Source of the DNA: Vallitaleaceae bacterium 9-2
Lineage (GTDB): Bacteria; Bacillota; Clostridia; Lachnospirales; Vallitaleaceae
Assembly (NCBI GenBank): GCA_038396585.1
Contig: CP121691.1
Coordinates: 1,488,001 to 1,552,000, forward strand
Reading direction: 5' to 3'
DNA: 64,000 bases
In this document: positions 1-64,000 of the stretch, one piece after another
Position numbering within the stretch: the stretch's first letter is position 1
Layout of the letters: each line of letters opens with the position of its first letter
Notes under the pieces: model-generated
What the model was told of the DNA's origin: nothing
What the model saw: the letters and a program-made list of their open reading frames with translations, nothing else
Databases searched by the model: none
Position numbers and translations under genes: made by a program

Positions 1-909
1 CAAGGTGCAGAGGAAAAAATAGATGCTGGCGATCGTCAGGGAATTATGGATGTCTACTCTCTTGAGGGAAATTACTTTTCGGCAATGCTTTCAGATATAG
101 TGGCTGGAGAGTTTTTAGATGAGATAGCGATACGGATTGCGTCTTCGTATTATTATCAAGCGATGGAAAAAGAAGAAAATGTACTTCTTGATGAACAGAT
201 ATATAATGCTCTATACCTACATGGGCAGACCCTAAAACAACGACAACGGACAAATTATTATTTGGATATAGCTTTTGAAGGCGAAGGAGAGCGACGGGAG
301 CTTTCTTGGTATAATCAACAGCTTTTACTTGAAAAGATAACCACTGGGATTATGTATATTTTTGTAGCCTTCTTTATGCTATATGCAGGAATGTCTATAT
401 TACATGATCGAGAATCTTTTATTTATTTTCGGTTTCGGATGACAGGAATGAAGATATTTGATATGATGTTAAGTGAATACTGCACAATGCTAATTAGCGG
501 TTTACTTGCCATACTTCCCTTATCAATTATCAGCATTTTATATGGTTCTAAGGTTATGCATACATTAGGCGTCAATGTGCTTTATATAATAGGGACAAGT
601 AGTATGCTATATCTGTTTTTGCATTTGGTTCATGGAACATTATATTATTTGCTGACCGGATCGACATTGATTATTACGATGGGAATTTTAAGTGGAAGCT
701 TTTTTTCCATTGATACACTGGGCAAGCAGGCAACATATGTTGCACGAATTTTTCCGGTATTTTACAGTATAAAAGCCTATTTTGATGAACCATTTATTAA
801 AGAGTTATTGAATTATACGGTAATATATTCGGTATTAACATTGGGTATCTGTTATTTTTTAGCGAAGTATGGGATGATATTAAAACATTATAGAGGAGTC
901 GAAAAATAG
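1..909 (+). CDS. ABC-2 type transporter permease, 5' end outside window
   Basis: The reading frame is open from base 1, so the N-terminus lies upstream; 302 codons are visible. About 115 hydrophilic residues are followed by roughly six hydrophobic segments, beginning with a long one around residues 118-135. The layout, a large extracytoplasmic loop followed by a membrane block, is that of ABC-2 permeases. A segment reading SGSFFSIDTLGKQ, followed by a proline-containing hydrophobic stretch, matches the last part of that domain. The substrate cannot be read from the sequence. The next gene starts two bases after the stop. The internal ATG at base 46 is not a convincing start because coding sequence continues upstream of it. 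Confidence 0.75.
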   Translation, partial: QGAEEKIDAGDRQGIMDVYSLEGNYFSAMLSDIVAGEFLDEIAIRIASSYYYQAMEKEENVLLDEQIYNALYLHGQTLKQRQRTNYYLDIAFEGEGERRELSWYNQQLLLEKITTGIMYIFVAFFMLYAGMSILHDRESFIYFRFRMTGMKIFDMMLSEYCTMLISGLLAILPLSIISILYGSKVMHTLGVNVLYIIGTSSMLYLFLHLVHGTLYYLLTGSTLIITMGILSGSFFSIDTLGKQATYVARIFPVFYSIKAYFDEPFIKELLNYTVIYSVLTLGICYFLAKYGMILKHYRGVEK

Positions 910-911
910 TT

Positions 912-2405
912 ATGAAGCGATTTAACCATGTAATAAAACAATTTTCTAAAAAGTTAGATAATCATGAGTTCTCTAAAGAATTATATGAAGAAGTCATTGA
1001 AGAAAGTAAAATGAAACTTAACAATTTTCATATGTATTCACTAGGCTTAAAGTATTATAGTTTTTTAGAACGTGAAGAGGATATGGCTAGTGATATAGCA
1101 ACACAAACATGTGAGCATGTCCACCATCATGATTATCATCATGACCATGATATGGATTTACCTATATCCAATGATGATGAGACTGCATTAGAAAAGAAGC
1201 TATGCCCTGAAATCATTGAGGTACAGCAACGTTTACAAGAGATTGTTGACCAATTTAGAGACACAATGATGATTCCAAGTATAGATGAGTTAGATGCCCT
1301 AAGAAAGAGTTTGGAAAATCAGGTATTTGCGTTAACCGCGTATGGTGACCAAATTTCCTTATTGGAAAATGTATACTATAAAAGCAGATATAAGAACACA
1401 ACTATGGTTTCTATGGAAACAGATGAAGTGTTTGCTCGAAAAGTAACAGAGATGCTAATGTCTTTTGAACAATCGGCAGATATTCGAGAGCATCTTAAGT
1501 ATATCTACCCTGAACTTCCTATGCGAATGCACAAAAATAAATTTTTGGGAATGATTGACCAATACTTTGAGAAGCTAAAAGGCATTGCATATGATGATTT
1601 GCATAATCATATAAAAATTCTTAAGGAAAGCTTTGACCCTAAAACAGTTGAAGGCTATGGATTAATTGCTCCAAATATTGCAACGGATTTAGAGAAAATT
1701 GAAAAAGTTTTAATTGAAGGCAGTGATGAAGAAAAAGACAGTGCATACCATCATATGTTTCACTTGACTGAGGACAAAAATATATGTCTTGAAAAAGCGC
1801 TGGACATTGCTGAGATCATTAACCATTTAATAGGGATTGTCTTGACTTATGACGAGGCTTATTTGAATGTGGATGTATATGAAAAGCTTAAATGTCTACT
1901 AACATTAGACACGTCAGAGGACGAACTGGCAGAAGTGTTTAAGCTAGTAGAAGAAAAATATGAACCCCTTGGTGAAGCGATGCTGCATATAGGGATGGTT
2001 ATTGACCGCATTAACGAGCAGGACGTCTCAGCCCTAGATGATGAGCAGGCACACCTGTTTAATCAACTTCAGTATGCGTTTAACTTGTCAAAAGATGGCT
2101 ACTTTATTGAACGACCATATGTCAAAGATATGACGGTGCCTTCATATAAAGAATTAATGATGATAAAAAATGATGTTGTCAATACGATGCAAGAACGATT
2201 AAATCAAGATAATCGCATGCTTCGCCGTTCAAGAATGAGCCTTATGATGGGAACGCTCCAGATTGTTCATGAAAACGGTCAATCGATATATGATCATATA
2301 TATCATTCCATATCAGCATGCCATGAGATTGGAGAAAAGGTTATGAGTATGCAAAATATTTATAGCTATCTTAACGATTTTATTGAAGGACCTTATGAAA
2401 AATAA
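912..2405 (+). CDS. Unrecognised 497-aa helical protein with a His/Asp cluster
   Basis: I do not recognise this protein. It is acidic, predicted largely alpha-helical and shows no signal peptide or membrane segment, so it is probably cytoplasmic. Residues 69-82 form a dense His/Asp patch (HVHHHDYHHDHD), which could bind metal ions, but nothing else supports an enzymatic role. An AGAGGAG sequence inside the end of the permease gene could serve as ribosome binding site, and the start is two bases after that stop, so translation is probably coupled. The next gene follows after 25 bases with a strong AAGGAGG site, which suggests one operon with the upstream permease. Confidence 0.7.
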   Translation: MKRFNHVIKQFSKKLDNHEFSKELYEEVIEESKMKLNNFHMYSLGLKYYSFLEREEDMASDIATQTCEHVHHHDYHHDHDMDLPISNDDETALEKKLCPEIIEVQQRLQEIVDQFRDTMMIPSIDELDALRKSLENQVFALTAYGDQISLLENVYYKSRYKNTTMVSMETDEVFARKVTEMLMSFEQSADIREHLKYIYPELPMRMHKNKFLGMIDQYFEKLKGIAYDDLHNHIKILKESFDPKTVEGYGLIAPNIATDLEKIEKVLIEGSDEEKDSAYHHMFHLTEDKNICLEKALDIAEIINHLIGIVLTYDEAYLNVDVYEKLKCLLTLDTSEDELAEVFKLVEEKYEPLGEAMLHIGMVIDRINEQDVSALDDEQAHLFNQLQYAFNLSKDGYFIERPYVKDMTVPSYKELMMIKNDVVNTMQERLNQDNRMLRRSRMSLMMGTLQIVHENGQSIYDHIYHSISACHEIGEKVMSMQNIYSYLNDFIEGPYEK

Positions 2406-2430
2406 GTACGCTTGGGCATAAGGAGGATAT

Positions 2431-2781
2431 ATGCGAATAATTGATCCGTTATATTTTGGAGAATCTATTCAAAAGAAGAAATACAATGATATTCGACAAT
2501 GCATTGAACAGGGACAGTGTTCAAAAATTAAGGGAATGTATATTATTGTTCTATACGATACTAAAGAGACACTATTTGAACAAATATCTACCAAAGAATT
2601 TGAACTTCAGTACAGTTTGGATAAAGAATTTGATGTCTTAGGCGTTGTAAATACTGATGAAGAGTTTCAGGAATTTACAATTCAAACGATGGAATTGTTA
2701 ATGGGAAAATCAAAGGCGATTACCAAAAACAATCTAATAAAACATTACAGGGAGAACGACAATGAAGATGCTAAAATATAG
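2431..2781 (+). CDS. Unrecognised 116-aa protein
   Basis: This small soluble protein has no membrane segment and no motif I can name. A hydrophobic beta-like strand (KGMYIIVLYDT, about residues 34-44) is followed by an acidic middle and a basic C-terminus. An AAGGAGG site stands just before the ATG, which supports real translation. Its 3' end overlaps the start of the DUF1461 gene by 20 bases, so it is co-transcribed with it. A shorter ORF in another frame (2441-2641) is a shadow of this one. Confidence 0.65.
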   Translation: MRIIDPLYFGESIQKKKYNDIRQCIEQGQCSKIKGMYIIVLYDTKETLFEQISTKEFELQYSLDKEFDVLGVVNTDEEFQEFTIQTMELLMGKSKAITKNNLIKHYRENDNEDAKI

Positions 2782-3454
2782 TGGGTTCACCATATTAAAT
2801 ATTGCGCTGTTTTTTGTGTTGTTGTTTTCTTCGGTTCAAGTGATTTCCACATGGGATGCATACTATCGATGGCACTATCATGCCCACAACATTGAAGTGA
2901 CAACAGCCATGGATGAAGAAAACTTCATGGACGTGACCGATAAAATGATGGATTATTTAATGGGAAAAAGGAATTCGTTGGACATGGAAGCGACCATTGA
3001 TGGACAGACACAAGAAGTATTTGGTGAGAGGGAAAAAGCCCATATGATTGATGTAAAGGTGCTTTTTCAAAACGGGAAATTTATTCGCAACATATCTGCG
3101 TTAGCATTAAGTGTATTTATCCTATTATCTTTGATTAAATGGAAAAAAATATTTTATGAATGGATTAAAAGTTTAAAAGTTTTTTTTATCACAGCATTTA
3201 TAATCGTCGTGGCTTTAGGGACATTATTTTATTTTAACTTTAGCAAGTATTTTATTGTGTTTCATGAATTGTTTTTTGATAATGATTTATGGCTCTTAGA
3301 TCCAAAGACAGATGTGCTTATTAATATGGTGCCGGAGATTTTCTTTTTTCAAACAACAATGTTAATCGTTGGTTTATTTGTTATAATGGTTATTGGAACA
3401 ATGATTCTACGCAAATTACTAATGAACCAAATGCTCAAGAACTGGAGGGCATAA
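2762..3454 (+). CDS. DUF1461 / TIGR01906 integral membrane protein
   Basis: The 230-aa protein has an N-terminal membrane segment (about residues 7-28), an extracytoplasmic domain of some 85 residues, and three further membrane segments. The sequence FFDNDLWLLDPKTDVLI near residue 175 is the hallmark of the TIGR01906/DUF1461 family, whose function in Clostridia is unknown. The ATG is preceded by GGGAG inside the previous gene. The stop overlaps the next start by one base (TAATG), indicating translational coupling with the DUF2953 gene. Family assignment is confident; role is not known. Confidence 0.85.
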   Translation: MKMLKYSGFTILNIALFFVLLFSSVQVISTWDAYYRWHYHAHNIEVTTAMDEENFMDVTDKMMDYLMGKRNSLDMEATIDGQTQEVFGEREKAHMIDVKVLFQNGKFIRNISALALSVFILLSLIKWKKIFYEWIKSLKVFFITAFIIVVALGTLFYFNFSKYFIVFHELFFDNDLWLLDPKTDVLINMVPEIFFFQTTMLIVGLFVIMVIGTMILRKLLMNQMLKNWRA

Positions 3455-4374
3455 TGCTGGCAACGATAGGAACGATTTTAGTTTTCATATTAAAATTGAT
3501 TGGTATAATTCTCTTATCTATATTGGGACTTATAATATTTGTACTTTTGGTGATACTTTTTGTTCCGTTTAGATATCAAGCAGAAGGAAGCTTTGATGAA
3601 AAAATACATATCAAAGTCAGATTTTCTTGGCTACTGCACTTGATTAATGGTTACTTTGTTCAGCAGGATAAAGAGAGCCAGGTTCGGGTTCGTATTGCTT
3701 TTTTTCAAATCTTTCCAAAGAAACCTTCTAAAAAAAAGGAAACAGTCCACACGACCTCTCTTCCTAAGGCGCCCGTTGTAAAAGAACAGGCAGCCCAGGC
3801 GCCAGAAAAAAAAGTCGTGGAAAAGCCTTCGGCAGATATAGAGATAAAAGAAAAAGAAGAACAGAAAAAAGTTATACAAAAAAAGGTTGAACCCAAAAAG
3901 GTCGAACCCAAAAAGGTCGAACCCCAAAAAGTTGAACCCAAAAAGAATGAACTTAAAAAGAATAAACCCAAAAAGGCAAAAAAAGAAAAAGCAGAGGACA
4001 AGCCTTCAGCGATTGATCAAATAAAAGAAGTTTGGGAGTTTTTGCAACAAGACAATAACAAGGGATTGTTAAAGCATGTTTTAAAATATGTTGGTCGCTT
4101 GATTCGTTGGATTTTCCCCAAAAAAGCCTATGGCAATATCGAGTTTGGTTTAGATGATCCTGCGACAACGGGATATATCACAGGTGCAACTTCACTGATT
4201 TACATAAAAACTCGAGGAAATTTTCAGTTCACACCAAATTTTCATGAGCAAGTCATTAAAGGCTCATTCAAAATTAAAGGTAGACTCTATCTTTATCAGC
4301 CACTTTATTATATAATAAGAATAATCATTGATCGACGTGTAAGACGAATGCTAAAGTTCTTGAGAAACAGATAA
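3454..4374 (+). CDS. DUF2953 domain protein (YtfI-like) with Lys/Pro repeat linker
   Basis: The N-terminus is a long hydrophobic anchor (about residues 5-35). A short conserved block follows, then a linker very rich in Lys, Pro and Glu containing six near-identical five-residue units (KKVEP type, about residues 145-174). The C-terminal block, with YGNIEFGLDDPATTGYITG, is the DUF2953 core. In Bacillus the DUF2953 gene ytfI sits directly before ytfJ/gerW, and the same order is seen here, so a link to sporulation is inferred from context. The linker is likely disordered. Function is otherwise unknown. Confidence 0.85.
   Translation: MLATIGTILVFILKLIGIILLSILGLIIFVLLVILFVPFRYQAEGSFDEKIHIKVRFSWLLHLINGYFVQQDKESQVRVRIAFFQIFPKKPSKKKETVHTTSLPKAPVVKEQAAQAPEKKVVEKPSADIEIKEKEEQKKVIQKKVEPKKVEPKKVEPQKVEPKKNELKKNKPKKAKKEKAEDKPSAIDQIKEVWEFLQQDNNKGLLKHVLKYVGRLIRWIFPKKAYGNIEFGLDDPATTGYITGATSLIYIKTRGNFQFTPNFHEQVIKGSFKIKGRLYLYQPLYYIIRIIIDRRVRRMLKFLRNR
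3886..3975 (+). repeat. Six tandem 15-bp units inside the DUF2953 gene
   Basis: Six consecutive 15-bp units of the type GTTGAACCCAAAAAG lie in frame and encode VEPKK-like pentapeptides. Units 1, 2 and 4 are almost identical, and units 5 and 6 have drifted. Such an array can change length by slippage or unequal recombination without breaking the frame. Confidence 0.9.
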
Positions 4375-4416
4375 TGACGATCATAAACCTAAATCACTAA
4401 ATAAGGAGGAGAAATA

Positions 4417-4800
4417 ATGGATTCAAACTTTAAAAACAATGTCGATTCCCTTATGACAGGCATGGAGGGATTTATTAATTCTAAAACAGTTGTTGGAGAA
4501 CCGATTCACATTGATGATACAATCATATTACCCTTGATTGATGTGAGTTTTGGACTTGGAACAGGTGCATCTGAAGGAAAAAAAGCCGATGATCCTAAAG
4601 CAATGGGAGCAGGTGGTTTAGGAGCAAAGATAACTCCGAGTGCTGTATTGGTTATTACCAATGGGCAGACACGTTTAGTCAATGTGAAAAAACAAGATAG
4701 TTTGACAAAACTTATTGATTTGGTCCCAGATATTATGGATCGATTTAAGGCGCAAGATAAAGAAGCAAAATCTATAGATAACCAGGAGAAAAAAGCATGA
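4417..4800 (+). CDS. gerW: GerW family sporulation protein (YtfJ)
   Basis: The 127-aa protein has the conserved GerW/YtfJ layout: an N-terminal helix, then GEPIHIDDTIILPLIDVSFG-like sequence, a glycine-rich block (GAGGLGAKITPSAVLVI) and a short charged tail. In Bacillus subtilis YtfJ/GerW is a spore protein needed for a normal L-alanine germination response. An AAGGAGG site precedes the ATG. The ytfI-ytfJ order is conserved here. The stop overlaps the next start by four bases (ATGA), suggesting coupling with the YbjQ gene. Its presence is good evidence that the organism forms endospores. Confidence 0.92.
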   Translation: MDSNFKNNVDSLMTGMEGFINSKTVVGEPIHIDDTIILPLIDVSFGLGTGASEGKKADDPKAMGAGGLGAKITPSAVLVITNGQTRLVNVKKQDSLTKLIDLVPDIMDRFKAQDKEAKSIDNQEKKA

Positions 4801-5114
4801 TACTGGTGAATACCGACTTTATAACAGGAAAAGAGATTGAAACGATTAGTATTGTTAAAGGGTCAACGATTCAATCAAGGCACGCGGGTAAAGATTTTAT
4901 GAGCGGTGTTAAAACATTAGTTGGTGGCGAATTGACTGCCTATAATGAAATGATGAATGATGCACGTGCCTTGGCAACTAAGAGAATGGTTGAAGAGGCG
5001 GAGGCCTTAGGGGCAGAAGGCATTATTAACATCCGCTATGCATCGAGCGCAATTATGCAAGGAGCAGCAGAAGTCATAGCTTATGGTACTGCTGTCAGGT
5101 TTATCTATGGATAA
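4797..5114 (+). CDS. YbjQ/UPF0145 family protein
   Basis: The 105-aa protein begins with MILVNTDFITGKEI and contains alternating beta strands and a central helix with the sequence EAEALGAEGIINIRY, typical of YbjQ/UPF0145 proteins. These small proteins assemble into oligomeric rings in known structures, and their role is unclear. The start overlaps the gerW stop by four bases. Its 3' end overlaps the following regulator gene by eight bases. No metal ligand cluster is visible. Confidence 0.85.
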   Translation: MILVNTDFITGKEIETISIVKGSTIQSRHAGKDFMSGVKTLVGGELTAYNEMMNDARALATKRMVEEAEALGAEGIINIRYASSAIMQGAAEVIAYGTAVRFIYG

Positions 5115-5661
5115 TCTTGTACAAGCTTTGGCCAAAAACCTTAAAGAGATAAGGGAACAGCGAGGGTTAAGCTTAGATAAACTTGCCTCGATGACCAAAG
5201 TCAGTAAGTCAATGCTCGGTCAGATTGAACGTGGAGAATCAAATCCAACCCTAGGCACAGTATGGAAAATTGCCAATGGGCTTCACATCGGATTAACGGA
5301 GCTTATTAAAGAAAAGCAAAGCGAATATGTTATCATTCGAAAAGGTGATGTGTCTTATTTTGAAGAAGATATGGGAAAATGTCAGGTGTTTCCATACTTT
5401 ACCTATGAAGATGGACGACCCTATGAAGTGTATAAAGTGGATATGGCACCCAAAGGCTATATTCATGCAGAACCACATCCCAAAGGCAGTATTGAAATTA
5501 TCGTGGTACATGAAGGGAGTGTGTCTATACGCGTTGAAGAAGAAGAGTTTATTCTCAATGAAGGTGATGCAACCCGTTTTTTGGCTGATGTAGAACATGT
5601 GTATCATAACACCGGTAATACAATAGCGCGACTAGGTGTTGTTATTTATTATGGACAATGA
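5107..5661 (+). CDS. XRE-family regulator with C-terminal cupin domain
   Basis: Residues 5-60 form a helix-turn-helix of the XRE type (LDKLASMTKVSKSMLGQIER). Residues 110-180 form a cupin_2 barrel with conserved Pro/His/Gly positions (EPHPKGSIEIIVVHEG and a later EHVYHN). Such proteins usually repress or activate a neighbouring metabolic or transport gene after binding a small molecule in the cupin pocket. I chose the ATG at 5107, which overlaps the preceding stop, over the upstream ATG at 5083 because family members begin close to the helix-turn-helix. The target gene is not evident; the regulator ends at a convergent terminator. Confidence 0.88.
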   Translation: MDNLVQALAKNLKEIREQRGLSLDKLASMTKVSKSMLGQIERGESNPTLGTVWKIANGLHIGLTELIKEKQSEYVIIRKGDVSYFEEDMGKCQVFPYFTYEDGRPYEVYKVDMAPKGYIHAEPHPKGSIEIIVVHEGSVSIRVEEEEFILNEGDATRFLADVEHVYHNTGNTIARLGVVIYYGQ

Positions 5662-5681
5662 GAGTTTATATTATACAATGA

Positions 5682-5729
5682 AAAAGCAGATGCAATAGAA
5701 TATCATGATATTCTATTGCATCTGCTTTT
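5682..5729. terminator. 48-bp perfect palindrome, bidirectional terminator
   Basis: Two 24-base arms are perfectly complementary with no spacer, starting AAAAGCAGATGC and ending GCATCTGCTTTT. The A-rich left and T-rich right flanks give a T-tailed hairpin on both strands. It lies between the convergent XRE-cupin and ychF genes, so it can end transcription from both sides. Confidence 0.9.
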
Positions 5730-5742
5730 ATAGTGTTATGTT

Positions 5743-6840
5743 TTATACGTTAAATCTAAATAATACAACATCGCCATCTTTGACAACGTATTCTTTACCT
5801 TCAATACGTACAAGCCCTTTTTCTTTGGCAGCAGTATAGGAGCCGGATGTGATAAGATCATCATAGGCAACGATCTCAGCACGGATAAATCCACGTTCAA
5901 AATCAGTATGGATTTTACCAGCGGCTTGTGGCGCCTTAGTACCTTCTGTAATCGTCCATGCCCGTGTTTCCTTTTCGCCGGCAGTTAGGTAACTGATCAG
6001 ACCAAGTAGGCGATAGGATGCAGCGATTAATTTGTCTAGACCGGTGTCTGTAATGCCCAAAGCCTCCAAAAATTCTTTTTTGTCTTCTTCGTCTAATGTT
6101 GAGATTTCTTCTTCGATTTTTGCGCAAATGACAAAAACCTCTGAACCTTCTTCTTTGGCAAATTCACGAACAGTGGACACGTATTCGTTGGAGTCGCCAT
6201 CATCAGCTAAATCATCTTCGGTAACGTTTGCTGCATATATAACCGGTTTAGTAGTTAAAAGGTTAAATGTATCAAGTAATGCGTGTTCCTCATCACTGTC
6301 AATCTCTAATGTTCTTGCGGACTGACCGTTTTCAAGAACTTCTTTGACACGTTCAAGGAGTTGAATCTCTTTTTGAAGAGATTTGTCACCTTTAACGGCT
6401 TTGGTTGATTTAGCTAAGCGGCGTTCAACTATATCTAAATCCGAGAAGATAAGTTCAAGATTTATAGTTTCGATATCTCGAAGTGGACCGATTTCACCGT
6501 CGACATGTACAACATTTGGATCGTTAAAGCAACGTACAACATGTACGATGGCATCGACTTCGCGTATATTGCTCAAAAATTTATTGCCCAAGCCTTCACC
6601 TTTACTTGCACCTTTTACAAGGCCGGCAATGTCAACAAACTCTATGACCGCGGGAATGGTTTTTTTTGAATCATATAATTCAGTTAATACGTCAAGACGT
6701 TTATCTGGCACATATACAATTCCGACATTTGGATCAATCGTACAAAACGGATAATTTGCAGACTCAGCACCTGCTTTCGTAAGCGAATTAAACAAAGTAC
6801 TTTTTCCAACATTGGGTAGACCAACTATTCCTAGTTTCAT
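5743..6840 (-). CDS. ychF: Redox-regulated ATPase YchF (Obg-like)
   Basis: The 365-aa product has the P-loop GLPNVGKST at residues 7-15, switch residues near FVDIAGLVKGASKGEGLG, and NVTE in place of the NKxD guanine-specificity motif. That change is why YchF proteins bind ATP rather than GTP. The C-terminal part is a TGS domain ending KDGDVVLFRFNV. Family members associate with ribosomes and affect stress responses. The start has an AAGGAAG site just upstream. This is the only confident minus-strand gene in the window, bounded by a bidirectional terminator and its own promoter. Confidence 0.97.
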   Translation of the reverse strand: MKLGIVGLPNVGKSTLFNSLTKAGAESANYPFCTIDPNVGIVYVPDKRLDVLTELYDSKKTIPAVIEFVDIAGLVKGASKGEGLGNKFLSNIREVDAIVHVVRCFNDPNVVHVDGEIGPLRDIETINLELIFSDLDIVERRLAKSTKAVKGDKSLQKEIQLLERVKEVLENGQSARTLEIDSDEEHALLDTFNLLTTKPVIYAANVTEDDLADDGDSNEYVSTVREFAKEEGSEVFVICAKIEEEISTLDEEDKKEFLEALGITDTGLDKLIAASYRLLGLISYLTAGEKETRAWTITEGTKAPQAAGKIHTDFERGFIRAEIVAYDDLITSGSYTAAKEKGLVRIEGKEYVVKDGDVVLFRFNV

Positions 6841-6881
6841 AATGACTTCCTTTCGTTCTTAAGAATCTATAATCATCTCAC

Positions 6882-6909
6882 ATTATATCATAACTTGATG
6901 AAAAGTAAA
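6882..6909 (-). promoter_or_regulatory. Putative sigma-A promoter for ychF
   Basis: On the minus strand a TTTACT box (6904-6909) is separated by 16 bp from a perfect TATAAT (6882-6887). It lies about 40 bp upstream of the ychF start. Confidence 0.6.
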
Positions 6910-6930
6910 CAAATGAAAATATTGCTTTTT

Positions 6931-6958
6931 TTGATTTTATAGATTATTATGATATACG
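6931..6958 (+). promoter_or_regulatory. Possible promoter for lgt
   Basis: TTGATT (6931-6936) is followed after 16 bp by TATACG (6953-6958), about 40 bp before the lgt start. The -10 box is only a moderate match. Confidence 0.4.
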
Positions 6959-6997
6959 TGACACTAAAATTTCTGACAAAAAATAGGAGAAAAATAT

Positions 6998-7861
6998 ATG
7001 AATACAAAGAGCCCGGACATAGTGTTTCCTAATTTGGGAATAGAGATTCAACATATAGACCCGATTGCATTTACAATTTTTAATATTGATGTATATTGGT
7101 ATGGCATCATTATTATCACCGGTGTTATTGCAGGGTTGCTCTTGGCAAGGTACCGTGCAAAAAAAAATGGAGAAGACCCTGAAATATACAGTGATTTTTT
7201 ATTGTATGCTTTAATTAGTGCTATTATTGGTGCGAGATTATATTATGTTGCATTTGCGTGGGAAGATTATAAAGATAATTTAATGGATATTTTTGCCACA
7301 CGAGAGGGCGGTCTTGCAATTTATGGAGGTATTATTGGTGCGGCAATCGCACTTGTCGTATATACACGTATAAAAAAAATCAGCTTTGCGCAGATGGCGG
7401 ATACAGCAGTACCAGGTTTAGCTTTGGGGCAAATGATTGGGCGTATCGGGAACTTCATAAATATGGAAGCCTTTGGTGGCTATACAGATTCAGTATTTGC
7501 CATGGCTTTAAAAGCTAGTAAGGCGAAGATTCCTGCATCTATGGTAGAACATATTGGTCCCTTGACAGGATATGAAGGAAATTATTTGCAAGTGCAACCG
7601 ACATTTGCTTATGAGTCGCTTTGGAACTTGGGTGTAGTTATTTTCTTGATGTTATACACAAAACATAAAAAATTTGAAGGGGAAATATTAGCGATGTATT
7701 TCTTGCTGTATGGATTGGGCAGAAGTTGGATTGAAGGGCTTCGAACAGACCAATTATTGATTGGAAGTACGAACATAGCCGCATCCCAAGTACTATCAAT
7801 TGTTTTGGTGATTGCCAGTGCGGTTTTTATTGTATATAAAAGAAAGAAAGTTAACATATAG
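6998..7861 (+). CDS. lgt: Prolipoprotein diacylglyceryl transferase
   Basis: Lgt moves a diacylglyceryl group from phosphatidylglycerol to the lipobox cysteine of prelipoproteins in the membrane. The 287-aa protein has about seven membrane segments, the conserved EGGLAIYGG segment near residue 105, and the Lgt signature GRIGNFINMEAFG near residue 150. A late YGLGRSWIEGLR segment carries further conserved Arg and Glu residues. Length is normal for the family. AGGAGAAA precedes the ATG. It appears to be a single-gene unit followed by a strong terminator. Confidence 0.97.
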   Translation: MNTKSPDIVFPNLGIEIQHIDPIAFTIFNIDVYWYGIIIITGVIAGLLLARYRAKKNGEDPEIYSDFLLYALISAIIGARLYYVAFAWEDYKDNLMDIFATREGGLAIYGGIIGAAIALVVYTRIKKISFAQMADTAVPGLALGQMIGRIGNFINMEAFGGYTDSVFAMALKASKAKIPASMVEHIGPLTGYEGNYLQVQPTFAYESLWNLGVVIFLMLYTKHKKFEGEILAMYFLLYGLGRSWIEGLRTDQLLIGSTNIAASQVLSIVLVIASAVFIVYKRKKVNI

Positions 7862-7907
7862 GACTTTAGTATCATTTTTTAAAAAAGTGTATATAAAAAA
7901 GTCTGTG

Positions 7908-7963
7908 AAAAGCTATATATAGAGGAAAATGAATGTTTTCCCTCTATATATAGCTTTTTTTTT
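7908..7963 (+). terminator. Rho-independent terminator after lgt
   Basis: A 22-bp stem, AAAAGCTATATATAGAGG and its complement, has one bulged C and a six-base loop. It is followed by an uninterrupted run of T. It separates lgt from the dcw cluster. Confidence 0.9.
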
Positions 7964-8023
7964 ACGAAAGATTACAAAAAGTAAATTAAACTGACAATTT
8001 GATTTTTTTTTTGCCCAGATTAC

Positions 8024-8052
8024 TTGATTTCAGCAGAAAGATGGTCTAAAAT
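8024..8052 (+). promoter_or_regulatory. Sigma-A promoter of the mraZ/dcw operon
   Basis: TTGATT (8024-8029), a 17-bp spacer and TAAAAT (8047-8052) make a good vegetative promoter, with initiation expected near 8059. The repeat array read as a MraZ operator begins immediately downstream. Confidence 0.75.
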
Positions 8053-8060
8053 AGACATAA

Positions 8061-8110
8061 GGTGTCAAAAAGTGACAAATAATGTCAAAAAGTGGGGAAA
8101 AAGTCAGGAG
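8061..8110 (+). promoter_or_regulatory. MraZ-type operator, five repeats with 10-bp period
   Basis: Five consecutive 10-base units read GGTGTCAAAA, AGTGACAAAT, AATGTCAAAA, AGTGGGGAAA and AAGTCAGGAG. MraZ is known to repress its own operon by binding short direct repeats spaced at about one helical turn near the promoter. The period, the GTG-containing core and the position between -10 box and mraZ start all fit. The last unit merges with the mraZ ribosome binding site. Confidence 0.7.
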
Positions 8111-8118
8111 GTGACAAC

Positions 8119-8568
8119 ATGTTCAACGGTGAATATAGCCATTCTATTGATAGCAAGGGGCGTATTACGATGCCGGCAAAGTTTCGTGAAGAACTTGGTG
8201 AAGAATGTGTTGTTGCCAGAGGATTTGAAGGGTGTCTAAGTGTTTATCCAATACAAGAGTGGGAAAAATTAACAAACTTTTTAATGAGTGCTTCTGAGTT
8301 TCAAAAAGAAATTCGTCTGATGCGTCGAGCGATACTAGCGACGGCGATTTCTTGCTCATATGATAAGCAAGGACGGATTTTGATTAGTAATGAGCTGCGT
8401 TCTAGAGGAAATCTAACAAAGGAAGTAATGATCGTCGGTGTTGGACCTAAGATTGAACTATGGGATAAAGAGACATGGGAAGAGTTTAATGATATTAGCG
8501 ACGATGACTTGTCTGCACTTGCAGAAGGAATATTAAATGGAAATCGATCCAGGGACGGAGGCATTTAA
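8119..8568 (+). CDS. mraZ: Transcriptional regulator MraZ
   Basis: The 149-aa protein has two AbrB-like swapped-hairpin domains with the family's DxxGR motifs, DSKGR near residue 11 and DKQGR near residue 82. MraZ forms a ring-shaped oligomer and controls the division and cell wall cluster it heads. I chose the ATG at 8119, placed directly after AGGAGGTGAC, over an in-frame upstream ATG at 8092 that lies within the operator repeats and would add nine unconserved residues. The stop overlaps the rsmH start by one base. Confidence 0.96.
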
Positions 8569-9509
8569 TGGAATTTAAACACATATCAGTGTTATTAGAT
8601 GAATGTATAGAAGGTTTAAAAATAAAAGAAAATGGAGTCTATGTAGATGGAACCTTGGGAGGTGCCGGACATGCAAGTGAAATTGCAAAACGCCTTTCAA
8701 AAGAAGGGGTTTTCATTGGATTTGATCAAGACTTAGATGCAATTGCCACATCATCGAAAAAATTTGATTCGATGCAATGTCGGGTGGAGTTGGTCCATTC
8801 AAACTATGAAGCAATGCGTTCAGAATTGGAGCGACTGGACATTAGCGGGGTAGATGGCATATTACTTGATTTAGGGGTATCCTCCTATCAATTGGACACA
8901 CCAGAGCGAGGGTTTTCCTATATGCAGGATGCACCATTGGATATGCGGATGAATCAGACGTTAACAACGACAGCAAAAGATGTCGTTAATACCTATAGTG
9001 AAAAAGAGTTGACGCGGGTTCTAAAAGTGTATGGCGAGGAGCGATTTGCATCTAGAATTGTAAAGAAAATCATCGCAACGCGAGAGCTAAAGCCTATAGA
9101 AACGACAAAAGAACTTGTACAAATTATTGACGGATGTATTCCGACAAAATATAAAATCAATTATGGGCATCCAGCAAAAAGAACGTTCCAAGCACTTCGT
9201 ATTGAGGTTAACCGTGAACTCGAAGTTCTAGAGAACACTCTATCTGACATGATTGATTTGTTAAAACCAAATGGACGACTATGTGTGATTACATTTCACT
9301 CCTTAGAAGATCGCATCGTAAAACATATTTTTAAAGACAATGAGGATCCTTGTACCTGCCCCAAAGATTTCCCGGTTTGTGTTTGTGGCTTAAAGCCAAA
9401 AGGGAAGATGAAACCAAGAAAACCGATATTGCCTTCAGAAGAAGAAATGGAGCATAATTCTCGGTCAAAAAGTGCAAAGCTAAGAATATTTGAAAGAGTA
9501 GGTGAATAA
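8568..9509 (+). CDS. rsmH: 16S rRNA (cytosine1402-N4)-methyltransferase RsmH
   Basis: RsmH methylates the N4 of C1402 in 16S rRNA near the ribosomal P site. The 313-aa protein carries the SAM-binding sequence [12 protein letters not shown] near residue 27, the [14 protein letters not shown] segment near residue 100, and the C-terminal [13 protein letters not shown] block. Length is normal. It overlaps mraZ by one base. Its last codons, the stop and the start of ftsL sit in a compact GGTGAATAATGTG junction that couples translation of the two genes. Confidence 0.97.
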
Positions 9510-9510
9510 T

Positions 9511-10056
9511 GTGGGGGAAAGGAAAAAAAATTATTCATATGCATATCGCACAATAGGTAGTAATGCTGTACAAGTTGTTCAGGAAGAGGAAGTTGTAGAA
9601 AAAAAAGTAAGACGAAAGCAAGTGTCGAATAAAACAGATGCAATCTACTTAGAAGAGCCTAAACGTCAGATTTCTGCTGACTCAATCAATCGTCTCTGTA
9701 CTTTTGTTGTTGCTTTTGTTATAATTGCAACGTTAGGTGTATGTGTAACCTATCTTGAGACACAACTAAACATTAATCGATTGAATGCTGAAATCGATAA
9801 AGTTAAAACACAAATTTCAAAAGTAACAAATGAGAATAATCAATTGGAACAAGATATTGATAGTATGGTCGATTTGGATCAAGTCTATCAAGAAGCAACG
9901 AATCGTTTAGGTATGCGCTTACCAGGTCCGAGTGAAGTGTATTATATCAGTTATGAACCTGTAAGCTATACAACAAAATATAAACAAATTGAAAAAAAAT
10001 CAGAAAATGTGACGATGGGACAAGTGCTAGGGCATATTTTCAAAGTTGGTGAATAA
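9511..10056 (+). CDS. ftsL: Cell division protein FtsL-like
   Basis: The 181-aa bitopic protein has a basic cytoplasmic segment of about 55 residues, one membrane span (about residues 56-78), and an extracytoplasmic coiled coil with the NENNQLEQDID heptad pattern. This is the FtsL/DivIC layout, and its place between rsmH and the division PBP is that of ftsL. Sequence identity in this family is always low, so position matters. I chose GTG 9511, which has AGGTG six bases upstream, over GTG 9502. It ends with the same GGTGAATAATGTG junction that precedes it. Confidence 0.85.
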   Translation: MGERKKNYSYAYRTIGSNAVQVVQEEEVVEKKVRRKQVSNKTDAIYLEEPKRQISADSINRLCTFVVAFVIIATLGVCVTYLETQLNINRLNAEIDKVKTQISKVTNENNQLEQDIDSMVDLDQVYQEATNRLGMRLPGPSEVYYISYEPVSYTTKYKQIEKKSENVTMGQVLGHIFKVGE

Positions 10057-10057
10057 T

Positions 10058-11896
10058 GTGTTAGAAAAAAGTGAAAAAGGAATGAAAAGAAAGGGTATGT
10101 TTCTTTTCATTGCCTTTATTTTAGGGTTTATAGCTTTAATTGGTCAGTTGACGTATATAGTGTTTGTCGAAGGAAAAAATTATAATCTCGCTGTTTTGCA
10201 AAATGTTGCTAGGCGAGAAGGTAGTGTTACTTTAAATGATAAACGAGGGCGTATTCTTGATCGCAATGGAATTGTCTTTGCAGAATCTGTGGCTACCTAT
10301 GATTTAATATTCGATGCCCGATTGCTCAGTGGACAAGAGGAAGAGACGGTTGAAAAAACGATTCAATATCTTAATGATCATCTTGGATTTTCTAAAGCAG
10401 AGTTAAGGCAAAAATTAATAGATAATAGTCATAATAGCTATGATATTATAGGAAAAGGTTATAGTTATAATCAATTTAAACAGATCAAGGAAGATATAGA
10501 TACGTATAAGGTGATCGGTATTTTTTATCGAGAACATTATGAGCGTAATTATCCCTATCCAACAATTGCATCAGATATTATTGGTTTTGTGAACAATGAT
10601 TTTTCAGGAGCATATGGGATTGAACTTGAGTATGACAAGTTTTTAAAAGGTGACCCAGGTCGAATGTATGGCTCTGTGGGAGATGACAACATGGTCGAAG
10701 TGAATGAGGTTCCGGCAGTTAATGGGGATGATGTCACGCTAACGATTGATTATACGATTCAAAAGCATATTAAAGATGCTATTAATACCTTTAGGGAAGA
10801 TATGGATGCAACGTTTGTCCAAGTTATTGTCATGAATCCAAATACCGGAGAGATTTATGGGATGGTCAATGATCCGGATTTTAGTTTGGAAAATCCATAT
10901 GATTTGACAGCATATTATGAACCGGATATTTTAGAAGTGATGACCCAAGAAGAAAAGTCAGTAGCATTAAACAACTTATGGAAGAATGAATCCATTACCA
11001 ATGCATATGAACCTGGAAGTACTTTCAAACCATTTGTTTTTGCTGCGGCGCTTGAGGAACAAAAAACAACCTTAGATCAGACGTATGAGTGTAATGGTTA
11101 TTTACAGGTAGCAGACCGTAGAATAAATTGTTGGAAAACCGGAGGACACGGAACACAAACCATTGCTCAAGGTCTCGAAAATTCTTGTAACGTTGTGTTT
11201 ATGCATTTGGGCGAGCAATTGGGACGCGATCTTTTTTATAAGTATCAGCATATGTTTGGCTTTGGAGCGGTGACCAATATTGATCTTAATGGAGAAACAT
11301 CGGCCAGAAATTTGATTCATAAAGTTGAGAATCTAAATCAAGTTGAATTGGCAACCAGTGCCTTTGGTCAGACTTTTGGAATTACACCGTTACAATTGAT
11401 TACAGGGTTTTCATCGTTGATTAATGGTGGAAAGTTATATGAACCGCATTTAGTTAAGAATATTCAAAATGAACAGCAGATTGTTGAGACCCATCAGCCA
11501 AAACTTGTTCGTCAAGTTATCAGTGAAGAAGTGGCGGAGATTACAAAGTATGCGTTGGCAGGCGTTGTTAATGAAGGTACTGGTCGTAAGGCATCCATCG
11601 CAGGCTATGAAATTGGAGGAAAGACAGGAACAGCGGAGACATTAGGACGCGATGATCAACATTATATAGTTTCTTTTATTGGATTTGCACCAATAGAAAA
11701 TCCAGAGGTTATTACACTTGTTGTTGTGGATGAACCCAAATCGAGTGTTATTAATTCACGCTTTTCTGCGAGTATTTTTGTTGACGTCATGGAAGATGTC
11801 ATGCCTTACCTACATATTTTTAAAGAGGTTGAACAACCTGTAGAAGAGGAGACAAATATAACAGATGAGGTAGATACTTCAATTACATCAGAATAG
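10058..11896 (+). CDS. Class B penicillin-binding protein (FtsI/PBP2B/SpoVD family)
   Basis: This transpeptidase cross-links septal or spore-cortex peptidoglycan. After an N-terminal membrane anchor (about residues 12-35) comes the PBP dimerisation domain and then the transpeptidase domain with SxxK at S321-K324 (STFK), SxN at 376-378 (SCN) and KTGT at 522-525. The 612-aa protein ends in an acidic Glu/Thr tail and shows no PASTA domains, so it is not a typical SpoVD. The start is GTG 10058 within the junction with ftsL. Being the only PBP in the cluster, it is probably the divisome enzyme working with FtsW. Confidence 0.93.
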   Translation: MLEKSEKGMKRKGMFLFIAFILGFIALIGQLTYIVFVEGKNYNLAVLQNVARREGSVTLNDKRGRILDRNGIVFAESVATYDLIFDARLLSGQEEETVEKTIQYLNDHLGFSKAELRQKLIDNSHNSYDIIGKGYSYNQFKQIKEDIDTYKVIGIFYREHYERNYPYPTIASDIIGFVNNDFSGAYGIELEYDKFLKGDPGRMYGSVGDDNMVEVNEVPAVNGDDVTLTIDYTIQKHIKDAINTFREDMDATFVQVIVMNPNTGEIYGMVNDPDFSLENPYDLTAYYEPDILEVMTQEEKSVALNNLWKNESITNAYEPGSTFKPFVFAAALEEQKTTLDQTYECNGYLQVADRRINCWKTGGHGTQTIAQGLENSCNVVFMHLGEQLGRDLFYKYQHMFGFGAVTNIDLNGETSARNLIHKVENLNQVELATSAFGQTFGITPLQLITGFSSLINGGKLYEPHLVKNIQNEQQIVETHQPKLVRQVISEEVAEITKYALAGVVNEGTGRKASIAGYEIGGKTGTAETLGRDDQHYIVSFIGFAPIENPEVITLVVVDEPKSSVINSRFSASIFVDVMEDVMPYLHIFKEVEQPVEEETNITDEVDTSITSE

Positions 11897-11904
11897 GAGG
11901 AACT

Positions 11905-13380
11905 ATGAAACTAAAAGGATTGCTAGAAGGACAAAAATATAGAGTTATACAAGGCGATATTAATTGCAATGTCAAAGGAATACAAAATGATTCAAGAAAA
12001 ATTGAAAAGGGATTTGTCTTTGTTGCTATAAAAGGATTTGAGCAAGATGGGCATGTCTATATTGGCCAAAGCATTATAAATGGTGCGAGTGCAATCGTAT
12101 TAGAAGATGTATCACTCTATGATGGAGAGATTGCCCAGGAAGTGACAGTGGTGCAAGTTGATAATGCACGAAAAGTACTATCATCAATGGCAACGCATTT
12201 TTTTAATCATCCCTCATCACAATTTAAGTTATGTGGTGTTACAGGAACAAACGGCAAGACGTCAACCGTATTTTTGATTAATAATATATTGGAATATATT
12301 GGAAGAAAAACAGGGTTGATTGGTACGATATTGAACAAAATAGGTAATGAAAGTTTTGAAACGGAACGTACGACGCCGGAATCCATAGAAGTAAAACGGT
12401 TATTTAAGCAGATGGCGGATGCAAATGTTCAAGATGTAATTATGGAGGTGTCCTCCCACGCGCTTGACTTATATCGTGTGGCGTATACACAGTTTGATGT
12501 GGCGGTTTTTACGAATTTGACATTAGACCACTTGGACTATCATAAGACAATGGAAAATTATCGCGATGCAAAAATGAAGCTTTTTACTATGGCTAAAACC
12601 GGTGTCATCAATATTGATGATGAGGCGGGACGCTATATTTTGAAGCATTCAACATGTTCGCAGCATATCACATATAGTATACTAGATCCTAGTGCTGTCT
12701 TATATGCTTCCAATATCAAGAATCATCTATCTGGAGTAGAATTCATATTAAACTATAATCAAAAAATATATCCGGTGAACTTGCAGACACCTGGAGACTT
12801 TAGTGTCTATAATGGATTGGCTGCCATTGGTGCTGCCTTGAGCTTGGGTGTCCAAATAGAAGAGATTCTTAATGCGTTGGCGCAAAATAGTCGTATAAAA
12901 GGTCGGTTTGAAACCATCGAATCTCCAAAGGGATATAATGCAATTGTAGATTATGCACATGCACCGGATGGTCTTGAGAATGTACTAAAATCCATGAAAG
13001 GATTTGCTCCTAAGCGGGTTATTACAGTGTTTGGGTGTGGAGGCGATAGAGACAGGTCAAAGCGTCCGATTATGGGAGAAATTGGAGGACGATATTCGGA
13101 TTATTGTATTATAACATCGGATAATCCAAGAACAGAAGATCCGGAATGCATTCTTGACGAAGTTGAGGAGGGTATATCAAAGACAACGTGTCCGTATCTA
13201 AGAATTGTTGACCGAAGAGCAGCTATCCAGAAGGCGCTTTCTATTGCAGAGCCCAAGGATTTGATATTGGTTGCAGGAAAAGGTCATGAAGATTATCAAA
13301 TCATTGGCAAAGAAAAAATTCATTTTGACGATGCAGAAGAAATAAAAAAATATATCAAGGAGAATGAAGATGTCAACTAA
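11905..13380 (+). CDS. murE: UDP-MurNAc-L-Ala-D-Glu:meso-DAP ligase MurE
   Basis: MurE adds the third residue of the peptidoglycan stem peptide in the cytoplasm, using ATP. The P-loop GTNGKTS is at residues 114-120. The DNPR motif at 406-409 is the recognised signature of meso-diaminopimelate-specific enzymes, as opposed to lysine-adding ones. Length (491 aa) is normal. The gene starts eight bases after the PBP stop with AGGAGG, and its end overlaps mraY. In this cluster the usual neighbours murF and murD are absent. Confidence 0.96.
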   Translation: MKLKGLLEGQKYRVIQGDINCNVKGIQNDSRKIEKGFVFVAIKGFEQDGHVYIGQSIINGASAIVLEDVSLYDGEIAQEVTVVQVDNARKVLSSMATHFFNHPSSQFKLCGVTGTNGKTSTVFLINNILEYIGRKTGLIGTILNKIGNESFETERTTPESIEVKRLFKQMADANVQDVIMEVSSHALDLYRVAYTQFDVAVFTNLTLDHLDYHKTMENYRDAKMKLFTMAKTGVINIDDEAGRYILKHSTCSQHITYSILDPSAVLYASNIKNHLSGVEFILNYNQKIYPVNLQTPGDFSVYNGLAAIGAALSLGVQIEEILNALAQNSRIKGRFETIESPKGYNAIVDYAHAPDGLENVLKSMKGFAPKRVITVFGCGGDRDRSKRPIMGEIGGRYSDYCIITSDNPRTEDPECILDEVEEGISKTTCPYLRIVDRRAAIQKALSIAEPKDLILVAGKGHEDYQIIGKEKIHFDDAEEIKKYIKENEDVN

Positions 13381-14323
13381 TTGGATAATTCCCCTTATGT
13401 TAACCTTTGTCATTACAGCAATCATTGGCCCAAGGTTGCTCCCGATTTTAAAACGCTTAAAATTTGGACAACATGTTCGAGATGATGGTCCACAAACACA
13501 TCTGAAAAAGCAAGGGACGCCAACGATGGGAGGCGTTATTTTCATTATCGGTATCGTGATTGCTGCTTTTATATGGGGTAGACAGAACGGGGAAATGCTT
13601 ATTGTACTATTAACGATGCTTTCCTTTGGCATTATAGGTTTTCTTGATGATTGGTTAAAAATAAAAAAACGACAATCCGAAGGTTTGTCAGCAAGACAAA
13701 AATTTGGTTTACAAGTTATTGTAGCACTTGCTTATTTATTTATCGGACTAAAAACAAAGTTGCTGACAACGGTAATTATTATACCTTTTGTATATGGTTA
13801 TGAACTTAACCTAGGGCTGTTTTTTATTCCTATCATGCTTGTTGTAATTTTAGGGACAGTTAATGGAGTTAATTTGACCGATGGATTAGATGGATTGGCG
13901 ACTTCGGTGACAAGTGTCATTAGTTTCTTCTTTGTGTTGGCGGCTATTATTTTAGAAACCAACCAAGAGCTTATGCCGGCTATTGTTACAGGAGCTTTAA
14001 TTGCCTTTTTGCTTTATAATACATATCCGGCAAAAGTGTTTATGGGGGACACAGGTTCTCTTGCTTTAGGAGGGTTTGTAGCAGCAATGGCAATTAGCTT
14101 GAGAATACCGCTATTTATTTTACTCTTTGGAGTTATCTATCTAATCGAATCACTCTCTGTAATTATTCAGGTGGGATATTATAAAAAACATAAAAAACGT
14201 ATTTTTAAAATGGCGCCGATCCATCATCACTTTGAATTAAGTGGTATGGCAGAGACACAAGTTGTAACATATTTTACCATTATCACGGTGATCATGTCAC
14301 TGGTCGCACTATTGGCAATATAG
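13370..14323 (+). CDS. mraY: Phospho-MurNAc-pentapeptide translocase MraY
   Basis: MraY attaches phospho-MurNAc-pentapeptide to undecaprenyl phosphate to make lipid I. The 317-aa protein has about ten membrane segments and the family's catalytic motifs GFLDDWLK, NLTDGLDGLA, FMGDTGSLALGG and the C-terminal HHHFEL. I chose ATG 13370, placed seven bases after AAGGAG, over ATG 13364, which would be too close to that site. It overlaps the murE stop by 11 bases. Confidence 0.96.
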   Translation: MSTNWIIPLMLTFVITAIIGPRLLPILKRLKFGQHVRDDGPQTHLKKQGTPTMGGVIFIIGIVIAAFIWGRQNGEMLIVLLTMLSFGIIGFLDDWLKIKKRQSEGLSARQKFGLQVIVALAYLFIGLKTKLLTTVIIIPFVYGYELNLGLFFIPIMLVVILGTVNGVNLTDGLDGLATSVTSVISFFFVLAAIILETNQELMPAIVTGALIAFLLYNTYPAKVFMGDTGSLALGGFVAAMAISLRIPLFILLFGVIYLIESLSVIIQVGYYKKHKKRIFKMAPIHHHFELSGMAETQVVTYFTIITVIMSLVALLAI

Positions 14324-14351
14324 TATTTTGCATGAACGATGAGGATATTCG

Positions 14352-15491
14352 ATGAAAAGAAATAAAAAGAACCATAAAAAATATAATCGTGTATTTATGA
14401 GTACACCAACAGAATATAGTGTTATTTTTGTCGTATTGTTCTTGGTAGTTTTTGGAATTATTATGGTTTATTCATCAAGTTTTTATTCCTCTGTATCCGG
14501 TGATGCACTAGAACCTTACATGAAGCAAACGATTTATGCTGTAGTTGGATTAATCATTATGATGATTATATCAAGGGTTCAAATTACTTTTATGAATAAG
14601 TTTGTTGTCTTAGGATATTTAACGACGGTCTTTTTACTTGTGGCAGTACTTTTTGTGGCGGACAATGTCAAAGGGGCAAAGCGATGGATAGAAATTGGTA
14701 ATTTTAATCTTCAGCCATCAGAACTAGCTAAGTTTACAATTATTGTTACATTAGCACTGTTCTTAACAATGTTTAAAAAACATTTAAGTGAACCCAAAGT
14801 TTTAGGATTGCTTGGAGTAATTGTATTAATTCCTTTAGCCTTAATTGCAAAGGAAGACTTAAGTACAGCAGTTGTTTTTTTGGCTATATGTGGTGCGATG
14901 CTTTTTGTCGCATATAGGCATATCATTAAGTTGTTTGTATTTGCGATTATGTTACTTGTAATGAGTAGTGGTTTTGTACTTTTGTCGTCTTATCGTATGG
15001 GACGGATTAAAACATACTTAGAAGGCCCGTGGTCAGATCCGGAAGGTGTAGGACGCCAAATCATTCAGTCGCTATATGCGATTGGCTCTGGAGGACTAAC
15101 AGGAATTGGCTTAGGACAAAGTATGCAAAAGATGGGCTATATATCTGAAGCGCACAACGATATTATCTTTGCAGTCATTTGTGAAGAATTAGGCCTTTTA
15201 GGAGGCGTGGCAATCATCGGTCTGTATATGGTTCTTATCTATCGCATTGCCCAGATATCGATTACAGCCAAATCAATGGAACATTATTTGATTGGGGTTG
15301 GAGTCATGACACATATAGGGATACAGGCGTTTATTAATATCGGGGTTGCGATTAACTTAATTCCAACAACGGGAATGCCTTTACCATTTATTAGTTATGG
15401 AGGGGCTTCAATAATTATGCTGCTCGCTGAAATAGGGCTAGTTCTTAATATAGCGCGACATAATTATATCGAAGCAATGATTGGAGAGTGA
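14352..15491 (+). CDS. ftsW: SEDS glycosyltransferase FtsW (or SpoVE)
   Basis: SEDS proteins polymerise lipid II into glycan strands. The 379-aa protein has about nine or ten membrane segments and the family's conserved sequences GAKRWIEIGNFNLQPSELAK near residue 110, AHNDIIFAVICEELG, and the late TTGMPLPFISYGG motif. Its position between mraY and divIB is that of ftsW or its sporulation paralogue spoVE, and sequence alone does not separate them. With the class B PBP upstream it would form the septal synthase pair. Confidence 0.93.
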   Translation: MKRNKKNHKKYNRVFMSTPTEYSVIFVVLFLVVFGIIMVYSSSFYSSVSGDALEPYMKQTIYAVVGLIIMMIISRVQITFMNKFVVLGYLTTVFLLVAVLFVADNVKGAKRWIEIGNFNLQPSELAKFTIIVTLALFLTMFKKHLSEPKVLGLLGVIVLIPLALIAKEDLSTAVVFLAICGAMLFVAYRHIIKLFVFAIMLLVMSSGFVLLSSYRMGRIKTYLEGPWSDPEGVGRQIIQSLYAIGSGGLTGIGLGQSMQKMGYISEAHNDIIFAVICEELGLLGGVAIIGLYMVLIYRIAQISITAKSMEHYLIGVGVMTHIGIQAFINIGVAINLIPTTGMPLPFISYGGASIIMLLAEIGLVLNIARHNYIEAMIGE

Positions 15492-15495
15492 TGCT

Positions 15496-16212
15496 ATGCG
15501 CTTAAAGCGAAAAATAATGCGACGAATAATTGTCATATCAGTTATTCTTATTGGGATTTTGGTGGTTGTTGCCATAAAAACACCCATTGAGGCAATTACC
15601 ATTCAGGGAAGTACGTATTATACACGAGAAGAAATTATTGCTTTGTTGCCCTATAATGAACAAGCTTCTGTTTTTGACGTCATGCTTAATCGTGTCGATC
15701 GTATTACAGATAAAGGGTACATTTCTAGAATGGAAATCTCATATCCGGATTTGAAAAACATAAAGATTCAAATTTATGAAAAAGAAATTATTGGATATGT
15801 TGAATATCTAGGAAAATATTTGTGTATTGATAATAATGGTTATATTGTTGATTATACAGATAAACCTAGTGAAAAACCAATTGTTAAAGGGATTGATATA
15901 TCAGAGTTTACAATATATGAACCTTTAGAAGTAGATAAAGCAATTGTTGATGCAGTATATACTATTTATAGAAACATGGAGGCATTTGACATACCTGTCC
16001 AAAGCATTGACTTTTCCTATGGAAAGGATACGCAGATATCTCTTGAATGTGGAAGTTTGGAGGTTTTTATAGGAGATATTGCAAGAATTGAAGAAAAATT
16101 CCAATTAATGCGAGAAATAATACATACTTTACCAGAAGGTGAAAGTGGATTTTTATCCATTGAAAATGTTGATCAAAATATCATATTTAAAAGTGATCGT
16201 ACTACATCTTGA
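15496..16212 (+). CDS. ftsQ: Cell division protein DivIB/FtsQ
   Basis: The 238-aa protein has a short basic cytoplasmic tail, one membrane span (about residues 10-28) and a POTRA domain beginning IEAITIQGSTYYTREEI, where folding and binding to FtsL/FtsB take place. A beta domain follows with IDNNGYIVDYTDKP. I chose ATG 15496, placed seven bases after GGAGAG; the upstream TTG 15481 is inside the ftsW end. The gene lies between ftsW and ftsZ, as in most Firmicutes. Confidence 0.9.
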   Translation: MRLKRKIMRRIIVISVILIGILVVVAIKTPIEAITIQGSTYYTREEIIALLPYNEQASVFDVMLNRVDRITDKGYISRMEISYPDLKNIKIQIYEKEIIGYVEYLGKYLCIDNNGYIVDYTDKPSEKPIVKGIDISEFTIYEPLEVDKAIVDAVYTIYRNMEAFDIPVQSIDFSYGKDTQISLECGSLEVFIGDIARIEEKFQLMREIIHTLPEGESGFLSIENVDQNIIFKSDRTTS

Positions 16213-16252
16213 AAAATATTTAGAGTTATAGCATATATTGTATATTTATTAC

Positions 16253-16281
16253 TTGCAAAAATTGCATAAAATACTTATACT
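16253..16281 (+). promoter_or_regulatory. Sigma-A promoter upstream of ftsZ
   Basis: TTGCAA (16253-16258), a 17-bp spacer and TATACT (16276-16281) lie in the 137-bp gap before ftsZ. This gives ftsZ its own transcription in addition to read-through from the cluster. Confidence 0.7.
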
Positions 16282-16349
16282 AGATACAAAGGTAGAATAG
16301 AATAGCTGAATAGAAAAACACGTATATTAGAACGTGAGGAGGATATAAG

Positions 16350-17525
16350 TTGTTGGAAATTAAAGCAAATGAAACAAATACAGCAGCAAAGATTATAGTC
16401 GTAGGTATAGGTGGCGGCGGAAACAATGCAGTTAATCGAATGATTGAAGGAAGTTTGGAAGGTGTGGACTTTGTTGCAATTAATACAGATGCCCAAGCAT
16501 TGCAGGCTTCAAAAGCACCTGTAAAAATTCAAATTGGAGAAAAATTAACTCGCGGATTGGGTGCGGGAGCAAAACCTGAAATTGGTTTAAAGGCAGCAGA
16601 AGAAAGCCGTGATGAATTAGCGGATATGATAAAAGATGCAGATATGGTTTTTATTACAGCAGGAATGGGTGGCGGAACAGGTACAGGAGCGGCTCCGGTT
16701 GTTGCGTCAATTGCTAGAGAGATGGATATATTAACTGTTGGTGTTGTCACAAAGCCTTTTGTATTTGAAGGTAAGGCGCGTATGACCAATGCAACAATGG
16801 GTATCGAGGAATTAAAGCGATTCGTGGATACACTTATTGTCATTCCAAATCAAAAGCTGTTAAGCGTCATTGATCGACGAACCACTATGCGTGATGCATT
16901 TAAGAAGGCAGATGAAGTTTTACAACAAGGTGTCCAAGGGATTTCTGACCTTATATATACTCCGGGTATTATTAACCTTGACTTTGCAGACGTTGCAACG
17001 GTTATGAGCAATAAAGGCGTCGCACACATTGGTGTAGGTCATGCCCATGGAGACAATAAAGCAGAAGATGCAGCGAAGCTGGCGATTTCAAGTCCGCTTC
17101 TTGAGACGACCATTGATGGTGCACGACATATGCTTATTAATATTAGTGGAGATTCAAACATGTCGATGTTTGATGCTAATGATGCAATACAACTTATCCA
17201 AGAGGCGGCAGGCAACAATGCTAACGTTATCTATGGACAAAGTATTGATGATTCGTTAGAAGATCAAATCATTGTTACTGTTATTGCAACTGGATTTGAA
17301 GAGACAGATGAGGAGACGCCAGTGGCAGTCCAACCAAGTCAAAGCGCCGCACAAGTTGAAGAAAAAGAAGTGGCAACAGAGCCAGAACAGACAGAGCAAG
17401 CAGATCAAACAACGGTAGAAAACACTAACGAACAAGAGGTGCCAAAGCCATCAAAGCCTACAGTAAGCAATACTTATGATCGAATAGAGATACCTGAATT
17501 CTTGCAAAAACGCAAAAAGTTCTAG
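16350..17525 (+). CDS. ftsZ: Cell division GTPase FtsZ
   Basis: FtsZ is the tubulin-like GTPase that forms the division ring. The tubulin signature GGGTGTG is at residues 107-113, preceded by [11 protein letters not shown] near residue 24. An acidic Gln/Glu linker (about 310-375) leads to the conserved C-terminal peptide [13 protein letters not shown] that binds FtsA, SepF and other partners. The start codon is TTG, six bases after GAGGAGG, with no upstream ATG in frame. The gene is 391 codons long and lies ten bases before nrdR. Confidence 0.97.
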
Positions 17526-17534
17526 GAGGTACGT

Positions 17535-17990
17535 ATGAGATGTCCATATTGTAACAGTGATGCGATAAGGGTGATTGATTCAAGACCTTCTGAAGAACAA
17601 AATGCGATACGCAGGCGTCGACATTGTGAAGAATGTGATCGAAGGTTCACAACATATGAAACCATTGAAAGCGCTCCGCTAATTGTTATCAAAAAAGACC
17701 GTTCACGGGAACCATATTCTCGAGATAAGATATTGTCTGGACTGATTCGTTCATGCCACAAACGTCCTATTTCGATGTCACAAATTGACGCAGTTATCGA
17801 TGCGATAGAAAATAACTTATATAATACGATGAAAAAAGAAGTCGACAGTGCATATATCGGCGAGCTTGTAATGGAACAATTGCGAAAGCTTGATCAAGTA
17901 GCCTATGTACGATTTGCGTCTATTTATCGTGAGTTTCAAGATATCAATACTTTTGTTAATGAAATCAATAAAATGATTACAGAAGAATAA
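17535..17990 (+). CDS. nrdR: Transcriptional repressor NrdR
   Basis: NrdR represses ribonucleotide reductase genes through NrdR boxes in response to ATP/dATP. The 151-aa protein has the N-terminal zinc ribbon with cysteines at 3, 6, 31 and 34 and the RRRRHCEECDRRFTTYE sequence, followed by an ATP-cone domain. AGGAGG precedes the ATG, and the gene is probably transcribed with ftsZ. A terminator follows directly. Confidence 0.97.
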   Translation: MRCPYCNSDAIRVIDSRPSEEQNAIRRRRHCEECDRRFTTYETIESAPLIVIKKDRSREPYSRDKILSGLIRSCHKRPISMSQIDAVIDAIENNLYNTMKKEVDSAYIGELVMEQLRKLDQVAYVRFASIYREFQDINTFVNEINKMITEE

Positions 17991-17997
17991 TGTTTAC

Positions 17998-18050
17998 AAA
18001 AAAGATATGTATGTGCCCTGATGTTGTGATGTGCCCATATATATCTTTTT
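17998..18050 (+). terminator. Hairpin terminator after nrdR
   Basis: AAAAAGATATGTATG pairs with CATATATATCTTTTT across a 23-base loop with one G-U pair and ends in T5. The loop holds a GTGCCC direct repeat. It closes the dcw/ftsZ/nrdR region. Confidence 0.7.
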
Positions 18051-18105
18051 ATTATACATAAAAGTCATTGGATACATAACTTATATGTTTAGTATGAGAA
18101 AAGTA

Positions 18106-18134
18106 TTGACAAAGAATCTATTCCCTGATACTAT
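18106..18134 (+). promoter_or_regulatory. Sigma-A promoter of the metY-cysK unit
   Basis: A perfect TTGACA (18106-18111), a 17-bp spacer and TACTAT (18129-18134) lie about 90 bp upstream of metY. Confidence 0.8.
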
Positions 18135-18147
18135 AAGTAAAATCCTT

Positions 18148-18180
18148 TTAACATTCTATCGATAAATAATAGGATGTTAA
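18148..18180 (+). promoter_or_regulatory. Inverted repeat in the metY leader
   Basis: TTAACATTCTAT and ATAGGATGTTAA face each other across nine bases, complementary except for one G-U. The repeat begins about eight bases after the expected transcription start. It could be an operator for a sulfur-responsive repressor or a short mRNA hairpin; there is no T run, so it is not a terminator. Confidence 0.5.
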
Positions 18181-18200
18181 CTGAACCCGTTGATGCATAG

Positions 18201-19502
<1,302 letters not shown>

Positions 19503-19510
19503 GGGATATG

Positions 19511-20437
19511 ATGACTATTCATAATAATATGATGGAATTAATTGGAAAGACTCCGTTGTTATACATGGATCGTATTGCAAAGGCGCATGGAGCGCTAGGA
19601 AGAATTGTAGGTAAGTTGGAGTTTTTTAATCCGGGAGCCAGTGTAAAAGATCGTATTGCATTAAATATGATTCTTAAGGCAGAACAAGAAGGAAAGCTAG
19701 ACAAGGATACAATAATTATTGAACCGACAAGTGGGAATACGGGAATAGGCTTAGCATCCATTGCAGCAGCACGAGGATATAAAATCATTCTTACAATGCC
19801 TGAATCTATGAGTATTGAACGTCGACGCTTGCTAGGAAGCTTTGGAGCAAAGATTGTATTAACCGATAGCACTAAAGGAATGCGAGGTGCAATTGATAAA
19901 GCAAATGCGTTAGCTGAAAGTTATGCGAAAGTATTCATCCCTAGTCAGTTTGATAATCCGGCGAACCCGGAAATTCATCAAAAAACAACGGCGGTTGAAA
20001 TTTTAAAAGACACGGACAAGAATGTAGCAGCTTTTGTAGCAGGCGTTGGAACGGGAGGAACGATTACCGGTGTTGGAAAAGTGCTCAAAGAACAACTATC
20101 AGATGTATATGTCGTCGCAGTTGAGCCTAAGGATTCGGCTGTTCTTTCGGGACAAGCACCAGGTCCTCATAAAATTCAAGGGATAGGAGCCGGGTTTATT
20201 CCGAAAGTAATGGATGTTCATCTGCTGGATGAAATTATACAAGTGAGCAATGAAGATGCCATTGCAATGGCTAGAGAAATTGCCCGTACTGAAGGTATCT
20301 TGGTGGGTATATCTGCAGGTGCAAATGTGTATGCAGCCATAGAACTTGCAAAGCGTGAAACGTTTAGAGATAAAAATATTGTGACCATTATTTGTGATAC
20401 CGGAGAGCGTTATCTTTCTACAGGCTTATTTGATTAA
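19511..20437 (+). CDS. cysK: Cysteine synthase A
   Basis: Cysteine synthase joins O-acetylserine and sulfide to make cysteine. The 308-aa protein has the PLP lysine K46 in GASVKDR, the substrate loop TSGNTG near residue 76 and the phosphate-binding GTGGTITG near residue 180, all standard for CysK. I chose ATG 19511, preceded by GAGGGA, though ATG 19508 is possible. It starts eight bases after metY, so the two form a sulfur-assimilation unit, and a terminator follows. Confidence 0.95.
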   Translation: MTIHNNMMELIGKTPLLYMDRIAKAHGALGRIVGKLEFFNPGASVKDRIALNMILKAEQEGKLDKDTIIIEPTSGNTGIGLASIAAARGYKIILTMPESMSIERRRLLGSFGAKIVLTDSTKGMRGAIDKANALAESYAKVFIPSQFDNPANPEIHQKTTAVEILKDTDKNVAAFVAGVGTGGTITGVGKVLKEQLSDVYVVAVEPKDSAVLSGQAPGPHKIQGIGAGFIPKVMDVHLLDEIIQVSNEDAIAMAREIARTEGILVGISAGANVYAAIELAKRETFRDKNIVTIICDTGERYLSTGLFD

Positions 20438-20470
20438 TTCATTGAAACATAGAGACTTTTCATAGTATGT

Positions 20471-20505
20471 AAAAAGGTGTATCAAAAGACGATGCACCTT
20501 TTTTT
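20471..20505 (+). terminator. Terminator after cysK
   Basis: AAAAAGGTGTATC pairs with GATGCACCTTTTT across a seven-base loop (one G-U) and runs into a stretch of T. Confidence 0.85.
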
Positions 20506-20531
20506 CGTGCTGAAATAGCCAAAAAGTGTGA

Positions 20532-20560
20532 TTGTACATAAAAAAAAGTGTAGGTATAAT
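20532..20560 (+). promoter_or_regulatory. Sigma-A promoter of comM
   Basis: TTGTAC (20532-20537), a 17-bp spacer and a perfect TATAAT (20555-20560) lie just before the comM ribosome binding site. Confidence 0.8.
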
Positions 20561-20578
20561 CAGCTTAGGAGGACGGCT

Positions 20579-22099
20579 ATGTATTGTAAAATTTTTTGTG
20601 GAACACTATTAGGAATTAAAGGGATGCTTATTGATGTTGAAGTTGATATTTCAGAAGGTTTTCCCAAATTAGATATCGTCGGAATGCCGGGCAGTGTTAT
20701 CAAAGAGGCAAAAGAGCGAGTAAGAACAGGAATAAAAAACTCGGGATATACATTTCCGTATAAACGAATAACGATTAATCTAGCTCCGGCGCATATTCGT
20801 AAAGAGGGTGTGGGATTTGATTTGGCCATTGCTGTAGGCATTTTATGCTGTGAGCGTATTATTCCTGTTGCACATCTTAATCAAACGATTGTATTAGGAG
20901 AGTTAGCCCTTAATGGAGAGATTCGACCTATAAAAGGAATTGTCTCTTTACTTGACGAAGCAAAGAATGAAGGAATAAAACGTTGTATTATTCCAAAAGG
21001 AAATATACATGAAGCGATGCTGATTAAAGATCTAGAGATTATAGGCGTCGATGATTTGCAAGAAGTGGTGGCTTGCATTAAATCGAATTATCTAGAGCAT
21101 CAACAGGTAATCCATAGTAGCTTATTAGAGAGCTTAGATGGGGGCGCAGAGCCATTAGAAGACTTTTCTCAAGTTATTGGCCAAGAGCATGCAAAAAGAG
21201 GGTTAGAGATAGCTGTGAGTGGAATGCATCATGCAATGCTAAAAGGTCCGCCGGGAATCGGTAAGACCATGCTGGCAAAACGGGTTAAAACTATTTTGCC
21301 TCCTTTGTCAGATAAAGAAATCATAGATTTAACCAAAATATATTCAGCTGCAGAAAAATTATTAAACAATAGACAGATTATTTATGGACGCCCATTTAGA
21401 GATCCCCATCATTCGATTACACGAGCAAGTTTTATTGGTGGAGGTTCATTGGCAAAACCGGGAGAAATTAGTCTTGCACATAAAGGGGTGCTCATGCTGG
21501 ATGAATTTCCTGAATTTCGTAAAGATGTCATTGAGTCGTTGAGAGAGCCTTTGGAACAAGGCTATATTTTGCTGTCAAGAAATCACCATGTTTTTTCTTT
21601 TCCAGCAGATTTTATACTTATAGCGGCTATGAACCCATGTCCTTGCGGATATTATCCACATACAGACAAGTGTCAATGCCTACCTTCGCAAATTGAAAAA
21701 TATCATACAAAAATAAGTGGAGCCATTATAGATCGAATTGATTTGCATATTGAGATGATGCCTATGAAATATCAGCAACTAAAAGAACATCAAAGTGGTG
21801 AATGTTCAAAGAAGATTTTGGAGCGCGTCAAGCAAGTCCATTCCATTCAATCTAAACGCTATAAAAATGAAGAGTTTATTTTCAATGCCAATATTCCCGT
21901 AGACAAGATTCCGGTATATTGTCAATTATCCTCTGTGGCCGATGAACTATTAAGAGAAGTCTATAGGACTTTAAATCTAAGTTCCCGCTCATATCATCGT
22001 CTATTAAAAGTTGCAAGAACGATTGCAGATATGGACAACAGTGAATATATACATGACCAGCATATTGCCGAAGCCATTTTGTTTAAGCAAGATGCTTGA
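20579..22099 (+). CDS. comM: YifB/ComM-family Mg-chelatase-like AAA+ ATPase
   Basis: ComM is a hexameric helicase that promotes branch migration during natural transformation. The 506-aa protein has an N-terminal Lon-protease-like domain beginning MYCKIFCGTLLGIKG, the Walker A GPPGIGKTML near residue 224, and a C-terminal Mg-chelatase domain with a MNPCPCGYY zinc-type cysteine motif. I chose ATG 20579 after AGGAGG; an upstream in-frame start would overlap the promoter. dprA lies a few genes downstream, so both recombination-linked proteins are near each other. Confidence 0.93.
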   Translation: MYCKIFCGTLLGIKGMLIDVEVDISEGFPKLDIVGMPGSVIKEAKERVRTGIKNSGYTFPYKRITINLAPAHIRKEGVGFDLAIAVGILCCERIIPVAHLNQTIVLGELALNGEIRPIKGIVSLLDEAKNEGIKRCIIPKGNIHEAMLIKDLEIIGVDDLQEVVACIKSNYLEHQQVIHSSLLESLDGGAEPLEDFSQVIGQEHAKRGLEIAVSGMHHAMLKGPPGIGKTMLAKRVKTILPPLSDKEIIDLTKIYSAAEKLLNNRQIIYGRPFRDPHHSITRASFIGGGSLAKPGEISLAHKGVLMLDEFPEFRKDVIESLREPLEQGYILLSRNHHVFSFPADFILIAAMNPCPCGYYPHTDKCQCLPSQIEKYHTKISGAIIDRIDLHIEMMPMKYQQLKEHQSGECSKKILERVKQVHSIQSKRYKNEEFIFNANIPVDKIPVYCQLSSVADELLREVYRTLNLSSRSYHRLLKVARTIADMDNSEYIHDQHIAEAILFKQDA

Positions 22100-22124
22100 T
22101 AAATCTAAGGATTATCGTTATAAT
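22096..22124 (+). promoter_or_regulatory. Sigma-A promoter of the alr-femX genes
   Basis: TTGATA (22096-22101), overlapping the comM stop, is separated by 17 bp from a perfect TATAAT (22119-22124), about 36 bp before the racemase start. Confidence 0.8.
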
Positions 22125-22159
22125 GACATAGTTAAGCTATAGATGAATGGAGGAGACAA

Positions 22160-23296
22160 ATGCATCCGATTATAGAGGTGGATCAGAAAAAACTCATTGA
22201 GAATCTTGCAAAGGTTCAACGCATTATTCAAGAAAATGTAAAAATTATGGCGATTATCAAAAGTAATGCCTATGGTCATGGGATGTTGGAAATTGCAAAG
22301 GCCCTATCCTTTCAAGTGGATTCTTTTGGGGTAGGATTTTTTCATGAGGCTTTATTACTCAGACAACACGGGATTATACAGGAAATTCTTGTACTAGGAC
22401 CTTCTTATGATTTTGAATTAGCCATTGAAAATAAAGTAACCATAACCATAGAAAGCACTGAACAGGCGATGCGTTTGTTTCAATACATAGAGGCCCAAGT
22501 AAAAGGGACGAAAAAAAAGATTCAGATACACCTAAAAGTGGATACAGGGTTTGGACGCTTTGGGCTTGATAAAGAAGGGGTCGCCTCCTTTTTAAAGCAC
22601 TACATGATGTATAGTAATTATATTGTGATTCGAGGTGTATATTCGCATATATCCATGACAAAGAAAACAGATGCAACGTGGGTAGAGCAACAGAACAAAT
22701 GTTTTTTAGCGTTTAAAGAACAAATTCAAGCGCAAATAGACACAAAAAATATACTTTTTCATTTAGCGAATTCAGAAATCGCCATTGATTATGCACAGTT
22801 ACAATATGATATGATTCGAATTGGTAATGCGCTGTTTGGACCAGTGGGAAGTGAAAGACATATTGAATTAAAGTCTATTGCGTCAATAAAACTTCCAGTG
22901 GTAAGTGTCCATGAAAGAGGCAAGGGGCAACGCATTGGATATGGGCGACGATATCGCCTAAAAAAGGATAGTAAAATCGGCGTGGTTGAAGCAGGATTTT
23001 ATGAAGGAATTGGCATTGAAAAAAGTCCGATTGGACAATCAAGAGTGCATCAGCTGCGTTTTTTTGCACGGCGTGTCATTAAAGCATTTTTGCGAAAAGA
23101 GTATATGCTTTATCAAGGAAAAAAGCTCCCTATTATTGGTATGGTTAATATGCAGTATACAATGATTGATATTACAGGAATAGATATGAAGATAGGGGAC
23201 TTTGTAGAATATAAAAAATCACCACTATATTTTAAAGAGAATATTGAACGTCGACATATATTGGAGGAAGACAATGGAATTAGTAACAAATCTTGA
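22160..23296 (+). CDS. Divergent alanine racemase-family protein
   Basis: The fold-type III PLP racemase signature is present: the PLP lysine K34 in IIKSNAYGHG, HLKVDTGFGRFG, the SHISM histidine and DMIRIGNALFG. The second-base tyrosine is present in the IGYGRRY segment. Two features differ from standard alanine racemase. The VCMDQ motif of the substrate entrance is replaced by VNMQY, so the aspartate is glutamine. The C-terminal block usually reading LGTINYE...R.PR is missing and a short tail ending in ERRHI stands in its place. It may therefore racemise another amino acid or be a paralogue. It overlaps the FemX gene by 23 bases, so the products are probably used together. Confidence 0.8.
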   Translation: MHPIIEVDQKKLIENLAKVQRIIQENVKIMAIIKSNAYGHGMLEIAKALSFQVDSFGVGFFHEALLLRQHGIIQEILVLGPSYDFELAIENKVTITIESTEQAMRLFQYIEAQVKGTKKKIQIHLKVDTGFGRFGLDKEGVASFLKHYMMYSNYIVIRGVYSHISMTKKTDATWVEQQNKCFLAFKEQIQAQIDTKNILFHLANSEIAIDYAQLQYDMIRIGNALFGPVGSERHIELKSIASIKLPVVSVHERGKGQRIGYGRRYRLKKDSKIGVVEAGFYEGIGIEKSPIGQSRVHQLRFFARRVIKAFLRKEYMLYQGKKLPIIGMVNMQYTMIDITGIDMKIGDFVEYKKSPLYFKENIERRHILEEDNGISNKS

Positions 23297-24497
23297 TCAT
23301 CAAAGCTATAAACGCTGGAATGAAACACATCAGTATGGACAATTTTTACAGTCTGAAGAATGGGGACAGTTTAAAAGTAAAGGTGCATGGTCATATGAGC
23401 TTATAGGTCTAAAAGACCAAGGGGAGCTCGTTGCAGCTTGTATGCTGTTAAAACGTAAGCTACCTTTGATGAATGGTTACATGTATTATGCGCCTCGAGG
23501 ATTTGTGCTGGATTATTCAAACACAACGGTGATTCGAGAATTTACACAAAAAATTGCTGCCTATGCGAAGGCGAATAAAGGGATTATGGTTAAGATTGAC
23601 CCTTGTGTCATGTATAGAGAACATGACGCTGAGGGGCACCTTGTTGAGGAAGGGTTTAATCATGAGAATATTATAAAAAGCCTCTGTAATTTAGGGTATC
23701 ACCACAAAGGGGTTACCCTTGATTTTGATGGGATACAGCCAAGGTTTGTTTATAGACTCCCATTGGATAGAGACTTAGATGAATTGATGAAAAAATTTCA
23801 CCATAAGACTCGTTATAACATACGCCTTGCAGAAAAAAAGGGTGTCGAAATCTATGAGGGTTCTCGCGAAGAACTTGAAATTTTTGAAAAGATTATGCGT
23901 GTTACTGGAGAACGGGATGGATTTATTCCAAGACCTCTTGAATATTTTCAAAGTATGTATGATGTGCTCTATCCAGCCGGAAAACTAAAATTTTATATGG
24001 CAAGATATAATGTAGAAAAAGCCTTAAAAACCGTATCACAGCAACTTCAAAAAGAACAAGCAAAAGAAAAATATGATGAAAAACGCTTAGAAAAGCTCCT
24101 AAGAGAAGAAAAAGAATTGATGGAATTATCTAAGGAGCATCCAACGGGAATTATTGTTTCAGGAACAATTATGATCATTAATGGGAAAACAGCATGGTAT
24201 TTATATGGAGCCAGTGATAATGCTTTTCGAAATATCATGCCCAACTATTTAATTCAATGGAAAATGATACAAGATGCTTATAAAATAGGATGTAATATGT
24301 ATGATTTTCGTGGAATATCAGGTGATCTGAGCCCGGAAAATCCACTACATGGACTTTACCGCTTTAAAAAAGGATTTACGGGTGAGTTTGTGGAATATAT
24401 TGGAGAGTTTGATTTGATTCTACGTCCAATACGATATAAGCTATTTGAACATGGGGTACCATTGGCTAAAAAAATTATTCGTAAACTAAAAAAATAA
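23274..24497 (+). CDS. FemABX-type peptidoglycan peptidyltransferase
   Basis: Fem proteins use aminoacyl-tRNA to add amino acids to the side chain of lipid II. The 407-aa protein has two GNAT-like domains, with SEEWGQFKSKG near residue 27 and KFHHKTRYNIRLAEKKGVE near residue 180. A basic coiled-coil arm (about 255-290, Lys/Glu rich) follows, as in FemX/FemA, and then GTIMIINGKTAWYLYGASDN and YDFRGISG. I chose ATG 23274 after GGAGG; an upstream ATG at 23244 lies inside the racemase gene. Which amino acid it transfers cannot be read. Coupling to the racemase hints that the two share a substrate. Confidence 0.88.
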   Translation: MELVTNLDHQSYKRWNETHQYGQFLQSEEWGQFKSKGAWSYELIGLKDQGELVAACMLLKRKLPLMNGYMYYAPRGFVLDYSNTTVIREFTQKIAAYAKANKGIMVKIDPCVMYREHDAEGHLVEEGFNHENIIKSLCNLGYHHKGVTLDFDGIQPRFVYRLPLDRDLDELMKKFHHKTRYNIRLAEKKGVEIYEGSREELEIFEKIMRVTGERDGFIPRPLEYFQSMYDVLYPAGKLKFYMARYNVEKALKTVSQQLQKEQAKEKYDEKRLEKLLREEKELMELSKEHPTGIIVSGTIMIINGKTAWYLYGASDNAFRNIMPNYLIQWKMIQDAYKIGCNMYDFRGISGDLSPENPLHGLYRFKKGFTGEFVEYIGEFDLILRPIRYKLFEHGVPLAKKIIRKLKK

Positions 24498-24525
24498 TCG
24501 AGTTCGTCGTTCGTGAGGGAGAGGT

Positions 24526-25671
24526 ATGAATAAGAAAATATATAACATTTGGTTAAGTCAAGCACCCGGGATTACACCTAGAGGTGCTTGGTATTTGTAC
24601 AAAAAATACGCGTCGATTGAGAAAATTTACCAGATGCCGAGAGCTGAAATTGTTGATTTTTTTCAGTCGATTGAAGGGACATTAGGATCTGGATTTATCC
24701 GAAATCATGATGCGCAGGAATGGGAGCGCTACAAAGATAAAATTACAGAGGTTGAAAAATATTATGAAAAAATCTCTAAAAAAAATGTGCAGGTTTTAAC
24801 ACCGGATCAAGAGATATTTCCCAAACGCTTGCGTGAAATAGATGATTGTCCAATTGTGCTTTATGCAAAAGGAAAAGTGGATTTTTCTAAACCGGCGATT
24901 GGTATTGTAGGATCGCGAAGAGCAAGTGACTACGGAAAGGCAATGGCTAGGTACTTTGCGAAAGAATTGGCATGTTTTGGAATAAACATTGTCAGTGGTT
25001 TAGCATACGGAATTGATGTCAATGCACATATTGGATGTATAGAAGAAGGTTATAATACAACAGCGGTTTTAGGGGGAGGATTACATGCATGCTATCCAAA
25101 ACGTCATGAGAAATACTTTAACGAGATTCAACAGATGGGTAGTGTTTTATCTGAAGAACCCTATGGAAGAAAAGTAGAGCCATATATGTTTCCAAAACGC
25201 AATCGGATTATTAGTGGAATAAGCGAAGGTGTCATCGTTATTGAGGCAGCTAAAAAAAGCGGATCTTTAATTACATCAGATTTTGCATTAGAACAAGGAA
25301 GAGAAGTGTTCTCTGTTCCGGGACGATTGTTTGATACATTAAGTGAAGGGTCAAATGCATTAATCAAACAAGGAGCGAAGGCGGTCTTTGATGTCGATGA
25401 TGTACTTAATGAATTGAGTGAATATGTGCAAAAACAAGTAGGACAAAAAGAGGATTCGGAAAAAAAACTTGAAGAAATAGAGAAAATAGTATATTCTTGT
25501 ATAAGTTACGACCCTGTTCATATGGAACAAATCCTTCAGCAACTACATGGACAAAAAAGCAACGAGTGCATGTTAAGACAGGACGAAATAATGATGATTC
25601 TTTTGAAGCTCGAGCTGAAAGGATTTATTGAAAAAAAATCAGGGTGTTATTATACACGTTTGGAGGTTTAG
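24526..25671 (+). CDS. dprA: DNA processing protein DprA
   Basis: DprA loads RecA on single-stranded DNA during natural transformation. The 381-aa protein has an N-terminal SAM/HhH-like domain (ITPRGAWYLYKKY), a Rossmann domain with GIVGSRRASDYGKAMAR, GLAYGIDVNAH and RNRIISGISEGVIVIEA, and a C-terminal winged-helix. The ATG has GGGAGAGG upstream. It ends two bases before topA, a gene order common in Firmicutes. Confidence 0.95.
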   Translation: MNKKIYNIWLSQAPGITPRGAWYLYKKYASIEKIYQMPRAEIVDFFQSIEGTLGSGFIRNHDAQEWERYKDKITEVEKYYEKISKKNVQVLTPDQEIFPKRLREIDDCPIVLYAKGKVDFSKPAIGIVGSRRASDYGKAMARYFAKELACFGINIVSGLAYGIDVNAHIGCIEEGYNTTAVLGGGLHACYPKRHEKYFNEIQQMGSVLSEEPYGRKVEPYMFPKRNRIISGISEGVIVIEAAKKSGSLITSDFALEQGREVFSVPGRLFDTLSEGSNALIKQGAKAVFDVDDVLNELSEYVQKQVGQKEDSEKKLEEIEKIVYSCISYDPVHMEQILQQLHGQKSNECMLRQDEIMMILLKLELKGFIEKKSGCYYTRLEV

Positions 25672-25672
25672 A

Positions 25673-27763
25673 ATGGCAAAGAACTTAGTTATTGTTGAGT
25701 CCCCTGCAAAAGCAAAAACGATTAAAAAGTTTTTGGGTTCAAATTATAAAATTGAAGCATCGATGGGGCATGTACGTGATCTGCCAAAAAGTCAGCTAGG
25801 GGTAGATCCTGAAAATGATTTTGAACCAAAATATATAACAATTCGTGGAAAAGGTGAACTCTTGGCAAAATTAAAAAAAGAAGCCAAGAAATCAACAAAA
25901 GTATATTTGGCAACTGACCCTGACCGAGAGGGTGAAGCAATCTCTTGGCATTTATATAATGTTTTATCTCCGCTAAATGAAAAGATATATCGGATTACAT
26001 TTAATGAAATTACAAAAGAGGCAGTAAAAGGTTCAATTAAAGCAGCCAGAACAATTGATATGGATCTTGTTGATGCACAGCAAGCCCGTCGAATATTAGA
26101 TAGAATTGTTGGATATAAGATTAGCCCTTTATTATGGAAGAAAGTCAAAAAAGGTTTAAGTGCAGGACGAGTACAATCGGTTGCGCTTAAGTTGATATGT
26201 CAGCGGGAAAAAATGATTGAGCAGTTTATTCCGGAAGAATATTGGACGATTGATGCAACGATCAAAGCAAAAGGTGTCAAAGAATCTTTTGTTGCGGCTT
26301 TCTATGGAAACAAGGAAGGTAAGATAGCGCTTTCAAATAAAGAGCAAGTCGATAAGATTCTAGAGAATATTAATAATCAACCCGTATCCATTGAAGATAT
26401 TAAGAATTCAGATCGGATACGTAAGCCTAACTTACCCTTTACAACAAGTACCTTACAGCAAGAAGCATCAAAAAAATTGAACTTTACAACATCAAAAACA
26501 ATGCGTATTGCACAACAGCTGTATGAAGGGGTTGATATTCCAGGGCGCGGGACAACAGGTCTCATTACATATTTACGTACAGACTCTACACGTATTGCTA
26601 CGCAGGCGCATAATGAAGCCGTTGATTTTATTCAACAAAATTATGGGGAAGAATACGTCAATAGTAAGCCGATTGCTGTGAAAAAAAATGAAGCGGCACA
26701 AGATGCGCATGAAGCTATACGCCCAACATATACAGAACTTGAGCCCTTGTCCATTAAGGCGTCTTTGTCTAGAGACCAATATCGTTTGTATCAGCTGATT
26801 TGGACGCGGTTTGTGGCTTCAAGGATGAAACCTGCAATTTATAATCGTCAACGTATTACAATGTATATACAAGATTATCAGTTTAGAACAAATGTGCAAA
26901 CCATAAAATTTGATGGATTTTTAAAAGTATATAAACATGACGATGATGACCAAGATGCTGTGGCAAAAAAACAATTAGAGATTAATACAGATACAAAGCT
27001 TTCTATGGAATCTGTTGAAGGAATTCAACATTTTACACAACCGCCGGCAAGATACACAGAAGCCGCGTTAGTCAAAACACTTGAAGAAAATGGTGTAGGA
27101 AGACCTAGTACATATGCACCAACGATTTCAACGATTCTGGCCAGGGGATATGTGGGGAAAGAACAGAAAAAATTGTTCCCGACAGAATTAGGCGAGATAG
27201 TCTATGAAATCTTAAAAGGATATTTTAATGATGTCATTAATGTTGATTTTACAGCCAACTTAGAAAAAGAACTGGATCAGGTTGAAGACGGAGATATTCC
27301 GTGGAAGCATGTTTTAAGAGAATTTTATCCGGGCTTTGAAAAATTGGTCGAAACAGCAGAAGAGGAAGTTAGTAAAATAGAGATTCGCGATGAAGAAACA
27401 GATATCCCATGTGAACTTTGTGGACGTAATATGGTAATTAAAATGGGAAGATACGGTAAATTCTTAGCATGTCCAGGTTTCCCGGAATGTCGCAATACGA
27501 AGCCTTTATTGGAAAAGGTTGATGATGTTCAATGTCCTCGGTGTGAAGGAGATGTCTTGATTAAAAAGACAAAAAAAGGACGTAGATATTATGGGTGTGA
27601 AAACAATCCTGAATGTGAGTTTATGTCATGGAATAAACCTTCGACTGAGAAATGTGAATTGTGTGGTAGCATGATGGTTGAAAAAGGCAAGAAATTATTA
27701 TGCATTAATGAAACTTGTAAGAACATTCAAGAAAAAAAGGAAGAAGACCCGGAAGATGTGTGA
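25673..27763 (+). CDS. topA: DNA topoisomerase I
   Basis: Type IA topoisomerase relaxes negative supercoils. The 696-aa protein begins with the TOPRIM domain (KNLVIVESPAKAKTIKKFLG, DPDREGEAISWH). The active-site tyrosine is Y300 in GLITYLRTDSTR. Three C-terminal C4 zinc ribbons are visible at CELCGRN, CPRCEGD and CELCGSM. I chose ATG 25673 after TTTGGAGG; an upstream in-frame ATG lies inside dprA. Translation is likely coupled to dprA. Confidence 0.97.
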   Translation: MAKNLVIVESPAKAKTIKKFLGSNYKIEASMGHVRDLPKSQLGVDPENDFEPKYITIRGKGELLAKLKKEAKKSTKVYLATDPDREGEAISWHLYNVLSPLNEKIYRITFNEITKEAVKGSIKAARTIDMDLVDAQQARRILDRIVGYKISPLLWKKVKKGLSAGRVQSVALKLICQREKMIEQFIPEEYWTIDATIKAKGVKESFVAAFYGNKEGKIALSNKEQVDKILENINNQPVSIEDIKNSDRIRKPNLPFTTSTLQQEASKKLNFTTSKTMRIAQQLYEGVDIPGRGTTGLITYLRTDSTRIATQAHNEAVDFIQQNYGEEYVNSKPIAVKKNEAAQDAHEAIRPTYTELEPLSIKASLSRDQYRLYQLIWTRFVASRMKPAIYNRQRITMYIQDYQFRTNVQTIKFDGFLKVYKHDDDDQDAVAKKQLEINTDTKLSMESVEGIQHFTQPPARYTEAALVKTLEENGVGRPSTYAPTISTILARGYVGKEQKKLFPTELGEIVYEILKGYFNDVINVDFTANLEKELDQVEDGDIPWKHVLREFYPGFEKLVETAEEEVSKIEIRDEETDIPCELCGRNMVIKMGRYGKFLACPGFPECRNTKPLLEKVDDVQCPRCEGDVLIKKTKKGRRYYGCENNPECEFMSWNKPSTEKCELCGSMMVEKGKKLLCINETCKNIQEKKEEDPEDV

Positions 27764-27781
27764 AATTTGTCTACAATTTCC

Positions 27782-27810
27782 TTGTCTTCTATTCTGGATT
27801 AAGATATAAT
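27782..27810 (+). promoter_or_regulatory. Sigma-A promoter of codY
   Basis: TTGTCT (27782-27787), a 17-bp spacer and a perfect TATAAT (27805-27810) lie 45 bp before the codY start. Confidence 0.75.
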
Positions 27811-27854
27811 AATGTTTAAGCGTGTAGCGAAATTCTAAGTAGGAGGAAAAAGTA

Positions 27855-28622
27855 GTGAGTGTTGAACTATTAGACCGCACCCGAAAAATCAACAAGCTAT
27901 TACAAAAAACTGGAACGGAGCGAGTGGTTTTTCAAGATATTTGTGAAGTGATGAGTGACATTTTAGATTCAACTGTATTGGTACTTAGTAAAAAGGGGAA
28001 GTTATTAGCACAGTATTCGAAACAAACGATTGAACCTATTGAAGAGTTGCAAATATCCGAGAATGAGGAAATAATTGATTTGCAGCTGAATGAACGGCTA
28101 TTAAATATTTTATCAACAAAGGAAAATATTAATTTTCTAACATTGGGAATAAAGAAAATATATACAGAACAAGGATATATTGGAATGGTTGCTCCTATTG
28201 ATATAGCAGGGGAACGTTTGGGGACGCTGGTGATGTATCGTTTACATACATTTTATGATATTGAAGATATTATTCTAGCAGAATATGGTTCAACGGTAGT
28301 CGGATTAGAAATTATGCGCTCGATTAATGAAGAAAATTCAGAAGAGATACGAAAGAGCAATATTGTAAAATCAGCAGTTGGAACATTGTCCTTTTCTGAG
28401 CAAGAGGCAATTAAGCATATTTTTGAGGAACTCGATGGAAATGAAGGTATCTTGGTTGCGTCTAAGGTTGCAGACCGTGTAGGGATTACGCGAAGCGTTA
28501 TCGTCAATGCCCTTCGAAAATTTGAAAGTGCCGGTGTAATAGAGTCGAGGTCTTTGGGAATGAAAGGTACATATATTAAAATTTTAAATAGTATTTTAAA
28601 AGATGAAATTGCAAAAATATAA
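27855..28622 (+). CDS. codY: GTP-sensing pleiotropic repressor CodY
   Basis: CodY senses GTP and branched-chain amino acids and represses stationary-phase genes. The 255-aa protein has an N-terminal GAF domain that begins ELLDRTRKINKLLQ and a C-terminal winged helix-turn-helix with ASKVADRVGITRSVIVNALRKFESAGVIESRSLG. The start codon is GTG with AGGAGG upstream. It lies between topA and the flagellar operon, a typical clostridial order, and has its own promoter and terminator. Confidence 0.97.
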   Translation: MSVELLDRTRKINKLLQKTGTERVVFQDICEVMSDILDSTVLVLSKKGKLLAQYSKQTIEPIEELQISENEEIIDLQLNERLLNILSTKENINFLTLGIKKIYTEQGYIGMVAPIDIAGERLGTLVMYRLHTFYDIEDIILAEYGSTVVGLEIMRSINEENSEEIRKSNIVKSAVGTLSFSEQEAIKHIFEELDGNEGILVASKVADRVGITRSVIVNALRKFESAGVIESRSLGMKGTYIKILNSILKDEIAKI

Positions 28623-28650
28623 GAAGAGATATAGAATCTCTTCTTCTTTT
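28621..28650 (+). terminator. Terminator after codY
   Basis: AAGAAGAGAT pairs perfectly with ATCTCTTCTT across a five-base loop and is followed by a CTTTTT run. The stem begins within the codY stop codon. Confidence 0.85.
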
Positions 28651-28651
28651 T

Positions 28652-28680
28652 GTAAAAAGTAAATTTTATTTACTTTTTAC
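28652..28680. repeat. Perfect 12-bp inverted repeat before the flagellar promoter
   Basis: GTAAAAAGTAAA and TTTACTTTTTAC face each other across five bases (TTTTA). It directly precedes the -35 box of the operon. It could be a second terminator-like hairpin or an operator for the flagellar promoter. Confidence 0.6.
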
Positions 28681-28690
28681 AAAAAAGCGG

Positions 28691-28719
28691 TTGTGTTCTT
28701 AACAATTAACTGATACAAT
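28691..28719 (+). promoter_or_regulatory. Sigma-A promoter of the flagellar/chemotaxis operon
   Basis: TTGTGT (28691-28696), a 17-bp spacer and TACAAT (28714-28719) lie 33 bp before flgC. No sigma-D-type box is visible here. Confidence 0.7.
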
Positions 28720-28751
28720 GTATGATAGATTAAAGCGAAAGGAGTAAGGGG

Positions 28752-29201
28752 ATGTCTTTTTTTGATTCTATGAATGTAAGTGCAACAGGAATGACAGCAC
28801 AACGTTTACGAATGGATACAATTTCACAAAATATTGCCAATGTTAATACGACAAAGGGAAATGATGGGGAAGCGTATCGAAGAAAAACAGTTGTGTTTCA
28901 AGAATTAAATGACGGGAAGAATTTTCGCTCGCATTTAAATCGATATATGCAAAGAGGAAGTCAAACAAATACGGGTGGAGTAAAAGTACGACAAATTATC
29001 GAAGATAATTCACCATTAACACAAGTTTATGATCCTTCACACCCAGATGCAAATGAGAAGGGATATGTGGAGATGCCAAATGTTAATGTGGTTGAAGAAA
29101 TGACGAATCTGATATCTGCTAATCGCTCATACGAAGCAAATATTACAGCGTTTAATGCAACAAAGGCAATGGCAGCTAAAGCGTTAGAAATCGGCAGATA
29201 A
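28752..29201 (+). CDS. flgC: Flagellar basal-body rod protein FlgC
   Basis: FlgC builds the proximal rod. The 149-aa protein has the N-terminal rod signature SATGMTAQRLRMDTISQNIANVN in two parts and the C-terminal VVEEMTNLISANRSYEANI and FNATKAMAAKALEIG blocks, matching FlgC rather than FlgB or FlgG in size and in the C-terminal coiled coil. It is preceded by GGAGTAAGGGG. It is the first gene of the operon; flgB, which usually precedes it, is missing. Confidence 0.96.
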   Translation: MSFFDSMNVSATGMTAQRLRMDTISQNIANVNTTKGNDGEAYRRKTVVFQELNDGKNFRSHLNRYMQRGSQTNTGGVKVRQIIEDNSPLTQVYDPSHPDANEKGYVEMPNVNVVEEMTNLISANRSYEANITAFNATKAMAAKALEIGR

Positions 29202-29215
29202 TTTGAGGTGAGAAT

Positions 29216-29518
29216 ATGGATATACAAAGTATTAATAATTTGGTAGGTGGACTTCCAAAAGTGGGATTGCAACAAAAACAAGCAGATGCAACAATTTTTT
29301 CGGATATTTATCACTCGGCTATTAATATGGTAAATGAAACGAATACCTTGCAAAAACAAGCAGAACAATCTGCGTTGAGTTTTGCAATAGGAGATAGTGA
29401 TAATATTCATGAAGTTATGATTGCCAATGATAAGGCGACAGTTGCTCTTCAATATACGGTTCAAATTAGGGACAAAGTCTTAGAAGCATATAATGAAATC
29501 ATGCGAATGCAAATATAA
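29216..29518 (+). CDS. fliE: Flagellar hook-basal body protein FliE
   Basis: FliE joins the MS ring to the rod. The 100-aa protein has the family's late sequence NIHEVMIANDKATVALQYTVQIRDKVLEAYNEIMRM in fragments typical of FliE, and lies between flgC and fliF. A GAGGTG site precedes the ATG. Confidence 0.93.
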   Translation: MDIQSINNLVGGLPKVGLQQKQADATIFSDIYHSAINMVNETNTLQKQAEQSALSFAIGDSDNIHEVMIANDKATVALQYTVQIRDKVLEAYNEIMRMQI

Positions 29519-29541
29519 ATAAATTCAATGAGGTGTAAGAA

Positions 29542-31155
29542 ATGCCCGAGTTTTTGAATCGGATATCAAATCAATTAACAGAATTTTGGAATAAATATTC
29601 AACGAAACAAAAAATACAGATGGCCACAACTATTGCAATTGGTATAATTGCGCTAGTTGTTCTTGTTGTGTTTTTAAACCGACCTAAATATGAATTGTTG
29701 CAAGGTGATTTGGAACCTTCACAGGTGAATGTTATTGTTGAGACATTAACGGCATCTGGAATTAACAATCAAGTCGGTGAAGATGCAAGAAGCGTGTATG
29801 TTGAACAAGGTTCTACACGGGATGCAACGTTGGCTTTGGCAGAAATTGGGATTTTATCAGGTAATGAACTGACGTATGATGATTTATTTGAAAGTTCAAT
29901 TATGACAACAGAGTCAGAGCGTGCACTTAAACGAAAAGAATTTTTAAAAACAAGTTTGGCGAATACCATTGAGTTGATCGACGGAGTGGAGCAAGCAGAA
30001 GTCGAACTTGTTATGCCGGAATCAGATCGAACGATTTTAGATGATGCAAAAGAATCTAAAGCAAGTATACTCATTACAACGAATGAAAAGCTGGCAAGTG
30101 GAAGTGTTGAGAGTATTGCAAAGCTTGTTGCTACAGGCGTTGATAATCTTTCTTTGGATAACGTGACAGTCATTGACTCGACGGGAAGGTTATTGTTTGA
30201 TGGGCAAACAGTGACAGACAGTATCGGTAATATTTCATCAAGAACAGAATATGAGATGCAAAAAGAACTCATGGTCAAAAGTAATGTACGTTCAATATTG
30301 CTATCGGCTGGGGAATATGATGATGCTATGGTAACGGTTGACTTAGTGATTGATTTTGATGAACTTGAGCAAGTGACGGAGCGTCATAGTACTCAAGATG
30401 GTAGTAATACAGGGATTGTAGTAGAAGATAATACTTATGCAGAAGAATCGACCAATGCAAGCACCGCAGGAGCGCCGGGAACGGATGCTAATGGTGTGAC
30501 AGATACGATGATAGCTGATGGTAACGAATCAACGGTAACCATTGAAGAGCGAAATGTTGTCTATACATACGACACAGAAGTGGCGACTGCAGTAAAAGCT
30601 ATAGGTGGAGTGAAGTATGATGACTCCACAGTATCGGTTTCTTTAACAAAGTATCGTATATACGACCAAATGATGCTGGAAAATCAAGAAGATGGTATTT
30701 TACAAGGCAGAACATGGGAACAGTTCAAATATGACATTACTCAACAGGGACGAACTAAAATTGAAGAAGTCGACGAAGATATTGTCGAAATGATTCGAAT
30801 GGCGAGTAATGTAGATAATGTTATGGTATTGGCATATGAGGTTCCTAAGTTTATTGATCGTGAAGCAGAAGAATCCAATATGAGTGATTACTTATTAATT
30901 GGAATTATTGTATTGATGATTTTACTTCTTGGCTATGCGGTATATAAAGGAACAGAGCCAGTAGAAATTAAAGAAATAGAGCCTGAATTATCCGTTGAAG
31001 AGATGTTAGCTTCGACACGTCAAACTTCAGATTTAGAGGCGATTGAGTTTGATGGAAAAAGTGAGGCAAGAGTTGAAATTGAGAATTTTGTAGACAATAA
31101 TCCAGATGCGGTAGCCTTGTTATTACGCAATTGGTTAAATGAAGATTGGGAGTGA
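29542..31155 (+). CDS. fliF: Flagellar MS-ring protein FliF
   Basis: FliF forms the membrane ring that anchors the rod and the C ring. The 537-aa protein has a first membrane span at about residues 24-46, a YscJ/FliF periplasmic domain (ESERALKRKEFLKTSLANTI, then VELVMPESDRTI), a central variable region rich in Gly/Asn/Thr, and a second span near residues 450-470. The cytoplasmic tail ends DPDAVALLLRNWLNEDW-like sequence (NPDAVALLLRNWLNEDWE), which is the FliG-binding end. Length is normal. Confidence 0.96.
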   Translation: MPEFLNRISNQLTEFWNKYSTKQKIQMATTIAIGIIALVVLVVFLNRPKYELLQGDLEPSQVNVIVETLTASGINNQVGEDARSVYVEQGSTRDATLALAEIGILSGNELTYDDLFESSIMTTESERALKRKEFLKTSLANTIELIDGVEQAEVELVMPESDRTILDDAKESKASILITTNEKLASGSVESIAKLVATGVDNLSLDNVTVIDSTGRLLFDGQTVTDSIGNISSRTEYEMQKELMVKSNVRSILLSAGEYDDAMVTVDLVIDFDELEQVTERHSTQDGSNTGIVVEDNTYAEESTNASTAGAPGTDANGVTDTMIADGNESTVTIEERNVVYTYDTEVATAVKAIGGVKYDDSTVSVSLTKYRIYDQMMLENQEDGILQGRTWEQFKYDITQQGRTKIEEVDEDIVEMIRMASNVDNVMVLAYEVPKFIDREAEESNMSDYLLIGIIVLMILLLGYAVYKGTEPVEIKEIEPELSVEEMLASTRQTSDLEAIEFDGKSEARVEIENFVDNNPDAVALLLRNWLNEDWE

Positions 31156-31159
31156 TGCA

Positions 31160-32161
31160 ATGGCTGAGTATAAAGGAATACAGAAAGCGGCGATCTTATT
31201 AATTGCTTTAGGTCCAGAAAAATCTTCGCAAATCTTTAAGCATTTAAAAGAAGAAGAGATTGAACAGTTAACATTAGAGATTGCTAATACACGAAGTGTA
31301 AGTCCAGAAGTAAAGGACAATATTATCAATGAGTTTTACGAGATTTGTATAGCTCAACAATATATTGCAGAAGGTGGTATTGGTTATGCCAAGGACTTAT
31401 TAGAAAAAGCTTTAGGTTCGGATAAAGCAATGGAAGTTATCGGACGATTGACGTCATCATTACAGGTGCGGCCGTTTGAATTTATCCGTAAAACAGAGCC
31501 AAGTCAATTGTTAAACTTTATTCAAGATGAACATAATCAAACAATTGCTTTGATTTTATCCTATTTGAGTGCGGCACAAGCTTCAATGATATTAGCAGCG
31601 CTGCCGCAGGAAAAACAAGCAGATGTTGCACGACGAATTGCCTCGATGGACAGAACGTCACCAGATGTTATAAAAGATGTTGAAGACATTTTAGAGAGAA
31701 AGCTTTCTTCCCTCGTAACCCAAGACTACACTATTGTGGGTGGTGTCGATGCGATTGTTCAAATACTCAACTCGGTTGATCGAAGTACAGAAAAACATAT
31801 CATGGAAACTCTTGAAATTGAAGACGCAGATTTAGCAGAAGAAATTCGCAAGAAAATGTTTGTCTTTGAAGATATTTTATCTCTTGATGATAGATCGATT
31901 CAACGTGTTCTTAGGGAAGTGGATAATAATGACTTGGGAATCGCCCTTAAAGGGTCGGCAGAAGAAGTTCAAAATGTTATCTTTAATAACTTGTCTAAAC
32001 GTTTAGGAACAATGATTCGAGAAGAAATGGAATATATGGGACCTGTTCGATTAAAGGATGTTGAAGAGTCGCAACAAAAAATTGTGAATATTATTCGTAA
32101 GCTTGAAGATAGTGGTGAGATAGTCATTAGCCGTGGTGGAGGTGACGAGATCATTGTCTAA
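31160..32161 (+). CDS. fliG: Flagellar motor switch protein FliG
   Basis: FliG couples the stator to rotor torque. The 333-aa protein begins MAEYKGIQKAAILLIALG, with the EHNQTIALILSYL and DVARRIA armadillo-like middle domain and the C-terminal charged torque helix near LSLDDRSIQRVLREVDNNDL. I chose ATG 31160, preceded by GGGAGTG, over an in-frame ATG at 31139 inside the fliF end. Its stop overlaps the fliH start by eight bases. Confidence 0.97.
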   Translation: MAEYKGIQKAAILLIALGPEKSSQIFKHLKEEEIEQLTLEIANTRSVSPEVKDNIINEFYEICIAQQYIAEGGIGYAKDLLEKALGSDKAMEVIGRLTSSLQVRPFEFIRKTEPSQLLNFIQDEHNQTIALILSYLSAAQASMILAALPQEKQADVARRIASMDRTSPDVIKDVEDILERKLSSLVTQDYTIVGGVDAIVQILNSVDRSTEKHIMETLEIEDADLAEEIRKKMFVFEDILSLDDRSIQRVLREVDNNDLGIALKGSAEEVQNVIFNNLSKRLGTMIREEMEYMGPVRLKDVEESQQKIVNIIRKLEDSGEIVISRGGGDEIIV

Positions 32162-32927
32162 AATCGTTAAATCTAGTTTTGTTTCTTTTACAGAACAAAA
32201 AAAAGAGATAAAGGTTATATTAAATAATGACCCTAAAATCTTGCAAAGTTCAGTGAAAGCTGTCGATAGAGAAGCAGAAGAAATACTTGAAGACAACCAA
32301 GAAAACTTAGAAGAAATTAAGCATCAAGTAAAACAAGAGGCATACGAAAAGGGCTTTGAATTAGGGCAGCAAGAAGGCTATGACGAGGGGTATGAAAAAG
32401 GTTATGCGTTAGGTTATGCTGAAGGTAAAAAGCAAAGTCAAGAAGAATGTATGCATAAGTTAGAACAAGAACGCAGTGTGCTGCATCAAGAAGCTGAGCA
32501 TTTGCAGGAACAGATGGAAAAAGAACTGGCAGAAAGAACCGAGCGCCTTGAACCGAAGATGCTCCATATTATTGATGCCCTTGTTCAAAAACTTGTTGGA
32601 ACCCAAAGTGTAAGTCAAGGAACTATTCTACATTTGATTCGTAGTGGAATGAATGAACTAGATTTGCATGGAGATTTAGTTATCAAAGTTTCGGCAGTAG
32701 ATATTGATGAGGTGCTTGAGCACAAAGCAAAACTAACAGAGGGGTTAAGCGAAAAAATTGACGTGGAAATCCTTCTGGACCAACAGTTAGAGAAAAATGA
32801 GTGTGTTATTGAAACCAATATGGGAAGTATTGATTGTTCATTAGGGACGCAGATGGAGTCGCTTTTACAAGAACTTCGGTTAATCCGCGACAGTTTGGAA
32901 GGTGATGGAACAAATGCCGGAAATTGA
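32154..32927 (+). CDS. fliH: Flagellar export ATPase regulator FliH
   Basis: FliH binds the FliI ATPase and links it to the export gate. The 257-aa protein has the typical glycine repeat around residues 70-95 (GFELGQQEGYDEGYEKGYAL, GxxxG spacing), a coiled coil, and a C-terminal beta domain with LVIKVSAVDIDEVL and IETNMGSIDCSLGTQ, matching FliH/V-ATPase subunit E. I prefer TTG 32154, eight bases after GGAGGTGA, over GTG 32133; the start then overlaps the fliG stop within TTGTCTAA. Confidence 0.9.
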   Translation: MSKIVKSSFVSFTEQKKEIKVILNNDPKILQSSVKAVDREAEEILEDNQENLEEIKHQVKQEAYEKGFELGQQEGYDEGYEKGYALGYAEGKKQSQEECMHKLEQERSVLHQEAEHLQEQMEKELAERTERLEPKMLHIIDALVQKLVGTQSVSQGTILHLIRSGMNELDLHGDLVIKVSAVDIDEVLEHKAKLTEGLSEKIDVEILLDQQLEKNECVIETNMGSIDCSLGTQMESLLQELRLIRDSLEGDGTNAGN

Positions 32928-34239
32928 TTTCAATAAATATGAAAAGCTGATGACTAAATCCTATGTAAAGCAAATGGGACGTGTCGTAAAAATCGTCGGA
33001 TTGACAATTGAATCTTTAGGACCCCAGGTTTCTGTCGGTGATGCGTGTATGATTACTTCGGTGAAGAATCATAAAAAAGTATTAGCTGAAGTTGTCGGAT
33101 TCAAAGATAATCGAATTTTGTTAATGCCCTTGGATGATATGGAAGGTATAGGTCCAGGAAGTCATGTTGAATCCATAGGACATCCATTAAAAGTTTCAGT
33201 GTCTAATCAACTATTGGGACGTATATTAGATGGTCTTGGAAAACCAATTGATGAAAAAGGACCGCTATATACAGAAGAACAATATACAATAGAAAATGAA
33301 GCACCGGATCCATTAAAACGTGATCGCATAAAAAACATTTTACCGCTGGGAGTTAAAGCTATTGATGGAATGCTAACTGTCGGTGAAGGACAAAGAATTG
33401 GGATTTTTGCCGGAAGTGGCGTGGGAAAAAGCACCTTGCTTGGGATGATAGCTAAAAATACAAAAGCAGACATTAATGTGATTGCGCTCATAGGTGAACG
33501 GGGACGTGAAGTTCGTGAGTTTATTGAACGTGATTTGGGAGAAGAAGGATTAAAACGTTCTGTCTTAGTTGTAGCAACATCGGATAAACCGGCAATGGAG
33601 CGTCAAAAAGCGGCTAAGACTGCGACGGCGATAGCAGAATTTTTCCGAGATCAAGGCAAAAATGTATTATTGATGATGGATTCATTGACGCGTTTTTCTA
33701 TGGCACAACGTGAAATTGGCTTGGCTGTTGGAGAACCACCCGTTAGTCGGGGGTATACGCCTTCTGTTTTTAGCGTGATGCCAAAGTTGCTTGAACGAAC
33801 CGGAAATTCTGACTGTGGCTCAATCACAGCGTTATATACAGTGCTAGTTGATGGAGATGACATGAATGAACCCATAACAGACGCCGCACGTGGAATCCTT
33901 GATGGACATATTGTTCTTTCGCGGCGACTAGCTAATAAAAATCATTATCCGGCTATTGATATATTACAAAGTGTGTCTAGGGTAATGACAGAAGTGGTAA
34001 CGCCGGAGCATAAAGAATATGCGAATTATTTAACTTCAATAGTAGCTACATATCGAGAATCAGAAGATTTAATTAATATTGGAGCCTATTCAAGGGGAAG
34101 CAACCCGGAAATTGATGAAGCGATTAATAACATAAAAGCAATTAATAATTTTTTGCAACAAAAGGTTGATGAGCAATTTAGTATTGACCAGGTCAAACAA
34201 GCATTGGAAAATATCTATTCGAATCGAACAAGCGAATGA
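32914..34239 (+). CDS. fliI: Flagellar export ATPase FliI
   Basis: FliI powers early steps of flagellar type III export. The product has the P-loop SGVGKSTLLG, GERGREVREFIE, the Walker B LLMMDSLTRFSMAQRE and the RGYTPSVFSVMPKLLERTG segment of this ATPase family, which is related to F1-beta. ATG 32914 lies eight bases after AGGTGA; the ATG at 32905 is also possible. It overlaps the fliH end by 14 bases. Confidence 0.96.
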   Translation: MPEIDFNKYEKLMTKSYVKQMGRVVKIVGLTIESLGPQVSVGDACMITSVKNHKKVLAEVVGFKDNRILLMPLDDMEGIGPGSHVESIGHPLKVSVSNQLLGRILDGLGKPIDEKGPLYTEEQYTIENEAPDPLKRDRIKNILPLGVKAIDGMLTVGEGQRIGIFAGSGVGKSTLLGMIAKNTKADINVIALIGERGREVREFIERDLGEEGLKRSVLVVATSDKPAMERQKAAKTATAIAEFFRDQGKNVLLMMDSLTRFSMAQREIGLAVGEPPVSRGYTPSVFSVMPKLLERTGNSDCGSITALYTVLVDGDDMNEPITDAARGILDGHIVLSRRLANKNHYPAIDILQSVSRVMTEVVTPEHKEYANYLTSIVATYRESEDLINIGAYSRGSNPEIDEAINNIKAINNFLQQKVDEQFSIDQVKQALENIYSNRTSE

Positions 34240-34252
34240 TAGGTGAAGATAC

Positions 34253-34696
34253 ATGGCTAAATTTCATTTTTCGATGGAAAAAATACTTCAAGTGAAAAAG
34301 AAATTGGAAAAACAAAAACAATTAGAACTTGGCAAAGCTATGCAAGCATTAAATGAGGGGCGTCTGCGCTTAGAATCGATGGAAGTTCATCTATATGAGG
34401 CAAATGAAGACTTTAAAATAAAAATAGGCAGTGGACGTGTCCATCATCTTGAAATAAAAAGTGCGCATGAGCGGATTCGATATTATCATGAATCAATCAA
34501 TGAACAAAAAAAAGAAATACAAAGTCTTGAGGCTAAAGTAGAACAAGCAAAAGACGTGTTGAAAAAAGCCTTGCAAGAGAGAAAAATCTTTGAAAGTCTT
34601 AAAGAAAAAGCTTATGAGGCATACATTGAACAAGAAAAAATTGATGAAGCAAAACAGCTTGATGAAATCGTAAGTTATAAATATAGGAATTCATAA
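34253..34696 (+). CDS. fliJ: Flagellar export chaperone FliJ
   Basis: FliJ is a coiled-coil protein that binds FliI and FlhA. The 147-aa protein is almost entirely helical and rich in Lys, Glu and Gln, and begins MAKFHFSMEKILQVKKKLEKQ, which is the common FliJ opening. Similarity across FliJ proteins is low, so the assignment rests also on its place directly after fliI. Confidence 0.88.
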   Translation: MAKFHFSMEKILQVKKKLEKQKQLELGKAMQALNEGRLRLESMEVHLYEANEDFKIKIGSGRVHHLEIKSAHERIRYYHESINEQKKEIQSLEAKVEQAKDVLKKALQERKIFESLKEKAYEAYIEQEKIDEAKQLDEIVSYKYRNS

Positions 34697-34710
34697 TTAG
34701 GAGGCAGGTT

Positions 34711-35445
34711 ATGGCAGAAGAGATATCACAGAAAAAGAGTGGAGGAAAGATAGGCAGTATCTTAATTTTAGTTGGAGTACTCTTGTTAATTCTATTCGGT
34801 ATTTTTGTCGCGCTTCTTAAATTTGATGTCGGATCACTTGGAACCAAGGTCATAGGACCGAAGATTCAAAATATTCCAGGAGCTACGTTCATTCTTCCAA
34901 AGATGCCTAGTGAAACAGACGGTGAAACACTTACAGATGAAGGCTACCAATCTTTTGAAGAAGTTGTAGAAATATTAAAAGTAACAGAAAATTTACTTAA
35001 GGAAAAGGAGGAAGAAGCCGAAACACTTATTGAGCAAATTAATCAACTTCAAAATGAAAATAAACGTCTCAAGACCTTTGAAGACCGCTACTTAGAGTTT
35101 GATAAGGAAAAATCAGAGTTTGATCGTTTTATTGTTGAACAATTTGATTCTGAAAGCTATCCAACGTGGTATGAAAAGATGAATCCAGACAATGCAGCCA
35201 AGATCTATGAAGAAATGGTAGAAGAAAAAGTTGACAGTGAGCAGCTGCATCAGCTTATTACAACCTATGATTCTATGAAACCGGCAAATGCTGCAGCGAT
35301 TTTATCTGAAATGAGTACAACACGTTTAGCGATGGTGGCTACAATCATTAAAAACCTAGATGCAGAACAAGCGGGAAAGATATTAGCAGCAATGGATACA
35401 AGCGTTGCCGCTAGGATTACAACCTATCTTTATCCCGAAGAATAA
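34711..35445 (+). CDS. MotE/YlxF-like membrane protein with MgtE-N domain
   Basis: The 244-aa protein has one membrane span (about residues 15-40), a coiled coil (about 85-130) and a C-terminal helical domain with two repeats of the type MNPDNAAKIYEEM and MKPANAAAILSEM, as in the MgtE N-terminal domain. This architecture is that of MotE of alpha-proteobacteria and YlxF of Bacillus, which lies in the same place between fliJ and fliK. MotE is known as a periplasmic chaperone; the role in Firmicutes is not settled. Confidence 0.8.
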   Translation: MAEEISQKKSGGKIGSILILVGVLLLILFGIFVALLKFDVGSLGTKVIGPKIQNIPGATFILPKMPSETDGETLTDEGYQSFEEVVEILKVTENLLKEKEEEAETLIEQINQLQNENKRLKTFEDRYLEFDKEKSEFDRFIVEQFDSESYPTWYEKMNPDNAAKIYEEMVEEKVDSEQLHQLITTYDSMKPANAAAILSEMSTTRLAMVATIIKNLDAEQAGKILAAMDTSVAARITTYLYPEE

Positions 35446-35462
35446 GGCAAAGGAGGGAATAA

Positions 35463-36839
35463 ATGAATAGTATTGCTATGAACTTCGTAGCAAACATGTT
35501 AAACACACAGACATTTAATGAAGGACATTATGTGAATCGTTCAGAGCAAAGTACAAGCGGGACAAAATTTAAAGACGTCATTCAAAAAACTCAAGAAGGC
35601 ATTACACGTTCTAATGATACGCAAAAGCCCACAAGAGAGCAAGAATTAAAGCGGTATGAACGCCCAAACGAGCGAACAACCCAATCTCTTGAGGCAAGAG
35701 TTGTAGAGAACGAAGAAAGTGTCGTGGGTGACAATGCGAACTTGGAGACGAAAGCAGATATCAAGGAAGTAGAAGTGCTTGATGAAAGCGCTCTATTAAA
35801 AGGTATTGAGCAGATGGATACCATTTCATTAGAAATCATGCAAGCCATTGCCGATTTAATGAATGTGTCTATTGATGAGATTCAAGCAACGTTAGAACAA
35901 CTTGACATGAAAATTGAGGACTTGTTTGATAGTAATCAACTGATGAAGTTTATGACAGCTCAGATGGGATTAGATTCTTCAACAGAAGTATTAACGACTG
36001 AGGGAGCAATGACCCAATATAAGCAAGTAGCTTCGTTGATGGAAGAGTTTTCCAAACCATTTATGGAACTTAAGCAGTGGTTAAGCGAACAGGGTGTACA
36101 AATGACAGATCAAAGTAAAGAGCAAATTGTTCTTAATCCTGAAACTGTTAGCGAAGTGCAACCGGAGACCAAACAGTCAGATATGAATTTTTCCAAAGAA
36201 GAATCATCGGAATTATTTAGTTCAAAAGAGCTTGACAAACCATTGGTTGCGACAGGGACTGAAGATAAGAATGCAATGCCTTCAGGATTTGAAACAACAT
36301 TAAATCAAGTGGTGACGGAAAAAGTTGAAACGTTAGTTATGAATGGTGAACTAAGAACGGTTTACACGGAAGTTACAACAAAAGATGTGTTTGACCAGAT
36401 TGTTACAGGTTTAAAAGTAGAAGTTACACAGGGTAAACAAGACATTATACTTCAGTTACAACCTGAAAATTTAGGGAAAATTGCGGTGAATATTTCAAAA
36501 GAAAATGGCGTCATGACAGGACAATTTATTGCTGAATCAGAGGCGGTAAAGAGTTTGATTGAAAAAAATGTACCCATTTTAAAACAACAACTTGAAGCGC
36601 AAGGTATTGATCTTCGAGATGTGAAAATTGTTGTAGGCGATTCAAAAGCTTTTTTTGCCGGGAAAGATAGTGAACGTGATACACAGAATTTTCAACAGAC
36701 AATGTCTCAAAACAAAAAACGACACACACGGATTAACCGGGTGGAGCAAATGCTCAATGAACAATTAGAGGAAAACGATGGCTTAGAACAAGCAAGTCAT
36801 ATAGATACTGAAATGAGTTCAATTGAGTTTCAAGCCTAG
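35463..36839 (+). CDS. fliK: Flagellar hook-length control protein FliK
   Basis: FliK measures hook length and triggers the substrate switch through FlhB. The 458-aa protein has a long low-complexity N-terminal region rich in Glu, Gln, Ser and Thr, and a C-terminal Flg_hook domain (about residues 290-395) with LQLQPENLGKIAVNIS and LKQQLEAQGIDLRDVKI. Position between the motE-like gene and flgD is standard. AAAGGAGGG precedes the ATG. Confidence 0.93.
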   Translation: MNSIAMNFVANMLNTQTFNEGHYVNRSEQSTSGTKFKDVIQKTQEGITRSNDTQKPTREQELKRYERPNERTTQSLEARVVENEESVVGDNANLETKADIKEVEVLDESALLKGIEQMDTISLEIMQAIADLMNVSIDEIQATLEQLDMKIEDLFDSNQLMKFMTAQMGLDSSTEVLTTEGAMTQYKQVASLMEEFSKPFMELKQWLSEQGVQMTDQSKEQIVLNPETVSEVQPETKQSDMNFSKEESSELFSSKELDKPLVATGTEDKNAMPSGFETTLNQVVTEKVETLVMNGELRTVYTEVTTKDVFDQIVTGLKVEVTQGKQDIILQLQPENLGKIAVNISKENGVMTGQFIAESEAVKSLIEKNVPILKQQLEAQGIDLRDVKIVVGDSKAFFAGKDSERDTQNFQQTMSQNKKRHTRINRVEQMLNEQLEENDGLEQASHIDTEMSSIEFQA

Positions 36840-36850
36840 GAGGTGAATGT

Positions 36851-37459
36851 ATGGCGGCAGTAGACGCAGTACAGCAAATGCTGGATAAATATGGACAAAA
36901 AGAAGTGGCCTCAACGCAATCCAATGATTTTTTGGGTAAAGATGCATTCTTAAATCTGCTAGTTACTCAGATGAAATACCAAGATCCGTTGGAACCAACA
37001 AGCAATGAAGATTTTTTAGCTCAAATGGCTCAATTCTCTTCACTTGAACAAATGAAAAACTTAAATACAACGGTACAGTTGTCACAAGCCAATAGTTTAA
37101 TTGACAAATACGTCAAAGGTGTAGCTATAAACAATACATCAGGAAAACAAACAGAAGTTCTTGGAATTGTAGATGCAGTTAACCTGAAAAATGGAGTTCC
37201 GTATTTGGTAGTTGGTGAACAAGAAATTGAGTTAAGTAGCGTATCAACAGTTATTAGTGACTTTGGAAGTGAAACAGTTGCAATGATTGAAGCTATTGAA
37301 GCAAGTGGAGCTAAAATTGAAGAAATTGAAGCGTTATTAAGAAAGTTGCTTGGAGAAGAAGATCCTGATGCTGGTGATGGAACCGATACAGGTGATGGAA
37401 CGGATACAGGCGATGGAACAGACACAGGCGATGGCAGTGAAGAAAATATAGTAGAATAG
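36851..37459 (+). CDS. flgD: Hook-capping scaffold protein FlgD with repeat tail
   Basis: FlgD caps the growing hook and directs FlgE assembly. The 202-aa protein carries the FlgD signature FLNLLVTQMKYQDPLEPTSN near residue 30 and AQMAQFSSLEQMKNLN. The middle is a short beta region. The C-terminus is an unusual acidic tail made of three to four GDGTDT units, after which the chain ends EENIVE. The tail is much more repetitive than in most FlgD proteins and might be an added calcium-binding or disordered segment. Confidence 0.93.
   Translation: MAAVDAVQQMLDKYGQKEVASTQSNDFLGKDAFLNLLVTQMKYQDPLEPTSNEDFLAQMAQFSSLEQMKNLNTTVQLSQANSLIDKYVKGVAINNTSGKQTEVLGIVDAVNLKNGVPYLVVGEQEIELSSVSTVISDFGSETVAMIEAIEASGAKIEEIEALLRKLLGEEDPDAGDGTDTGDGTDTGDGTDTGDGSEENIVE
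37373..37435 (+). repeat. 18-bp tandem repeat encoding GDGTDT in flgD
   Basis: Three full units of GGTGATGGAACCGATACA type (37373-37390, 37391-37408, 37409-37426) and half a fourth are in frame. Units differ by only one to four bases, mostly silent, so the array is recent or is kept by selection on the peptide. Confidence 0.92.
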
Positions 37460-37470
37460 GAGTTGATCCT

Positions 37471-37863
37471 ATGATTATTAATAATCAAATGGCAAAATCG
37501 ATTCAACAGTTAGGACAAGTAACCCAGACAAATGCAGTGAAACCTACTGGACGTCAAATTGGTCAGGGTGAGTTCCAAAAAATTCTTAATCAACAGTTGG
37601 ATCAAAAGAATGAATTAAAATTTTCAAAGCATGCAAGTATGCGTTTAGAGTCAAGACGTATCAACTTCAGTGCTAACCAAATAGAACGTTTGCAAAACGG
37701 ATTGGAAAGTGCTAGAAATAAAGGGGTTAAGGAATCCTTAATGCTTGTTGATGATGTTGCATTGATTGTAAATGTTGAAAATGCAACGGTAGTGACTGCT
37801 TTGAATAAAGATGAAAGCAAAGAACACGTTTTTACAAATATTGACGGTGCTTTATTACTGTAG
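37471..37863 (+). CDS. TIGR02530 flagellar operon protein
   Basis: The 130-aa protein contains LKFSKHASMRLESRRINFS near residue 51 and ends in GALLL, which matches the small flagellar-operon family TIGR02530 located between flgD and flgE in many Firmicutes. The role is not known, though export or hook assembly is suspected from its position. AGGAGTTG precedes the ATG. Confidence 0.88.
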   Translation: MIINNQMAKSIQQLGQVTQTNAVKPTGRQIGQGEFQKILNQQLDQKNELKFSKHASMRLESRRINFSANQIERLQNGLESARNKGVKESLMLVDDVALIVNVENATVVTALNKDESKEHVFTNIDGALLL

Positions 37864-37865
37864 CT

Positions 37866-37926
37866 GGACCTTAATTAAGGAAGCAAAGCATTCTTGACTG
37901 ATTGATAGAATGCCGGGTAAAGTCCG
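37866..37926 (+). other. Structured RNA element upstream of flgE
   Basis: A short outer pairing (GGAC with GTCC) encloses a palindrome CCTTAATTAAGG and a second hairpin, GCATTCT paired with AGAATGC across 12 bases. The whole could form a three-way junction directly before the flgE ribosome binding site. It has no T run, so it is not a terminator. Confidence 0.4.
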
Positions 37927-37949
37927 TTGACTTAGGAGGTCAATAAATT

Positions 37950-39233
37950 ATGATGCGATCAATGTACTCTGGTGTTTCGGGATTGCGTATTCACCAGACA
38001 AAGATGGATGTAATTGGTAATAATATTGCCAATGTTAACACTGTAGGATTTAAGTCAAGTCGTGCGCTGTTTAGTGAGATCTTTTCGCAAACAGTTCAAG
38101 GGGCTTCAGGCGCTAATGCAAATAAAGGTGGAACTAACCCTATCCAAATTGGATTAGGTGCTTCACTGGGCTCAATTGATGTGAATATGACAGAAGGGGC
38201 ATCTCAACGTACAGATAACCCACTGGACTTAAAAATTGAAGGTAACGGATTCTTCGTTGTTGGAGATGTAACAGGGAATAAATTTACTCGTGCTGGAGCC
38301 TTTACCATTGATTCAGTAGGAAATTTAGTTAGTTCAGGCGGTCTAAACCTTATGGGATGGGGTGTCGGAAATGACGGAGAAATTCAAAAAGAAAAAGTTC
38401 AACCTTTACGTATATTAAGCACGGATAATATATTTTCAGAGCCTGAGATGACCTCTAAAGCAATTATCGGAGGTAACATTAACATGAACGACCCACAGCT
38501 AGACCCAGCAGAAGGGGGCGTTCCGTTTACAATGACTATTTATGATTCACTCGGTTATCCATACACAGCTGAGATGCTCGTTCAAGAAACAGGGACACCG
38601 AATGAATATGATATTACCATGACAGATGTTACGAATGAAAATGGTGACTCAATTATTGGTGCAGCCACTGGTGCAGTTACCATTACCTTTGATGAAACAA
38701 CAGGAAAAATCACGAATGATCCGGCGACATTTGATATTACTGGATTAGATACACCAAGCTCTGATTTTTCAGAAATTGAAGTGGATTTTAGTACACTTAC
38801 AATGTTCTCTGGAAATACAACTGTTGAAGCAAGAGCAGGAGACAAAGATGGACTTGATTCAGGGAATCCGGCAGGAACGATTTCAGGATATGAAATTAGT
38901 GGTGACGGAAAAATCCTTGGACAATATACCAATGGGGCTACGAAGTTATTAGGCCAAATTGCAATTGCGGATTTTGATAACCCTGCAGGGCTAAAAAAAG
39001 AAGGGAATAATTTATTCTCAGCAACCAGTAACTCAGGAAGCTTTAATGGTATCGGGATTGATATTACCTCCAATGGAGGCGTTATCAACTCTGGAGTACT
39101 TGAGATGTCCAATGTTGATTTATCAACAGAATTTACTGAAATGATCACAACACAACGTGGTTTCCAGGCAAATTCAAGGATTATTACTTCCTCAGATGAA
39201 ATGTTGCAAGAGCTTGTCAACTTGAAGAGATAA
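37950..39233 (+). CDS. flgE: Flagellar hook protein FlgE
   Basis: FlgE makes the flagellar hook. The 427-aa protein has the N-terminal SMYSGVSGLRIHQTKMDVIG and NIANVNTVGFKSSR motifs, the central FlgE beta domains with DPAEGGVPFTMTIYDSLG, and the C-terminal NVDLSTEFTEMITTQRGFQA block. Start is ATG 37950, ten bases after TAGGAGG. A strong hairpin follows in the gap before flbD. Confidence 0.96.
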   Translation: MMRSMYSGVSGLRIHQTKMDVIGNNIANVNTVGFKSSRALFSEIFSQTVQGASGANANKGGTNPIQIGLGASLGSIDVNMTEGASQRTDNPLDLKIEGNGFFVVGDVTGNKFTRAGAFTIDSVGNLVSSGGLNLMGWGVGNDGEIQKEKVQPLRILSTDNIFSEPEMTSKAIIGGNINMNDPQLDPAEGGVPFTMTIYDSLGYPYTAEMLVQETGTPNEYDITMTDVTNENGDSIIGAATGAVTITFDETTGKITNDPATFDITGLDTPSSDFSEIEVDFSTLTMFSGNTTVEARAGDKDGLDSGNPAGTISGYEISGDGKILGQYTNGATKLLGQIAIADFDNPAGLKKEGNNLFSATSNSGSFNGIGIDITSNGGVINSGVLEMSNVDLSTEFTEMITTQRGFQANSRIITSSDEMLQELVNLKR

Positions 39234-39249
39234 TGATAAAATAAGGTGA

Positions 39250-39280
39250 TTGTGGTGTCAGCTGATGACTGGCACCACAA
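39250..39280 (+). other. Strong intercistronic hairpin after flgE
   Basis: TTGTGGTGTCAG pairs with CTGGCACCACAA across seven bases, 12 bp with one G-U. There is no T run, so it is likely an mRNA-stability or processing structure protecting the abundant flgE message, rather than a terminator. Confidence 0.7.
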
Positions 39281-39307
39281 ATAACTATGGATTGAAGGTG
39301 TGTCAAT

Positions 39308-39508
39308 ATGATTTATATCACAAAATTTAACCATCAAAAGATTTTGTTAAATAATGATTTAATTGAGCAAGTTGAAGAAACACCGGATACGGTAATTACC
39401 TTGACAACAGGAAAAAAATTAGTTGTCACAGAGTCAATGAATGAAATATATGAAAAAGTCATGAAGAGTAAACAAATAGCTAGACAAGATGGGTTTATTA
39501 CGGACTGA
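39308..39508 (+). CDS. flbD: FlbD family flagellar protein
   Basis: The 66-aa protein begins MIYITKFNHQKILLNNDLIE and has the short beta-rich FlbD fold (ETPDTVITLTTGKK) known from the gene between flgE and motA in many Firmicutes and spirochetes (named swrD in Bacillus subtilis, where it raises flagellar power). Exact role here is not known. AAGGTG precedes the ATG. Confidence 0.88.
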   Translation: MIYITKFNHQKILLNNDLIEQVEETPDTVITLTTGKKLVVTESMNEIYEKVMKSKQIARQDGFITD

Positions 39509-39536
39509 CAAGAATACTTGACGCGAGGTGGAAATA

Positions 39537-40340
39537 GTGGATTTAGCAACTATAATCGGATTAGTTTTGGGGGTCTTCTTCTTTCTCTTTTCTATCATAG
39601 TAGATAAGGGTGTTGGTGGAATTGCTGACTTTTGGAATGTGCCTTCGGTAATGATTACAATTGGTGGAACAATTGCTTCAACGATGATTAACTTTCCTAT
39701 GAATAAATTCGTCGGAGCGTTAAAAGCATCAGCAATTGCTTTTAAAGTTGTCTTGATGAATGAAGGAGAAGTAATCAAAGAAATTATTCGCTTGTCAAAT
39801 GTGGCAAGAAAAGAAGGTTTGTTGGCCCTTGAAGAGGCGGCAGAAACTATCGAGGATGATTTCTTGAAAAAGGGCGTTCTATTGATTGTTGACGGAACAG
39901 ATCCTGAATTGGTTCGAAGTATATTGGAGACAGAATTAACTTTTATTGAGACACGTCATAGAGATGTACAAGGCGTGTGGAACCAAATGGGAGCCTTGGC
40001 GCCTGCATGGGGGATGATTGGAACCCTTATTGGGTTAATTAATATGCTTGGAAGTCTAAGCGACCCATCAGCGATAGGACCGGCAATGGCTGTTGCCCTC
40101 CTGACAACGATGTATGGTTCTATATTAGCGAACTTTATATGTATACCTTTTGCTGGAAAGCTATCTGTTCGAAGCAATGAGGAACTATTGATGAAAGAAG
40201 TTATGATTGAAGGACTGTTATCCATTCAAGCGGGAGAAAATCCACGTGTGATTGAAGAAAAACTAAAAGCGTTCTTATCACCAGTACTTCGAGCATCATT
40301 ATCTGATCAAAGCGCTGAAGGAGAAAGCGAAGGTGAATAA
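39537..40340 (+). CDS. motA: Flagellar stator protein MotA
   Basis: MotA and MotB make the ion-driven stator. The 267-aa protein starts MDLATIIGLVLG and has four membrane segments, with GGTIASTMINFP after the second and the GMIGTLIGLINML and MYGSILANF segments late in the chain. I chose GTG 39537, which follows GAGGTGG at normal distance, over GTG 39528. Its last codons contain GGTGA, the ribosome binding site for motB, three bases after the stop. Confidence 0.95.
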   Translation: MDLATIIGLVLGVFFFLFSIIVDKGVGGIADFWNVPSVMITIGGTIASTMINFPMNKFVGALKASAIAFKVVLMNEGEVIKEIIRLSNVARKEGLLALEEAAETIEDDFLKKGVLLIVDGTDPELVRSILETELTFIETRHRDVQGVWNQMGALAPAWGMIGTLIGLINMLGSLSDPSAIGPAMAVALLTTMYGSILANFICIPFAGKLSVRSNEELLMKEVMIEGLLSIQAGENPRVIEEKLKAFLSPVLRASLSDQSAEGESEGE

Positions 40341-40342
40341 TC

Positions 40343-41257
40343 ATGGCTAGAAAACAACATACGGATGATGGACCTAAAGGATCACCGGCATGGATGTCAA
40401 CGTATGGAGACATGGTGACATTATTGTTATGCTTCTTTGTCCTTCTGTTTTCCATGTCAAGTGTTGATATAGCAAAATTCAAAGCAGCAATGAGTTCATT
40501 TGCTGACCAAATTGATGTATTGCCTGGTGGTGAAGCGTTAACAGATGGAGAGTTGCTTAATAATGGAGTGTCGCAACTGAGTGATATTCAAATCATTATT
40601 CAAGGAAATATGAACTTGAATCAAAATCAAGATAACACGTTACCAGAAGACCAAGATACAGATATAGATGAAGATGTAGACAGTCTTGAAGAAAATACAG
40701 AAGAGTTTATTCGTGCAGGTAAGATTGCACAAGAGATTGAAGAACAAATTCGTAACGAAGGATATAATGCAGATGTCGTAGCAATATCATACACATCGAA
40801 TTATGTTAAGATGACATTACAAGGTGAATTTTTGTTTGACAGTGGAAAAGCAAATCTTAGATCTGAAGCAGTAAGTGCAATAGAAGTTATTGCAACGATA
40901 CTAAAAGAACAACAATACAATGCGTATGACATTCAGATTGAAGGGCACACAGATAACTTAAATATAAATAATGCGCAGTTTCCAAATAACTGGATTTTAT
41001 CCTCATATCGTGCATATGCAGTTTTAGAAGAATTATTGGAAGCTCATGATTTTGATCCTGAAAAAGTCGCTGCGACTGGCTATGGAGAATATCGACCCAT
41101 TGCAACGAATGAAACCCTTGAAGGGCGGGCACAAAACCGTCGGGTCGAAATTAAAGTAGTATTAGATTCTGATGAAATTCTTATAGGTGACTCAGTAGAA
41201 GAAGAAACTGTTATACAAGGAGCTCAAGAGACACCTAATACTGAAACGTTGGAATAA
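40343..41257 (+). CDS. motB: Flagellar stator protein MotB
   Basis: The 304-aa protein has one N-terminal membrane span with the conserved ion-binding aspartate D23 in STYGDMVTLLL, then the plug region, an acidic linker and an OmpA-like peptidoglycan-binding domain with IEGHTDNLNINNAQFPNNW and GYGEYRPIATNE. Coupling ion (proton or sodium) cannot be decided from this sequence. It is coupled to motA. Confidence 0.95.
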   Translation: MARKQHTDDGPKGSPAWMSTYGDMVTLLLCFFVLLFSMSSVDIAKFKAAMSSFADQIDVLPGGEALTDGELLNNGVSQLSDIQIIIQGNMNLNQNQDNTLPEDQDTDIDEDVDSLEENTEEFIRAGKIAQEIEEQIRNEGYNADVVAISYTSNYVKMTLQGEFLFDSGKANLRSEAVSAIEVIATILKEQQYNAYDIQIEGHTDNLNINNAQFPNNWILSSYRAYAVLEELLEAHDFDPEKVAATGYGEYRPIATNETLEGRAQNRRVEIKVVLDSDEILIGDSVEEETVIQGAQETPNTETLE

Positions 41258-41281
41258 ATAGAAAAAGAATGGAGAACAAAT

Positions 41282-41779
41282 ATGAGTAAACTTTTACCAA
41301 TCATTAACGCCGCTTTAACTGGAATTATACTTGTGATTATGATTATTGTTTTAATTCAAGTCGGGAGTATTCGCTCCACATTGAACCCTGAAACTAAAAT
41401 GGATGAAAATGGTGAGGTTGTCATTCCGTTATCACAACTTGAAGAAGTCAGCCTTGGTGAAGACGATGAAGATGAGCAGTTTATATTGAAATTGATGAAT
41501 GAGGAAACTGGAAAGAATGCAAATGTGGTTTTAAAAGTTGGCGTTGCGCTTGACACAAAGAACAAAGGTGCTGAAGAATCACGTGAAGTATTAAAAAGCC
41601 AGGGGCGAATTATTCGTGATCGTATTTATTCAATTCTTGTAAGTAAAGACTTGTCTTATTATAAAGACATATCTAAGCAAGAAGAATTAAAACAAGAAAT
41701 TGTTTTAAAACTTCATGAGCTCATAGGAAATGAAGCCGTTGCAGATGTGTATTTTAATAATTTGATTGTAAGCGAATAA
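41282..41779 (+). CDS. fliL: Flagellar basal body-associated protein FliL
   Basis: FliL surrounds and supports the stator at high load. The 165-aa protein has one membrane span (residues 6-28), then the FliL domain with NVVLKVGVALDTKN, IIRDRIYSILVSK and a C-terminal NEAVADVYFNNLIVSE, which is the family ending. It lies between motB and fliM as in other Firmicutes. Confidence 0.92.
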   Translation: MSKLLPIINAALTGIILVIMIIVLIQVGSIRSTLNPETKMDENGEVVIPLSQLEEVSLGEDDEDEQFILKLMNEETGKNANVVLKVGVALDTKNKGAEESREVLKSQGRIIRDRIYSILVSKDLSYYKDISKQEELKQEIVLKLHELIGNEAVADVYFNNLIVSE

Positions 41780-41814
41780 TAAACCATTAAATAAATTTGG
41801 CAGGAGGTGAGGAT

Positions 41815-42801
41815 ATGGGTGAGGTGTTATCTCAAAATGAGATAGACCAGTTGCTTAATGCATTAAATACCGGGGAGCTAGACGTTGAAGAATATAAGTC
41901 GAACTCCAAAGAAAAGCAAGTTAAAGATTATGACTTTGCTCGACCGAGTAAATTTGCAAAAGAGCACTTACGGACATTAGAAATTATTTTTGAACATTAT
42001 GCAAGACTTGTATCAACGACGTTACCTGCCTACATGCGAAACTCATGTCAAGTTGATGTAATCAACTCAGAGGCAGTCGCGTATTCAGAGTTTTCTAATG
42101 CATTATCAAACCCTATTCTTTTAGGCATCGTTGACTTTTACCCGTTAAAAGGTAATGTGGTTCTTGATATGAGTATTGATATTGGGTATTCAATTGTAGA
42201 TCGCTTATTAGGGGGCAAGGGAGATGCGCTTGATAAAGCAAGAGATTTTTCTGAAATAGAGTTAGCAATTATTGAAAAAATTATGAACATTCTCGTAGAG
42301 CAATTAATTGATCCATGGAAAAATGTTGTGGAGATAGATCCTAGGCTTGAACAGATTGAAACCAACTCTCAGTTTGCGCAGATTATTGCACCGAATGAAA
42401 TTATTGCATTAATCACGCTTAATCTTCGAATAGGTAAAGTTGAAGGACTATTAAATGTATGTATACCCTACATGAGTGTTGAACCGATCATGGATAAGTT
42501 AAATACGAAATATTGGTTTTCATCTTTGCAAGATACAGATGAAGAAACATATTCGGATATTATTGAGCGACAAATTTCAAAGACCCAAATACCAATTAGT
42601 GCAGTACTTGGAAGAAGCCATATTAGTGTCGATGATTTTATTAACCTGCAATATGGAGATGTAATTAAGCTTGATGCCAAGGTAACAGATGAAATTGATA
42701 TTTTGGTGGGAAATATTAAAAAATTCAAAGGAAATCCAGGTGTGTTTGATAAAAATAGTGCGGTTAAAATATCAAAAGTTTTAAGAGAGGAGGACGATTA
42801 G
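41815..42801 (+). CDS. fliM: Flagellar motor switch protein FliM
   Basis: FliM is the C-ring protein that binds phosphorylated CheY. The 328-aa protein has the N-terminal CheY-binding peptide LSQNEIDQLLNAL, the middle domain with RLVSTTLPAYMRNSCQVDV and LGGKGDALDK, and a C-terminal SpoA domain. I chose ATG 41815, after AGGAGGTG, over TTG 41797. The stop is immediately followed by the fliY start. Confidence 0.96.
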   Translation: MGEVLSQNEIDQLLNALNTGELDVEEYKSNSKEKQVKDYDFARPSKFAKEHLRTLEIIFEHYARLVSTTLPAYMRNSCQVDVINSEAVAYSEFSNALSNPILLGIVDFYPLKGNVVLDMSIDIGYSIVDRLLGGKGDALDKARDFSEIELAIIEKIMNILVEQLIDPWKNVVEIDPRLEQIETNSQFAQIIAPNEIIALITLNLRIGKVEGLLNVCIPYMSVEPIMDKLNTKYWFSSLQDTDEETYSDIIERQISKTQIPISAVLGRSHISVDDFINLQYGDVIKLDAKVTDEIDILVGNIKKFKGNPGVFDKNSAVKISKVLREEDD

Positions 42802-43980
42802 ATGGATGATATGTTATCTCAAGAAGAAATAAATGCGTTGTTAAATGGTTTGGATTCAGATGATTCGGATTCGTCCAATACAAGCTCACATGTGTCTGTA
42901 TCAGAAGAAGAAAAAGATGCAATAGGTGAAGTGTCGAATATAAGCATGGGAACAGCAGCAACAACTCTTTATTCATTGGTGAATCAAAAGGTGTTAATTA
43001 CGACACCAAAGGTAAAAACGCTTCAGTGGGAAGAGTTTACTGAACAATATGAAACACCATGTGTTGCAGTTCAAATTGTTTATAAAGAGGGATTAGAAGG
43101 AACAAATTTACTTATTCTAAAAGAAAATGATGTTAAAATTATTGCAGATTTAATGATGGGTGGAGATGGATTATCACCAGATGAAGAAATTAATGACTTA
43201 CACTTAAGTGCAATAGGAGAAGCAATGAATCAAATGATTGGTTCAGCTGCAACCTCTATGTCCTCAATGTTTAAGAAAAAAATTGATATACAGCCACCTT
43301 CATCATCGCATATTAATTTAAATGAAACTTTTGATCCAATTGAAGTAGCAGAATTCTTGACGGAGACATTTATTCAAGTATCCTTTCGGCTTCAGATAGG
43401 GGATTTGGTTGATAGTGAGATCATGCAACTTTATCCTATCGACTTTGCGCAAGATATCTACAAAGAATTTATGAATACAAATGAAGAAGTTGTTGAAAAA
43501 GCGGCGGGGACTGCTCAGCCTCAAGAGGCTACATCAGGACAAGCGACTCCACAAGTAGCACCACCACCGATTCAGCCACAACCTCAAGTACAACCGCAGC
43601 AACCAGCGATGAACTATGCCAATATGGGGAATCAAAATATGCCTATGCAAAATCAAGGAATGCCAAATAGAAATATCGAAGTACAACAAGCACAATTTCA
43701 ACAATTTGATGTTGGTAGTGTAATGCAGCAGAAGGAAAATATCGATTTGATTATGGATGTTCAACTTGAAGTTACAGTTGAGCTTGGACGTACACATCGA
43801 TCGATAAAGGATATTCTTGAATTTGCCCCAGGAACAATTATAGAGTTGAATAAGCTTTCAGGAGAACCGGTTGATGTTCTTGTAAATGGTAAAATTGTTG
43901 CAAAAGGTGAAGTGGTTGTTATTGATGAAAACTTTAGTATCCGTGTGACAGAAATTATGAAGGGAAAAACAATCCTTTAA
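42802..43980 (+). CDS. fliY: Flagellar motor switch phosphatase FliY
   Basis: FliY combines a CheC-like CheY-P phosphatase and a FliN-type C-ring part. The 392-aa protein begins with a FliM-like CheY-binding peptide (MLSQEEINALLNGL), then a CheC domain carrying both phosphatase motifs (EVSNISMGTAATTL and AIGEAMNQMIGSAATSM). A Gln/Pro/Met-rich linker (about 230-300) follows, and the C-terminal SpoA domain ends VTVELGRTHRSIKDIL and onward. No separate fliN is present in the operon, so FliY fills that place. Confidence 0.95.
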   Translation: MDDMLSQEEINALLNGLDSDDSDSSNTSSHVSVSEEEKDAIGEVSNISMGTAATTLYSLVNQKVLITTPKVKTLQWEEFTEQYETPCVAVQIVYKEGLEGTNLLILKENDVKIIADLMMGGDGLSPDEEINDLHLSAIGEAMNQMIGSAATSMSSMFKKKIDIQPPSSSHINLNETFDPIEVAEFLTETFIQVSFRLQIGDLVDSEIMQLYPIDFAQDIYKEFMNTNEEVVEKAAGTAQPQEATSGQATPQVAPPPIQPQPQVQPQQPAMNYANMGNQNMPMQNQGMPNRNIEVQQAQFQQFDVGSVMQQKENIDLIMDVQLEVTVELGRTHRSIKDILEFAPGTIIELNKLSGEPVDVLVNGKIVAKGEVVVIDENFSIRVTEIMKGKTIL

Positions 43981-44001
43981 TAAGAATACATGGACGTGAA
44001 G

Positions 44002-44017
44002 GAATTGTCGTCAATTC
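44002..44017 (+). other. Small hairpin between fliY and cheY
   Basis: GAATTG and CAATTC face each other across TCGT and the stem may extend by three pairs (GAA/TTC) with one bulged base. It lies in the 130-bp gap before cheY. There is no T run. Confidence 0.4.
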
Positions 44018-44069
44018 TTCACAAAAATGTTGGCGAAAACAAAAAATGTATGCTTAATGATAGGATATA

Positions 44070-44078
44070 TGCTATAAT
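44070..44078 (+). promoter_or_regulatory. Extended -10 promoter before cheY
   Basis: TG, one base and a perfect TATAAT (44073-44078) form an extended -10 element about 36 bp before cheY, with no good -35 box. It would give the chemotaxis regulator and export genes internal transcription. Confidence 0.5.
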
Positions 44079-44113
44079 GATAAACAAATACTACATTGAT
44101 AAGGAGCGATAAA

Positions 44114-44479
44114 ATGGCGGGAAAAAATATACTAATTGTTGATGACGCAGCCTTTATGCGAATGATGATCAAAGATATTTTAGGAAAAAATGGATATAAT
44201 GTTGTTGGAGAAGCTGAAAATGGAGTGAAAGCAGTTGAAAAATTTTCAGAGTTATCTCCAGACTTAGTGATTATGGATATAACTATGCCGGAAATGGATG
44301 GGATTGAAGCGGTAAAAGCTATTCGTGGAATCAAAAGTAATGCAGACATAATTATGTGTTCGGCAATGGGACAACAGGCAATGGTAATTGAATCGATTCA
44401 AGCGGGAGCAAAAGACTTTATTGTAAAACCATTCCAAGCAGAACGGGTTATTGAAGCTGTATCAAAAGTCATTGGATAG
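44114..44479 (+). CDS. cheY: Chemotaxis response regulator CheY
   Basis: CheY carries the signal from CheA to the switch. The 121-aa single receiver domain has the acidic pair D10-D11, the phosphorylated aspartate D55 in LVIMDITMPE, and the late lysine in KDFIVKPF. I chose ATG 44114 after AAGGAG, over the upstream ATG at 44096. It is preceded by a probable internal promoter. Confidence 0.96.
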   Translation: MAGKNILIVDDAAFMRMMIKDILGKNGYNVVGEAENGVKAVEKFSELSPDLVIMDITMPEMDGIEAVKAIRGIKSNADIIMCSAMGQQAMVIESIQAGAKDFIVKPFQAERVIEAVSKVIG

Positions 44480-44485
44480 TGCTCT

Positions 44486-44899
44486 ATGACGAATGTAGGT
44501 TTACTTGTATTGGGAGAACGTGATTCGTTAGAGATGCTGTTTTTATTGATACTCTTTTTGATTATTATAATAGCGGCTTACTATGTCACGTATGTCATTG
44601 CGCGTGTTCAAAAAGGTACTAGGACGAATAAAAATCTTGAGATTATAGAAGTCATTTCCTTAGGGCAGTCGAAATATCTTGAGTTAATTCGGATTGGAAC
44701 TCAATATGTTGTCGTTAGCGTCACAAAGCAACATATTGAGACTGTTTTGACATTAACAAAAGAAGAATTGGTATTACTCGACGACAATCAAAAGCAGAAA
44801 ATACTCCCTTTCCAACAAATTCTTGAAAAATATAAGACGGATAAAGAAAAGGATGTTAAGGATTGTGGAGACGAGAACGATGAAACAAATGATAAGTAA
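44486..44899 (+). CDS. fliO: Flagellar biosynthetic protein FliO
   Basis: The 137-aa protein has one membrane span (about residues 15-40), then the FliO domain with LEIIEVISLGQSKYLELIRIG and VVSVTKQHIE, and a charged C-terminal tail. FliO helps assemble the FliPQR export gate, and it lies directly before fliP. The ribosome binding site is weak, so the start is less certain; ATG 44534 inside the span is an unlikely alternative. Confidence 0.85.
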   Translation: MTNVGLLVLGERDSLEMLFLLILFLIIIIAAYYVTYVIARVQKGTRTNKNLEIIEVISLGQSKYLELIRIGTQYVVVSVTKQHIETVLTLTKEELVLLDDNQKQKILPFQQILEKYKTDKEKDVKDCGDENDETNDK

Positions 44900-45668
44900 A
44901 TATAGACCGATATTAATATTTATAGTATTTGCGCTTGTATGGTACAACTTTTCCATGACATCAATCATGGCGGTTGATGCCCAACAAACACCGATTCCTT
45001 TTTCTGTAGATTTAAATTTATCTGCAGCAGAAGAGCCGAGTGATGTTGTAAGTAGTTTGCAGATACTTTTTATTTTGACAATTATTGCATTGGCGCCATC
45101 AATCTTAATTATGATGACGTCATTTACACGTATTATCGTTGTTTTACATTTTATACGTAGTGCGTTGGGAACCCAGCAGACGCCGCCTAACCAGATTTTA
45201 ATTGGATTGGCATTATTTATAACATTTTTTATCATGTCTCCAGTGATGACAGAAATTAATGAGAATGCGCTTGTGCCTTATTCGGCAGGAGAGATAAGTC
45301 AACAGGAGGCAATAGAACGTGGAATAGATCCGTTGCGTGAATTTATGATGGGGCAAGTCAATGATAAAGACTTGAATTTATTTTTGAGTATTGCTGAAGT
45401 CGATGCGATTGAATCCTATGAAGACATACCTACAGAAGTTTTGATTCCAGCATTTATTATCAGCGAGTTACGTACAGCGTTTATCATTGGGTTTATGATT
45501 TATATTCCATTTATTATTGTGGATATGGTTGTAGCATCAACCCTAATGTCAATGGGGATGATGATGTTGCCGCCGGTTATGATTTCTTTACCTTTTAAAC
45601 TATTGCTGTTTGTTGCAGCGGATGGATGGACATTAATAATCAAGCAACTTGTTGAATCGTTCTATTGA
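44880..45668 (+). CDS. fliP: Flagellar export gate protein FliP
   Basis: FliP forms the core of the export gate. The 262-aa protein begins with a signal-peptide-like segment, then has four membrane segments with the FliP signatures LAPSILIMMTSFTRIIVVL and SALGTQQTPPNQILIGLALF, and MLPPVMISLPFKLLLFV near the end. I chose ATG 44880, which overlaps the fliO end and follows GTGGAG, over an upstream in-frame ATG at 44823. Confidence 0.96.
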   Translation: MKQMISKYRPILIFIVFALVWYNFSMTSIMAVDAQQTPIPFSVDLNLSAAEEPSDVVSSLQILFILTIIALAPSILIMMTSFTRIIVVLHFIRSALGTQQTPPNQILIGLALFITFFIMSPVMTEINENALVPYSAGEISQQEAIERGIDPLREFMMGQVNDKDLNLFLSIAEVDAIESYEDIPTEVLIPAFIISELRTAFIIGFMIYIPFIIVDMVVASTLMSMGMMMLPPVMISLPFKLLLFVAADGWTLIIKQLVESFY

Positions 45669-45682
45669 GAAAGGGGTTTATT

Positions 45683-45952
45683 ATGTCAGCCGAGATGATT
45701 ACTGATTTTGCGAGAGAAGCAGTATTTACTACGATATTGTCAGCATTGCCACTATTATTAACAGCTTTGACAGTGGGACTGCTGGTGAGTGTATTCCAAA
45801 CAATAACATCCATTCAAGAACAGACACTAGCATTTGTACCCAAAATACTGGCTGTTTTTTTAGGGTTGCTTATTTTTGGACCACATATAGGAAGACAAAT
45901 ATTGGAGTTTTTCACCAATACAATGTTGAGCATTAACCAATTTATTCGATAA
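45683..45952 (+). CDS. fliQ: Flagellar export gate protein FliQ
   Basis: The 89-aa protein has two membrane segments and the family sequence LLVSVFQTITSIQEQTLAFVPK in fragments. It completes the FliP-FliQ-FliR gate. I chose ATG 45683 after GAAAGGGG over TTG 45665. Confidence 0.95.
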   Translation: MSAEMITDFAREAVFTTILSALPLLLTALTVGLLVSVFQTITSIQEQTLAFVPKILAVFLGLLIFGPHIGRQILEFFTNTMLSINQFIR

Positions 45953-45963
45953 GCGGTGTGAAC

Positions 45964-46749
45964 ATGGAATTATTATTTGCGAATCCATATACATATTTAG
46001 ATACACTTTTACTTGTGTTTACTCGGACAATAAGTATCATGATTATGATGCCATTTTTAAGCAACCGAAGTATTCCGGCTATTGCAAAAATTGCGCTTGG
46101 TTTTTTTTGCTCCGTGATATTAATAAACATCGTTCCACCATTAAGTGTTGATGGAACTTTTACGCTTGTAGATTATGCAGTTTTGATCATCAAGGAATCA
46201 GCTACAGGGTGGATGCTTGGATTTGGAGCATATATTGTATTTGCGATATTGACCTTGGCAGGCCAATTTATTGACTACCAGATAGGTTTTTCTATGGTCA
46301 ATGTGTTTGATCCAATGAGCCAAACACAACTTACGATTACGGGGAACTTTTATTACTTTACGTTTTTATTGATTTTTTTGGTGACACGTAGCTATGGTTA
46401 TATTTTTCGGGCACTCAAGACAAGTTATCAATTCATTCCGATAGGTCGTATTGCCCCAAGTGATGCGTTGTATGTTTCTTTAATTGAATATTTTAATACA
46501 TTTTTCTTATTAGCATTACAAATTGCAGCACCTATATTTTTTGTCATGTTAGTGACAAATGTTGTTTTGGGGATTTTAGCAAGAACGGTTCCCCAGCTTA
46601 ATATGTTTGTTGTCGGATTTCCGATTAAAATTATTTTGGGATTATTTATTTTATACTTTACATTAGCACTATTTGACAACGTGTCTGAAATCATTATTCG
46701 AGAAATAAAATTAATGATGGATATGCTGATTCGAGGGATGGCGCCATGA
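45964..46749 (+). CDS. fliR: Flagellar export gate protein FliR
   Basis: The 261-aa protein has about six membrane segments with the FliR motifs LVFTRTISIMIMMPFLSNRS and QIGFSMVNVFDPMSQTQ, the last marking the gate region. The start is ATG 45964, with GTG 45958 as alternative. Its TGA overlaps the flhB ATG, so the two are translated together. Confidence 0.95.
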   Translation: MELLFANPYTYLDTLLLVFTRTISIMIMMPFLSNRSIPAIAKIALGFFCSVILINIVPPLSVDGTFTLVDYAVLIIKESATGWMLGFGAYIVFAILTLAGQFIDYQIGFSMVNVFDPMSQTQLTITGNFYYFTFLLIFLVTRSYGYIFRALKTSYQFIPIGRIAPSDALYVSLIEYFNTFFLLALQIAAPIFFVMLVTNVVLGILARTVPQLNMFVVGFPIKIILGLFILYFTLALFDNVSEIIIREIKLMMDMLIRGMAP

Positions 46750-47870
46750 TAGAGACAAGTGAAAAAAAGATGCTTACGTTAAATCTTCAGTTTTTTGCCG
46801 AGGATTCAGGTGCGGGAGAAAAAACAGAAAAACCCACAAGCCGAAAGAGGGAAAAATCAAGAGAAGAGGGGCAAGTTGCAAAAAGTATTGAGATTACAAC
46901 AGCATTTTTGCTCATCACCCTTTTTTATACATTAAAAATTATTGGACCTTGGATTGCTAAGCGTTTGATTGACATTATGCGGGAAGCCTTTTCACTTTTT
47001 AAATACGATAATTTGGATCAAGTGTTGGCACATCAAATCTACATGCATTTTGCAGAAAAAGTATTATTAATCATTCTACCTATTTTAGGGATATCATTCG
47101 TTGTCGCTTTTGTAAGTAATATTGCACAAGTTGGATGGAAACCAACATTAAAACCCTTGACACCTAAATTGAATCGGCTTAGCCCAATTCAAGGGATAAA
47201 GCGGATGTTTTCCATGCGTACATTGGTAGAATTATTAAAATCAATATTAAAAATAGTTATTATTTTACTCATTGTCTATTTTACAATTATCGATTTTGAG
47301 AATATGATTTATAATTTTTATCGATTACCTGTTTTTGAAGGGTATGCCATGATTATAAATACAGTATTGGATATGGCGATAAGAGTTGGAATGTACTTTA
47401 TAATTATTGCAGTTATTGATTATTCCTATCAACGCTATAAGCATGAAAAAGATCTAAAAATGACAAAGCAAGAAATCAAAGATGAACGTAAAATGATTGA
47501 TGGTAATCCAGAGATCAAAGGAAAGATTAGACAAAAAATGCGGGAAGCTGCGATGCGCAGAATGATGCAAGATATTCCAAAAGCAGATGTGGTTATTACA
47601 AATCCCACCCATTTTGCGATTGCGATTGCATATGATGAACACCAATTTGGAGCACCACGTGTGCTGGCTAAGGGGGCTGACCTTGTAGCTGCTAAGATAC
47701 GTGAACAAGCTAGAGAACATAATATTGAAATTGTTGAAAATAAGCCATTAGCCAGAACGTTATATTATACAGTTGAAATTGGACAAGAAATACCACCAGA
47801 ACTATATCAGGCGGTTGCAGAAGTATTAGCTTTTGTATATTCATTAAAAAATAGGAGTGCTGTTACATGA
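46746..47870 (+). CDS. flhB: Flagellar export switch protein FlhB
   Basis: FlhB controls substrate specificity of export. The 374-aa protein has an N-terminal basic region (EKTEKPTSRKREKSREEGQV), four membrane segments and a cytoplasmic domain with the self-cleaving NPTH at residues 286-289, cut between N286 and P287. The KNRSA tail is short. It overlaps flhA by four bases. Confidence 0.97.
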   Translation: MIETSEKKMLTLNLQFFAEDSGAGEKTEKPTSRKREKSREEGQVAKSIEITTAFLLITLFYTLKIIGPWIAKRLIDIMREAFSLFKYDNLDQVLAHQIYMHFAEKVLLIILPILGISFVVAFVSNIAQVGWKPTLKPLTPKLNRLSPIQGIKRMFSMRTLVELLKSILKIVIILLIVYFTIIDFENMIYNFYRLPVFEGYAMIINTVLDMAIRVGMYFIIIAVIDYSYQRYKHEKDLKMTKQEIKDERKMIDGNPEIKGKIRQKMREAAMRRMMQDIPKADVVITNPTHFAIAIAYDEHQFGAPRVLAKGADLVAAKIREQAREHNIEIVENKPLARTLYYTVEIGQEIPPELYQAVAEVLAFVYSLKNRSAVT

Positions 47871-49903
47871 AACCAGGAGATATCATACTCGGATTATTTA
47901 TATTATTAGCAATTGTAATTATGATTATTCCTATTGAAGGAGCAGTCATTAGTTTTTTAATTTCATTAAATCTTTTGTTGGCATTAATTATTCTTTTTAA
48001 TGCCATGTTTGCGCGAGAAGCTTTATCTATGTCAGCGTTTCCTACAATTCTATTGTTTATGACAGTATATCGCCTTGCACTTAATGTGTCATCAACACGT
48101 GCAATATTAACAGGTGGTGAAGCAAAAGCTGGAAATGTTATAAAGACATTTGGCTCCTTTGTAGGTGGTTCGAGTCTAATTGTAGGTGTTGTTGTCTTTA
48201 TGATTTTAGTTATTATTAACTTTATGGTTATAACTAAAGGTTCTGAGCGTGTTGCAGAAGTTGCCGCACGATTTACGCTTGATGCTATGCCGGGAAAGCA
48301 AATGGCTATAGATGCTGATTTGAACTCGGGACTGATTGATGAAGTGCAAGCCAGAGAAAGACGACAGAAAATTCAAGACGAAGCTAGTTTTTTTGGATCA
48401 ATGGATGGTGCAAGTAAGTTCGTAAAAGGAGATGCAATTGCAGGATTGATCATTACATTTATTAATATTGTTTTTGGGGTTATTCTTGGTGTGGTGATTC
48501 AAGGCCAGACGTTAATGGATGCTTTTGAAGAATACACAATTTTAACAATAGGTGATGGTCTTGTAAGTCAAATTCCTGCACTGCTTATATCCCTTGCAAC
48601 GGGAATGCTTGTAACAAAAGTTTCAAAAGAAGTCGATATCAGTGATACACTTATTCAACAGCTTTTTCAAATGCCTAAGGTTATGTTTCTTGCAGGTGGG
48701 GCTTTGACCTTTTTGGGAATAGTCACTCCGTTAAGTTTTCCAATCGTTGGTGGAACCGGAATATTGACGTTGATTGCAGGATATCAAATGCATAAGAATC
48801 TAGAGTTACAAGAAATTGTTGATGAAATATCAACGGAAGATGTTGAAGCAGAAGAAATCAGAAAGCCGGAAAACGTGGTCAATTTATTACAAGTTGATCC
48901 GATAGAGCTTGAATTTGGTTATGGTATTATTCCTTTGGCCGATGCATCGCAAGGGGGAGACTTGCTGGATCGTGTTGTTATGATCAGGCGTCAAATTGCA
49001 TTAGAATTAGGTACAATTGTACCCATTATTCGTTTAAGAGATAATATTCAGTTAAATCCCAATCAATATATAATTAAAATTAAAGGCAATCAAATTGCAG
49101 AGGGTGAGATTTTGTTTGACCATTATATGGCCATGAACCCAGGGTATATTGAAGATGAAATTGATGGAATAGAAACCATTGAACCTGCATTTAACTTGCC
49201 GGCTTTGTGGATTACTGAAAGTCAAAGAGAACGTGCAGAAGCGATGGGATATACTGTTGTTGATCCGCCTTCTATCATAGCAACCCACTTAACTGAAATT
49301 ATTAAAGGACACCTAGGAGAATTATTGACACGCCAAGATGTAAAAATACTTATCAATAATGTCCAGGAAAATCATCCAACTTTGGTCGAAGAGCTTGTGC
49401 CTAAAATCATGACTGTGGGAGATATTCAAAAAGTTTTAATGAACTTGCTTAATGAAGGGGTATCCATTCGTGATTTAGTTTCGATTTTTGAAACCCTTGC
49501 AGATTATGGTTTGGCAAATAAAGACCCGGATATTTTAACAGAATATGTACGACAATCCTTAAAACGAACCATTAGCAAAACGTTCTTTGATGAAGAGACA
49601 AACCAAGTGTTGACGCTTGATCCATCCATTGAACAAATGCTTATGGACTCAGTTAAGCGAACAGAACAAGGAATGTTTTTAAATTTAGAGCCAGATAAAA
49701 TCGAAAAAATACTCAATGCGACACACGCAGCAGCGCAAAAGCAAGAAGCGATGGGAAGAACTCCTATTATATTGACATCGCCAATTGCACGTGTATATTA
49801 TAAACGTTTAATCGAAGAAAGATATCCAGATATTGTGGTTATTTCCTATGGAGAAATTGATAATCAAGCAGAATTACAATCAGTAGGGATGGTGAGCTTT
49901 TAA
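47867..49903 (+). CDS. flhA: Flagellar export gate protein FlhA
   Basis: FlhA forms the nine-fold export ring and receives cargo. The 678-aa protein has about eight membrane segments, the conserved FMTVYRLALNVSSTRAIL and FTLDAMPGKQMAIDADLNSG between them, and a large cytoplasmic domain. Length is normal for FlhA. It overlaps flhB by four bases and flhF by one. Confidence 0.97.
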   Translation: MKPGDIILGLFILLAIVIMIIPIEGAVISFLISLNLLLALIILFNAMFAREALSMSAFPTILLFMTVYRLALNVSSTRAILTGGEAKAGNVIKTFGSFVGGSSLIVGVVVFMILVIINFMVITKGSERVAEVAARFTLDAMPGKQMAIDADLNSGLIDEVQARERRQKIQDEASFFGSMDGASKFVKGDAIAGLIITFINIVFGVILGVVIQGQTLMDAFEEYTILTIGDGLVSQIPALLISLATGMLVTKVSKEVDISDTLIQQLFQMPKVMFLAGGALTFLGIVTPLSFPIVGGTGILTLIAGYQMHKNLELQEIVDEISTEDVEAEEIRKPENVVNLLQVDPIELEFGYGIIPLADASQGGDLLDRVVMIRRQIALELGTIVPIIRLRDNIQLNPNQYIIKIKGNQIAEGEILFDHYMAMNPGYIEDEIDGIETIEPAFNLPALWITESQRERAEAMGYTVVDPPSIIATHLTEIIKGHLGELLTRQDVKILINNVQENHPTLVEELVPKIMTVGDIQKVLMNLLNEGVSIRDLVSIFETLADYGLANKDPDILTEYVRQSLKRTISKTFFDEETNQVLTLDPSIEQMLMDSVKRTEQGMFLNLEPDKIEKILNATHAAAQKQEAMGRTPIILTSPIARVYYKRLIEERYPDIVVISYGEIDNQAELQSVGMVSF

Positions 49904-51186
49904 TGAATATACATAAGTATAAAGGTCAGACAGAAAAGGAAGCAATGACAGCAATTAAAGCTGAATTGGGACCAGAGGCACTTATTGTAAGTGTCAAACA
50001 CGTTCGACCCAAAGGTATCTTTAAATTATTTAGAAAATCATTTGTTGAAGTGACAGCAGCCATTGATGATCGAAAAATATCTGAAGAAAATGTGGAAAAA
50101 TCACTTCCTAAAATACGATTAAGCGCATCAACAATTGAAAAAAACAACCAAACATTTAATGGTCACGTAGACAATGATAGTGATGCCCAATTAGATGAAT
50201 TTAAACGTTTTATTGAAAAGTTTTCTCAAAAGCAGGAACAGCAGGTTGAACAAGAACCCACAATCCAAGAAAATAAAGTGCAAGAAAAAGAGGAACCAAT
50301 ATCTTCTCCTATAAGTAAGCCATTAGATACTGTTAAGCTAGAGGCTATTCAGGTAGATACCCAAGAAGATACATGTGATACTACAGATATTCCCATGCTC
50401 CAAGTTATTTATGAACAACTCATTGATAACGAGATTGATGAAAAGTTTGCGAATGAACTGATGATGGGGCTAGTTGAGTATGTTCAAAAAAATGAAACCA
50501 ATATTGATGATATCGTATCGATTATTTATAAAAGAATCGTTAAAAATATGTCGGATTATGATACAATAGATATTAACAAAATGAATAAAAATATTTTCTT
50601 TATTGGTCCTACAGGGGTTGGAAAAACAACAACCATTGCAAAGATTGCTTCGTTGTTTTCGCTTAATCATGGAAAAGATGTTGCCTTGATTACATCCGAT
50701 ACGTATCGTATCGCAGCGGTTGAACAGTTAAGGACATATGCAAATATTCTTGGCATTCCGATAAAGGTCGTTTATTCCAAAGAAGAAATGATGGAGGCTA
50801 TTGAATATTTTTCGGATAAAGAGCTTGTGCTGATTGATACAGCCGGACGTTCATACAAAAATCAGGAACATCAATTTGAACTAAAAGAGCTTTTGGATGC
50901 AGTAGTTGATAAAGAGGTGTTTTTGACATTAAGTGTAGCAACCAAGTACAGAGATATGCTTAAAATGGTTAAAATCTATAAGGCTATGACAGACTTTAGA
51001 GTGATTTTTACAAAACTGGATGAAACCATAAGCTATGGAAATATTTTTAACATTCGTAAGGCAACAGGTATCCAATTGTCCTATATCACATTTGGTCAAA
51101 ATGTGCCGGATGACATCAGTGAAATTAATCCACATGATATAGCCAAAAGTCTTTTAGGAGGTGAAGCCATTGGATCAGGCAACTAA
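49903..51186 (+). CDS. flhF: SRP-like GTPase FlhF
   Basis: FlhF is an SRP-type GTPase that sets the place and number of flagella. The 427-aa protein has an N-terminal variable domain (B) with a Glu/Gln-rich stretch, then the N and G domains with P-loop GPTGVGKTTTIAK, the DTYRIAAVEQLRTYA segment and LIDTAGRS. FlhG follows, with the start overlapping the flhF end. Confidence 0.95.
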   Translation: MNIHKYKGQTEKEAMTAIKAELGPEALIVSVKHVRPKGIFKLFRKSFVEVTAAIDDRKISEENVEKSLPKIRLSASTIEKNNQTFNGHVDNDSDAQLDEFKRFIEKFSQKQEQQVEQEPTIQENKVQEKEEPISSPISKPLDTVKLEAIQVDTQEDTCDTTDIPMLQVIYEQLIDNEIDEKFANELMMGLVEYVQKNETNIDDIVSIIYKRIVKNMSDYDTIDINKMNKNIFFIGPTGVGKTTTIAKIASLFSLNHGKDVALITSDTYRIAAVEQLRTYANILGIPIKVVYSKEEMMEAIEYFSDKELVLIDTAGRSYKNQEHQFELKELLDAVVDKEVFLTLSVATKYRDMLKMVKIYKAMTDFRVIFTKLDETISYGNIFNIRKATGIQLSYITFGQNVPDDISEINPHDIAKSLLGGEAIGSGN

Positions 51187-52051
51187 TCTCCGAAATATTG
51201 TTAAAAACAGTCAGCTTGCAAATCGACGTCGTGCAAAAGTCATAACAGTCACTTCTGGAAAAGGCGGCGTTGGAAAATCTAATATTTCTGTGAACCTAGC
51301 CATACAAATGCGAAAAATGGGAAAGAGTGTCGTTGTTTTTGATGCTGACTTTGGTCTTGCCAACGTAGAAGTTATTTTTGGCGTTGTACCAAAATATAAT
51401 TTGTTTGATATTATATATAACAATAAAACCATTAATGAAGTATTAACCAATGGTCCTTTGGGCATAGAGTTTCTTTCGGGAGGCTCTGGCGTCAAAGAAT
51501 TACTTAAGTTAGATAAAGTTCAAATTGAGTTTTTAATTAATAAACTGGCGGAGTTAGACCGCTATGCAGATGTTATTATCATAGATACAGGTGCTGGAAT
51601 CAGTGATGCTGTACTTAGCTTTTTATCGGCTTCACACGAGGTACTTTTAGTTACAACACCAGAGCCCACATCGGTTACAGATGCATATGCGGTTTTAAAA
51701 GCGATTCGAAATAACAATATTGAAGAGATTCAAGGACACATCCATGTTTTAGTGAATCGTGTGCGCAGTGAAAAAGAAGGGCGTGAAATCTTCGATAAAC
51801 TGGACAAAGTAAGCAAAAAGTTTTTAGATGTTGAATTAAGAACAATTGGATTTTTGCCTGAAGATCGATTTTTGCCTCGAGCGGTTATTGAACAAAAGCC
51901 AATTTCAATTTTATATCCGAAAGCTAATATAGTTAAAAGTTTTGAAGAAATAGCGTTAAAAATGATGGATAATTACGAGACAGAAGAAAAGACATCACGT
52001 GGACTAGGAAACATTTTTGCGAGTTTTTTGCGACATAAAGATTGGAGGTAA
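51170..52051 (+). CDS. flhG: MinD-like ATPase FlhG (YlxH)
   Basis: FlhG stimulates FlhF and limits flagellar number. The 293-aa protein begins with an FlhF-activating peptide (DQATNLRNIVKNS), then the deviant Walker A SGKGGVGKSN, the DADFGLANVEVIFG switch and IIIDTGAGISDAVL. I prefer TTG 51170, six bases after TAGGAGGTGA, over GTG 51161, which lies in that site. It overlaps flhF by 17 bases. Confidence 0.93.
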   Translation: MDQATNLRNIVKNSQLANRRRAKVITVTSGKGGVGKSNISVNLAIQMRKMGKSVVVFDADFGLANVEVIFGVVPKYNLFDIIYNNKTINEVLTNGPLGIEFLSGGSGVKELLKLDKVQIEFLINKLAELDRYADVIIIDTGAGISDAVLSFLSASHEVLLVTTPEPTSVTDAYAVLKAIRNNNIEEIQGHIHVLVNRVRSEKEGREIFDKLDKVSKKFLDVELRTIGFLPEDRFLPRAVIEQKPISILYPKANIVKSFEEIALKMMDNYETEEKTSRGLGNIFASFLRHKDWR

Positions 52052-52055
52052 ATTT

Positions 52056-52709
52056 ATGCAGACTTCTATAAAACTTGGTGACAAAATAGAATTAGTAAAA
52101 AAGACGGATTTGCTGGATGCAGACATATATTTTAGTATGATTTATAGTATAGATGATGAATTGTTACGGATACAGGCACCTATTGAAAGTGGAAAAATTA
52201 TTCCATTAGAATTTGATGCTACATATTATATGAATGTATATACAGAAAAAGGATTATTACGTGCTGAAACGGTATTAGAGCAACGTGAAAAAACGGAGCA
52301 CCTTCATATTCTTGCGATGAAACCGTTAACGATGTTTAAAAAATATCAGCGTCGACAGTATTATCGATTAAATTGCACCTTAAACCTTATTTTTCAAGAT
52401 GCTCAAACTAAAGAGGTTGGTGAGGGAACGGTACTTGATATAAGTGGTGGAGGAATGCGGTTTTCAACAGACAAACAACTAAGTGAAGAAGAAGTCATTA
52501 CGTGTCATCTTTGCCTTCGACTTAAGGAAGAAACAGTCGACCTTGATGTTAAAGGCAAAATTATTCAAAGTAAAATAATTGAACCGGAAAAGATTGCATT
52601 TCAAAATAGGCTCGAATTTATTGATTTATCTTTAGAAAAACAAGAGACCATAATAAAGTTTATCTTTGAAGAAGAAAGAAGACGTCGTAAAAAAGAAAAA
52701 GGGATGTGA
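52056..52709 (+). CDS. PilZ domain protein (YcgR family)
   Basis: YcgR-type proteins act as c-di-GMP-dependent brakes on flagellar rotation. The 217-aa protein has an N-terminal YcgR_2-like domain and a PilZ domain with the two c-di-GMP motifs: RRQYYRL near residue 103 (RxxxR type) and DISGGGMRFS near residue 129 (D/NxSxxG). GGAGG precedes ATG 52056. It lies between flhG and cheB, linking the operon to c-di-GMP levels. Confidence 0.9.
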   Translation: MQTSIKLGDKIELVKKTDLLDADIYFSMIYSIDDELLRIQAPIESGKIIPLEFDATYYMNVYTEKGLLRAETVLEQREKTEHLHILAMKPLTMFKKYQRRQYYRLNCTLNLIFQDAQTKEVGEGTVLDISGGGMRFSTDKQLSEEEVITCHLCLRLKEETVDLDVKGKIIQSKIIEPEKIAFQNRLEFIDLSLEKQETIIKFIFEEERRRRKKEKGM

Positions 52710-52713
52710 AGAC

Positions 52714-53796
52714 ATGGAAACTAAGAAAAAAATACTGGTAATTGATGACTCTGCATTCATGCGAAGGGTAATATCTGATATAATTAATGGAGATACAAGA
52801 TGTGAAGTCGTTGGTACAGCTGCAAATGGTGAAGATGGTTTAAAACTTATTGCAGAACTTAAGCCGGATGTAATTACCTTAGATGTTCAAATGCCTATTA
52901 TGGATGGCTTGACAATGCTAAAAACCATGAAGAAAAAATACAACATCCCTGTGATCATGATGAGTACATTAACAAAAGAGGGCGCCACAGAAACTATACA
53001 ATCCCTTGAACTAGGAGCATTTGATTTCGTCGCCAAGCCAGATAATATTTTTAAAGTAAATTCTCAAGAGATTCGAAAAGAACTTATTGAAAAAATTATG
53101 GCAGCAACACAGTGTTGCGTAAAATATGAGGCGCCACAAAAATCAAGAGTAATACGTAAAATCGAACCATCACAAGAAGTCGTAAAACCGACTCAGCGTA
53201 AAGTATCTAATGACAAGGTATCAAAATTAGTCGCGATAGGAACATCAACAGGAGGTCCTAGAGCTCTACAGTACTTGTTGCCATATCTTCCAAAAGATAT
53301 TGATGCAGGTATTGTTATTGTACAACATATGCCGCCAGGATTTACGAAGTCTTTAGCCGATCGGCTGAATAATCTTAGTCAAATTCAAGTCAAAGAAGCG
53401 GAAGACGGAGAACGGATACTAAAAGGGACTGCATATATTGCTCCAGGTGACCGCCATCTTGTCGTTAAACAAAAAGGACATGACTATGTTGTCCATCTGT
53501 CGGATGGGCCAAAGGAAGGGGCACATAAGCCTTCTGTCAATGTCATGATGACATCTCTTAGCGATATATCAATACAGCACTTGATCGGCGTCATTATGAC
53601 GGGGATGGGTGCTGATGGACGCGATGGTCTTGCTGCCCTGAAACAAAAACGCGATATTCATGTTATTGCACAAGAAGAAACGTCTTGCGTAGTATATGGG
53701 ATGCCAAAAGCAATCGTGGAGGCAAAATTAGCAGACGATATCATTCCTCTTGATCAATTAGCAAAAGTAATAACAAAAAAAGTGGAGGTGCTTTAA
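52714..53796 (+). CDS. cheB: Chemotaxis protein-glutamate methylesterase CheB
   Basis: CheB removes methyl groups from receptors and deamidates them. The 360-aa protein has an N-terminal receiver domain (phospho-acceptor D57 in ITLDVQMPIMDG) and a C-terminal methylesterase with the catalytic serine in GTSTGGPRAL, the histidine in VQHMPPGFT and the aspartate in GMGADGRDG. ATG 52714 is chosen; an upstream ATG in frame lies inside the PilZ gene. No cheR is present nearby. Confidence 0.96.
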   Translation: METKKKILVIDDSAFMRRVISDIINGDTRCEVVGTAANGEDGLKLIAELKPDVITLDVQMPIMDGLTMLKTMKKKYNIPVIMMSTLTKEGATETIQSLELGAFDFVAKPDNIFKVNSQEIRKELIEKIMAATQCCVKYEAPQKSRVIRKIEPSQEVVKPTQRKVSNDKVSKLVAIGTSTGGPRALQYLLPYLPKDIDAGIVIVQHMPPGFTKSLADRLNNLSQIQVKEAEDGERILKGTAYIAPGDRHLVVKQKGHDYVVHLSDGPKEGAHKPSVNVMMTSLSDISIQHLIGVIMTGMGADGRDGLAALKQKRDIHVIAQEETSCVVYGMPKAIVEAKLADDIIPLDQLAKVITKKVEVL

Positions 53797-55872
53797 ATGG
53801 ATGTATCACAATATCTCGAAATATTTATTGAAGAAGCAAAAGAACATTTACAAAACTTAAATGAAGCCTTATTGGAAATGGAAAAGTCAGATGATAATAA
53901 AGACTTGGTCAATGAGATATTTAGAGTTGCACACACCCTAAAAGGTATGGCTGCAACAATGGGATTTAAAAAAATGACAGTGTTGACACATGATATGGAA
54001 AATGTACTGTCAGAAATACGAAATGGGAAAATCAATATATCCGCTGAGCTTTTAGATGTATTATTTCAATGTCTAGATGCTTTGGAGCAATATATTGATC
54101 AAATCATAGAGACGGGGACGGAAGGCGACAAAACAAATCAGCCGATTATTGATCGTCTAAACCTTATTCTAGAAGGAAAAGACGCAAAAGCATCTCAAGA
54201 AGACGAAAAGCCTAGTGAAAGTGAAAACTCGCAAGAGCCTCAAGCAGAAGCTCTCAAAGATGATCAAGAGACAATAAAACGTAAGCACAAAATGCTGTCA
54301 TTTAATGAATTTGAAAAAAATGCAATTCTAAAAGCGCAAGAAGAAAGTTACAATGTATACGGTATTACTATTGTAATTTCAGAAAGCTGCGTTTTAAAAT
54401 CAGCACGTGCATTTATTATCTTTAGAACGCTAGAGGGATTAGGTCAAATCATAAAATCCCATCCATCGGTTCAAGATATAGAAGATGAAAAATTTGACTT
54501 GGATTTTTCGGTTTTCTTAATTTCAAGTGAAAGCCAAGACAAGTTTTTAAAAGAATTAAATTCAATTGCGGAAGTTGAAGAAGTTTACGTAGATGAAATT
54601 CATCTTGAAGGAACGGTTCAAAATTTTGAAGCGAAAGAACATAAAGCGCAAGAGGGTGAACAAGAAGAAGATCAAGATGTAAAACCAAGCAAAGAAAAAG
54701 CTGATAACAAAGGACAGGCGCCAACGAAACCAAAGGCAAATAGAACCGTTCGTGTGGATATAGAACGCTTAGATAATCTGATGAACCTTGTAAGTGAGCT
54801 TATTATTGTAAAAAATGGTCTAGAGACTGTAGAAAATAACAATCAAAATATGAATGAACAAATTGAATATTTAGAGCGTATTACTACGAATCTCCACGAC
54901 GCCGTTATGAAAGTACGAATGGTTCCTGTAGAGCGTGTCTTTAACCGATTCCCACGACTTGTTCGTGACTTGGCTCGAAAACTAAATAAAAATCTTGAAT
55001 TGCATATGTCTGGAGAAGAAACTGAACTTGACAGAACCGTTATTGATGAAATTGGAGATCCTTTAGTACATTTAATTCGAAATGCATGCGACCATGGGCA
55101 AGAGATGCCTGCTGAACGTAAGAATAGTGGAAAAAGTGAAATCGGAAATGTATATCTTGATGCATACCAAGATGGCAATAATGTTGTCATTGAAGTTGCA
55201 GATGATGGTAATGGAATCGATGTTGAAAAAGTAAAAGCCAAAGCACTTAATAATGGTACAATAACAAGAGATCAAGCAGATGCCATGAGTGATCAAGACA
55301 TTGTTGAACTTTTATTTAAACCAAGCTTTTCTACAGCGGACCAAATATCTGATGTTTCTGGTCGAGGTGTAGGTCTTGATGTTGTGAAGACAAAAATCGA
55401 AGCTTTGGGAGGAGATATTGAAGTTAAAACCAAACTTGGTAAAGGATCGAAATTCATTATTCGACTACCATTGACACTTGCGATTATTCAAGCATTGATG
55501 GTACGCTTAGAAGATGAAAAATATGCGATTCCACTAAATACCATTCAAAATATCGAAGATGTTAAAGTGTCAGATATTAAATATATTCAAAATCAAGAAG
55601 TGATTAACTTACGCGGTCATGTTATTCCTATTATTCGTTTAGATGGTCTATTAGGCATTGAAAGAGAAAGAACAGAAGAGTCTATGACGGTTGTTATTGT
55701 TAATAAGGGAGATAAACAAGCAGGATTTGTTGTTGATGGACTTATTGGCCAACAAGAAATCGTCATTAAAACATTAGGAAAATACTTGACGAACATAAAA
55801 TTAATTGCCGGAGCGACAATCTTAGGTGATGGTGAAGTTGCGCTTATCCTAGACGTCAATTCACTAGTATAA
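53797..55872 (+). CDS. cheA: Chemotaxis histidine kinase CheA
   Basis: CheA phosphorylates CheY and CheB in response to receptor state. The 691-aa protein has an HPt domain with phospho-histidine H46 in VAHTLKG, a P2 domain near residues 175-270, a charged linker, a dimerisation domain, the ATPase domain with NACDHG, DDGNGID and GRGVGLDVVK, and a CheW-like C-terminal domain. The start is immediately after cheB. Confidence 0.97.
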   Translation: MDVSQYLEIFIEEAKEHLQNLNEALLEMEKSDDNKDLVNEIFRVAHTLKGMAATMGFKKMTVLTHDMENVLSEIRNGKINISAELLDVLFQCLDALEQYIDQIIETGTEGDKTNQPIIDRLNLILEGKDAKASQEDEKPSESENSQEPQAEALKDDQETIKRKHKMLSFNEFEKNAILKAQEESYNVYGITIVISESCVLKSARAFIIFRTLEGLGQIIKSHPSVQDIEDEKFDLDFSVFLISSESQDKFLKELNSIAEVEEVYVDEIHLEGTVQNFEAKEHKAQEGEQEEDQDVKPSKEKADNKGQAPTKPKANRTVRVDIERLDNLMNLVSELIIVKNGLETVENNNQNMNEQIEYLERITTNLHDAVMKVRMVPVERVFNRFPRLVRDLARKLNKNLELHMSGEETELDRTVIDEIGDPLVHLIRNACDHGQEMPAERKNSGKSEIGNVYLDAYQDGNNVVIEVADDGNGIDVEKVKAKALNNGTITRDQADAMSDQDIVELLFKPSFSTADQISDVSGRGVGLDVVKTKIEALGGDIEVKTKLGKGSKFIIRLPLTLAIIQALMVRLEDEKYAIPLNTIQNIEDVKVSDIKYIQNQEVINLRGHVIPIIRLDGLLGIERERTEESMTVVIVNKGDKQAGFVVDGLIGQQEIVIKTLGKYLTNIKLIAGATILGDGEVALILDVNSLV

Positions 55873-55889
55873 ACAGGAGGTGCAATCGG

Positions 55890-56342
55890 ATGGAAACAAA
55901 ACAAATGAAAAATGAAGATATCAAACAATTTATCGTGGTTAAATTTGGGCATGAGCAATATGGAATTAATATTCAAATTGTTCAAAATATTGTAAGAATG
56001 CCAAATATCACACGTGTTCCCAATGCTCCTGCATATATTAAAGGGGTTATTAACTTACGCGGGGAAATTATTCCTGTGATGAGTGTTCGCGTGAAGTTTG
56101 AATTAGAAGAAGATCAATTTACACATGCGACTCGAATCATTATTGTCAAAGTTGATGGCAATGCTATTGGATTAATTGTTGACGAGGTTTTAGAAGTTAT
56201 ACAACTATCAGAAGCTCAAATTGAAAAAATTGTCAGCGATGCGGATGATGAAAAGTCAAAATATGTATATGCAGTCGGAAAAGTAGGAGAAGAATTAGTA
56301 ACGTTGTTAAACGTAGGTTCAATCATAGGGGTTGAAGAATAA
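55890..56342 (+). CDS. cheW: Chemotaxis coupling protein CheW
   Basis: CheW joins CheA to receptors. The 150-aa single CheW domain includes FGHEQYGINIQIVQNIV and the NLRGEIIPVMSVRVKF segment. AGGAGGTG precedes the ATG by eight bases. It follows cheA, as usual. Confidence 0.95.
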   Translation: METKQMKNEDIKQFIVVKFGHEQYGINIQIVQNIVRMPNITRVPNAPAYIKGVINLRGEIIPVMSVRVKFELEEDQFTHATRIIIVKVDGNAIGLIVDEVLEVIQLSEAQIEKIVSDADDEKSKYVYAVGKVGEELVTLLNVGSIIGVEE

Positions 56343-56357
56343 GAAAGGTGAGCGAAT

Positions 56358-56993
56358 ATGAGCAATTTGGATTATAATAGCTTAGATAGCATGCACCTAG
56401 ATATTTTACGGGAAATCGGAAATATAGGTGCTGGAAATGCAACAACAGCGCTTTCTCAAATGATTAATAAGAAGATTGACATGGGTGTTCCACAAGTCAA
56501 TGTATTAGAATTTAAAGAACTAGCAGAAGTGCTGGGAGGAGCAGAGAATCCTATTGTCGGAATTCTTATAGGCGTTGAAGGTCAGATTAATGGAATGATG
56601 ATGTTTGTCCTTGAACAAAAATCGGCCCATAATCTTGTCAATATGCTTATGGAAAGAGACATAGATCGATTTGAAGATTTTACGGAAATGGATTTGTCTG
56701 CTCTAAATGAAATCGGCAATATCATTGCTGGTGCCTACCTTTCATCTCTTTCGACACTTACCAATTTAAAAATTATTGGTACAGTTCCTAATATGGCGAT
56801 TGATATGGCTGGTGCAATATTAAGTGTTCCGGCAATAGAGTTTGGAAAAGTTGGTGACCGTGCACTTTTGATTCAGACAGATTTCGGTGGCGAACTTGAG
56901 CGTGTGTTCGGATATTTTATATTAATTCCCGAATTAGATTCGTATGCTGAAATTTTAAAAAGTTTAGGGATTATTCCAGATGACAATGATTAA
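56358..56993 (+). CDS. cheC: CheY-P phosphatase CheC
   Basis: CheC removes phosphate from CheY-P. The 211-aa protein has two phosphatase motifs, EIGNIGAGNATTAL near residue 18 and ALNEIGNIIAGAYLSSL near residue 116, each with the key Glu and Asn. CheC is also known to bind CheD, which follows and overlaps by 14 bases. With FliY the operon has two CheC-family phosphatases. Confidence 0.95.
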   Translation: MSNLDYNSLDSMHLDILREIGNIGAGNATTALSQMINKKIDMGVPQVNVLEFKELAEVLGGAENPIVGILIGVEGQINGMMMFVLEQKSAHNLVNMLMERDIDRFEDFTEMDLSALNEIGNIIAGAYLSSLSTLTNLKIIGTVPNMAIDMAGAILSVPAIEFGKVGDRALLIQTDFGGELERVFGYFILIPELDSYAEILKSLGIIPDDND

Positions 56994-57462
56994 AGTCGGA
57001 ATGGCAGATCTAAATGTTTGTAAGTCACCAGATGCCCTTACTACGCTCGGTTTGGGCTCGTGTATTGGAATTATTCTCTATGATCAAAGAACAAAAGTTA
57101 GTGGACTTGCACATATTATGTTGCCAGACAGTACACAAATTAAAAAAAATGAAAATAAAGCAAAGTTTGCAGATACTGCTATTATTGAACTCATAAAGGC
57201 AATGGAAAAAATGGGGGCGAGTAAATTACGATTAGTCTCTAAGATTGCAGGCGGGGCTCAAATGTTTTCATTTAGTGGCAATAATGATATGATGCGAATC
57301 GGAGAACGTAATGCAGAAGCGACACGAAAGATACTTCATGAATTAAATATCCCAATTCTTTCAGAAGACTGCGGGAAAAATTATGGAAGAACCATTGAGT
57401 TTTATGCAGAAACTGGAGAATTGCATATTAAGACAATAGGTAAAGAAATAAAAATTATCTAA
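56980..57462 (+). CDS. cheD: Chemoreceptor glutamine deamidase CheD
   Basis: CheD deamidates receptor glutamines and stimulates CheC. The 160-aa protein carries the catalytic cysteine C28 in LGLGSCIGI and the histidine H45 in GLAHIMLP, with the conserved IAGGAQMF segment further on. ATG 56986 is an alternative start. It overlaps cheC by 14 bases. Confidence 0.95.
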   Translation: MTMIKVGMADLNVCKSPDALTTLGLGSCIGIILYDQRTKVSGLAHIMLPDSTQIKKNENKAKFADTAIIELIKAMEKMGASKLRLVSKIAGGAQMFSFSGNNDMMRIGERNAEATRKILHELNIPILSEDCGKNYGRTIEFYAETGELHIKTIGKEIKII

Positions 57463-57476
57463 GGCTAGGTGAAGAT

Positions 57477-57755
57477 ATGCGTATTCGTAATATAAACATA
57501 AGTTTGATGTTGATATCAGGTATAATTGTAGCAATATATAGTATTGTGTATAATTATTCGACAATTCGAATAATAATTACAATGCTTATTGTTATGATTT
57601 TATTTTTTATCATTGGAACGATAATACAATCTCTATTAAATACTATTATTGAAAAAAACACCTTGGAACAAACAAAAGGAATAAATGAAGAATTAGATGA
57701 GGAAGTCAAAGAATTAGAAAATATTACTCCTGATCCTGAGCAAGAAAAAGAGTAG
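57477..57755 (+). CDS. Small membrane protein between cheD and sigD
   Basis: This 92-aa protein is not recognised. Two hydrophobic segments (about residues 8-27 and 31-54) are followed by a charged Glu-rich tail. AGGTGAAG precedes the ATG. In Bacillus the gene in this place is swrB (ylxL), which activates flagellar export, but the architectures differ: SwrB has one span and a long coiled coil. Function unknown. Confidence 0.75.
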   Translation: MRIRNINISLMLISGIIVAIYSIVYNYSTIRIIITMLIVMILFFIIGTIIQSLLNTIIEKNTLEQTKGINEELDEEVKELENITPDPEQEKE

Positions 57756-57776
57756 GAATAACATAAGGAGGATAGT

Positions 57777-58541
57777 ATGAATGATGCAGCAAAAAATCGA
57801 TTATGGGAACAATATTCTAAAAATAAAAATCCACAAATTAAAGAACAACTGATTATTGAATATGCGGGACTAGTTAAACTAGTGGCGGGACGCTTAAGCA
57901 TGTATCTTGGGAATAATGTAGAGTTTGATGACTTGACAGGGTATGGGGTATTTGGACTAATTGATGCCATTGATAAGTTTGATTACTCGAAAGGGATTAA
58001 GTTCGAGACATATGCATCATTAAGAATACGCGGGTCCATTTTAGATAATATACGAAAAATGGATTGGATACCAAGATCGATTCGCAAAAAGCAAAAAATG
58101 ATTGAAGCAGCAAAACTAAAAATAGAAAACGATTCAGAAGAAAGCATTACAGATAGTCTCATCGCAGAAGAATTAGAGATATCTGTTGAAGAATTATATA
58201 AATGGCAAGATCAAACGAAAGCACTGAATCTATCCTCACTGGAAGAATTTGTAGAGCAAGGTGGCGAAGTAACATCGGATAAAGTGATGACAAAAAGATT
58301 TGATCAACCGGAAAAAGCACTTGAAGAAGAGGAAATGAAGAAAATACTGATCAAAGCGATCGAAGGACTAACAGAGAAAGAAAGAAAAGTCATTACATTA
58401 TACTATTATGAAGAATTAACCTTAAAAGAAATTTCTCTCATAATGGAAGTATCAGAATCGCGAATCAGTCAATTACATACACGTTCATTAAAAAAAATGA
58501 AAGAAGTCTTAGGCGAGGATGTGGAGATATTCCAAACATGA
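57777..58541 (+). CDS. sigD: Flagellar sigma factor SigD/FliA
   Basis: Sigma-28 drives late flagellar and chemotaxis genes. The 254-aa protein has region 2 with DLTGYGVFGLIDAIDKFDY and FETYASLRIRGSILDNIRKMDW, a region 3 and a region 4 with LTEKERKVITLYYYEELTLKEI and SESRISQLHTRSLKKMK. AAGGAGG precedes the ATG. It lies at the end of the chemotaxis block, as in Bacillus, where distance from the promoter sets its level. Confidence 0.96.
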   Translation: MNDAAKNRLWEQYSKNKNPQIKEQLIIEYAGLVKLVAGRLSMYLGNNVEFDDLTGYGVFGLIDAIDKFDYSKGIKFETYASLRIRGSILDNIRKMDWIPRSIRKKQKMIEAAKLKIENDSEESITDSLIAEELEISVEELYKWQDQTKALNLSSLEEFVEQGGEVTSDKVMTKRFDQPEKALEEEEMKKILIKAIEGLTEKERKVITLYYYEELTLKEISLIMEVSESRISQLHTRSLKKMKEVLGEDVEIFQT

Positions 58542-58586
58542 CGATATAATATATATATCAATATAAAGTTCACTGGAGGTTTTACA

Positions 58587-60203
58587 ATGAGCAATACAGC
58601 GTTTGATGGATACTATACAATTATTGAAAAGACAGATGGTCACTATCTTGAGATATATGCACCCGTTGACGAAGGTAAGCCCGTAAATATAGAAGCGATT
58701 AAAGATGAACTACGAAAAAGTGGAATGCGAAATGTTGACTATGATCAACTTCAAGAAGAGATTAATTCCATGGAAGAAAAACTTGTGATTAAAATTTCAG
58801 AATCTGAAGATTTTGCAGAGATCAATGGAAAGCAAAATTCATATCGAATTGAAGTAACCGATAATTGGATGGAAGCATATATCACATTTTATCCGGATGC
58901 AGATACAGACAAGATTCCTCTAAATGATGTATTAGATGAGTTGGGACAACGTGGCATTAAGCATGGAGTCAAGCTTGAATATTTGGAAGAAGTACTGATT
59001 AATCATGAATATAATATTCCGTATGTGATTGCTAGAGGAGATGACGTAATTCCAGCAACACCAGGAAAAATAGAGATTTTCTTTAAAACCAATACGGATA
59101 TGAAACCGGAAGTCGATGCCAATGGAAATGTTAACTTTCATAAGCTGAGTGTTATAAGCTTAGTTAAGGAAGGAGACCTGCTTGCGCGTCTGATACAAAC
59201 TCAGCCAGGTATGCCTGGGATTAATATTAAAGGTCAAGAACTTTTGCCGGCAAAAGGGAAGCCAATACGTATACGCTATGGAAAGAATACGCGTATCAAT
59301 GAAGAAAAAACAGAATTATATGCAGATAAAAGCGGACTTGTGAAAGTCGTCGATGAAAAAATCATTGTTAACAATATTTATGAAGTTGCAGGTAATGTGG
59401 GAAGTTCAACAGGGGATATAACCTTTGATGGATCTATTGTTGTCCATGGAAATGTTATAACAGGTTTTCGGGTTGAAGCGACAGAAGACATTGAAGTTAT
59501 GGGTGGTGTTGAAGGCGCAACAATACTTGCAGGAGGCATGATAACACTCCATAGTGGGATTCAAGGAATGGGAAAAAGTAATATTCAATGTGGTGGCGAC
59601 TTGCATACAAAATTCATTGAACAAGCAGATGTAGCGTGTGGAGGGAATATCTATAGTGAAGCTATCCTACATAGTAAGGTGTCTTGTAAAGGTGAGATTA
59701 TAGTTGATGGAAAAAAAGGAATGATCTCAGGTGGAAATGTACGTGCAGGACAATTAGTCTCAAGTCGAATCTTAGGCTCCCACATGGGTACGGTAACAGA
59801 AGTTGAAGTGGGAATTGACCCGGCATTACTTGAAGAATATAATGAACTACGTAAAGGGTTAGGCAAGATAAAAGAAGAAGCACAAAACCTTGAAAAGGTA
59901 ATTTTGCTCTTGAATAAACGTAAAGAAATGACTGGCGAACTGGATGAAGAAAAGGCAGAAATGTATAAATCAGCAGTACGTAATAAAGTGTTTTTGACGA
60001 ATAAGATTACGAAAAATGAACGTCGAATTCAAGAATTAAAAGAAGAAGTAGAACACAGAAATTCAGGCTTAGTCAAAGTATCTGGAAATGTATATCCAGG
60101 TGTAAGAATTGGTATAGGAAATGTATATTACTTTGTTAAAGAGGAAGTAAAATACGCAGCGTTTTATAAAGATGGTGTTGATGTTCGCATGCGAGCATTA
60201 TAG
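58587..60203 (+). CDS. FapA-family (DUF342) beta-solenoid protein
   Basis: The 538-aa protein has an N-terminal FapA domain and a central run of beta-strand repeats (about residues 275-395) rich in Gly, Val and Ile, with SGLVKVVDEKIIVNNIYEVAG leading into it, then a C-terminal coiled coil near residues 415-495. DUF342/FapA proteins are polymerising or scaffold proteins common in clostridial flagellar clusters. Role not established. CTGGAGG precedes the ATG. Confidence 0.87.
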   Translation: MSNTAFDGYYTIIEKTDGHYLEIYAPVDEGKPVNIEAIKDELRKSGMRNVDYDQLQEEINSMEEKLVIKISESEDFAEINGKQNSYRIEVTDNWMEAYITFYPDADTDKIPLNDVLDELGQRGIKHGVKLEYLEEVLINHEYNIPYVIARGDDVIPATPGKIEIFFKTNTDMKPEVDANGNVNFHKLSVISLVKEGDLLARLIQTQPGMPGINIKGQELLPAKGKPIRIRYGKNTRINEEKTELYADKSGLVKVVDEKIIVNNIYEVAGNVGSSTGDITFDGSIVVHGNVITGFRVEATEDIEVMGGVEGATILAGGMITLHSGIQGMGKSNIQCGGDLHTKFIEQADVACGGNIYSEAILHSKVSCKGEIIVDGKKGMISGGNVRAGQLVSSRILGSHMGTVTEVEVGIDPALLEEYNELRKGLGKIKEEAQNLEKVILLLNKRKEMTGELDEEKAEMYKSAVRNKVFLTNKITKNERRIQELKEEVEHRNSGLVKVSGNVYPGVRIGIGNVYYFVKEEVKYAAFYKDGVDVRMRAL

Positions 60204-60229
60204 AATACGACGGGTAAGGAGTTGATGAT

Positions 60230-60538
60230 ATGTCCATAAGACCTTTAGACATGCAAGTTATGGTACCCAAACTTCAGGAGGTATCTCAAATTAAACATGC
60301 ACAAAATCAGCGGTCAAACCTTGAACAAAGTCATATTGCTTCTCAAAATGAAAAGAATGTACAACACAATCAAAAAAGTGTGGTAAAATCTTTTGAGGAC
60401 CAAAAAGCAGACCAAGAAGCGGATGCAAAAGAAGAAGGAAAAAACACATATGGATATCAACCACCAAACAAAAAACAAAAGCAGAACAAAGAAAAGAAAA
60501 AACCAAAAAGCTATCATAAAATTGATGTACGCATATAG
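60230..60538 (+). CDS. Small hydrophilic protein of the flagellar operon
   Basis: This 102-aa protein is not assigned to a family with certainty. The N-terminus reads SIRPLDMQVMVPK, the middle is rich in Gln, Asn, Lys and Glu and likely disordered, and the end is basic and closes with KIDVRI. Small proteins with such ends occur after DUF342 genes in other clostridial flagellar clusters. AAGGAG precedes the ATG and the next gene follows after nine bases. Confidence 0.7.
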   Translation: MSIRPLDMQVMVPKLQEVSQIKHAQNQRSNLEQSHIASQNEKNVQHNQKSVVKSFEDQKADQEADAKEEGKNTYGYQPPNKKQKQNKEKKKPKSYHKIDVRI

Positions 60539-60550
60539 TGAGGAGACGTG

Positions 60551-61090
60551 ATGACAAGTTTTGACGGTTTACTATTCACATTAATTTCCATTGGTGGTTT
60601 GTTGATTGTAATTAGTTTTTTTGCCATACGCAGCAATAAAAAACAGAGCATAAAAAATGTGCAGAGTGCTTCTGAACAAGAGGAATCCACCTATGATGAA
60701 GTTCGCAACAAGATATTAGAATTAAATGAATACGGAGAATATCTTAAGAGTGAACTTGACGGAAAACATAAGGAACTTTTGTTCTTATATCAAATGCTTA
60801 ATGAAAAAGATAAAGAGCTACGAGAAAAAAATCAACATGCTCAATCAACAGTGACAGAACATGTGCCAGGGCAAGCGGCAGAGCATGTGACAAAGCAAGT
60901 GACAGATATGAATCAGGAAAATGTAGAACAAGAAGATTTTGAACAAGATGAGATTGAGCAATATAGAGATATGCAGTACAATAAAAAAATTATTGAATTA
61001 TCCATATCCGGATATTCAAATCAAGAAATTGCACGACAATTAAATATTGGAACAGGACAAGTTGAGTTAGTGTTAAATTTATTCAAATAA
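60551..61090 (+). CDS. DUF6115-like membrane protein, possible SwrB equivalent
   Basis: The 179-aa protein has one N-terminal membrane span (about residues 6-25), a coiled coil (50-95), a Gln/Glu-rich spacer and a C-terminal helix-turn-helix-like end with SGYSNQEIARQLNIGTGQVELVLNL. This architecture (membrane anchor, coiled coil, small C-terminal helical domain) resembles SwrB/YlxL of Bacillus, which activates flagellar export and lies next to sigD. The link is by layout and location only. ATG 60551 follows GAGGAG; ATG 60548 is out of place. Confidence 0.75.
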   Translation: MTSFDGLLFTLISIGGLLIVISFFAIRSNKKQSIKNVQSASEQEESTYDEVRNKILELNEYGEYLKSELDGKHKELLFLYQMLNEKDKELREKNQHAQSTVTEHVPGQAAEHVTKQVTDMNQENVEQEDFEQDEIEQYRDMQYNKKIIELSISGYSNQEIARQLNIGTGQVELVLNLFK

Positions 61091-61109
61091 AGGCAAAAGG
61101 GATGAATGT

Positions 61110-61358
61110 ATGAAGAAGGATAATGTTTTATGGTTGATTCAAGGGATAGGTATGGGACTGGTTTTAGCAGGTATCATCCTATTGATTTGGAAAGAGCCAT
61201 TGGCAAAGAGTTTTCAAGACAACATATCCACAGAAACCATTAAAGAACGCGCTGAAGCACTAGGAATGATCCCTTTAAGTAAAATGGAAGATGTTTACCT
61301 TTCTGACGAAACGGTCATTGAAAAAGCAAAAGAGTTAGGGATGGAATTTATTGATTAA
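61110..61358 (+). CDS. Small single-span protein with two ERAxxLGM-type motifs
   Basis: The 82-aa protein has one hydrophobic span (about residues 8-27) and an extracytoplasmic tail with a twice-repeated motif, IKERAEALGM and VIEKAKELGM, about 27 residues apart. Similar short proteins occur in Clostridia, sometimes annotated as MltG-related, but catalytic residues are not visible here. I do not assign a function. It is the last gene of the operon; no terminator is seen before the rpsB promoter. Confidence 0.7.
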   Translation: MKKDNVLWLIQGIGMGLVLAGIILLIWKEPLAKSFQDNISTETIKERAEALGMIPLSKMEDVYLSDETVIEKAKELGMEFID

Positions 61359-61365
61359 AAACTAC

Positions 61366-61394
61366 TTGTGTTTTTTAGAGGTATGTGGTAAACT
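61366..61394 (+). promoter_or_regulatory. Sigma-A promoter of rpsB
   Basis: TTGTGT (61366-61371), a 17-bp spacer and TAAACT (61389-61394) put the start of transcription near 61400, about 100 bases before rpsB. Confidence 0.7.
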
Positions 61395-61399
61395 ATCAG

Positions 61400-61498
61400 A
61401 CGGGTAAAAAAGCACATATGATGATTTTTGGTAGGGTGCCGAATGGTTTGCCAAGAAGAAGAGTCATATGGAAGAAGATAACCAATGGAGGTAGAAAA
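61400..61498 (+). promoter_or_regulatory. Structured rpsB leader, possible S2 autoregulation site
   Basis: The leader has a perfect 7-bp outer pairing, CATATGA (61415-61421) with TCATATG (61464-61470), enclosing TTGG/CCAA and further short pairings. Ribosomal protein leaders often bind their own product to reduce translation. No match to a specific known class is claimed. Confidence 0.4.
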
Positions 61499-62224
61499 AT
61501 GAGTGTTATTTCAATGAAACAATTATTAGAAGCAGGTGTTCACTTTGGACATCAAACAAGACGATGGAATCCTAAAATGGCTGAGTATATTTATACTGAG
61601 CGTAATGGAATCTATATCATCGACTTACAACAAACAACAAAGCTAATTGATAAAGCTTATGATGTTGTTAAAGAAGTTGTTGCAGAAGGTGGAAAAGTTC
61701 TTTTTGTAGGAACAAAAAAACAAGCTCAAGAAGCAATTCAAAAAGAAGCAGAGCGTTGTGGAATGTTCTATGTTAACAACAGATGGTTAGGTGGTATGTT
61801 AACAAACTTCGATACAATTCAAAGCCGAATCAATCGTCTTAAAGAAATTGAAAAAATGGAAGAAGACGGTACATTTGACGTGTTACCTAAAAAAGAAGTT
61901 ATTGGCTTACGTCTTGAAATGGAAAAACTTGAGAAAAACCTTGGTGGAATCAAAGAAATGAATGGTGTACCAGACCTTATCTTTATCGTTGATCCTAAGA
62001 ATGAGCGAATCACAATTCAAGAAGCGCATATCCTTGGCATTCCTCTTATCGGTATCGTAGATACAAACTGTGATCCAGAAGAGATTGATTATGTAATTCC
62101 TGGTAATGATGATGCAATTCGTGCGGTTAAGCTTATTACTTCAACAATGGCTAATGCTGTTATCGAAGCAAATCAAGGTGCACAAATGAATGTTGATGAA
62201 GAGGCAGAAGTACCAGCTGAATAA
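61499..62224 (+). CDS. rpsB: Ribosomal protein uS2
   Basis: S2 is a small-subunit protein. The 241-aa product begins [20 protein letters not shown] and has [20 protein letters not shown] and [14 protein letters not shown], all family hallmarks. I chose ATG 61499 after TGGAGG; the upstream in-frame ATG at 61385 lies in the promoter. The next gene is tsf, separated by a hairpin. Confidence 0.98.
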
Positions 62225-62266
62225 GTTCATAACATTTGATATCAGGTTATGTATAATATAAAACTG

Positions 62267-62295
62267 AATGCTTCAACATATGTTGAAGCATTTTT
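62267..62295 (+). terminator. Hairpin between rpsB and tsf, possible attenuator
   Basis: A 26-bp perfect palindrome (AATGCTTCAACAT and its complement) is followed by T5. It looks like a terminator between two genes that are usually co-transcribed, so it probably lowers tsf expression relative to rpsB. Confidence 0.8.
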
Positions 62296-62359
62296 AATAC
62301 ACATTATGTTTTTAATGGATTTTAATGAATATTAATGAATATATATGGAGGTAATGATT

Positions 62360-63286
62360 ATGGCAGTAACAGCAGCATTAGTAAAAGAATTACGTGAAAG
62401 AACAGGCGCCGGAATGCTTGATTGTAAAAAAGCATTAACTGAGACTGACGGAAATATTGAACAAGCAATTGAAGTGTTACGTGAAAAAGGACTTGCAAAA
62501 GCAGCTAAAAAAGCTGGCCGTGTTGCAGCAGAAGGTATGGTTGCGGCAAAAGTATCTGATGATCATAAATCAGCAGTTCTTGTTGAAGTTAACTCTGAAA
62601 CAGACTTTGTAGCAAAAAATGAGAAGTTCCAAGTATATGTTGGACAAGTTGCTGATCAAGCAATGAAAACGACTGCAGCAGACATTGATGCTTTCTTGGC
62701 AGAACAATGGATTGCAGATGAATCAAAAACAGTTCAAGATGAACTTAATGCTCAAATCGCAGTGATCGGGGAAAAACTTAGTATTCGTCGTTTTGAAAAA
62801 GTAACAATCGACAATGGTGTAGTTGCTTCTTATATTCATGCTGGCGGAAAAATTGGGGTATTAGTTGAAGCTGCAACAGATGTTGTAAATGATGATGTTC
62901 AAGAGGCTCTTCGTAATGTTGCTATGCAAATTGCAGCGTTGCCACCAGTATATCTTAGCCGTGATGAAGTGGATGCAGATTATATTGAATCAGAAAAAAA
63001 TATTCTTAAACAACAAGCAATTAATGAAAATCCAGATAAGCCAGAAAATATCATTGACAAGATGATTATCGGACGTTTAAATAAGCAATTAAAAGAAGTT
63101 TGTCTTCTTGATCAAACTTACGTAAAAGACAGTGATTTAACAGTGCAAAAGTACATTGATCAAGTTGGCAAGAATGCTGGTACATCAATTACATTAAAAT
63201 CTTATGTACGGTTTGAAACAGGCGAAGGTATAGAAAAGAAAGAAGAAAACTTCGCTGAAGAAGTTGCTAAACAAATGCAACAATAA
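62360..63286 (+). CDS. tsf: Elongation factor Ts
   Basis: EF-Ts recycles EF-Tu by nucleotide exchange. The 308-aa protein has the UBA-like N-terminus (ALVKELRERTGAGMLDCKKAL), the EGMVAAKVS segment and the TDFVAKNEKF core. I chose ATG 62360, seven bases after GGAGGT, over the ATG at 62345 in the leader repeats. A terminator follows. Confidence 0.97.
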   Translation: MAVTAALVKELRERTGAGMLDCKKALTETDGNIEQAIEVLREKGLAKAAKKAGRVAAEGMVAAKVSDDHKSAVLVEVNSETDFVAKNEKFQVYVGQVADQAMKTTAADIDAFLAEQWIADESKTVQDELNAQIAVIGEKLSIRRFEKVTIDNGVVASYIHAGGKIGVLVEAATDVVNDDVQEALRNVAMQIAALPPVYLSRDEVDADYIESEKNILKQQAINENPDKPENIIDKMIIGRLNKQLKEVCLLDQTYVKDSDLTVQKYIDQVGKNAGTSITLKSYVRFETGEGIEKKEENFAEEVAKQMQQ

Positions 63287-63310
63287 TTTGAACTGAAATT
63301 GTTGTCTTAG

Positions 63311-63340
63311 AGGAAGCACCTTGGTGTTTCCTTTAATTTT
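63311..63340 (+). terminator. Terminator after tsf
   Basis: AGGAAGCACC pairs with GGTGTTTCCT across two bases (one G-U) and leads into TTAATTTT. The loop is very small, so the upper pairs may be open. Confidence 0.7.
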
Positions 63341-63391
63341 ATCTAGTAATATTGTAGGAATTATGATAAATTATAAATGTGAGGTGTACGA

Positions 63392-64000
63392 TGGAAAAGA
63401 CCCAAAAAGTGTTATTAAAATTAAGTGGAGAAGCCCTTTCAGGAGAGGCTGGAAAAAGCTTTTCTGAAAAAAATGTACTTGAAGTTGCAAGACAGGTGAA
63501 AGAACTCGTAGCCAAAGGTATTCAAGTTGGTATTGTTATCGGAGGCGGAAATTTTTGGCGAGGTCGGACCAGTGAAAATATGGACCGAACAAAAGCAGAC
63601 CAAATTGGAATGTTGGCAACGGTTATGAATTGTCTATATGCAGCTGAAGTCTTTAGAACCCTTGATTTAAAAACACTTGTAATGACTCCTTTTAAAGTAG
63701 GGCAGATGACAGTAGAATTTGACAAAGACTTATGTATGGAAAAACAAGAAGAAGGGGTTGTCACTTTTTTTGCCGGAGGCTTAGGGCATCCATATTTTTC
63801 AACGGACACAACAGCAGCATTACGTGCAATTGAAACAGAATGTGATATAATATTATTAGCAAAGAATATTGATGGTGTCTATGACTCAGATCCGAACACA
63901 AATGCAAATGCTACTAAATATGATCGCATTTCGTTAAAAGAAGTAATTGACCAAGAGTTGCAAGTTATGGATTTAACAGCAGCAATTATGTGCTTAGAGC
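63392..64000 (+). CDS. pyrH: UMP kinase, 3' end outside window
   Basis: PyrH phosphorylates UMP to UDP. 203 codons are visible, beginning MEKTQKVLLKLSGEALSGE, with IGGGNFWRGR and the TFFAGGLGHPYFSTDT segment, which is the UMP kinase signature, and NIDGVYDSDPNTN in the nucleotide-binding part. The frame runs off the right edge. GAGGTG precedes the ATG. The rpsB-tsf-pyrH order is conserved across bacteria, usually followed by frr. Confidence 0.96.

Follow-up and report, generated by a model that had tools for sequence, protein, structure and literature searches.

The locus analysed here raises the question of why, in Vallitaleaceae bacterium 9-2, a gene for an altered alanine racemase-like protein (alr2) is joined to a gene for a FemAB family transferase (femX), and what its product does there. 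The window, meaning the whole stretch of DNA that was analysed, is 64,000 nt long and is held by a genome that consists of a single contig of 3.81 Mb. The pairing of alr2 and its relatives with femX points to an undescribed step in cell-wall building.

The alr2 and femX genes

The genes in this part of the window are ordered ftsZ, nrdR, metC-like, cysK-like, comM, alr2, femX, dprA, topA and codY, where all names other than alr2 and femX are tentative ones based on the sequences. The alr2 gene (positions 22160 to 23296, forward strand) encodes a FemX-linked, Alr-like PLP protein of 378 amino acids from an ATG start codon, and femX (23274 to 24497, forward strand) encodes a FemAB family transferase of 407 amino acids, the sole FemAB match in the genome. 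The femX product matches the FemAB profile over its full length (330.5 bits, E = 1.7e-98, 3-402 of 406) and the structure 6snr with an E-value of 2.5e-65. The nearest named records by FemX are clostridial and Vallitaleaceae genomes, and the FemX of Clostridiales bacterium UBA4039 has 98% identity to the window protein. The longest femX frame opens at a TTG codon (23244); the ATG at 23274, which follows a Shine-Dalgarno-like GGAGGA inside alr2, yields an overlap of 23 bases read from the sequence (23274 to 23296, forward strand), as the preliminary description had stated.

The best promoter match of the region is a sigma-70-like box, TTGATA-17-TATAAT (22096 to 22124, forward strand; 11/12, by consensus match only), which overlaps the end of comM and leaves a gap of 35 bases to the alr2 start. 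Across the region, 16 promoter-like sites are observed and 14.2 are expected by chance, so that it is the rank of this box that supports it. Both genes had been described as following one promoter; a candidate box is indeed present, and a single promoter common to alr2 and femX is plausible.

Alr2 and its altered C-terminal part

The Alr domains begin at residue 7 of the protein's 378. Alr2 matches PF01168 (Ala_racemase_N) with an E-value of 1.7e-48, covering the model over its length, and TIGR00492 with 205.6 bits (cut-off of 168); the latter match ends at residue 284, and the match to PF00842 (Ala_racemase_C) stops at position 90 of 127. An AlphaFold2 model, calculated from a 14-row alignment, has a mean pLDDT of 87.6 and is nearest to the Alr of Thermoanaerobacter tengcongensis (4y2w; Foldseek TMq of 0.79, E = 6.4e-30).

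Compared to canonical Alr, the alignment contains four changes, located in the Tyr265 column, in an insert, in the CMD motif and in a C-terminal loss; residue numbers and roles are those of Geobacillus Alr. The PLP lysine, Lys34 (codon at 22259 to 22261, forward strand), sits in AIIKSNAYGHG and corresponds to Lys39 in the Geobacillus numbering. Phe280-Tyr281 (GFYEG; 22997 to 23002, forward strand) replaces Tyr265-Ala266 (GYADG), which puts Phe280 in the Tyr265 column and a tyrosine one residue later; among 14 close orthologues, the column is Phe in 13 and the following residue is Tyr in 13. Between GFYEG and the following strand lies a family-specific insert region (residues 286-316; 23015 to 23107, forward strand), predicted to contain a positively charged amphipathic helix (AlphaFold2 helix 295-311). 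Further, VNMQY (23144 to 23158, forward strand) replaces VCMDQ, converting C311-M-D313 to N-M-Q, and about 22 residues that include the INYE/Tyr354 block are missing. The losses of VCMDQ and of the usual C-terminal block had been recognized beforehand; the accompanying statement that the PLP lysine and the catalytic tyrosine are both kept is correct for the lysine and incorrect for the tyrosine. The helix-bearing insert, and the recurrence of these changes as a family, are additions to that description.

FemX as a recurrent partner

We propose the name FAR (FemAB-associated racemase-like) for the family of which alr2 is a member. Of 59 genomes (the host and 58 relatives), 14 have a long alr2 match (at least 213 bits), and exactly these 14 have full-length FemX; two of them carry extra FemX matches elsewhere and one carries a small fragment. 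Each of the 14 has femX directly 3′ of alr2, overlapping it or a few bases apart, and dprA-topA-codY lies downstream of the pair in 13; at the locus of the remaining genome, G040 (L052), the pair alone was recognized. Moreover, FAR and FemX distances across 19 genomes correlate beyond MurE (partial correlation of 0.66, with 0 of 2000 permutations as high), a correlation that may come partly from two large groups.

A draw of 398 genomes from the host's phylum was searched with a profile (A3) built from 17 FAR proteins, all of them FemX-linked members, with one row (the host's) within the 398. A match was called FAR when it reached at least position 354 of 365, counted by hand; canonical Alr among the A3 matches listed ends at about position 278-285. 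FAR thus defined is present in at least 129 of 398 genomes (about a third), FemAB, counted by PF02388 at 1e-30, is present in 128, and both are present together in at least 115. Among the matches listed, 13 of 128 FemAB genomes are without FAR and 14 of 129 FAR genomes are without FemAB at 1e-30, and the co-occurrence has a Fisher odds ratio of 162 (p = 6e-68) when genomes are treated as unrelated. One of those 14, G109, has a FemX that adjoins FAR according to a purpose-built FemX profile.

The two genes are adjacent, on the same strand and within 1.5 kb, in 104 of the 129 FAR genomes listed; femX comes first in 103 of these pairs and alr first in one, which is the host genome, so both gene orders exist. 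Among the matches listed, 11 genomes contain both genes apart from each other. In particular, FemX lies inside the 1.5 kb flanks of 26 of the 30 best FAR loci (host included); of the four loci without it, one abuts the end of its contig. At 25 loci of B-type members (B-type being the 29 best-scoring rows of the draw besides the host's own), the gap between the genes, measured with longest-frame starts, ranges from -95 to 200 bases and is within 50 bases in 22. A comparison of 25 FAR neighbourhoods identified a pyrG-like gene in 14 and an argS-like gene in 13, both names being provisional, as profile scans covered a minority of the neighbours. Within G379 (L160:4319-6187), a protein with PGA_cap and D-Ala-D-Ala dipeptidase domains adjoins a FAR gene without a neighbouring FemX.

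A wider contig search yielded 39 FemX loci; the flanks fetched with them contain an Alr-like gene at 16 loci and no FAR at 23, for example in the Clostridium-type L089-L092, L107 and L112. FAR also lies beside FemX in Armatimonadota, an Oscillospiraceae MAG, the clostridia GPF-1 and CSMAG_119, and Marininema, with the same insert and C-terminal loss; in CSMAG_119, the pair is downstream of a class A PBP gene. For the phylum of the Armatimonadota carrier, a 121-genome draw contains a FAR match at 1e-80 in 32 genomes, near full length in 30, and FemX is found in the flanks of 15 of 24 fetched FAR loci, or 13 of 22 when the two genomes first found via FemX are set aside. The conserved co-occurrence and adjacency, far above chance, rule out that alr2 and femX are incidental neighbours.

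Conservation across the FAR family

Conservation was calculated for 50 FAR members (14 window-type, 29 B-type and 7 others) and for 24 Armatimonadota loci, two of which duplicate rows of the first set (L241 and L242 are the proteins of L095 and L104). Lys39, Tyr43, Arg136, His166 and Arg219 are present in 50 of 50 members, and Lys39, Arg136, His166 and Arg219 also in 24 of 24 Armatimonadota loci. Met312 is retained in 48 of 50 members; Asp313 has become Gln in 49 of 50 and in 23 of 24 Armatimonadota loci. According to the alignment, the insert is present and the Tyr354 block absent in all 50. The insert helix is net positive in 47 of 50 and amphipathic, with group mean moments of 0.54-0.60 vs. 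0.37-0.39 after shuffling (z of about 1.6-1.8). The Tyr265 column is variable, with Phe in 26 of the 50, Tyr in 13, Trp in 3, Leu in 3, Thr in 2 and His, Val and Ile in 1 each; it is Tyr in 11 of 29 B-type members and in 16 of 24 Armatimonadota loci.

The insert, the C-terminal loss and the altered motif recur together as one family. In an unrooted tree of 98 rows (96 different), whose long branches are L106, L100 and L053, one branch with a support of 100/100 separates 74 FAR rows from 24 canonical Alr/VanT rows, the latter comprising rows picked by two Alr motifs, five set earlier and two VanT. These sequences place alr2 in a separate, widespread and presumably old family of proteins that resemble alanine racemase. 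When 17 FAR members were scanned, all 17 matched TIGR00492 (at 1e-3 or better) and PF01168, 16 matched PF00842, and their profile matches included no dedicated subfamily model for FAR. Because TIGR00492 is matched by the window copy above its cut-off and by 17 of 17 members, FAR proteins are likely to be annotated as alanine racemase. Searches of open-access literature for papers that link FemX or FemAB to alanine racemase gave Staphylococcus aureus/MRSA work or nothing, and a description may exist elsewhere.

The conserved residues accommodate a reading in which FAR is a free-amino-acid racemase of altered specificity (e.g. serine) that feeds the FemX branch either with its product or by removing one enantiomer; we regard it as possible, on the unlikely side. 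The Alr fold, the retained PLP and carboxylate residues and the tight FemX linkage are consistent with such an enzyme, and the loss of Tyr354 could widen specificity, as in broad-spectrum racemases; Tyr265 persists in 13 of 50 members and in 16 of 24 Armatimonadota loci, which leaves room for a free amino acid as the substrate of racemisation. However, this L-face tyrosine is not conserved across the family, and the positively charged insert is left unexplained. Moreover, the Fem enzymes that are known draw on L-aminoacyl- or glycyl-tRNAs, so a D-amino acid would have no obvious use in the FemX branch. The preliminary description had suggested a dedicated supply of an amino acid for side-chain modification of peptidoglycan; the functional link to FemX and the wall is strongly supported by the separate alr and by a pairing that extends across many families and a second phylum, whereas both the remodelled entrance and the variability of Tyr265 speak against a plain racemase of free amino acids.

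D-alanine supply in FAR genomes

The host genome has six PF01168 matches. A separate canonical alr with intact VCMDQ and INYE is present, supplying the second, normal alr that the preliminary description had proposed looking for, and ruling out alr2 as the only alr of the host genome. The matches also include a BhcC-like protein, a YhfX-like protein (a tentative name; NCBIfam gave this protein no match) and two weaker ones; L004 and L006 are taken, by match pattern only, to be YggS and LysA. The BhcC-like PLP protein (L003, at 3.33 Mb) lies beside genes that resemble those of an N-acyl-D-amino-acid deacylase and a RidA-like protein, and these genes are perhaps a D-amino-acid breakdown cluster.

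Of 16 carrier genomes that were checked, chosen partly because the wider search had given one match each, 14 have a canonical Alr besides FAR. In G040 and G214, canonical Alr was not found besides FAR; G214 is 85% complete, and G040, a MAG that is 99% complete, gave no D-amino-acid aminotransferase at an E-value of 1e-3. The FAR protein of G040 (L052, L265), a clostridial genome, reads GFHDG and NAQY. In G406, G217, G188 and G242 (L217-L220, L223), open frames of 725-843 residues contain canonical Alr domains and are perhaps fusions.

Since FAR is the only Alr found in G040 and no D-amino-acid aminotransferase accompanies it, alanine racemase activity is still possible, and the TIGR00492 score of the window protein is also that of an alanine racemase. 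It is nevertheless decidedly unlikely that FAR has remained a D-alanine-producing enzyme, a second Alr put with femX for co-regulation: canonical Alr is present in the host genome and in most carriers checked, the altered C-terminal part is near constant in the family, and the recurrent partner is FemX. The D-alanine of G040 could come from elsewhere. Very unlikely, too, is a FAR without a reaction of its own that serves FemX as a PLP-holding scaffold or membrane anchor, an idea favoured by the non-conserved Tyr265, the missing Tyr354 block, the amphipathic insert and the distances correlated with FemX, because Lys39, Arg136, His166 and Arg219 are needless for a mere scaffold and are invariant in 50 of 50 members and 24 of 24 Armatimonadota loci.

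Cell wall type and a proposed role

The MurE of the window (11962 to 13356, forward strand, given as the extent of the profile match) carries the DAP-type motif DNPR, in line with its earlier description as meso-DAP-specific. In 33 readable FAR genomes, with G280 left out of the count, the motif is DNPR in 32 and DNMR in G062, and hence DAP-type in all 33. On contig C12 of G041 (L127), there is a second MurE with DNPK besides the one with DNPR. For four FemAB genomes without FAR, whose MurE copies were read in part, the motifs are DDPN in G351, DNPK and DNPR in G293, and DNPR in G118 and G329. Since these groups would be expected to have a DAP-type MurE in any case, the motif mainly argues against a lysine wall; the idea that FemX is there because of an L-Lys-type wall is unsupported. 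Passages of PMC11810901 give no wall chemistry. LL-DAP-Gly walls are known from Dehalobacter. DapF is present in 114 of the 129 FAR genomes listed, compared to 319 of 398 overall; because of this presence FAR is not a DapF substitute, and replacing DapF is ruled out as its general role.

With moderate confidence, we conclude that FAR works in one pathway with FemX, distinct from ordinary Alr. We infer that its role is that of a PLP-dependent catalyst dedicated to the peptidoglycan branch, as opposed to a housekeeping alanine racemase. In particular, the invariant PLP site and the carboxylate-binding Arg favour a reaction on an amino-carboxylate; a variable residue on the L face and a rebuilt C-terminal entrance speak against plain alanine racemisation; and the FemX link, the class A PBP in one locus and the DAP-type MurE place FAR in peptidoglycan branching.

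FAR would act on an amino-acid group that is borne by a wall precursor or destined for one. The lost gate and the new positive helix next in sequence to the Tyr265 segment, taken with the membrane-bound nature of lipid II, the FemX substrate, suggest a precursor-borne substrate. On a DAP-type wall precursor, the D-end of meso-DAP is the only free alpha-amino-carboxylate, and its amine is the FemX acceptor too. FAR perhaps acts on this free D-end in the precursor, not on free alanine, and would change the D-centre of meso-DAP ahead of FemX branching. A more specific and unlikely form of the proposal, which we offer tentatively, is that FAR alters meso-DAP stereochemically (or structurally) after its incorporation in the precursor, for example by converting the D-centre to L and creating an LL-DAP-type FemX acceptor. 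If this were true, a PLP enzyme with a lipid- or nucleotide-linked muropeptide as its substrate would be a new wall-synthesis step in Clostridia-type Bacillota and Armatimonadota. If FAR really is the partner of FemX, an enzyme of branched DAP-type wall construction has gone unrecognised, and for many anaerobes the annotated supply of D-alanine, an antibiotic target, is misleading.

Comparison with known systems

FAR has the fold, the PLP lysine, Arg136, His166 and Arg219 in common with Alr (TIGR00492; PDB 4y2w and 1sft), and differs from it by the insert, the loss of the Tyr354 block, the change of D313 to Q, the variable Tyr265 and the FemX linkage. The VanT serine/alanine racemases share an Alr-type domain with FAR; in contrast to FAR, they have a membrane domain and an intact VCMDQ/ICMDQ, and in the tree the two VanT rows fall on the side of canonical Alr and not with FAR. 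Two Vallitalea-group genomes, G014 (L073:4305-9647) and G019 (L074:4651-9979), have a second FemX beside a VanT-like gene at the end of a vanG-type cluster. A profile scan of L074 identified a VanG D-Ala-D-Ser ligase and a VanT catalytic domain over their cut-offs and a VanXY-like protein below its cut-off; the cluster of L073 looks like that of L074, the one scanned. The FemX at the end of the vanG-type cluster resembles VanK of actinomycete van clusters, and such a cluster suggests that the native FemX requires a precursor ending in D-Ala-D-Ala.

Similar to FAR, Bsr and lysine racemase (4dyj, 4beu and 4dza) combine an Alr fold with an altered substrate range; their sequence match to Alr2 is weaker (5e-20 at best, compared to 3.3e-36 for Alr), and they are not known to be linked to FemX. 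The window femX product is, by its sequence, a member of the FemX/FemAB lipid II aminoacyltransferases (6snr, 1lrz and 4ii9). Known Fem bridges are built on L-Lys or LL-DAP, whereas the MurE that accompanies the present pair is DAP-type.
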